Part shown: one piece after another, positions 1 to 26,917 of the stretch
Layout: each line of letters opens with the position of its first letter
Numbering within the stretch: position 1 is the first letter of the stretch
IMG/VR virus record: IMGVR_UViG_3300050126_000054
Span: 1-26,917 of that record
Reading direction: 5' to 3' (one strand)
DNA length: 26,917 nucleotides
Origin: a virus
Position numbers and translations under genes: made by a program
The notes under the pieces: generated by a model
Databases searched by the model: none
What the model was told of the DNA's origin: nothing
The model's input: the letters and a program-made list of their open reading frames with translations, nothing else

Positions 1-141
1 CTCGGTGAGCGCGCTCCTATGGAGTGCCACGTTGGAGACATAGTCTCCTTCGCGGCCACCGCCGGCATGGATAGCAGTTACGGGGTTGGAAAAGCTGTTC
101 GTCTGATGCGCGATACCGACGTGGACGCGGTGATCCTATGA
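1..141 (+). CDS. GroES-like co-chaperonin, C-terminal fragment (5' end outside window)
   Basis: The open frame runs in from the left edge and ends at a TGA at 139-141, giving 46 visible residues. The pattern VGDIVSF, then a short glycine-containing loop, then LMRDTDVDAVIL matches the C-terminal beta-barrel strands of GroES (in E. coli VGDIVIF ... LIMSESDILAIV). GroES-fold proteins form a seven-fold lid over GroEL-type chaperonins and help substrates fold; phage versions such as T4 gp31 serve coat-protein folding. The stop overlaps the start of the next gene (ATGA at 138-141), so the two are probably translated together, and that next gene is also GroES-like. The start, mobile loop and full length cannot be seen. 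The fold assignment is from the motif and is fairly secure; the role in capsid folding is inferred from the neighbours. Confidence 0.72.
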   Translation, partial: LGERAPMECHVGDIVSFAATAGMDSSYGVGKAVRLMRDTDVDAVIL

Positions 142-680
142 TGCTCACCGAAGAGTTGGAAGAAGTCGGCAAGCGCACGCGCGTCCTCCGTGACCGCGTG
201 CTCGTGAAGATTCTGCCATACGTGCATCCGACGCTGGCAACGCCCGGCATCGAGATCAACAAGGGTGTCGTGATCGCGGTCGGCTATGGCCGGCGCCAGC
301 GGCGTAAGGTCGCGTTCAAGCAGGAGATCAGCGAAGGTCCTCCCGTACTCAGCGCCGATGGCCGAGTGATGCAGTTTGCGAAGAGCAAGCTCTCGGGTAA
401 GACGCTGTGGTTCGAAGATGGAGACGAGACGGGCGCCATCATCCCGATGCAGGTGAAGCCCGGCGATGTCATCGAATTCAGTTTCCGCAACATCACGCTC
501 ATCGACTTCGACAAGTGCGGCTTCCCCGGCATCGGCGATCTCGCCTTCGTTTGGCAGAAGGCGATCTACTCCGTCGACCCCGACGAGTCGCTGAACGAGT
601 GCCTGATGTGGCAGCAGAGCGCCGGCTACGACCGTAAAGGAAATTTCATGTCCGGGTCAGAGGACTGGCACCGCGCCTAG
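138..680 (+). CDS. GroES-like co-chaperonin with central insertion (180 aa)
   Basis: This is probably a second GroES-fold co-chaperonin. Residues about 17-55 read RVLRDRVLVKI, then a loop containing PGIEI, then KGVVIAVGYGRR. These correspond to GroES RVIVK, the mobile-loop hydrophobic triplet (IVL) and GEVLAVGNGR. After about 55 inserted residues the barrel resumes at MQVKPGDVIEFSF (GroES LDVKVGDIVIF) and closes near DLAFVWQKAIYSVD. A tail of about 30 residues follows. GroES is about 97 aa, so the insertion and tail make this protein unusually long. The start is ATG at 138, overlapping the previous stop; a second ATG follows at once. It lies one base before the terminase gene, which suggests a morphogenetic role, probably coat or portal folding. 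The fold call rests on motif order; the function is inferred. Confidence 0.68.
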   Translation: MMLTEELEEVGKRTRVLRDRVLVKILPYVHPTLATPGIEINKGVVIAVGYGRRQRRKVAFKQEISEGPPVLSADGRVMQFAKSKLSGKTLWFEDGDETGAIIPMQVKPGDVIEFSFRNITLIDFDKCGFPGIGDLAFVWQKAIYSVDPDESLNECLMWQQSAGYDRKGNFMSGSEDWHRA

Positions 681-681
681 T

Positions 682-1797
682 ATGGGACAGAACGTAGCGG
701 ACGACGACCAGCTCGGGAGCCTCGCGAAGGCGAAGACCCCCGGCGCACCGAGCCAGCCCTGGGGTAAGTGGCCCAAGATCAAGCCGGAGACGGTCGCGCC
801 GCTCCGCGACGGGCGACCGGACATGTACAACCACCGGCCGACGCGGTTCGTCTCTCTCGCAGAGGCGAAGGCGCGCGGCTGGAAGCACTTCTGGACTGGC
901 GAGATATGCGTTACCGGGCACCGTGCCGCACGCTACGTCGCGAACGGAAGCATCTGTGTTGATTGCCAACGCATCGAGCGCGGCCAGGTGCCGGTCTACG
1001 GCAAGGGCGTCCCCGAGTTGGAAGAGGCGCGTCGGCGCAAGTACACGCAGAAGGACACAGCGCCGGCCGGTCCTCCGGTCCCGAGCGCTGGCGAGAAGAA
1101 TTTTTTGGCGAAGTACGCGGAGCTGAAAGACTTTGCGCTCGCCGCCGACGCGTGCGGACGTAATGAATCAGAATTTTTGGCGATCCTGAGCTGGAACACG
1201 ACCTTCAGGGACGCAGTGAACCGCCTCGAAGAGAGCGTCGGGATCACCCGGACGCTGAGCGTGACCGAAGATTTTGACTGGACAGACGAGAAACGGCGCG
1301 CGTTCCTGATCACGTACGCCAACACGGCGGACATGAAGGGCGCGCTGCGCTCGGTAGGCGCCACGAACGTGCAGTTCCACAAGGAGCTGAACAGCAACGG
1401 CGAGTTTCAGAAGGATTTTGACGACGCCGCGCAGGTTGCGCGGTCCGTGTTCGACCACGCAGCCTCCGCGGCCGCCACTAAGGGCGACGCGCGTATGCTC
1501 GGGCGCATCGCGGCGAACTTTTTCCCGGAAAAGTTCGGTGAGAACCTGAAGATGGATCTCAACGTCAAGCAAACTCTCAATGCGGACCAGATAAATGCGC
1601 AAATTACCCACCTCCTATCAAGATTTGATAGACAGGGTCTACTCTCCGCTCCCGACGAGCCTGAAAGAGATGCTGTCGAAGCAGAGTACCGGGAGATTGA
1701 GCCTGTCGGAGCAGATGAAGCTGCTGAGTTGGCTGGAGCAGAGAGCGCGGACGCAGGACCAGACCCAAATAGTGACCTGGTTTCAGGACCCGAGTGA
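682..1797 (+). CDS. Terminase small subunit-like protein with N-terminal zinc motif
   Basis: This 371-aa protein probably recognises phage DNA for packaging. Residues about 212-260 (RRAFLITYANTADMKGALR... then a short turn, then FHKEL and FQKDFDDA) have the pattern of the terminase-small-subunit helix-turn-helix: a chain 'going hungry' helix, turn, recognition helix, then an xxEFxxxxxxA segment. A weaker similar unit lies at about 145-195. The position directly before the large terminase supports the call. The N-terminal 110 residues are extra: C76, H80, C92 and C95 form a CxxxH...CxxC zinc motif in the context GHRAARYVANG. The same motif heads the HNH protein at 6445-6891. The last 200 bases also encode the start of the large terminase in another frame. 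Usual small terminases are 140-200 aa, so this is a long, composite version. The identity is well supported by context but only moderately by motif. Confidence 0.62.
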   Translation: MGQNVADDDQLGSLAKAKTPGAPSQPWGKWPKIKPETVAPLRDGRPDMYNHRPTRFVSLAEAKARGWKHFWTGEICVTGHRAARYVANGSICVDCQRIERGQVPVYGKGVPELEEARRRKYTQKDTAPAGPPVPSAGEKNFLAKYAELKDFALAADACGRNESEFLAILSWNTTFRDAVNRLEESVGITRTLSVTEDFDWTDEKRRAFLITYANTADMKGALRSVGATNVQFHKELNSNGEFQKDFDDAAQVARSVFDHAASAAATKGDARMLGRIAANFFPEKFGENLKMDLNVKQTLNADQINAQITHLLSRFDRQGLLSAPDEPERDAVEAEYREIEPVGADEAAELAGAESADAGPDPNSDLVSGPE

Positions 1798-2515
1798 CCA
1801 CCACGCCCTCAAAAATTGCCCTCTCGGGAGAAAACACTACCCGAAGCAGATGCAGTTCTTCGCGTTGGAGAAAACCGACGACGAGATCGCGCTTTTTGGC
1901 GGTAACCGAACTGGAAAGACGCACTGCGGGTGCTTTGCTGACGTTCTTCATCTGACCGGGCTCTACCCGGACTGGTGGCCGGGCCGTCGCTACACGCACC
2001 CCATAGACATGTGGGTCGCGACGGACACCGCGAAGAACACACGCGACATTTTGCAGGATAAATTTTGCGGGAAGCCGGGCCATGAGCAGGCGTACGGTAC
2101 CGGGATGATCCCGGGAGATTTACTGGTGCGGAGAACGGTGAAGCACGGTCTAGCTGACGCTTTTGAGTCAGTTTTTATCAGACACGTGTCCGGCGGGATC
2201 TCGACGCTGCAATTTAAATCGTATGACCAGGGGCGCGAAGCGTTCCAGGGTACGCGCCAGCATCGTATTCACTTGGACGAAGAGCCAAAACTCGAAATCT
2301 ACACTGAGTGCCTGCTCCGACTCATGAGCACCGTCCCCGGGGAGGCGAACGGGACGCTGGTCCTCACAGAGACGCCGCTGCTCGGGGTCTCGGACCTGAT
2401 GATCACGTTCATGCCCGACCTGTCGCCCGAGCCCGACTCTGTGCCGGCCGCGGCGTGGGATATGGGCGAAGAGGAAGAGGTAGTTGTCGATGAAACGTAC
2501 ATTGAGAACGCCTAA
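1595..2515 (+). CDS. Terminase large subunit, ATPase half (separate gene)
   Basis: This 306-aa protein is the DNA-packaging motor ATPase. Walker A is GGNRTGKT at 102-109 with K108 and T109; Walker B is IHLDEE with D228 and E229 as the acid and catalytic glutamate. The coupling motif follows as LVLTETP at about 255-261. The segment YPKQMQFFAL before Walker A is typical of the adenine-binding Q-motif region. It ends in an acidic stretch, without the nuclease domain normally fused to it; that domain is the next gene. The ATG at 1595 lies 203 bases inside the small-terminase frame and has only a weak upstream ribosome site. Internal ATGs at 1670 and 1715 are alternatives, but the helical N-terminus (EQMKLLSWLEQRAR) looks like a real part of the family. 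The ATPase identity is firm; the exact start is not. Confidence 0.88.
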   Translation: MRKLPTSYQDLIDRVYSPLPTSLKEMLSKQSTGRLSLSEQMKLLSWLEQRARTQDQTQIVTWFQDPSDHHALKNCPLGRKHYPKQMQFFALEKTDDEIALFGGNRTGKTHCGCFADVLHLTGLYPDWWPGRRYTHPIDMWVATDTAKNTRDILQDKFCGKPGHEQAYGTGMIPGDLLVRRTVKHGLADAFESVFIRHVSGGISTLQFKSYDQGREAFQGTRQHRIHLDEEPKLEIYTECLLRLMSTVPGEANGTLVLTETPLLGVSDLMITFMPDLSPEPDSVPAAAWDMGEEEEVVVDETYIENA

Positions 2516-3291
2516 TGTCGAGAGCCGCGATATTTTTAGACATGGATGATGTCCCACACCTCGGCGAGCGAGAGAAGAAGCAGATCCTCGCGGGTGTCCC
2601 GTCGTGGCAGCTGCAGGCACGTAAGTCCGGCATCCCGGGCCACGGCACCGGAGCGATCTACCCGATCCCCGAAGACGTGATGAAGATAGAGCCATTCGAC
2701 ATTCCGTCGCACTGGCCGCGCTCGTATGGTATGGATCCAGGCTGGAACTGCACCGCGGTCATCTGGTTCGCTTGGGACATAGACAACGGCTTCAATGACG
2801 CCTCCGGTCAGCGCCGGTATCCGGCGGTGGCGTATGACGAATACTATAGGGGGCAGGCCGACCCCGCCGTACACGCTGCGGCAATAATGAGGCGCGGTTC
2901 GTGGATACCTGGTGTCATAGACCCCGCCGCCCAAAAAGCTCGCGGACCCGACGGCGAGCTACTGATCGACGCCTACTGTCGACTCGGGCTGAAGGTCAGC
3001 AAGGCCGACAACACTGTCGTGTCTGGTCTGATCCAAACCTGGGACATGCTCTCGACGCAGCAGTTGCGCGTCTTCAGCACGCTGACGAATTGGTTCAAGG
3101 AAGTGCGCCTCTATCGTCGCGACGAGAAAGGCAACATCATCAAGAAGAACGATCACATCATGGATGCCACACGTTACAACGTGATGAGCGGCTTCGATGT
3201 GGCGAAGGCTCCGCCGGCCAGCGAGGGCGGCCTACCGTGGTTCAGCTGGGATCCGAACATGGCGACACAGGGTGGGGTGTGGAGCGGCTGA
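2515..3291 (+). CDS. Terminase large subunit, nuclease half (separate gene)
   Basis: This 258-aa protein is the RNase H-fold headful or end-cutting nuclease that normally forms the C-terminal half of the large terminase. It opens with DDVPHLGEREKKQIL, the hinge region that follows the ATPase domain in fused homologues. The catalytic acids fit the family: D74 in YGMDPGWN, D108/E109 in AYDEYYRG, D136 in GVIDPAA, and D217 in DHIMDATRY. The ATG at 2515 overlaps the stop of the ATPase gene (TAATG). The two frames differ and no slippery heptamer is visible, so translation is most likely by termination-reinitiation. Together the halves total 564 residues, close to intact large terminases. The break falls exactly between the domains. 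The nuclease identity is firm; whether the split is natural or a sequencing frameshift cannot be told from one sequence. Confidence 0.85.
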   Translation: MSRAAIFLDMDDVPHLGEREKKQILAGVPSWQLQARKSGIPGHGTGAIYPIPEDVMKIEPFDIPSHWPRSYGMDPGWNCTAVIWFAWDIDNGFNDASGQRRYPAVAYDEYYRGQADPAVHAAAIMRRGSWIPGVIDPAAQKARGPDGELLIDAYCRLGLKVSKADNTVVSGLIQTWDMLSTQQLRVFSTLTNWFKEVRLYRRDEKGNIIKKNDHIMDATRYNVMSGFDVAKAPPASEGGLPWFSWDPNMATQGGVWSG

Positions 3292-3494
3292 CGCCCATCC
3301 GTGAGGTGGAGGCCGAATTCCGCAAGCGCGGTGCGTTCATGTTGGTCGATGTGAAGAGTAGGAAACTTTGGTTCTATCACTACTCGAAGGACATGATCGG
3401 CATCAAGCACATGATGGCCGCGCTGAAAGGCAGACAGGATGAGATGGTGAATTTTTTAATTTCACGCGCAAGCGTAAGGGGTGAGACCAAATGA
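3279..3494 (+). CDS. Small conserved-looking protein of unknown function (71 aa)
   Basis: I do not recognise this protein. The frame stays open through the end of the terminase nuclease gene and reads REVEAEFRKRGAFMLVDV, then KLWFYHYSKDMIGIKHMMAALKG, then a basic end. It ends with a TGA at 3492-3494 that overlaps the ATG of the next gene (ATGA). The start is uncertain. GTG at 3279 overlaps the nuclease gene by 13 bases and has a G-rich stretch before it; GTG at 3306 and ATG at 3339 are alternatives. It fills the only gap between the terminase and the following gene, and the tight overlap at its 3' end argues that it is translated. No signal peptide or membrane segment is visible. Confidence 0.55.
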   Translation: MERLTPIREVEAEFRKRGAFMLVDVKSRKLWFYHYSKDMIGIKHMMAALKGRQDEMVNFLISRASVRGETK

Positions 3495-3985
3495 GCGTTA
3501 CAGTGAAGCTGGTGCACGAAGAGGGCATCCGGCTGCGACAGCAGGCGGCGCACAAAATCGAGCACAAAGATAAAGACGACAAGGTTACACACACCTCTGT
3601 CGATTGGCGTTTCGTGAAACGCCCGGCGTCGGATGGCAAACAGGTTGAAGAGTGTCAGCAGGATGAGGATCCTCGACGCGTCGACAACAACGGCCGGAAG
3701 CTCCAGCTGGGTACGTACACCGTGCATGTCACCGCCGGCATGAACAATCTCGTCATTGAGCGCAAGGGCAAAGTCGCCCCGTTCAACTTCAAGAATGGTG
3801 CGATTCGCAACCAGGTCCGTGTCCAGTACCAGAAGCTGGTAGACACCGGACGAAAAACAAAGGATCAAAAGGCCGTGCACGAATGGAAGAACGACGGGGC
3901 TGCGAAGTACATTCCGCCCAACACGTTCGATGGCGTTTTCGTCGGTGACGGACAGCGCGCTATCGTGGACGAGATGCCGACGTAA
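3491..3985 (+). CDS. Hypothetical protein between terminase and portal (164 aa)
   Basis: The function is not recognised. The protein is hydrophilic and rich in K, D and Q, with a probable beta segment LQLGTYTVHVTAGMNNLVI in the middle and a lysine-rich stretch RKTKDQKAVHEWKND near the end. No signal peptide, membrane segment or known catalytic motif is visible. The ATG at 3491 overlaps the previous stop (ATGA), and its TAA at 3983-3985 directly abuts the portal ATG. It is therefore part of the coupled packaging/head operon, and a minor virion or packaging-accessory role is possible but not shown. Confidence 0.72.
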   Translation: MSVTVKLVHEEGIRLRQQAAHKIEHKDKDDKVTHTSVDWRFVKRPASDGKQVEECQQDEDPRRVDNNGRKLQLGTYTVHVTAGMNNLVIERKGKVAPFNFKNGAIRNQVRVQYQKLVDTGRKTKDQKAVHEWKNDGAAKYIPPNTFDGVFVGDGQRAIVDEMPT

Positions 3986-6445
3986 ATGACGACGAACGCA
4001 GGCGACAACTGGGATCTTATTGGAGACGTGCCGGGACAACGCGGCACGCTTCCTGACTCGCCTGGCTTCCAGATCAAGGATAACGAGGGCCTACTCTCGC
4101 GTATCCGCAATTTCTATGATGAAGGTGTCGGCGCGTGGGAAGAGAACCGCCGCATGCACTCGGAAGATTTGAACTTCATCTACAACGCGGAGGCGATGGG
4201 GCAATGGGACCCAGTAGTATTGCAGAACAGACGCGGCAAGCCCTGCTACACCTTCAACCGGTGCTTGCAGCCGGTCAATATGGTTGTCGCGGATATGCGC
4301 CAGACGCGCCCCGCCGGCAAGGTCCGGCCGTCGTCTGAGGGCGCCTCCGAGTCGACCGCCGAAGTTTTCGCCGGGCTGTGCCGCTCCATCGAGCAGGCGA
4401 GTCGCGCCGACCAGATCTACAAAGAGCAGTTCAAGTTCGCCGTCGCTGGCGGTTTCGGTGCGTGGCGCATCATGCCCACGTACATGCAGGACGATGGTGA
4501 AGGCGCGTTCGATCAGGTGCTACGCATCCTGAACATCTCGAATCCGCAGACGGTGGTGTGGGATCCGCAGTGCGCTGACGCGTGCGCGGGAGACGCCAAC
4601 CGCTGCCTTGTTGCTGAGCGCATCTCCGATGAGAACTACGAAGCGCTGTATCCAGACGGCAACATGAACAGCTTCAATGTCTCGCGAGACAGCTACGGCT
4701 GGTTCACGGACAAGGAAGTGCGCATCGCCGAATACTTTGAGCGCGTCCCGCGCGAGAAGTGGATTGCGAAGATGACGGACGGCACCGTCCGTGACTACGA
4801 CTCCGATCTCAAGGCTACCGAGCAACACCTCGAAGATCACGGCCTGACGCACGAGAAGAGCGGCGTCACCCGCATCGCGCGGAACAAAAAGACTGGCGCG
4901 AAGATGATCCGTAAGACCACGAAGTGGCAGGTCATGTGGGCAAAGATTGACGGCTCGACGATCCTCGAAGGCCCGTACTACTATGACTGGAAGCGCATCC
5001 CCGTGGTCCGCTGCCCCGGTCGTTACATCAACATCGAGGGGCGTAAGAAATTCCAATCGCTGATCCGTCACTCGAAGGACGCGCAGCGCAGCTACAATTC
5101 ACGGTCTTCGGACATGATCGAGCGCTCAGCGCTCCTACCGAAGGCGCCGTACCTCGTCACTGAGGCGATGATCAAGGGCTACGAGAACGAGTGGAACCAG
5201 GCCAACGTCGCCTCGCGTCCGTACTTGCCGTACAACGTCGACAAGAACGCGGAGGGTGGCATGCCCTTCCGCACCCAGCCGCTCGATCTGCCGCAGGGCG
5301 CTATGGCACTCGCGCAGATGTCGATCCAAGACATCCAGGCCACCATCGGCTACTTCGACCCCGCGCTTGGCAATGCCGACGACATGAACCGCGTCTCGGG
5401 CAAAGCGCTCGTGCAACATACGAAGCGCTCTGACCTCGGGAGCTATGAATTTATCGACGGCTTCAGCTCTGCGCTGCAGCTAACCTGGGAAATGTTGGTC
5501 GATATGATTCCGCCCACAATGGACACGGAACGAGTCGAGCGCATCATCGGCCAGGATGGCATCGAGAAGATGGTCGAGCTGAACAAGGAAAACGAATTCA
5601 CTGGCGACATCATGCACGACCTCTCGAAGGGGTCGTACGACGTTGAAGTCACCATCGGTCCGAGCTTCCAGTCGGCGCGACAGGAAGCGCTCGACACGCT
5701 GATCTCGTTCGCTGAGGCTATGCCGAGTGCGGCGCCCGTGATCCAGGATCTGATCGCGAAGAACATCGACTCGCCGGACGCGCAGGAAATGGCGAACCGG
5801 CTGCGGATCCCGCTGATACAGCAGGGCATCATCAAGCCGACCGAGAAGGAAAAGAAGGAAGGCGTCGGCCAACAGAAGAACGCCCAGCAGCAACAGCAGG
5901 AGCAAATGCAGCAGCTCCAGACGCAGCTGTTGCAGGGTAAGGCTCAGAAGATGACGGCGGACGCGCAGATCGCGCAATCGCGCGCCCACATGAGCCCGGT
6001 CGAGCAGCAGAAGATCGGCTACGAGGCCGCCGGCAAGCACCTGGCGAACATCAAGCTCGCGCACGAGATCGGCGCCGATCAGCGCCAGCAGCAGACCGAC
6101 ATGCAGTCGGCGCAGATGGATCTCTCTGCCAAGCACGTCGGCAACTTACAGGATCTCGCGCACGCCACGCAGCAGCATCAGCAGGAGCAGGCCGCGGAGC
6201 ACCACAAGACAGTGGCCGACGCACAGCGCGCGCACTTCCAGGCCAAGGTCGAGACGGATCGGCAGCAGGAGTTGCACGAAGCTGAGCTACAGCGCGCCGC
6301 GCGAGCGCACGAGCACGAGATGCGTCGTATGCACGAGAAGCACGCGCTGACGATGAAACATCAAGAGGAGTTGAACGTGCAGAAGGTCGCCGCCGCGAAG
6401 GCGCTGGCCGCTGCCAAACCCAAGAAGCCCGCGAAGGCGGCGTGA
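3986..6445 (+). CDS. Portal protein, P22 gp1-like (819 aa)
   Basis: The portal is the twelve-subunit ring at one capsid vertex through which DNA enters and leaves and to which terminase and tail bind. Family landmarks are the early segment FNRCLQPVNMVVADMRQTRP (about 88-107), KEQFKFAVAGGFGAWRI (about 149-165), NPQTVVWDPQC (about 188-198), then RYINIEGRKKFQSLIRHSKD and IQATIGYFDPALGN. These correspond to the core of P22-type portals. P22 gp1 is 725 aa; here the extra length is C-terminal. From about residue 625 the chain becomes glutamine-rich, then a long charged helix rich in A, H, E and Q (RAHEHEMRRMHEKHALTMKH) running to 819. That would be an extended barrel or coiled coil projecting into the capsid. 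The start abuts the previous stop. Confidence 0.92.
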   Translation: MTTNAGDNWDLIGDVPGQRGTLPDSPGFQIKDNEGLLSRIRNFYDEGVGAWEENRRMHSEDLNFIYNAEAMGQWDPVVLQNRRGKPCYTFNRCLQPVNMVVADMRQTRPAGKVRPSSEGASESTAEVFAGLCRSIEQASRADQIYKEQFKFAVAGGFGAWRIMPTYMQDDGEGAFDQVLRILNISNPQTVVWDPQCADACAGDANRCLVAERISDENYEALYPDGNMNSFNVSRDSYGWFTDKEVRIAEYFERVPREKWIAKMTDGTVRDYDSDLKATEQHLEDHGLTHEKSGVTRIARNKKTGAKMIRKTTKWQVMWAKIDGSTILEGPYYYDWKRIPVVRCPGRYINIEGRKKFQSLIRHSKDAQRSYNSRSSDMIERSALLPKAPYLVTEAMIKGYENEWNQANVASRPYLPYNVDKNAEGGMPFRTQPLDLPQGAMALAQMSIQDIQATIGYFDPALGNADDMNRVSGKALVQHTKRSDLGSYEFIDGFSSALQLTWEMLVDMIPPTMDTERVERIIGQDGIEKMVELNKENEFTGDIMHDLSKGSYDVEVTIGPSFQSARQEALDTLISFAEAMPSAAPVIQDLIAKNIDSPDAQEMANRLRIPLIQQGIIKPTEKEKKEGVGQQKNAQQQQQEQMQQLQTQLLQGKAQKMTADAQIAQSRAHMSPVEQQKIGYEAAGKHLANIKLAHEIGADQRQQQTDMQSAQMDLSAKHVGNLQDLAHATQQHQQEQAAEHHKTVADAQRAHFQAKVETDRQQELHEAELQRAARAHEHEMRRMHEKHALTMKHQEELNVQKVAAAKALAAAKPKKPAKAA

Positions 6446-6891
6446 TGACTTGTAAGCGAGGCCATATAGGCGCCGGACGTACGAAGAACGGCACGTGCAA
6501 TGAGTGCAATCGCCTACACCTATCGGCGAAGCGTCGTGAGGCGGGTGTAGTCCCTAGACGTATCGGGATGGATATTGAAAAACGGCTGGCAGGCTATCGA
6601 CTTAGATCGAAGCTTAAGCGGCTGGCGAATCCAGGCGAAGATAGTGCACGTGTCACTCTACGCCGAGCCCGAAAATTGCAGCGTACTCCGAAATGGGCTG
6701 ACCTAAAAAGGATAGAAGAGATTTACAAGGTATCGAAGCAAATGCAGCGCGACCTTGGAGTGAGGATGGCGGTTGACCATGTCATACCGCTCAAAGGTGA
6801 GGCTGTTAGCGGTTTGCACGTTCACGAAAACCTACGGATTATTCCGTTTATCGAGAACTGTCAAAAATATAACAGCTATCAATGTGCTTAA
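6445..6891 (+). CDS. HNH endonuclease with N-terminal zinc motif (148 aa)
   Basis: This is a probable DNA-cutting HNH nuclease. The C-terminal domain has VDHVIPLKG (D111, H112), then SGLHVHENLRI (H125, N129) and ENCQKYN (N138, N143), the usual beta-beta-alpha-metal pattern of small phage HNH enzymes. The N-terminus has C3, H7, C18 and C21 (CKRGH ... CNEC), a zinc motif like that in the small-terminase-like protein at 682-1797. I start it at ATG 6445, which overlaps the portal stop (TGATG), rather than the GTG three bases earlier. Its GC content is about 50% or lower, against about 67% in the end of the portal gene. That suggests recent arrival, perhaps as a free-standing homing-type nuclease. 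A role in packaging-associated DNA cleavage, as known for HK97-type HNH proteins beside terminase, is an alternative. Confidence 0.85.
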   Translation: MTCKRGHIGAGRTKNGTCNECNRLHLSAKRREAGVVPRRIGMDIEKRLAGYRLRSKLKRLANPGEDSARVTLRRARKLQRTPKWADLKRIEEIYKVSKQMQRDLGVRMAVDHVIPLKGEAVSGLHVHENLRIIPFIENCQKYNSYQCA

Positions 6892-6899
6892 CCGTTTCG

Positions 6900-6914
6900 C
6901 AAGTACGTAACTTG
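6900..6914. other. Short inverted repeat before the scaffold gene
   Basis: CAAGT and ACTTG flank the five bases ACGTA in the 39-base gap between the HNH and scaffold genes. The ribosome site AGAGGT follows at 6918-6923. The dyad is too short and lacks a T-run, so it is not called a terminator; it could be an operator half-site pair or chance. Confidence 0.3.
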
Positions 6915-6930
6915 TGTAGAGGTACATGAT

Positions 6931-8130
6931 ATGGGATTCAGTCGCGAAGATTTAGAAAATTACGAGTCGCAAACTCAAAAACAGATCGATGATAAAGTCA
7001 ATCCGTTTCGAGGTGCGACTCCCGCCAAAGCGGCCGACCCAGCAGCTATCGCTGCGGTAGCCGCTGGCAAAAACAGTGTTGATGACACCTTATCGAGTTC
7101 GATACAAGGTGACCAGTCAGTCGATGAGAACGCCCCCATCGTTGATGAGACTGGAGAGATCGGCGACCCGACCGACTCGGGTGAGGGGACTTCGGACGAC
7201 AACGCGGACTCGTCCACCGCAGACGTCGACCCCAGCGATGAAACGGATCCCAATAAGGATTTGACCGGCGAAGCAGATGGCGAAGAGGCGTCACCCGCTC
7301 GGCCAGCACCGAAGAAAGGATCTGCTGAGGAACGCATAGTAGAGCTGAACGATCTGCTCGAAGGCACGAAGATATTTGGCAAGCACATGCAGACCCAACT
7401 CAAAGACGCACTGGCGGAGTTGGAGCGGTTGAAGGGCGGTGGTAAACCCACGGCCGCACAGACCACAGCTGCAGCTGCTCCTCCTGTTGTTGAAGACGAG
7501 CCGATGCCCGATCTAGCGGACGCGGATGTAGCCTTCGATAACGACAAGTATCGAGCCAAGATGCAGAAGTGGACGAAGGATCAGGCGCAGATCGCTGCGC
7601 GTCAGATCGTTCGTGAGATGACCGGCCAGACAGAGGCGGTCAATCGTCGTAAAGTGGTTGAAGAGAAAATCGCGGAATTCGCGAAGACTCACAAGGACTA
7701 CACGGCGGTCGTCACCAACAACCCGATCTTGGCGCAGCATCAGCTGGGTCCAGATGCAGGTGCTGCTGTTGCTCAGTCAGAGCATGTAGCCCGAATTTTG
7801 TACGAGTTTGGCAAGGACACCGCGATGGCAATCCGCACCGCGAAGCAGTCCCCAGCCCAACAGTGCATCACCGTCGGGAAGATCATCGCGAAGATTGAGG
7901 CAGAAGTTGCGGCCACTTCAAAGAACGGCTCGAAGCCCGATGCGCAAACAGGGCAAAAGAAGTCCATCACCAAGGCGCCGCCTCCTCCCACCCCGACAAA
8001 GGGTGGCGGACGTGTAGCCGAGCGAGATGTCGTCGACCCGAACATGTCGATGGAAGAATTCGCTCGCCGTCACAGAGGCAGCAAACAGTCAGGACGCGAG
8101 AACGCACGAAAGATGCGCGGCCTGAACTAA
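6931..8130 (+). CDS. Scaffolding protein (399 aa)
   Basis: It lies between portal and coat genes, the normal place for the scaffold that guides procapsid assembly and then leaves. The composition fits: an acidic, low-complexity stretch rich in D, S, E and T at about 45-120, a helical coiled-coil segment at about 132-168 (RIVELNDLLEG... LKDALAELERLKGG), a second helical part at about 200-300, and a proline/lysine linker. The last 25 residues are strongly basic (RRHRGSKQSGRENARKM). A positively charged C-terminal helix-turn-helix is what P22 gp8 uses to bind coat protein. P22 gp8 is 303 aa, so this one is longer. AGAGGT precedes ATG 6931. The first 150 bases are lower in GC, like the HNH gene. 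The identity is from position and architecture, not from close sequence similarity. Confidence 0.8.
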   Translation: MGFSREDLENYESQTQKQIDDKVNPFRGATPAKAADPAAIAAVAAGKNSVDDTLSSSIQGDQSVDENAPIVDETGEIGDPTDSGEGTSDDNADSSTADVDPSDETDPNKDLTGEADGEEASPARPAPKKGSAEERIVELNDLLEGTKIFGKHMQTQLKDALAELERLKGGGKPTAAQTTAAAAPPVVEDEPMPDLADADVAFDNDKYRAKMQKWTKDQAQIAARQIVREMTGQTEAVNRRKVVEEKIAEFAKTHKDYTAVVTNNPILAQHQLGPDAGAAVAQSEHVARILYEFGKDTAMAIRTAKQSPAQQCITVGKIIAKIEAEVAATSKNGSKPDAQTGQKKSITKAPPPPTPTKGGGRVAERDVVDPNMSMEEFARRHRGSKQSGRENARKMRGLN

Positions 8131-8137
8131 TTAAAAT

Positions 8138-8146
8138 CGGAAAGGA
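8138..8146 (+). promoter_or_regulatory. Strong purine-rich ribosome site of the coat gene
   Basis: CGGAAAGGA ends three bases before ATG 8150, with two overlapping Shine-Dalgarno cores. It is the strongest ribosome site in the head region, as expected for the most abundant protein. Confidence 0.7.
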
Positions 8147-8149
8147 ATA

Positions 8150-9433
8150 ATGGCTAACTCACTCATCACCGCTCAATGGGTCGCACGCAAAGCGCTAGTT
8201 TTGCTGCACGCCAAGAGCAACTTCACGGGTCGCTCGAACCGTGACTACCAGAGCCTTCTGCCCGGACCCATCAATGGCGTCATTCTCGGTCAGCAGCTCT
8301 CGATCCGTCTGCCGTTCCAGTACACTCTGCGTACTGGCCCGCAGATGAACGCACAGAACTCGGTCCAGCGTTTCGCCACCCTGTTGGTCAACCAGCAGCT
8401 CGGCGTTGACATCAACTTCACCTCGGTGGAGCGCGCGATGTTGCTGAACAACTTCGAGGAGCAAGTGCTCGAACCCGCAATGGCGCGTCTCGCGGCCGGC
8501 ATCGAGAACTTCACCACGGGTCAGGTCAACAACGTGCCGAAGTTCACGGGCGCCTTCAACACCACGGCAACCTACGATCAGCTGCTCCAGAACGAGCAGT
8601 ACCTGACGGAAGCCCTGGCTCCTGAGGACGACCGGCGTACGTTCACGGCGACCCCGCAAACTTCGCGGTATTTCGTGCGTGACAACAAGGGGCTGTTCCA
8701 GCCTGAGTCGACGATCTCTGACCAGTGGTTGGAAGGCGTCATCTCGGACAAGGCCGCGGGCTACGTCTGCTTCCGTAACACGAAGCTGCCAACGCACGTC
8801 ATCGGATCGTTCAGCACCACGGCGGCCCCGGCCGTCAACGGCGCTGGTCAGTCCAACCCCGGCGCGGGTAACGCGTTCGTTTCTACCTTCACTCTGAACA
8901 CCAACGGCTGGGCTTCGGGTCTCACGACCTTGAACGCTGGCGACGTGATCAGCATTGCGGGCGTGAACGAAGTCGACCCTGAGACGAAGGCGTCCCTGGG
9001 TCGTCCCAAGCAGTTCGTCGTGACCGCGACCATCAGCGATACCGCTGGTGCGATCTCGATCCCGATTGCCCCCGGCATCATCACCGGCGGTGCGTACCAG
9101 AACGTGGACAACGTTCCGGCAGCTGGCGCTCTTATCAGCGTGTTCGGTCAGAGCGGTGCTGCCGCGATTGCCGCGCTCAACGGCGCGTTGATCAAGCAGT
9201 CCCTCGGCTGGTACCGTGACGCGATTGTGTTTGCCAACCCCCCGATGCTCGACCTCAGCCCCCTCGTCAAGATGACGGCTGCGGAAGCGTTCGAAGGGTA
9301 CAACATCCGCTTCGCGCAACAGTGGGATCCGTCTAACGACGTGCTCCCGGCTCGTCTCGACTCGATTGTCGGCGCCGTGCTCGCTTACCCCGAGCTGGCC
9401 GTCCGAAACATCGAAGTCGCGTCGGCTGCCTAA
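8150..9433 (+). CDS. Major capsid protein, P22 coat-like (427 aa)
   Basis: This protein forms the icosahedral shell. Its length (427 aa) nearly equals P22 gp5 (430 aa). In the middle, LNAGDVISIAGVNEVDP matches the P22 coat segment LKRGDKISFAGV and lies in the same place, within the inserted beta-barrel I-domain (here about 222-335). The flanking parts carry the HK97-like fold: NFEEQVLEPAMARLAAGIEN in the backbone-helix region and WYRDAIVFANPPM after the I-domain, comparable to WADDAIRIVSQPI in P22. The gene is preceded by a strong ribosome site and follows the scaffold. The long reverse-strand open frame across it is a codon-bias shadow. Confidence 0.9.
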   Translation: MANSLITAQWVARKALVLLHAKSNFTGRSNRDYQSLLPGPINGVILGQQLSIRLPFQYTLRTGPQMNAQNSVQRFATLLVNQQLGVDINFTSVERAMLLNNFEEQVLEPAMARLAAGIENFTTGQVNNVPKFTGAFNTTATYDQLLQNEQYLTEALAPEDDRRTFTATPQTSRYFVRDNKGLFQPESTISDQWLEGVISDKAAGYVCFRNTKLPTHVIGSFSTTAAPAVNGAGQSNPGAGNAFVSTFTLNTNGWASGLTTLNAGDVISIAGVNEVDPETKASLGRPKQFVVTATISDTAGAISIPIAPGIITGGAYQNVDNVPAAGALISVFGQSGAAAIAALNGALIKQSLGWYRDAIVFANPPMLDLSPLVKMTAAEAFEGYNIRFAQQWDPSNDVLPARLDSIVGAVLAYPELAVRNIEVASAA

Positions 9434-9451
9434 CCCATAGGAATATAGAAA

Positions 9452-9883
9452 ATGAGTAACATTCAAGTTGGATATGGGCACGGCGACGTTGTCGGCATTC
9501 CGTTCGACTTCTACGGTGGAGTGACCCTGGTCACAGGTTCGACAATCACCATGCAGACGAACCAGCTCCTCCTGAGCAACACGACTGGCGGCTCCATCGC
9601 CGTCACCATCAACCTTCCGCTGAACCCGGTGGATGGTTGCTGCGCTGAGATCAGCAACGTGTCTCCGGCTGTGGCTGATGTGCTGACGATCACTGCGATC
9701 AACGCCAACACTGGCGACGTGATTGCAACGTCAGGACTTGGCGTCCCTGCGACCATCACCGTGGCGGCTTCAACCGCTGGCGGTAGTGCAGCGGCGACGG
9801 TCAAGTACAAGTACACCCTGAACGGCTTCCAGCCGGCGTCGGGAGCGGCTGTGAATCCGCGTACTTGGTTCCGTGTGCAATAA
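9452..9883 (+). CDS. Putative head-decoration or minor capsid protein (143 aa)
   Basis: The protein is beta-rich and full of T, G, A and V, with alternating strands (GSTITMQTNQLLLSN, then GSIAVTINLPL, then ATITVAASTAG) and ends in TWFRVQ. It lies directly after the coat gene with its own ribosome site (GGAAT about ten bases before ATG 9452). Small beta proteins in this position are often capsid decoration or stabilising proteins. I see no signature that proves this, so the function is inferred from position and composition only. Two adjacent cysteines (GCCAE, about residues 68-69) are the only cysteines. Confidence 0.55.
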   Translation: MSNIQVGYGHGDVVGIPFDFYGGVTLVTGSTITMQTNQLLLSNTTGGSIAVTINLPLNPVDGCCAEISNVSPAVADVLTITAINANTGDVIATSGLGVPATITVAASTAGGSAAATVKYKYTLNGFQPASGAAVNPRTWFRVQ

Positions 9884-9992
9884 AAAGAAAAGCGCCGCTG
9901 CCCTCACCCAGTAGGCGCGTCTGGTGAAAGCCTCACCATATTAAATAGGCTTGGCAGTCGGGAGAGACCGGCACTAATTTTCAGAGAGGCGC
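9884..9992 (+). promoter_or_regulatory. Structured 109-base leader before the gp4-like gene
   Basis: This is the largest gap in the window. GGTG 9923-9926 pairs with CACC 9934-9937, and the loop AAGCC 9928-9932 can pair with GGCTT 9948-9952, leaving an A/T-rich spacer of ten bases. That is the geometry of an H-type pseudoknot. Separately, GCGCC 9892-9896 can pair with GGCGC at 9914-9918 or with the GGCGC at 9988-9992 that sits between the ribosome site (AGAGAGG) and ATG 9993. The element could set the translation level of the tail-completion genes or process the coat mRNA. This is inferred from complementarity only. No T-run follows any stem, so it is not a simple terminator. Confidence 0.4.
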
Positions 9993-10427
9993 ATGGCTCA
10001 GACCAACCAGCAGATCATCACCGAAGCTTTCCAGAAGCTTGGCGTCGTACGCGAGGGCCGACAACCGTCAGCCACGCAGTCCGCCAACGGGATGACCATT
10101 CTCAACGACAACCTTCTAACGCAGATGCGCGACGGTTGGGGGAACATCGGCTGGTACCCGCAGACCATTGCGCAGTTGAACACCAACGCGCCTCTCAAAG
10201 ACGAAGACATCGCCGACGTGAAGTGGATCCTCGCCGGCTGGCTCTCCGTGCACTACGGCGTGACGATCCCGCCATCGCCGGATCCGGTCAACGGTTTCGA
10301 CCTCGGCGCGCAGATCTATCAGGCGATGCGCAGACTCACGAAGCGGTACCTGAAGTACACTGAGTGCGACCTCGGAGAACTCTCGCGCCCGCAGGGCGGT
10401 CCGTGGGGCGGCCCGAACTGGCTGTAA
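9993..10427 (+). CDS. Head-to-tail adaptor, P22 gp4-like (144 aa)
   Basis: P22 gp4 binds under the portal after packaging and starts the tail. This protein has the family pattern: an N-terminal helix ITEAFQKLGVV, a Q/N-rich turn, a helix around LNDNLLTQMRDGW, a helix DVKWILAGWLSVHYG, and a later helix IYQAMRRLTKRYLKY. The similar parts of P22 gp4 are VRAALRKLGV and the helix ending MMAEWYQDG. Length is similar (P22 166 aa, here 144 aa). It lies directly before the gp10-like gene, as in P22. The ribosome site AGAGAGG is just upstream. The call is good by order and pattern. Confidence 0.75.
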   Translation: MAQTNQQIITEAFQKLGVVREGRQPSATQSANGMTILNDNLLTQMRDGWGNIGWYPQTIAQLNTNAPLKDEDIADVKWILAGWLSVHYGVTIPPSPDPVNGFDLGAQIYQAMRRLTKRYLKYTECDLGELSRPQGGPWGGPNWL

Positions 10428-10430
10428 CAC

Positions 10431-11975
10431 ATGGGTCAAGCTCAGCCGGCTGTTATACCGCTTCCTCTTGCTTCGTATCAGCTGGCCGACCTTCGCGCCG
10501 GCTCGAAGCGGTTGATCGGGTGCTACCCTGAGCCAGCACAGCAGACGCAGCCGAATGACGAAGAGGATCAACAGCCCGCGAGCCTACGCCGCTGGCCCGG
10601 CCTCTCGGCGTTCACGCCTAGCGGCCTGACGAACCCGCTGCGCGGTATTTGGGAAATGGCGGGCGTCGTGTACGCCGTCATCGGGTTCGATCTTTACACG
10701 ATCTCGAACGCTGGCGCGATCACGCTGGTGCCGGGATCGACGAGCGGCATCATCGGTAACGGCTTTGTGCGCATGACCGACAACGGCGCCTGCCTAGTGG
10801 TGCTGGTGCCGGGCACCGATGTCTGCTACACCTACACGCCGTTCAGCGGCGGTGGCGGCGTACAGCAGCTCACGAACTCGTTCTTTCTTACATTGGGCGG
10901 CGCGCTCGATTGCTGGTTTGTCGACAGCTACATCGTGTTCCTGGCGAACAACAATAACGGTCAGGGCTCGTACACGTTCTTCAACGACGACGGTCGGCAG
11001 GTGTCTGGCAACGCGCAGATCACCTTCACCACCGCGGCGTCGTTCAATCGGCAGTTTGGCACCGATCCATTCTACGCTCTCTGCGTCGACCACCGAGAAA
11101 TTCTCGCGTTCGGGTCGCGCTCGTCGGAAGGTTTCGTGAACACCGGCAACCCGACCGGCACACCGTTCAGCGCGGCGGCCGACACGTACATGACGTACGG
11201 CGTGCACCCGCTATGCCCCTACAGCGTCGCGCTGCAGGATAACTCGGTGATGTGGGTCTGCAACGACCTCACGGTGCGCCGCCGGAACGGCCAGACACCG
11301 ACGCGCATCTCGACGGCTGGCATCGAAGCGGTGCTCTCGAACGCGGCGAAGAACAATTTACTCACCGGCATGTACGCGCTGACTTCGCCTGCCGGCGGAC
11401 CGACGTGGAACGGCCATCCGTTCTATATTTTGACGATCCCGCTCGCGGAGCGCACGCTAGTCTATGACTGCGTGACGCAGCAGTGGTTCGATCTCGTGTC
11501 GGTGCTAAACGGGCAAGAGGTGCAGTACCGCGGCCTAAGCTACTTCAATGGCTTCGGCAAGCAGTTGATCGGCGACTCTGAGAGCGGCACCATCGGCTAC
11601 CTGGACGACACCGTCCAAACAGAGTTTGGCAACCCGAACGCGCCGGTCGTGTGCGCCTTCACGACGCAGCCGCTGTACAATCAGAACAACCGCCAGATCG
11701 TGCGGCGCGTTGAGGCGGTGGTAACGGCCGGTCAAGGACCGACACCAGGCGTTGCGCCGCGCATCAGCCTACTGCTCTCGGACAATTGGGGCGAGACATT
11801 CGATGTGTCGGGAGATGATTCGCAGACGCTCGGCGTGCCGGGCGACACTTCGAACCGCGCAGTGTGGTGGAACATCGGCCAGTATTACAGCCTGGTGATG
11901 CAGTTTCGCGTAACGGACGCATCACCCACCTTCACGGTCGACGTGACCGCGATGGTTGAACCCTGCAAGTGGTAA
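10431..11975 (+). CDS. Packaged-DNA stabilisation protein, P22 gp10-like (514 aa)
   Basis: P22 gp10 forms a hexameric plug that seals the portal channel beneath gp4. Here the order of parts agrees: an N-terminal segment ending in a path of proline and arginine (LRRWPGLSAF, compare YLRSFPGITKRY in P22), a beta-propeller-like middle, REILAFGSRSSEGF (compare DFIVCFGSSTIEYF), HPFYILTIP with LVYDCVTQQW (compare HELLIIHLPRHVLVYD), GKQLIGDSESGTIGYL (compare NQITCGDKSESVVGQL), and a C-terminal beta domain. It begins three bases after the gp4-like gene. Length is 514 versus 472 aa in P22. The identity is well supported by several aligned motifs in order. Confidence 0.82.
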   Translation: MGQAQPAVIPLPLASYQLADLRAGSKRLIGCYPEPAQQTQPNDEEDQQPASLRRWPGLSAFTPSGLTNPLRGIWEMAGVVYAVIGFDLYTISNAGAITLVPGSTSGIIGNGFVRMTDNGACLVVLVPGTDVCYTYTPFSGGGGVQQLTNSFFLTLGGALDCWFVDSYIVFLANNNNGQGSYTFFNDDGRQVSGNAQITFTTAASFNRQFGTDPFYALCVDHREILAFGSRSSEGFVNTGNPTGTPFSAAADTYMTYGVHPLCPYSVALQDNSVMWVCNDLTVRRRNGQTPTRISTAGIEAVLSNAAKNNLLTGMYALTSPAGGPTWNGHPFYILTIPLAERTLVYDCVTQQWFDLVSVLNGQEVQYRGLSYFNGFGKQLIGDSESGTIGYLDDTVQTEFGNPNAPVVCAFTTQPLYNQNNRQIVRRVEAVVTAGQGPTPGVAPRISLLLSDNWGETFDVSGDDSQTLGVPGDTSNRAVWWNIGQYYSLVMQFRVTDASPTFTVDVTAMVEPCKW

Positions 11976-11976
11976 C

Positions 11977-12960
11977 ATGGCGATAGTGCTCAAGTCGAAG
12001 CCTGGTCTGTCGAGCACGACCACGCTGAACATCCCGACGGATTGGGATCCTACCTGGTTCCGCAACTTCATCAGCAACCAGTTGAAGGGCGCGGATGTAC
12101 GGAACGCGGTGGGCGCGAACGGTATCACGATCTCGGGCACGATCGCGAGCCCGTACGCGACGGTCGCGCTGGGGCTCGGCCCGGTCGTCCTACAGCCCGC
12201 TGCCAGCCCGACCTCGCCAACGCTGACCGTCGTGACCACGTCGAACACGCAGCCAGCTATACAGATCAACGAGTCCCAGACCAACACGCAAGGCGGGCTG
12301 ACATTCTACGACACAAACGTCTCCGCCATTGTGGCCGGGATAGGTATAGGTGCGGCGGTTACTGGGCAGGGCGTTACAGACCTTGCACTGTTCTCCAGCA
12401 CCAACATAGTCCTGGGACCCGGCGGAGGCAACGTCATATACCTCCGGTGCGCGGCGGCCGGGACGGCGATAACCAGCGCATCTGGTACGACAGCCCTGCA
12501 AGTTAATGCTAATGCTAGCGGGGCAGCTTCCTCGGCCGCGACCTTCACCAACGGCGCGGGCTCCACGACCTGGACGGCTTCGATCCTGAACCCGAGCGCC
12601 GCCTCTGGCGCGAACTCCGGTCTGCTGATCGAGGCGGGAAGGAGCGGCACCGACTACCCGCTCTATATCACGAACTACAATGGTGGCACGCTCTTGATGT
12701 ACGTGAACGGCCTTGGCGGGGTAGGTATCGGAGTAGCGACGGGGCTTGCAGCTGGAACGCTCAGCGTCGCGAACAATATCATAGCTGGCAGCTACTTTCA
12801 GACCGGGCAGGGTGCGTACCTGATGGCGAGTAGCGTAGCATTCACCGCGGGTGCTACAGGGAACGCCCCGACGCTCACCGCCGGCCCGGTGACAGGCAAC
12901 CCAACGAAGTGGATTGCTATTGACGACAACGGCACAGTTCGACACATACCCGCGTGGTAA
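11977..12960 (+). CDS. Putative tail fibre or tail-tip protein (327 aa)
   Basis: The protein takes the place of the tail needle gene in P22 order, but it has no long coiled coil. It is beta-rich with many G, A, S and T (TALQVNANASGAASSAATFT, then SGLLIEAGRSGTDYPLYIT). This resembles repetitive fibre shafts and the low-complexity 'ALQVNANASG' units common in phage fibres. The N-terminal part (IPTDWDPTWFRNFISNQLKG) may be the virion-binding domain. The last residues, NPTKWIAIDDNGTVRHIPAW, resemble the ends of the 23147 protein and of the first domain of the 23769 protein. I start at ATG 11977, one base after the previous stop, rather than at the upstream TTG. A fibre or tail-tip role is inferred. 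Confidence 0.62.
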   Translation: MAIVLKSKPGLSSTTTLNIPTDWDPTWFRNFISNQLKGADVRNAVGANGITISGTIASPYATVALGLGPVVLQPAASPTSPTLTVVTTSNTQPAIQINESQTNTQGGLTFYDTNVSAIVAGIGIGAAVTGQGVTDLALFSSTNIVLGPGGGNVIYLRCAAAGTAITSASGTTALQVNANASGAASSAATFTNGAGSTTWTASILNPSAASGANSGLLIEAGRSGTDYPLYITNYNGGTLLMYVNGLGGVGIGVATGLAAGTLSVANNIIAGSYFQTGQGAYLMASSVAFTAGATGNAPTLTAGPVTGNPTKWIAIDDNGTVRHIPAW

Positions 12961-12988
12961 CGACGATGATTCAACAGAGAGGTGAGTA

Positions 12989-13270
12989 ATGACGAACCAG
13001 ACAGACACAGGGCAAGAGCTTGCGGCGCACATCGCGTCCGCGCTGAAGGATCACCCGAACGCCGAAGTGCGCGTGAATCCGACGATTCAGGTGCCAATCC
13101 CCGAGCACATTGCGCGGAACCTATTAGAGTTTCTCCGACGCGTACAATCGACCGGCATGGAAGCCATTGCCTGGGTAGAAGCCTTTCAGTTCGTGCAGCA
13201 GCACGTCCCGCAGCCGCAAGCGCAGCCGGGCGTACCGTTCAACGGGCTGCCGGCATCTCCTCCGAAGTGA
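12989..13270 (+). CDS. Small hypothetical protein (93 aa)
   Basis: I do not recognise it. It has a helical centre (ELAAHIASALKDH and PEHIARNLLEFLRRVQST) and a C-terminal tail rich in P and Q (VPQPQAQPGVPFNG). There is no signal peptide or membrane segment. The ribosome site GAGGTGAG lies just before ATG 12989. It sits between the tail gene and the membrane protein that precedes the lysozyme, so it may be a small virion component or belong to the lysis group. Confidence 0.62.
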   Translation: MTNQTDTGQELAAHIASALKDHPNAEVRVNPTIQVPIPEHIARNLLEFLRRVQSTGMEAIAWVEAFQFVQQHVPQPQAQPGVPFNGLPASPPK

Positions 13271-13278
13271 GATAGAGA

Positions 13279-13572
13279 ATGGCGATGTTGAAGTGGACAA
13301 TGGAATCAGCTTGGGCCGCCGTTGCCGTGGTGATAACCACAGCCGGCGGCATTTACACGTCCGTCTATCACAACGGACAGGTGAACCAGCAGATAGTCGA
13401 GCTGCAGCAGAAGAGCGCGCAGACCGAGACGCACGTCGCGAAGCACGACGACCAGCTCGCGAACATACAGCAACAGAACGCGGCGATGAAGCAATCGCTG
13501 GACGACATCAAAGACACTGTCCACGACATTCAGTACCAGGTGAGGAAACCACAACATGGCAATCACGAATGA
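13279..13572 (+). CDS. Single-pass membrane protein with coiled coil (97 aa)
   Basis: One membrane segment lies near the N-terminus (about 10-29, WAAVAVVITTAGGIYTSVYH). A coiled coil of about 55 residues follows, rich in Q, D, H and K (QIVELQQKSAQTETHVAK ... MKQSLDDIKDTVHDIQYQV). The topology is an N-terminal anchor with a long helix on the other side of the membrane. It overlaps the lysozyme gene by 17 bases and so belongs to the lysis cassette. It could be a holin or antiholin of unusual form, a second spanin-like protein, or an accessory membrane protein. The two-TM protein at 13986-14252 is the better holin candidate. Confidence 0.65.
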   Translation: MAMLKWTMESAWAAVAVVITTAGGIYTSVYHNGQVNQQIVELQQKSAQTETHVAKHDDQLANIQQQNAAMKQSLDDIKDTVHDIQYQVRKPQHGNHE

Positions 13573-14071
13573 AACAGTTCTCGATCCGTCAATCGATAGG
13601 CGTCTGGCAGTTGATCTGGATGCTGCAGAAAGGGATGAACTCACGGCATATCGCGATACTCGTGGCAATTGGACGTGCGGTCGCGGGCATCTGATGCCGC
13701 AGCCCGCTCCGGGCCGCTCGTGGGAAGGCTTCACGGTGATTCAGTCGACCAGCGACCGCTGGTTTAGCACCGACATCATGAACGCGATGCGCCTCGCGCA
13801 GCGCTGGGACGAATTCCAATCTTGCGACACTGATTGTCGTAAGAACGCTCTCTACGAGATTGCCTTCAACATGGGCGGCCGCTGGGAGCAATTCGGTCCG
13901 ACGCGCGCAGCGATCAAAGCGCAGGAATGGCAGATGGTGCACGATCACCTGCTCGCCAGCTTGTGGGCAAAAGAGGTGCAGCCAGATGGATTCGACAAAC
14001 CAGGCCGCGCAACCCGCATCGCAGGTTACTTCCTTTCGGGAGAGTATCCGTCAGCAGCTGGTTCGCATTGA
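13556..14071 (+). CDS. Endolysin, T4-type lysozyme (GH24, 171 aa)
   Basis: The enzyme cuts the MurNAc-GlcNAc bond of peptidoglycan at lysis. The catalytic triad of T4 lysozyme has the spacing E11, D20 (+9), T26 (+6); here E25, D34 and T40 have exactly that spacing, in AERDELTAYRDTRGNWTCGR followed by GH, the family G-x-GH motif. Further on, AFNMGGRWEQFG matches VFQMGETGVAGF, and WAKEV ... RATRIAGYFLSGEY matches W ... RAKRVITTFRTGTW. T4 lysozyme is 164 aa, so the domain is complete. There is no signal or SAR segment, so it should depend on a holin to reach the wall. A ribosome site, GTGAGG, precedes ATG 13556. The holin candidate starts inside its 3' end. Confidence 0.92.
   Translation: MAITNETVLDPSIDRRLAVDLDAAERDELTAYRDTRGNWTCGRGHLMPQPAPGRSWEGFTVIQSTSDRWFSTDIMNAMRLAQRWDEFQSCDTDCRKNALYEIAFNMGGRWEQFGPTRAAIKAQEWQMVHDHLLASLWAKEVQPDGFDKPGRATRIAGYFLSGEYPSAAGSH
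13972..13978 (+). promoter_or_regulatory. Ribosome site that sets the start of the holin candidate
   Basis: AGAGGTG ends seven bases before ATG 13986, inside the lysozyme gene. The spacing is ideal and supports an out-of-frame gene starting within the lysozyme 3' end. Confidence 0.65.
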
Positions 14072-14252
14072 TTGGCGTGACATCGTCATTCTCATCCGCG
14101 TGGATGCGATCTTGACGGTGGGTACGATTTATTTGTTCAAGCACGCCGACCCTCTGGTGTTCGGCTCCTGGGCTACTTTCGCGACGACGATGGCCGGTCT
14201 CTATCACTGGCTGGTCGTACGCGATTCGAAGCAGCCCGACGCAGGAGGGTGA
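13986..14252 (+). CDS. Putative holin with two membrane segments (88 aa)
   Basis: Holins make the membrane lesion that lets endolysin out and set the lysis time. This protein has two likely membrane segments: about 32-51 (DIVILIRVDAILTVGTIYLF, with R38 and D40 inside) and about 58-77 (VFGSWATFATTMAGLYHWLV). It has short hydrophilic ends and is 88 aa long, consistent with a class II holin. It overlaps the lysozyme gene by 86 bases in another frame and is followed after one base by the spanin gene. The start at ATG 13986 is fixed by a well-placed AGAGGTG. The charged residues in the first segment are unusual but occur in regulated holins. The identity is by topology and place, not by sequence family. 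Confidence 0.68.
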   Translation: MDSTNQAAQPASQVTSFRESIRQQLVRIDWRDIVILIRVDAILTVGTIYLFKHADPLVFGSWATFATTMAGLYHWLVVRDSKQPDAGG

Positions 14253-14253
14253 C

Positions 14254-14763
14254 ATGCCGGCATTACTCGCACTGGTTCCGCTGAAGGATTGGATCTACGG
14301 TGGCATCATCGTCGCACTGCTCGCCGGCTTCGGCTGGTACACAGTGCACGAGCGCCATATCGGCGAAGCCAAGATCGAAGCGTCCGACAAGAAAGTCGCG
14401 GACGCTCAGATCGTTCACAACAAAGAGGTGGAAGATGTTGTTGCCACAAAACTCAGTGCCGCTATCAAAGATTACGATGCGCTGTCTCCTATCCCTGTTC
14501 CTCGCTCTGTCCCTGTGCTCGTGTGCAGCACGTCCGGTGGCAGTGATGTGCCCAGTGGGGAAAGCGCCGTCGCCGGAAGCAATGGCGCCGGAGCCGGAGT
14601 ACCCATCGGTGCAGGGCAGTCTGATGCAGGATTTGACCCAGCCCCGGCCGTCAGTGTCACCGGCACAGACGCCGACAAAGAAATAGTCCATCTCCAGAAG
14701 AAGATCAAGCTTCTCCAGGACACGATTGCTGCATATCAAGCGGGCGGACTGGTAGCAAAATAA
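14254..14763 (+). CDS. Rz: Inner-membrane spanin, Rz-like (169 aa)
   Basis: The i-spanin sits in the inner membrane and joins the o-spanin across the periplasm to fuse the two membranes at lysis. One N-terminal membrane segment is seen at about 12-30 (WIYGGIIVALLAGFGWYTV). A charged helical stretch (KIEASDKKVADAQIVHNKEV) follows. A glycine/serine/proline-rich middle (about 78-135) comes next and a second coiled coil (EIVHLQKKIKLLQDTIAAY) closes the protein. The low-complexity middle is the part that also encodes the o-spanin in the +1 frame, so its composition is constrained by the second gene. The gene starts two bases after the holin stop. Confidence 0.82.
   Translation: MPALLALVPLKDWIYGGIIVALLAGFGWYTVHERHIGEAKIEASDKKVADAQIVHNKEVEDVVATKLSAAIKDYDALSPIPVPRSVPVLVCSTSGGSDVPSGESAVAGSNGAGAGVPIGAGQSDAGFDPAPAVSVTGTDADKEIVHLQKKIKLLQDTIAAYQAGGLVAK
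14424..14428 (+). promoter_or_regulatory. Ribosome site of the nested o-spanin
   Basis: AGAGG ends six bases before ATG 14435 inside the Rz frame. It favours this start over the ATG at 14477, which has no comparable site. Confidence 0.55.
14435..14686 (+). CDS. Rz1: Outer-membrane spanin lipoprotein, Rz1-like, nested in Rz
   Basis: The frame is +1 relative to Rz and lies wholly inside it, as in lambda. The protein has a lipoprotein signal: LLSLFLALSLCSCAARPV. The best lipobox is LCSC, with the lipidated cysteine followed by AARPV. The mature part is proline-rich (APSPEAMAPEPEYPSVQ), typical of o-spanins, which must be short and extended. With the ATG at 14435 it is 83 aa; with the ATG at 14477 it is 69 aa and would have the shorter, more conventional signal MRCLLSLFLALSLC. 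The nested position and lipobox make the function quite sure; the start is less so. Confidence 0.8.
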   Translation: MLLPQNSVPLSKITMRCLLSLFLALSLCSCAARPVAVMCPVGKAPSPEAMAPEPEYPSVQGSLMQDLTQPRPSVSPAQTPTKK

Positions 14764-14764
14764 G

Positions 14765-17086
14765 ATGGCAGCTCAGGGCGGATTGATCGGCGCCGCTAAT
14801 GGTGACACGGGCGCCGCAGCTTATGCTGACGAACAGGAAGGCGCGAAGACAGCCGCTCAAGCCGCCGCAGCTAACCTGCAGGCGGAAGAGTCAAACCCCG
14901 CGTTCCTGAAAGCCGCACAGACGACGATATCGGATCTTAACTCGAACAACTTCGCTGGTGCGTGGAGTAGCGCGCTGTCCACGTCCGGCCTGTTCGGTAC
15001 GAACTACAATTCGCAGACGACTGATCCGTTGCTGCAAGCGATGGAGTCGAGCAACGGGCTGCAGGCGTTAGATCCTACGAAGCAGTGGACCTCCGCCGAA
15101 GACACGTCGTTCTACAACGCGTTAGGCTCGAATCCGGTCTATAACGGCAAGACTACCACCGGCCTCAACGGCACGACCGAGAGCTTGGGCCAAAACCCGT
15201 ATAGTCTGTGGGGCTCGGGCGCGGATCTGACGAACGGCACCGACGCTAAGGCAAACAACGCCTCCGGCAGCGACACCCCGAACGTCGATCAGTATGCCGG
15301 CGCGCGGCCGACGAAGAGCTTCCTGAGCAAGTACGGCGCCGACATTGGTGCGCTCGCTGCGACGGCGCTGTCGTTCGGTGTAGCTGCTCCCGCGCTAGCT
15401 GGCGCGCTAGCAGCTGACGGCATCGCGTCCGGCCTGGCAGCCGGCGCTATTGCCGGCGGCGTGATGGGTGCAGTCAACACGATAGCCGTCGATGCAATCA
15501 CTGGCGCCCCAATAACCGCGGGCGGCGTGCTCGGTGGCGCGCTGGGCGGCGCTGCTGGCGGCGGCCTCGTGCCATTGGCAGGCGGCGCGATCAACAATGC
15601 GACCGGCCTCGGTAGCACGTTGTCTACTGGCTTAGCGGGCGCAGGTGTCGGCGCCGCGCGCAGTGCGCTCACTGGCGGTAACGTCGGTATCGGCGCGCTG
15701 TCTGGCGGCGTCGCGGGTGCCGTACAAGGATCGGGCGTCCTCGGCAACATCAAGTCTGGTGTGGCGGGCGCGACTGGCAGCACGGCGGCCGGATCTCTCG
15801 CGACAGCCGGAACGAACTACGCCATCGGAGGCGCCACCGGCTTAGCTGCCGGTGCGTTGATGGGTACACAGCCGTCGGCGACACAAAACGTCAACATGTC
15901 GCAGACGCAGCAGGTTCCGAGCAGTGGCGCTATGCAGATGAACGCGCCGTTCAACGGCATGTATGGTGGCGTCTCGCAGCCGAGCGGCGCGAACACCAGC
16001 GGCACGGCAGCGACCGGCGCGACTTCTACAGCACTGGCCGCAGGGCCAAACATTTTCGGTAATCTCGGCAGCACGAGCACTCAGGGGACCAACGGCAACA
16101 TGTCATCCACACCTACGAGCACAGACACCAGTCTTGCTTCGACCATCACTGGCGCGCTCCCCGGCGTGTTGCAGGCGGGCGTAGGCACCGCCGGCTCGCT
16201 CGCTGCGGCGAATGCGGAGTCGAACGCGGATCAAAACGCGATCACCACGCAGCAGAATAACCTTGGCAACATCAACAACATTTGGTCTACGCAGCAACAG
16301 CTCGGCCAGGGCGCGGACACCGCGCTCGGCAGCGCGCTAGGCACGAACGGCACGCCCGCTAATTATTCGAACTTCGAGAACATGCCCGGCTACCAGTTTG
16401 CTGTGAGCCAGGGCACGCAAGCCATCCAGCGCCAGGCCGCTGCGATGGGCAGTGCGTACACTCCGAACACCGCGGCAGCTGTGGGTCAGTATGTGACCGG
16501 CACCGCCTCACAGGATTACAACACCTACATCAGCCAGCTGATGGGTGCGGCCGGGCTCGGCACGACGGCGAATCAGGGCTTGCAGACTGCGAACCAGACG
16601 ACCGCGAACAACATCAGCGGCCTGCAGCAGAACATCGGCCAAGCGCAGGCGATGGGCTACACGGGCGTCGCGAATTCTGCCGGCAGCTTGTTCGGTGCGA
16701 ACGGCGCCGGCACGAGCTTGATCAATGCCGCGGGTCGAGCGCTCGGCGGCGGGAGCAGCGGCTCGGGCGGCAGCTCCAGCAGCGGCGGTGGCATGACCGC
16801 GAATTCGGGTGATACTACGAGCGGCGGCGTCGATCCTACGACAGGCATCCCGTACGATATCGAGAATCCGAGCACGGGATCAACGCCGACCACCACGAGC
16901 TACAATGCGAGTGATCCGTTGGGGCTCGGCACGTCAACGTCTTCTGATCCTAACTGGAGCAGCGTCACTGACAGCTCCTTCAACGGTAGCGGCGTGAGCG
17001 GCAGCACCGGCCTTTGGAACAGCGTGACCGACAGCGGCAGCAGTGACATCGGCAGCGATGCAACGAGCTTCTTGGGAGACTTGTAA
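14765..17086 (+). CDS. DNA-ejection / internal virion protein with glycine-zipper region (773 aa)
   Basis: The protein is probably carried in the head and injected to help DNA cross the cell envelope. It lies in the place of the P22 ejection genes. Residues about 185-370 are nearly all G, A, V, L, I and S with repeated GxxxG-like spacing (GALGGAAGGGLVPLAGGAIN), which favours helix packing in membranes. A second landmark at about 540-625 is MPGYQFAVSQGTQAIQRQAA, then AVGQYVTGTASQDYNTYI, then AAGLG. This PGYQF...G...A..R.AA pattern recurs in DNA-transfer proteins of podoviruses. The tail is rich in G, S, D and T with two WxSVTDS units. The start is two bases after the spanin stop, and the stop overlaps the next start (TAATG). 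The role is inferred from order and composition. Confidence 0.7.
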   Translation: MAAQGGLIGAANGDTGAAAYADEQEGAKTAAQAAAANLQAEESNPAFLKAAQTTISDLNSNNFAGAWSSALSTSGLFGTNYNSQTTDPLLQAMESSNGLQALDPTKQWTSAEDTSFYNALGSNPVYNGKTTTGLNGTTESLGQNPYSLWGSGADLTNGTDAKANNASGSDTPNVDQYAGARPTKSFLSKYGADIGALAATALSFGVAAPALAGALAADGIASGLAAGAIAGGVMGAVNTIAVDAITGAPITAGGVLGGALGGAAGGGLVPLAGGAINNATGLGSTLSTGLAGAGVGAARSALTGGNVGIGALSGGVAGAVQGSGVLGNIKSGVAGATGSTAAGSLATAGTNYAIGGATGLAAGALMGTQPSATQNVNMSQTQQVPSSGAMQMNAPFNGMYGGVSQPSGANTSGTAATGATSTALAAGPNIFGNLGSTSTQGTNGNMSSTPTSTDTSLASTITGALPGVLQAGVGTAGSLAAANAESNADQNAITTQQNNLGNINNIWSTQQQLGQGADTALGSALGTNGTPANYSNFENMPGYQFAVSQGTQAIQRQAAAMGSAYTPNTAAAVGQYVTGTASQDYNTYISQLMGAAGLGTTANQGLQTANQTTANNISGLQQNIGQAQAMGYTGVANSAGSLFGANGAGTSLINAAGRALGGGSSGSGGSSSSGGGMTANSGDTTSGGVDPTTGIPYDIENPSTGSTPTTTSYNASDPLGLGTSTSSDPNWSSVTDSSFNGSGVSGSTGLWNSVTDSGSSDIGSDATSFLGDL

Positions 17087-19002
17087 TGGCTGATATTGCT
17101 GACAACGGTTCATTCAACCTCGGTCTTGCGAACATCAATTCGCAAAACTTCGGGCCGACGGCTGTCGCTAATCAGCAGCAGACGCAGGCGAACACACAGA
17201 ACATCCAGCAACAGACTCAAGCGGCTGCGATGCAGAACAAGATCATGTCGGCACGCATGCCGCTGATCTTGTCGCAGCTGAACGATGAGACCTCGGGACA
17301 GAGCGACAAGTCTGGTGCTACCGGGCTTAAAGGTCCGGCGAGCCAGGGCGGTCCAGGAGACCAGCCGACTACGCCCGGCTCTGATATCGCGGACGAAGAT
17401 AAGTCCGCGGTCAACCCTGACCAGAATTTCTATCAGCCCGCGCTGATCGATGCCGCGCTACGCTCGAAGTATTTCGTGCCGCAGTACACGCCGCAAGAGA
17501 TGCAGGCGCTGCAGAAGGCGTATCGCGTAGATCCGCAAAATCAGTACGGTATGGGTCCGCAACGCGTGATGGCTATGCACGACATGCGCGTCCAGTCACA
17601 GACTCAGCAGAATCAGATGGGTGCTCGCGACGACTTCGACAAGATGCACGCCGTGACCGACGCGCCCGATGGCAACGCGATGGACGTGCTCGAAGCCTCG
17701 CACCCTGAGACTGTCGCCGCGATCCGCAAGCAATTCGCGAAGGATCCCGATGCTGCGATGGACGAAGACGCCGCCGCGCGCATGTTCGCATCGCACGTCG
17801 CGGGTGCTGTTCACCAATACACCGGCCGCGAGGCTGTGAAGGGCGACGATGGCGTGTATCGCGACAAGGACACCGGGATCACAATCCCCGGCGTCGAGAA
17901 GGTCGGCCTGTCGACCGATCAGTACATCAAACTCGCGCACGAAGCGATCACGCCGTCTGTCGATATGCCAGACGGCAGTGGCGGCTCGATAAAGGTCGCG
18001 CCGTGGAAGGCAGCGCAGATGTCTGGCGCGAAGAACATCAACGGTCCTGGCGACTGGATGATGGTCCGTGCCTCGCAGCTCGGCATGCCCGGCGCTGCGT
18101 CGACATTGAGCGGCAACAGCGCGCAGAAGCAAGAGGCGCGCGCGACCGCTCAGTCCGCACTTGATAACGTGCAGGGTCAGCACGCCGCTGCGCCCGCGAC
18201 GAACCCGAGCGGCCAACCGAAGTCGCAGAACGGCACCGGCAGCGCGCGAAACGCTCAGGGCAACATCGACCCGCAGCTTACCGACGCCCTGCACGATGAC
18301 AAGTACGACTATACGCCGACGAACAACGGTCAGCCGTACAAGCCTGCCATCGGCGCCACGCCGCCGCCGCAAGTCATGGAGGATATGAAGAACCAGACCG
18401 CGGCCCGCAACGATCTCGCCAAGACCTCGAACCAAGGTGTTGGTGCCGCGTCCGCTGCTCTCACGATGTACAAGGCCGCTCAGGACGTGCTCGCCAAGGG
18501 TAACTACGACGGCGGCGCGTGGAACGCGGAGCTGGCGAAGTATTCGAAGTGGCTACCCGCCGGCTGGCAGAATCATATGACTGGAGACTATCAGGAGACC
18601 GCTAAGTATCTTGGCACCGCGGCGCTGCAGTCTGGCAAAGGTATCTTCGCCAAGATGACGCAGATGGAGGCGAAGATGCTGGTCAACGAGCTGAACCCGT
18701 CGCCGAGCATGGATCCTGGTGCGTTGCGCGACATGATTAGCAAAGGCGCCAGCATGGCGCAGTACAGTCTCGACTCGTCTAAGCGTGTCCCGGCGTACCT
18801 GCACGCAGGCAAAGACGCTAACCAGTTCAACTCCTGGAATCAAGAGCATTTCCCGATGCAGACCGAGACACAGCCGACGACGGCGAAGCCGAACGCGGGT
18901 GTCGCACCCGCCCCGAAATATACTGATGCACAGGTGAGAATGTACATGCAGAAGCACGGACTCCAGGACGAGCAAGCAACGCGCAAAGCGCTGGGGATGT
19001 AA
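17086..19002 (+). CDS. DNA-ejection / internal virion protein (638 aa)
   Basis: It is the second of three large proteins between lysis and tail fibres. The N-terminus is rich in Q, N and A (VANQQQTQANTQNIQQQTQA), which predicts helical, surface-active segments. A helical centre follows (YTPQEMQALQKAYRVDPQNQ; PETVAAIRKQFAKDPDAAMD), with a linker rich in P, N, Q and G at about 350-430. The last third is helical (GVGAASAALTMYKAAQDVLA; QMEAKMLVNELNPSPSMDPG), and the end is a short DNA-binding-like helix (YTDAQVRMYMQKHGLQDEQA). This layout is usual for ejection proteins of the P22 gp20/gp16 group, but I cannot assign it to a named one. ATG 17086 and ATG 19002 both overlap the previous stop, so the three proteins should be made together. 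Confidence 0.65.
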   Translation: MADIADNGSFNLGLANINSQNFGPTAVANQQQTQANTQNIQQQTQAAAMQNKIMSARMPLILSQLNDETSGQSDKSGATGLKGPASQGGPGDQPTTPGSDIADEDKSAVNPDQNFYQPALIDAALRSKYFVPQYTPQEMQALQKAYRVDPQNQYGMGPQRVMAMHDMRVQSQTQQNQMGARDDFDKMHAVTDAPDGNAMDVLEASHPETVAAIRKQFAKDPDAAMDEDAAARMFASHVAGAVHQYTGREAVKGDDGVYRDKDTGITIPGVEKVGLSTDQYIKLAHEAITPSVDMPDGSGGSIKVAPWKAAQMSGAKNINGPGDWMMVRASQLGMPGAASTLSGNSAQKQEARATAQSALDNVQGQHAAAPATNPSGQPKSQNGTGSARNAQGNIDPQLTDALHDDKYDYTPTNNGQPYKPAIGATPPPQVMEDMKNQTAARNDLAKTSNQGVGAASAALTMYKAAQDVLAKGNYDGGAWNAELAKYSKWLPAGWQNHMTGDYQETAKYLGTAALQSGKGIFAKMTQMEAKMLVNELNPSPSMDPGALRDMISKGASMAQYSLDSSKRVPAYLHAGKDANQFNSWNQEHFPMQTETQPTTAKPNAGVAPAPKYTDAQVRMYMQKHGLQDEQATRKALGM

Positions 19003-22000
19003 TGGCCGATGACACTGTAGACATCAGCGGGATGCCTGACCCGACGACCATCGGGCTCAGCCCGACTGCGCAGGCGGATCCTACCGTCGACATGCCCACC
19101 CCTCGCCAGGTGTACTACCACCGGATGGGCTACGACAAGCCGGGCAATATGCCGAAGGAGACCCCGAGCGACTCGGAGGTCCAGCGGTTCATGAGTGACC
19201 CGGACGCATTCCCTGACATGAGCAAGCCGCAGAAGACCGGCCGCCAGATGCTGTCATCGCTCTCCGGTCTCCCGAGCATCGCCGCGCAGGCGAACCCGGT
19301 CACGCCGATCGTGGCGGGCGCGGTCGGCGGCCTGAACGCGCTGCCGGCCTCGGCCGGCGCCATACTGGCGGGGACGGTAGGGAACGACCCGGACGAGGCC
19401 GCCAGGCTCGGAGAAGTGGCGAGAAAGAAACTGATGAGCGGCGCGGGCGCGGTCTACAACCTAGCGAACTACCTACCCTCCAAGATCATCACCAAGGAAG
19501 GCCAAGAGTACGCTGACCGCGTGCTCTCGCTACCGCAACAGATAGCGAAGTCCGCCGAGCCCGCACTCAACGCCACCATCGGCGAGCCCGCCACCACGTC
19601 GCTAGGCGAGTGGGGCACGGGCGCCGCCACCCTCCTCCCGGCGGCCGGCGCCAAGGGGCTCGCTTTGCGCGGGGTAGGGCTCGCGAAGGCCGGCGCCGGG
19701 GCCGTGGCGGACGCGGTCAGGGGAGGCGCCGCGCCAGAGGGGACAACCTACGACCAGGCCGGGAACGTACAGGCGCCGTCCACCGCCCTCAAGCCGGACG
19801 TTGACGCGCCGGTCACGGGCGACAGCCTCCGCGCGCAGCCGAACCCGATACCCGCCCCTGAGGGTACCGTACACCGTACCCTCACCGAGGAGGGTAAGTC
19901 ACCGGCCTCCCTTGCGCCGGAGGCAGCGGCGGCCGAGCCCTCACCGGCCCCGCCGAGCCCCGCCTTCGAGTCGCCGGACGCACCCCCTGCGGAAGCTCCT
20001 ACGGCGCCCGTAGCGCCGTCCGCGGCCGAGCCCTCCCCATCCCCTGCCGAGACGCCGTCCGCCGGGGAGCCGCCAGCGCCGCTCGCCGGGGCTACCGCCG
20101 CAGGTGACAGCCAGCGCGGCTCCGCGCAGCTCTTCAACCAGCCGTCCGACACCGGCCCCCAGGCGACCCCTGAGCCGGCGCAGCAGAGCGCCCGCGCGCA
20201 GCACCTTGACGATATCGACCAGCTCTCGGGCGGCATGCTGCCGTCCCGCCGGGCCTCGGCACTCTCCGGCGACTACAACGCGACCGGCGACGACTACCAG
20301 CTGAAGGAGGTGGGCTCCGAGCCGATGCGGCAGCAACTCGCGTCTGAGAACGACGCGATGCACGCCGCCGCCGAGAACGTGCACGCGAGCACCGGCTCCC
20401 AGTTCGCCAACAGCGTTGACCCGCAGACGCTGTCCGACCGCGGCCGGGTGACTCGGGGCGCGATCCAAAATATCCAGGACTTCTTCCAGAAGGCCACCGA
20501 CCAGTCGTACGACGCCGCCCGCGCGCTGAGCGGCGACAAGCCGATGCCGAACTTCTTGGGGCGGGTGGATCATTTCCTGAAGGACGACGCCAACTACATG
20601 CCGGAGGGGTTCCGCAAGTCGGCGCAGGCGCGTTTAAACCAGCTGAAGACGGCGGGCGACAACGGCATAGCGTCGGGGTCCACCCCCGCTGCGCCCAGCT
20701 CTGTCGCGGCCGCTGAGAAGTTTCGCGAGTGGCTAAACCAGAACCGCACGCTCGACAACATGCACACCGTCAAGCAGATGGTGGACCACACCGACACCGA
20801 CGTCGCCGAGCACGGCGGGCCGGGCCTCTTCCAGACCGCGCGCAACATGCGACGCCAGCAGTTCCAGATGCTGGAGGAGCCTGTCGGCATCAAGAAGCTG
20901 CTGACACCCGCGGACAGCCAGGGCATCAACCACGCGATCCCTGAGCACAAGGTGATGGACTACATCGCCGACCTGCCGCGCGAGCAACACGAGCACGTCC
21001 TGAACGTGCTACGCGCGGGCGCGCACCTGGGCGGTGGCGAGCTGGCGGAGGGTAGCGCCGGAGCGATCCGCGAGATCCAGGCGCACATGATCAGCCGGAT
21101 GCACGACGCCGCGACAAACGCGGACGGGACATGGAACGCGCGCAAGTTCTACAATCAGGCATCGAGCTACGCGCCGAAGCTTGGCGACACATTCAAGGAC
21201 CAGCCGAAGACGCTCAGGAACCTGCAAACCCTCAACCGTGCCGGGAACACGCTCTCGATGGACAAGCACTACCCTGGCGCCGCAGCGCAAGCCGAGAGGA
21301 CCGGGCTCGGTACGAAGGTCCTTAAGGGTGTCGGCGGTGTAGCGTCCAGCCTAGCGCACGAGATCCCGATAGCGGGGAGGCTCATCGGTCGCGGGATCGA
21401 GGGCGCGGTCGAGGGGATGTCCGAGAAGGGACGAGAGGCCGCGCGCGACAAGCTAGCGATGTCGCGGCTCGTCGACCGTAACGGGAAGCAGCGCGGATCT
21501 GTACGCGTGATGAACCCGGACGAAACTCCTGGCGCTCGCGTTAAGCAGGAATTCGATGAGAAGAACCTGCAGGACGCTCCTGCCGGTTATCTCGGCAAGC
21601 GCGTGGGCGCGGCTACGGCCGAAGTGTATCGCGATCCGGGCGACCCGAACGCCGTACACATAGAGAAGCTGACCGCTGATAAACCTGGGAGCGGTGCCGG
21701 CACGGCCGCGCTCCAGCACATCACCGACCTCGCGGACAAGCACGGTGCGCGTGTCACCTTGGACGCCGTCCCTCAAGGGATGAACAAGGTCTCTACCGCG
21801 CGCTTGAAAGCATATTACGAGCGTCACGGCTTTGAGTCTGACGGTCGCACTGAGAACTCGATGACGCGCGAGCCGCAGGGACCGGCCTCGACGCTCAACA
21901 TCGGCCTGCATCAAGGTGAGGCGGGCCAGACCGGCTTTCGCAAGATGAGCAAGCAGGAGGCTCAGGGGGCGGTAGAATCTACCGGCGCGAAGGTCACGAA

Positions 22001-22991
22001 GTCCTCCGTGCTCACGCCAAACGAACACGGCGTCGCCGAGCCTACGCTAGTCGCCAGCACGAACCGGCCGCTGTCAGATCCCGAGATGCAGTCCGTACTC
22101 CAGAAGACAAAGCGGTCGGCTATCCCACAGCGTACGGACGCTGGCGTCGAGTCGATGCACGTTGCGCCGGGACATGAAGAGATTGCGAAACGCGAGGGCT
22201 GGGACCAGTTCAATCCTGACTACTTCCGCGGCCACGACGGTAAGCCGTTGAGTGCCAAGATGTCCGGCCAGCGCGGATCGTTCTCGTTTCAGAACGATAA
22301 CGATCTGAACCGCGCGACGGGTGCAGCCCGTGACCGACAACGAGGTGCTGGAATTGAGCCTCGTAATGAACGGAACGAGCGCGTCGCCAATCAGCAAATG
22401 GGTGGCAAGCGGCCGCTATCAGCTGAGCAGAATGAGATTCTACGCCGGCTCTCAGGCCAGCGCGGCTCGGTACGCGTGATGAATGATAAGCAAAACGAAC
22501 TACCTGTTACAACTGAGCAGTCTGGTAAACCGAGGTGGCGCGGAGGCGATGAAGAAACCAAGCCCACGTTCAGCATAGAGGAAAATAAAGCGTACAGCAG
22601 CGGTGATGATAAGGATCGTCTTAAGTATTGGAACCAACTGCCGAAAGTCGGCACCCATGTGGACGGCTTAAAGGTTCGTGATCAAGTGCCGAACACTGAC
22701 TCTATATCCGGCTCATTCAGCCAGTATCATGTACTGTCTGGTATTAGGGAGATACCGTATTCGGCGTTTGAGAGCCATATCACCCCGTCAAGCTTACCGA
22801 GTAGACTGAAGAAACTTCGAGACGAAATATCGGAAAACAAAGAAATCAACCCACTCATCGTCGGCATCGATAAACAGGGGCCGTATATAATCGAAGGTGT
22901 ACATCGTTACGACTCTCTTCTGCATCTTGGTAAAACAAAGTTTCCAGCTAAAATCGTAGTTGGAAAATTCGATCATGATGAAGAAGAGTGA
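19002..22991 (+). CDS. Large ejected polyvalent protein with GNAT-like and ParB-like domains (1329 aa)
   Basis: The first 800 residues look like a DNA-ejection protein. There is a hydrophobic N-terminal region (PVTPIVAGAVGGLNALPASA), a proline/alanine/serine linker at about 280-400, and a helical core (IQDFFQKATDQSYDAARALS; NMHTVKQMVDHTDTDVAEHG). The last third adds enzyme-like modules. Residues about 860-957 resemble a GNAT acetyltransferase: HIEKLTADKPGSGAGTAALQ contains the acetyl-CoA loop GSGAGT (896-901), and LKAYYERHGFE (935-945) is the usual last helix. About 977-1086 is a further module (ending FNPDYFRGHDG). About 1270-1322 resembles ParB/sulfiredoxin nucleases: EINPLIV, GPYIIEGVHRYDSLLHLG with G1299, H1301 and R1302. 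In-frame Q-R-G-S seams occur at 371, 830, 1090 and 1153. GC falls steeply towards the 3' end. Activity of the domains is inferred. Confidence 0.78.
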   Translation: MADDTVDISGMPDPTTIGLSPTAQADPTVDMPTPRQVYYHRMGYDKPGNMPKETPSDSEVQRFMSDPDAFPDMSKPQKTGRQMLSSLSGLPSIAAQANPVTPIVAGAVGGLNALPASAGAILAGTVGNDPDEAARLGEVARKKLMSGAGAVYNLANYLPSKIITKEGQEYADRVLSLPQQIAKSAEPALNATIGEPATTSLGEWGTGAATLLPAAGAKGLALRGVGLAKAGAGAVADAVRGGAAPEGTTYDQAGNVQAPSTALKPDVDAPVTGDSLRAQPNPIPAPEGTVHRTLTEEGKSPASLAPEAAAAEPSPAPPSPAFESPDAPPAEAPTAPVAPSAAEPSPSPAETPSAGEPPAPLAGATAAGDSQRGSAQLFNQPSDTGPQATPEPAQQSARAQHLDDIDQLSGGMLPSRRASALSGDYNATGDDYQLKEVGSEPMRQQLASENDAMHAAAENVHASTGSQFANSVDPQTLSDRGRVTRGAIQNIQDFFQKATDQSYDAARALSGDKPMPNFLGRVDHFLKDDANYMPEGFRKSAQARLNQLKTAGDNGIASGSTPAAPSSVAAAEKFREWLNQNRTLDNMHTVKQMVDHTDTDVAEHGGPGLFQTARNMRRQQFQMLEEPVGIKKLLTPADSQGINHAIPEHKVMDYIADLPREQHEHVLNVLRAGAHLGGGELAEGSAGAIREIQAHMISRMHDAATNADGTWNARKFYNQASSYAPKLGDTFKDQPKTLRNLQTLNRAGNTLSMDKHYPGAAAQAERTGLGTKVLKGVGGVASSLAHEIPIAGRLIGRGIEGAVEGMSEKGREAARDKLAMSRLVDRNGKQRGSVRVMNPDETPGARVKQEFDEKNLQDAPAGYLGKRVGAATAEVYRDPGDPNAVHIEKLTADKPGSGAGTAALQHITDLADKHGARVTLDAVPQGMNKVSTARLKAYYERHGFESDGRTENSMTREPQGPASTLNIGLHQGEAGQTGFRKMSKQEAQGAVESTGAKVTKSSVLTPNEHGVAEPTLVASTNRPLSDPEMQSVLQKTKRSAIPQRTDAGVESMHVAPGHEEIAKREGWDQFNPDYFRGHDGKPLSAKMSGQRGSFSFQNDNDLNRATGAARDRQRGAGIEPRNERNERVANQQMGGKRPLSAEQNEILRRLSGQRGSVRVMNDKQNELPVTTEQSGKPRWRGGDEETKPTFSIEENKAYSSGDDKDRLKYWNQLPKVGTHVDGLKVRDQVPNTDSISGSFSQYHVLSGIREIPYSAFESHITPSSLPSRLKKLRDEISENKEINPLIVGIDKQGPYIIEGVHRYDSLLHLGKTKFPAKIVVGKFDHDEEE
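19859..19884 (+). repeat. Perfect 9-bp hairpin inside the polyvalent-protein gene
   Basis: TGAGGGTAC (19859-19867) and GTACCCTCA (19876-19884) are exact inverted copies around the eight bases CGTACACC. They lie in the part that encodes the proline-rich linker. No T-run follows, so it is not a terminator. It may slow translation at the domain boundary or be chance. Confidence 0.45.
20112..20122 (+). repeat. Q-R-G-S seam repeat, copy a (short)
   Basis: CAGCGCGGCTC encodes Q371-R-G and the start of S, in the reading frame. These eleven bases are identical to the start of the copy at 22458 and differ in one base from those at 21489 and 22269. It lies where the proline-rich linker ends. Confidence 0.5.
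21489..21514 (+). repeat. Q-R-G-S seam repeat, copy b (26 bases)
   Basis: This direct repeat encodes QRGSVRVMN (residues 830-838) just before the GNAT-like module. It matches the copy at 22458-22483 in 24 of 26 bases, both copies being in the same reading frame. Confidence 0.75.
22269..22279 (+). repeat. Q-R-G-S seam repeat, copy c (short)
   Basis: CAGCGCGGATC encodes Q1090-R-G and the start of S. These eleven bases are identical to the start of copy b. The continuation, encoding FSFQN, diverges. It lies at the end of the middle module, after FRGHDGKPLSAKMSG. Confidence 0.6.
22458..22483 (+). repeat. Q-R-G-S seam repeat, copy d (26 bases)
   Basis: It encodes QRGSVRVMN (residues 1153-1161) and stands before the low-GC ParB-like module. 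It is 24/26 identical to copy b, about 970 bases upstream. Confidence 0.75.
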
Positions 22992-23000
22992 GGTGAGAAC

Positions 23001-23147
23001 ATGAACGGCCTTAAGACTCAGCGCGCAGCCTCTCTTAAAGAGTGGCTGATGGGTGGTAAAGCTCCTACGCAATTTATCCCGCCTAAGCGGGCGAAGCTCG
23101 TACGTACTCGGGCTGACTTACCGCAGTTTCAGAAGGTCCCCAAGTAA
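23001..23147 (+). CDS. Small basic hypothetical protein (48 aa)
   Basis: This short gene fills the space between the ejection and fibre genes. GAGGTGAG lies just before ATG 23001, and its TAA overlaps the ATG of the next gene (TAATG), both signs of real translation. The protein is basic (LKTQRAASLKEWLMGGKAPT; FIPPKRAKLVRTRADLPQ), without a membrane segment. I do not recognise it. A proline- and arginine-rich small protein here could be a virion linker or a regulator of the fibre genes. Confidence 0.6.
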   Translation: MNGLKTQRAASLKEWLMGGKAPTQFIPPKRAKLVRTRADLPQFQKVPK

Positions 23148-23767
23148 TGGCTACAGGTCAATTGTTTTACGATCCGATACCGCGACCACTGTCGTCGCTC
23201 GGCGTGTCGCTGCCCGGAGCGTACTACAACTTTTACGTGTCGGGCACCACGACGCCAGCGCAAGTGTATCAGGATGCGGGGCTCACGCTGCCGTACCCAG
23301 CAGCTTCGCTGAACGGATCCAGCCCGCTCTACACTGTGCTGCAGGCGGATGGAACCGGCGCGTTCACGCCGATCTTCTTGAACCCTGAAACGATCTATCG
23401 CGTCCAGCTGTACAACTCGACGTGGAGTCTTATCGAAGACGTTGACCCGTACGTGCCGGCGATGCCGACGACAGGTAACGGTCAGATTGCGCTCGACGCG
23501 CAGGGTGAGATGACGATCAACGCGCCTGTTCCTGGCGGCTCGGGCATCACGCTCACCGTCAACGTGCGCGCTGGTGGCACTGCGCTGGAGCTGATCGGAT
23601 CCGGTGCCGGTGCACCCGCCCTGATCGCAAACACCACCGTGCTCGCCGGATCGCAGACCGCTACGTTCACGGCCACCAACAAGCCGGGCTCCGGTACAAC
23701 TGCGCCGACGAAGTGGCTACCGATCACCTGCGACGGCACGACGTACTACATCCCGCTCTGGCAATAA
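23147..23767 (+). CDS. Tail fibre/adaptor protein, short paralogue (206 aa)
   Basis: The N-terminal 110 residues hold a module common in phage tail proteins: GAYYNFYVSGTTTPAQVYQD, then ADGTGAFTPIFLNPETIYRV, then LIEDVDPY. In many phages this 'SGTTTP..VY.D' unit heads fibres. The rest is a beta domain (GEMTINAPVPGGSGITLTV) ending in KWLPITCDGTTYYIPLWQ. The whole chain is similar to the first 215 residues of the next protein, so the two genes arose by duplication. The short form lacks the repeats and glycine-rich tip. It may be the baseplate-side adaptor of the long fibre or a separate short fibre. The start overlaps the stop of the 48-aa gene. Confidence 0.7.
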   Translation: MATGQLFYDPIPRPLSSLGVSLPGAYYNFYVSGTTTPAQVYQDAGLTLPYPAASLNGSSPLYTVLQADGTGAFTPIFLNPETIYRVQLYNSTWSLIEDVDPYVPAMPTTGNGQIALDAQGEMTINAPVPGGSGITLTVNVRAGGTALELIGSGAGAPALIANTTVLAGSQTATFTATNKPGSGTTAPTKWLPITCDGTTYYIPLWQ

Positions 23768-23768
23768 C

Positions 23769-26045
23769 GTGAGCTATCCGACCGTACTCGGCCGCGCTGT
23801 TGAAGGTATGACCTATCGAGAGGCGCAAGTGTGCCTCGGTCCTAGGTGGGCGAATTCGTACTACCTGTTCTCTGTATCTGGCGGCAACACGCTGACCAAC
23901 ATATACACTAACGGGACCCTGACGACGCCTTTCGCAAACACCGGCCGCGCGACAGCGGATGCGTACGGCCGGTTCCAGCCGATCTACCTCGACCCATCGA
24001 TCATCTATCGCGTGCGCTTCTTCAACAGCGCTGGCGTGCAGCAGTGGCAATCAGACCCTTACTACTCGCAGCTATCGACCGTCGGCACATCCTCGCTCAG
24101 CACTTACGGTTTTCAGATTGCGACGACGGGTGAGGTGACCCTCGACGCGCCGGCAACTGGCGGCACGGGCATCACGCTGACGTTGAGCGCTGGTGCGCTC
24201 GGCACAACGGCGCTTCAAGTAACCGGCACGCTGGCCGGCAACTCCGCGATCATTATCAACAGCTCGGCGACGACGGGTACGCAGACGGCAACGTTCGCGG
24301 CGACCAACAAGCCGGGCACGGCGACCTCTTCGCCCGCCGGCTGGCTGCCGATCACCTGCGATGGCGTGCAGTACTACACGCCGATCTGGCACGGCAACAA
24401 CTTCACTCCGTACGCGCCTAACCCGACAGCTGTCGGCGAGATCATCGTGGCAAGCTCGGTCACGTTCGGCGGCAACGGGCTCACGACCGCGGTGAACGGC
24501 ACCGCGACGCCAGGCAACTGGTTCTCACCGACGACCGCCGGTATCGGCGCCGGTTACTACATCAAGATCACGAAGACGAGCGGCCTGTCGGGTGTGAACT
24601 TCAGCGCGGCGAACGGCTCGTACGCCAACATCACGAGCGGCGGCCTGACGATCACCTCTAACGCGCAGGCGACGATTACCGGCACGTACACACTATCGTC
24701 TAGCGTCAGCGGATCGCCGATTGTGGCTGCCGGCACCATAACTTTGTCGAATAACAACGGCGTGCAGAGCCCGACCTACAATGGAGTCACGCCAGTCAAC
24801 TTCGACGGCGACGGTACCGCTACAGTCAACGGCGTTGCATCTTCGAACTGGTACGCCCCCACCACCGCCAGCATAGGTGCGAGCTATTACCTGCTGATAA
24901 CGCAGACCGGCGGCACCGCTGGATACAGCTTCAGCGCGGGAACTGGCACGCCGGTCCTTATCTCGTCCGGCGGCATCAGCATAGGTATAACTGGCACGGG
25001 CACGCCGACGAACTTCGTCACTGGCACCTATCAGATCTCCAGCGACTCCGCTGGCACGGTAGTTCTGGGCACCGGAACGATCACGATCAACGGCTCGCCC
25101 GTGCAATCTCCAAACTACAGCGGTACCTCTCCGCTGGTGCTCGCTGGCAATGGAACGGCGACAGTCGGAGGCGTTGGCGCGGGCAATTGGTACTCGCCGA
25201 CGACCTCAAACGTCGGTAGCGGGTATTGGATAGACATCACGCGCACGAGCGGGCAGAGCGGCGTTAACTTCAGCGCTGCACAAGGGTCGTGGACAAATAT
25301 CACGAACTCGGGTCTCAGCGTCGGACTCACCGGCTACAGCGGAACATATGTCGGAACTGTGACGGTTGGCGGAACGTACAACATCTCCAGCAGCTCGGGC
25401 GGCACCCCGGTGCTCGGGACTGGTACGATCTCGCTCAGTGTCTCCGGGCTCACCGTGCTGCACGTTTACACGACGCACACCACCGCGGTAGAAACCGCGC
25501 CCTCTGGATCTAGCCAGGTTACGGTAGAGTTGTTCGGCGCAGGATCGGGCGGCGGCGGCAGTAGCAACAGCAACGGCGGCGGTGGTGGCGGCGGTCCTGG
25601 GTACTGTCGCTCCAATATAACCATAAGCGGCGGTCAGACGTTGAACTACACACTGGCATCCGGCGGAGCTGGCGGTGCTGGTGCGGCGGTCACTGCTTCA
25701 AACGGCACGGCTGCGTCAGGCCCATCGACGGTAACGTCTGGAACTGCCACGATCACCACGATGACCGCGAACATCGGCGCGGTGGGGCATGGCGCGAACG
25801 GCACTTCGGCGGGCGCTGGCGGAGCTGGCGGTACGGCGACCGGCGGTACGCAAGCGAACACGACCGGTACTACTGGCGCTACCGGCACCATCACAGGCGG
25901 CATCGCGAACGGCGGCACCACTCCGTTCGGCGTGAACGCAAGCTATGTGCAGACGTATGGCGGCTCCGGCGCGTACTACTTCGCTAACACGCCTGAGAAC
26001 GGCGGCGCTGGATCCGACGGCGCTGCGATCTTCTACTACCAATAA
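23769..26045 (+). CDS. Long tail fibre / putative receptor-binding protein (758 aa)
   Basis: The first 215 residues repeat the plan of the previous protein (YRVRFFNSAGVQQWQSDPYY; ending WLPITCDGVQYYTPIWH). Three beta-rich repeats of about 110 residues follow (about 228-560), each with NW(F/Y)(S/A)PTT, then I-G-x-x-YY, then V/Y-N/S-FSA, then GT(G)TIT(L/I). The C-terminal part, from about 575, is VTVELFGAGSGGGG..., then seven glycines, then SGGQTLNYTLASGGAGGAGA. This matches the glycine-rich domain seen at the tips of phage fibres, where polyglycine helices display receptor-binding loops. The start is GTG 23769, one base after the previous stop and without a clear ribosome site, so it probably relies on coupling. 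Receptor binding is inferred from domain type and place. Confidence 0.75.
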   Translation: MSYPTVLGRAVEGMTYREAQVCLGPRWANSYYLFSVSGGNTLTNIYTNGTLTTPFANTGRATADAYGRFQPIYLDPSIIYRVRFFNSAGVQQWQSDPYYSQLSTVGTSSLSTYGFQIATTGEVTLDAPATGGTGITLTLSAGALGTTALQVTGTLAGNSAIIINSSATTGTQTATFAATNKPGTATSSPAGWLPITCDGVQYYTPIWHGNNFTPYAPNPTAVGEIIVASSVTFGGNGLTTAVNGTATPGNWFSPTTAGIGAGYYIKITKTSGLSGVNFSAANGSYANITSGGLTITSNAQATITGTYTLSSSVSGSPIVAAGTITLSNNNGVQSPTYNGVTPVNFDGDGTATVNGVASSNWYAPTTASIGASYYLLITQTGGTAGYSFSAGTGTPVLISSGGISIGITGTGTPTNFVTGTYQISSDSAGTVVLGTGTITINGSPVQSPNYSGTSPLVLAGNGTATVGGVGAGNWYSPTTSNVGSGYWIDITRTSGQSGVNFSAAQGSWTNITNSGLSVGLTGYSGTYVGTVTVGGTYNISSSSGGTPVLGTGTISLSVSGLTVLHVYTTHTTAVETAPSGSSQVTVELFGAGSGGGGSSNSNGGGGGGGPGYCRSNITISGGQTLNYTLASGGAGGAGAAVTASNGTAASGPSTVTSGTATITTMTANIGAVGHGANGTSAGAGGAGGTATGGTQANTTGTTGATGTITGGIANGGTTPFGVNASYVQTYGGSGAYYFANTPENGGAGSDGAAIFYYQ
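24450..24778 (+). repeat. Fibre repeat 1 of 3
   Basis: This unit encodes about 110 residues with GNWFSPTTAGIGAGYYIKIT and GVNFSAANGSYANITSGGLT. It is similar at protein level to the next two units. Confidence 0.7.
24779..25120 (+). repeat. Fibre repeat 2 of 3
   Basis: This unit has SNWYAPTTASIGASYYLLIT and GTYQISSDSAGTVVLGTGTI. It is the most divergent in the middle, where GYSFSAGTGTPV replaces the GVNFSAA stretch. Confidence 0.7.
25121..25446 (+). repeat. Fibre repeat 3 of 3
   Basis: This unit has GNWYSPTTSNVGSGYWIDIT, GVNFSAAQGSWTNI and GGTPVLGTGTISLSVSG. It is followed by the glycine-rich C-terminal domain. Confidence 0.7.
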
Positions 26046-26068
26046 AAAGAGGGGCGCCGAAGCGCCCC
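26042..26068 (-). terminator. Intrinsic terminator of the leftward SPFH transcript
   Basis: Read on the - strand, GGGGCGC and GCGCCCC form a 7-bp all-GC stem closed by the tetraloop TTCG, followed by TCTTTTTAT. This is a textbook Rho-independent terminator. It lies after the SPFH gene and immediately after the + strand fibre gene stop. On the + strand the stem is not followed by a T-run. Confidence 0.88.
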
Positions 26069-26089
26069 AAAGTCTCCACTCCTCACCGC

Positions 26090-26623
26090 TCAAACAGGTA
26101 GATGCGCGTGTCCGCTCAGAGACACGCGCAAATTCTTCACTGGCGCCACGCCGGTCAGCTGTACCAGCTGAATCTCAACTCCCCACTTCCAACCGCGTTT
26201 ACGGCACTCGGCGGTCAACGCATCGCCGGTCTCTCCGTGCACGATAGCACTCCATGAGCAGTTGCTCAGCGTCGTACCGATGATGCCGGCGCAGCTATCT
26301 GCGATGGCGTCCTTCAGGTCAACGACATCGAGTAGCGCCGTCTGCACGTTGTGGATGCGGTACGTGATCACCGCATCGAACCCAATCGCTTTCCCGTCGA
26401 TTGTCGTCGTGGCTAGTCCGGTAAGCCGCTCCGTACGCGGCACCACATGGTCGGTCACCAGATGGTCCGCGAACGGGATCTTCCAGTACCACTTCCCTCC
26501 GTCGAGCACTCGCAGCAGCTTTCCCATCCGCAGCTGAACGCCCCCGTTGTATGGAGGGACGATCTCTATCGGGATCAGCTCGCTCCAGATCTCTCGAAGG
26601 ATGTCGATCAGCTTGTCGAACAT
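26090..26623 (-). CDS. SPFH / band-7 (stomatin-like) protein (177 aa)
   Basis: The chain runs IPIEIVPPYNGGVQLRMGKL, then GGKWYWKIPFADHLVTDHVV, TERLTGLATTTIDGKAIGFD, AVITYRIHNVQTALLDVVDL, and ends with the segment VEIQLVQLTGVAPVKNLRV. This is the order of an SPFH domain, as in stomatin, prohibitin and FtsH regulators HflK/HflC: G.V...G......PG....P, T.DG..+..D....YR+, and a last strand ...GV.+..+.+. The enzyme-free family oligomerises on membranes. The N-terminus has an amphipathic/hydrophobic helix (DKLIDILREIWSELIPI) rather than a clear TM. The usual long C-terminal coiled coil is missing. AGGAG lies six bases before the ATG at 26623. It is transcribed against the late operon. A role in protecting or altering the host membrane is inferred. 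Confidence 0.82.
   Translation of the reverse strand: MFDKLIDILREIWSELIPIEIVPPYNGGVQLRMGKLLRVLDGGKWYWKIPFADHLVTDHVVPRTERLTGLATTTIDGKAIGFDAVITYRIHNVQTALLDVVDLKDAIADSCAGIIGTTLSNCSWSAIVHGETGDALTAECRKRGWKWGVEIQLVQLTGVAPVKNLRVSLSGHAHLPV
26103..26130 (+). repeat. Perfect 10-bp hairpin at the convergent gene ends
   Basis: TGCGCGTGTC (26103-26112) and GACACGCGCA (26121-26130) are exact inverted copies around CGCTCAGA. On the + strand AATTCTTC follows, a weak T-rich run, so it may stop or stabilise the late mRNA. On the - strand it encodes the last residues of the SPFH protein. Confidence 0.5.
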
Positions 26624-26626
26624 AGA

Positions 26627-26917
26627 CTACTCCTGGTTCAAGGGGAAGCGGTCGTCGTTCAGCTCGAACGGCGCCTTAGCTTCCTCGCGCTCGATGGTCA
26701 GCTCCAGTTCAGCGCCTATGCGCCACATCGCCTCGGCCAGCACGTACACCTTCTCGATGCCCGTGAGCTTCGCCACTTCCGGCGGCACCATCTCGAACAC
26801 CTTGCCGTCGACTGCGGCTTCGAGCATGTGCCGCGCGCCGCTGCCGAGCTGGTCCGTGCTCTTGCCGCGGTTCCAGTTGATGTCCGCCGGTTCGCGGTCA
26901 GGGTTATAGCGCACGTT
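26627..26917 (-). CDS. Hypothetical protein upstream of the SPFH gene (may extend past the window)
   Basis: About 95 residues are visible, from a possible GTG start at 26914. The frame is still open at the right edge (26915-26917), so the true start may lie outside. It contains REPADINWNRGKSTDQLGSG, a helical middle (GARHMLEAAVDGKVFEMVPP; VYVLAEAMWRIGAELELTIE) and an acidic end. It has no membrane segment. Its TAG is four bases before the SPFH start and the ribosome site of the SPFH gene lies within its last codons, so the two are surely one operon. I do not recognise the family. Confidence 0.6.
   Translation of the reverse strand, partial: NVRYNPDREPADINWNRGKSTDQLGSGARHMLEAAVDGKVFEMVPPEVAKLTGIEKVYVLAEAMWRIGAELELTIEREEAKAPFELNDDRFPLNQE

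What the first reader, a model, noticed from the sequence alone, without database searches (positions are those of the whole stretch)
26090..26917. Phage SPFH/stomatin-like protein in its own leftward unit
The SPFH pattern is clear, but the usual C-terminal coiled coil is absent and the N-terminus is an amphipathic helix. It is coupled to an unknown upstream gene, faces the late operon and has a strong private terminator, as accessory (moron-like) genes often do. SPFH proteins organise membrane patches and regulate FtsH-type proteases, so a phage form could block superinfection, protect the membrane from the holin until the right time, or control a host membrane protease that degrades phage proteins.
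Basis: partly seen in the sequence, partly recalled or inferred. Interest (0 to 1): 0.62.

Follow-up and report, generated by a model that had tools for sequence, protein, structure and literature searches.

The report
Compact phage-specific SPFH membrane protein
This phage gene makes a stripped-down member of a widespread family of membrane-organising ring proteins; the same short form recurs in several unrelated short-tailed phages, so it probably helps phages manage the host's inner membrane, but its exact job is not known.

Summary
The SPFH call is right. ORF 26090-26623(-), 177 aa, matches Pfam Band_7 (E=5.1e-13) and folds like stomatin (AlphaFold pLDDT 81.7; first model Foldseek E=6e-13). 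It ends where the SPFH domain ends: no coiled coil, no C-terminal cap. The N-terminus is a conserved amphipathic helix without a clear transmembrane span. Purifying selection is strong (dN/dS 0.05-0.27).
It is not in "its own unit". In every relative where upstream genes are visible it is the last gene of the leftward replication run (polA, SNF2 helicase, phosphoesterase). The terminator belongs to the operon end: the one relative lacking the SPFH gene keeps it, with an HslV-family peptidase and a SprT-like gene in the slot.
The protein belongs to a tight 170-185 aa phage clade, separate from sampled cellular SPFH proteins (98/99 support). It also sits between portal and scaffold in 71 of 71 testable loci of a crAss-related lineage, and in four further phage contexts. 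Nearest named relatives of that lineage lack it, so it is an acquired accessory gene.
Best reading: an open, dome-less, cytoplasmic-side membrane organiser. The specific function stays open; direct control of HflKC-FtsH is disfavoured by topology. New variant of a known kind.

The parts
26090..26623 (-). Compact SPFH protein, 177 aa, complete ORF
   Evidence: Band_7 5.1e-13; stomatin fold; homologues of 170-185 aa
26579..26620 (-). N-terminal amphipathic helix (residues 2-15)
   Evidence: AlphaFold helix 2-15; moment 0.64, shuffle P about 0.007; recurs in homologues found without the N-terminal motif
26123..26563 (-). SPFH domain, residues 21-167
   Evidence: Pfam Band_7 profile positions 2-153 of 176
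26630..26634 (-). Ribosome-binding site AGGAG, overlapping the end of the upstream ORF
   Evidence: sequence reading
26627..26917 (-). Upstream coupled ORF (cut by the window end); full-length homologues match dATP/dGTP diphosphohydrolase N-domain weakly
   Evidence: PF18909 E=0.0064, below cut-off
26044..26068 (-). Intrinsic terminator (stem 26051-26068 plus T tract) ending the leftward operon
   Evidence: same hairpin in 10 of 11 SPFH-bearing sequences checked and in SPFH-less L142
23769..26045 (+). Last gene of the late operon (758-aa tail/fibre-like protein), convergent with the SPFH gene

Best explanation
The gene encodes a minimal SPFH protein: an N-terminal amphipathic helix that lies on or in the membrane, then the complete SPFH domain, and nothing else. 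Shown: the SPFH fold (prediction), the lack of coiled coil and cap, strong purifying selection, membership of a phage compact clade, and its place as last gene of the replication operon in this phage family. Inferred: it sits on the cytoplasmic face of the inner membrane and self-associates side by side through its SPFH domains into an open ring or patch. It cannot build the closed dome of HflKC, QmcA or prohibitin, because those domes are built by the coiled coils and C-terminal regions that it lacks. Inferred, less sure: during infection this scaffold organises or stabilises the host inner membrane for the phage, for example keeping it sealed and energised during replication and assembly. 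It is an accessory gene, not core machinery.
For: Band_7 and stomatin matches; SPFH fold with a 34-sequence alignment, pLDDT 81.7; first model Foldseek stomatin 6.2e-13; best viral match a 173-aa 'HflK' phage protein over its full length, TM 0.86/0.88. Homologues of 170-179 aa in 83 loci and 175-185 aa in further full-length loci. dN/dS 0.05-0.27. Clade separate from cellular proteins and one long phage protein, 98/99 support. Recurs in crAss-related phages (71 of 71 loci with upstream sequence), L095, L096, L014 and ctgrD200. No transmembrane span in the window protein: best 19-residue mean hydropathy 1.01. Domed SPFH structures have SPFH1-SPFH2 at the membrane and CC1, CC2 and C-terminal parts towards the narrow end (PMC12624060). 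SPFH proteins with membrane-protective roles exist in bacteria, e.g. YdjI recruiting PspA (PMC8581546).
Against: No experiment on this family was found. Helix net charge is negative and its lipid-binding score low, so membrane binding may rest on the SPFH1 face or on a partner. Some homologues reach hydropathy 1.7-1.9, so a membrane-spanning start cannot be excluded there. Self-association was not modelled. Genome position differs between lineages (replication end versus head module), which gives no single timing.
Confidence: 0.42

Rival explanations
1. Modulator of host SPFH complexes or membrane proteases: it co-assembles with a host SPFH protein, or poisons its cage, and so changes protease control.
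For: Nearest curated profile is HflK (TIGR01933, 7.6e-05 for the window protein and 1.2e-19 for a crAss-type homologue, all below its equivalog cut-off). In the SPFH-less relative the slot holds an HslV-family peptidase and a SprT-like gene. A coiled-coil-free SPFH subunit would be a natural cap or poison for a cage (inference).
Against: No signal peptide or clear transmembrane span, while HflKC and its FtsH contact are periplasmic (PMC12048511). Sequence is remote from sampled host proteins. The replacement is one case only.
Confidence: 0.2
2. Platform for virion assembly or genome entry: a membrane collar that places the portal, prohead or ejection apparatus.
For: Next to portal in 71 of 71 testable crAss-related loci, next to terminase in ctgrD200, next to ejection-like genes in L095 and L096. 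Where morphology can be inferred these are short-tailed phages.
Against: The nearest named relatives, Lbo-JY46 and phi4:1, have the same module without it. In the window's family it sits with replication genes instead.
Confidence: 0.15
3. Superinfection exclusion: a patch at the inner membrane that blocks DNA entry of related phages.
For: Membrane-apposed, small, accessory, carried by several unrelated phages, as exclusion genes often are (general knowledge of exclusion genes).
Against: Exclusion genes usually vary fast (general knowledge); this one is under steady purifying selection and fixed at one position within each lineage. It ends a replication operon rather than forming its own unit.
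Confidence: 0.13
4. Membrane anchor for phage DNA replication, given its operon.
For: Same run as polA, SNF2 helicase and phosphoesterase genes.
Against: In crAss-related phages it is in the head module.
Confidence: 0.1

Closest known systems
Stomatin / HflK-HflC / QmcA / prohibitin SPFH superfamily (Pfam PF01145)
   Same: Same fold and domain; significant profile and structure matches
   Different: Lacks the coiled coils and C-terminal cap; 177 aa. Of about 70 cellular matches from 41 genomes nearly all lie in open frames of 250 aa or more; the shorter ones are 231, 202 (stop inside), 194 and the misbinned phage contig
Phage SPFH lipoproteins (PHROG phrog_200; 534 phage records similar to the copy in G010)
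   Same: Phage-encoded SPFH domain
   Different: About 260-300 aa with a signal or lipobox-like start and C-terminal helices; the window protein scores only E=0.12 against phrog_200 and gives no hit in 50,697 phage records
UniProt A0A6J7WFI0, 'HflK' of an uncultured Caudovirales phage, 173 aa
   Same: Full-length structural match, TM 0.86/0.88, 26% identity: a compact SPFH protein
   Different: Uncultured-phage entry known to us only by its name, length and model; no function reported in what was read
MW202733.1 (Podoviridae sp. ctgrD200) 'prohibitin-like protein'
   Same: 179 aa when read from a GTG 21 bases before the matched stretch, same layout
   Different: About 19% identical to the window protein; lies after terminase; the deposited start removes the N-terminal helix

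Membership tests
SPFH/Band 7 superfamily (PF01145) | Significant profile match over the SPFH domain | tested here: met
   49.9 bits against cut-off 23.6, residues 21-167
SPFH/Band 7 superfamily (PF01145) | SPFH1-SPFH2 fold | tested here: met
   AlphaFold plus Foldseek against PDB, 61 matches at E<=0.001, headed by stomatin; second model pLDDT 81.7
Dome-forming SPFH (HflKC, QmcA, prohibitin, stomatin) | Coiled-coil helices and C-terminal region after the SPFH domain | tested here: not met
   Protein ends 16 residues after the last strand; homologues 170-185 aa
Dome-forming SPFH (HflKC, QmcA, prohibitin, stomatin) | N-terminal membrane anchor | tested here: inconclusive
   Amphipathic helix, hydropathy maximum 1.01; some homologues 1.7-1.9; low lipid-binding score
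Dome-forming SPFH (HflKC, QmcA, prohibitin, stomatin) | Ring oligomer on a membrane | not testable with these tools
   No multimer modelling offered
HflK/HflC (TIGR01933, TIGR01932) | Equivalog score above curated cut-off | tested here: not met
   hflK 22.3 bits against cut-off 159.4
phrog_200 phage SPFH lipoprotein | Profile match and signal/lipobox start | tested here: not met
   E=0.12; start MFDKLIDILREIW has no signal peptide or lipobox on reading
Moron (independent accessory unit) | Own promoter and terminator, inserted between core genes | tested here: not met
   No promoter match (sigma-70 consensus only); last gene of the operon; terminator kept without the gene
Moron (independent accessory unit) | Dispensable or variable between relatives | tested here: met
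   Absent in L142/G019; no gene at the crAss-type site in Lbo-JY46 and phi4:1

The most novel reading that the evidence does not exclude
A phage-specific SPFH class has shed the dome-building half of the family and works as an open membrane collar or patch. It has spread between unrelated short-tailed phages, and some phages carry it together with a long SPFH lipoprotein, placing SPFH scaffolds on both faces of the host inner membrane.
Probability: 0.25. Interest if true: 0.68.

Novelty: new variant of a known kind. Interest (0 to 1): 0.42.

Why it matters
SPFH proteins are found in all domains of life, yet what the SPFH domain does without its dome is hard to ask in cells. A natural, conserved, 177-residue SPFH-only protein under selection in phages is a small test object for that question. 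It also points to membrane organisation as a recurring need in infection that phage annotation has mostly passed over: no tested function for a phage SPFH protein was found in the papers searched.

Tried and rejected
Private transcription unit: rejected by relatives and by the terminator in the SPFH-less genome. Close relative in named phages: none. Prophage or host copy in bacterial genomes: a single hit, a phage contig in a Solirubrobacterales bin. Defence-system membership: no PADLOC match. PHROG family for the compact form: none for the window protein at E<=0.001. The N-terminal motif MFDKLIDI was one of the search patterns, so its conservation in the first loci is partly by selection; loci found through helicase or tail genes, and ctgrD200, show the same kind of helix and largely remove that concern. 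Literature searches for crAss-like plus SPFH or band 7, for Kayvirus SPFH lipoprotein, and for band 7 plus superinfection returned nothing; phage SPFH genes are reported without tested function. A first tree with the very divergent lipoprotein L118 placed it inside the compact rows on a branch of 5.6; treated as long-branch attraction and left out with one cellular long row. Host assignment was not resolved.

Full report
1. Observation. The ORF at 26090-26623 on the minus strand encodes 177 residues. Pfam Band_7 matches residues 21-167 with 49.9 bits against a cut-off of 23.6. A 12-sequence family profile finds stomatin (4e-16), QmcA, HflC and HflK among solved structures.

2. Anatomy. Helix 2-15, then the SPFH domain, last strand 149-161, then a 16-residue tail. 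There is no coiled coil. The helix moment is 0.64, reached by 68 of 10,000 shuffles, and no transmembrane span is evident (best 19-residue hydropathy 1.01). Net charge -2 gives a low lipid-binding score, so membrane attachment is likely but not shown. A ribosome-binding site overlaps the end of the upstream ORF, which fits translational coupling.

3. Family. A profile scan of viral contigs confirmed 222 relatives and kept 80 loci. Of the 83 loci read, all encode 170-179 aa; more distant members found through neighbouring genes have 185 aa. For comparison, of about 70 Band_7 matches in 41 bacterial genomes nearly all lie in frames of 250 aa or more. The tree puts 23 compact phage proteins on one side of a branch with 98/99 support against 25 others (cellular proteins and one long phage protein); two very long rows were left out, and the cellular sample is mainly one phylum plus Salmonella HflK and HflC. 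dN/dS among seven close homologues is 0.05-0.27.

4. Neighbourhood in the window's own family. The window stops 294 bases past the SPFH start, so relatives were used. In them the leftward strand carries polA, an SNF2 helicase, a phosphoesterase or a 558-residue protein, often a dATP/dGTP-diphosphohydrolase-like gene (weak, below cut-off), then SPFH, then a hairpin terminator, facing the tail genes. In L142 the same neighbours flank an HslV-family peptidase (phrog_1040, 4e-29) and a SprT-like ORF (below cut-off), with no SPFH gene in the 40.9-kb record and the hairpin still in place. The hairpin was found in ten of eleven SPFH-bearing sequences checked, the window included. The gene is thus the replaceable last cistron of an operon, not a private unit.

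5. Other phages. In a lineage related to crAss-like phages by terminase (41% to Leptolyngbya phage Lbo-JY46, 34% to Cellulophaga phi4:1, 26-29% to gut phages) the gene lies after portal and before the scaffold-like gene in 71 of 71 loci with upstream sequence. Lbo-JY46 and phi4:1 have terminase, portal, next gene and capsid with no SPFH gene between. Further contexts are L095, L096, L014 and podovirus ctgrD200. One phage, G010, has both the compact protein and a 280-aa SPFH protein of the lipoprotein type. The lipoprotein type is common in named phages (534 records); the compact type is nearly absent from them.

6. Mechanism. What follows from known SPFH structures is that SPFH1-SPFH2 lies at the membrane and that coiled coils and C-terminal parts build the dome (PMC12624060). 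A protein with only the first half could form an open ring or patch, or join and interrupt another SPFH assembly (inference). A membrane-organising or membrane-protecting role is the most likely single reading (0.42), with host-complex modulation, assembly platform, exclusion and replication anchoring as rivals.

7. Novelty. Phage SPFH genes are known (PMC1524935, PMC7326821, PMC13239085, PMC8540360), always without tested function in what was read; one paper proposes a link to lysogeny and another to adsorption or DNA entry. I found no description of a compact, coiled-coil-free phage class in the library searched, which lacks most subscription papers. A structural database entry (A0A6J7WFI0) shows that such a protein has been deposited under the name HflK. 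Verdict: new variant of a known kind.

Noticed in passing
L118:1584-2423(-) and L096:6001-6513(+), same phage G010: One phage carries two SPFH proteins: a 280-aa lipoprotein type (phrog_200) and the compact type, presumably on opposite faces of the inner membrane.
   Followed up: partly
L142:11754-12658(+): The SPFH-less relative has an HslV-family peptidase and a SprT-like metallopeptidase ORF in the SPFH slot.
   Followed up: partly
window 19002-22991(+): 1329-aa protein, probably ejected with the DNA, with a ParB-like C-terminus (phrog_1033, 1.1e-4) and a weak acetyltransferase-like stretch.
   Followed up: no
MW202733.1 40888-41427: The deposited start of the 'prohibitin-like protein' (41014) cuts off the N-terminal helix; a GTG behind AGGAGG gives 179 aa.
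   Followed up: yes
L004:6555-7208(-), L006, L106, L122: A JAB/DUF4329-like gene (near or below cut-off) often ends the late strand opposite the SPFH gene; absent in the window.
   Followed up: no
L106 (PLES01000138.1): A contig of this phage family is binned into a Solirubrobacterales metagenome-assembled genome; it may be a host clue or a binning error.
   Followed up: no
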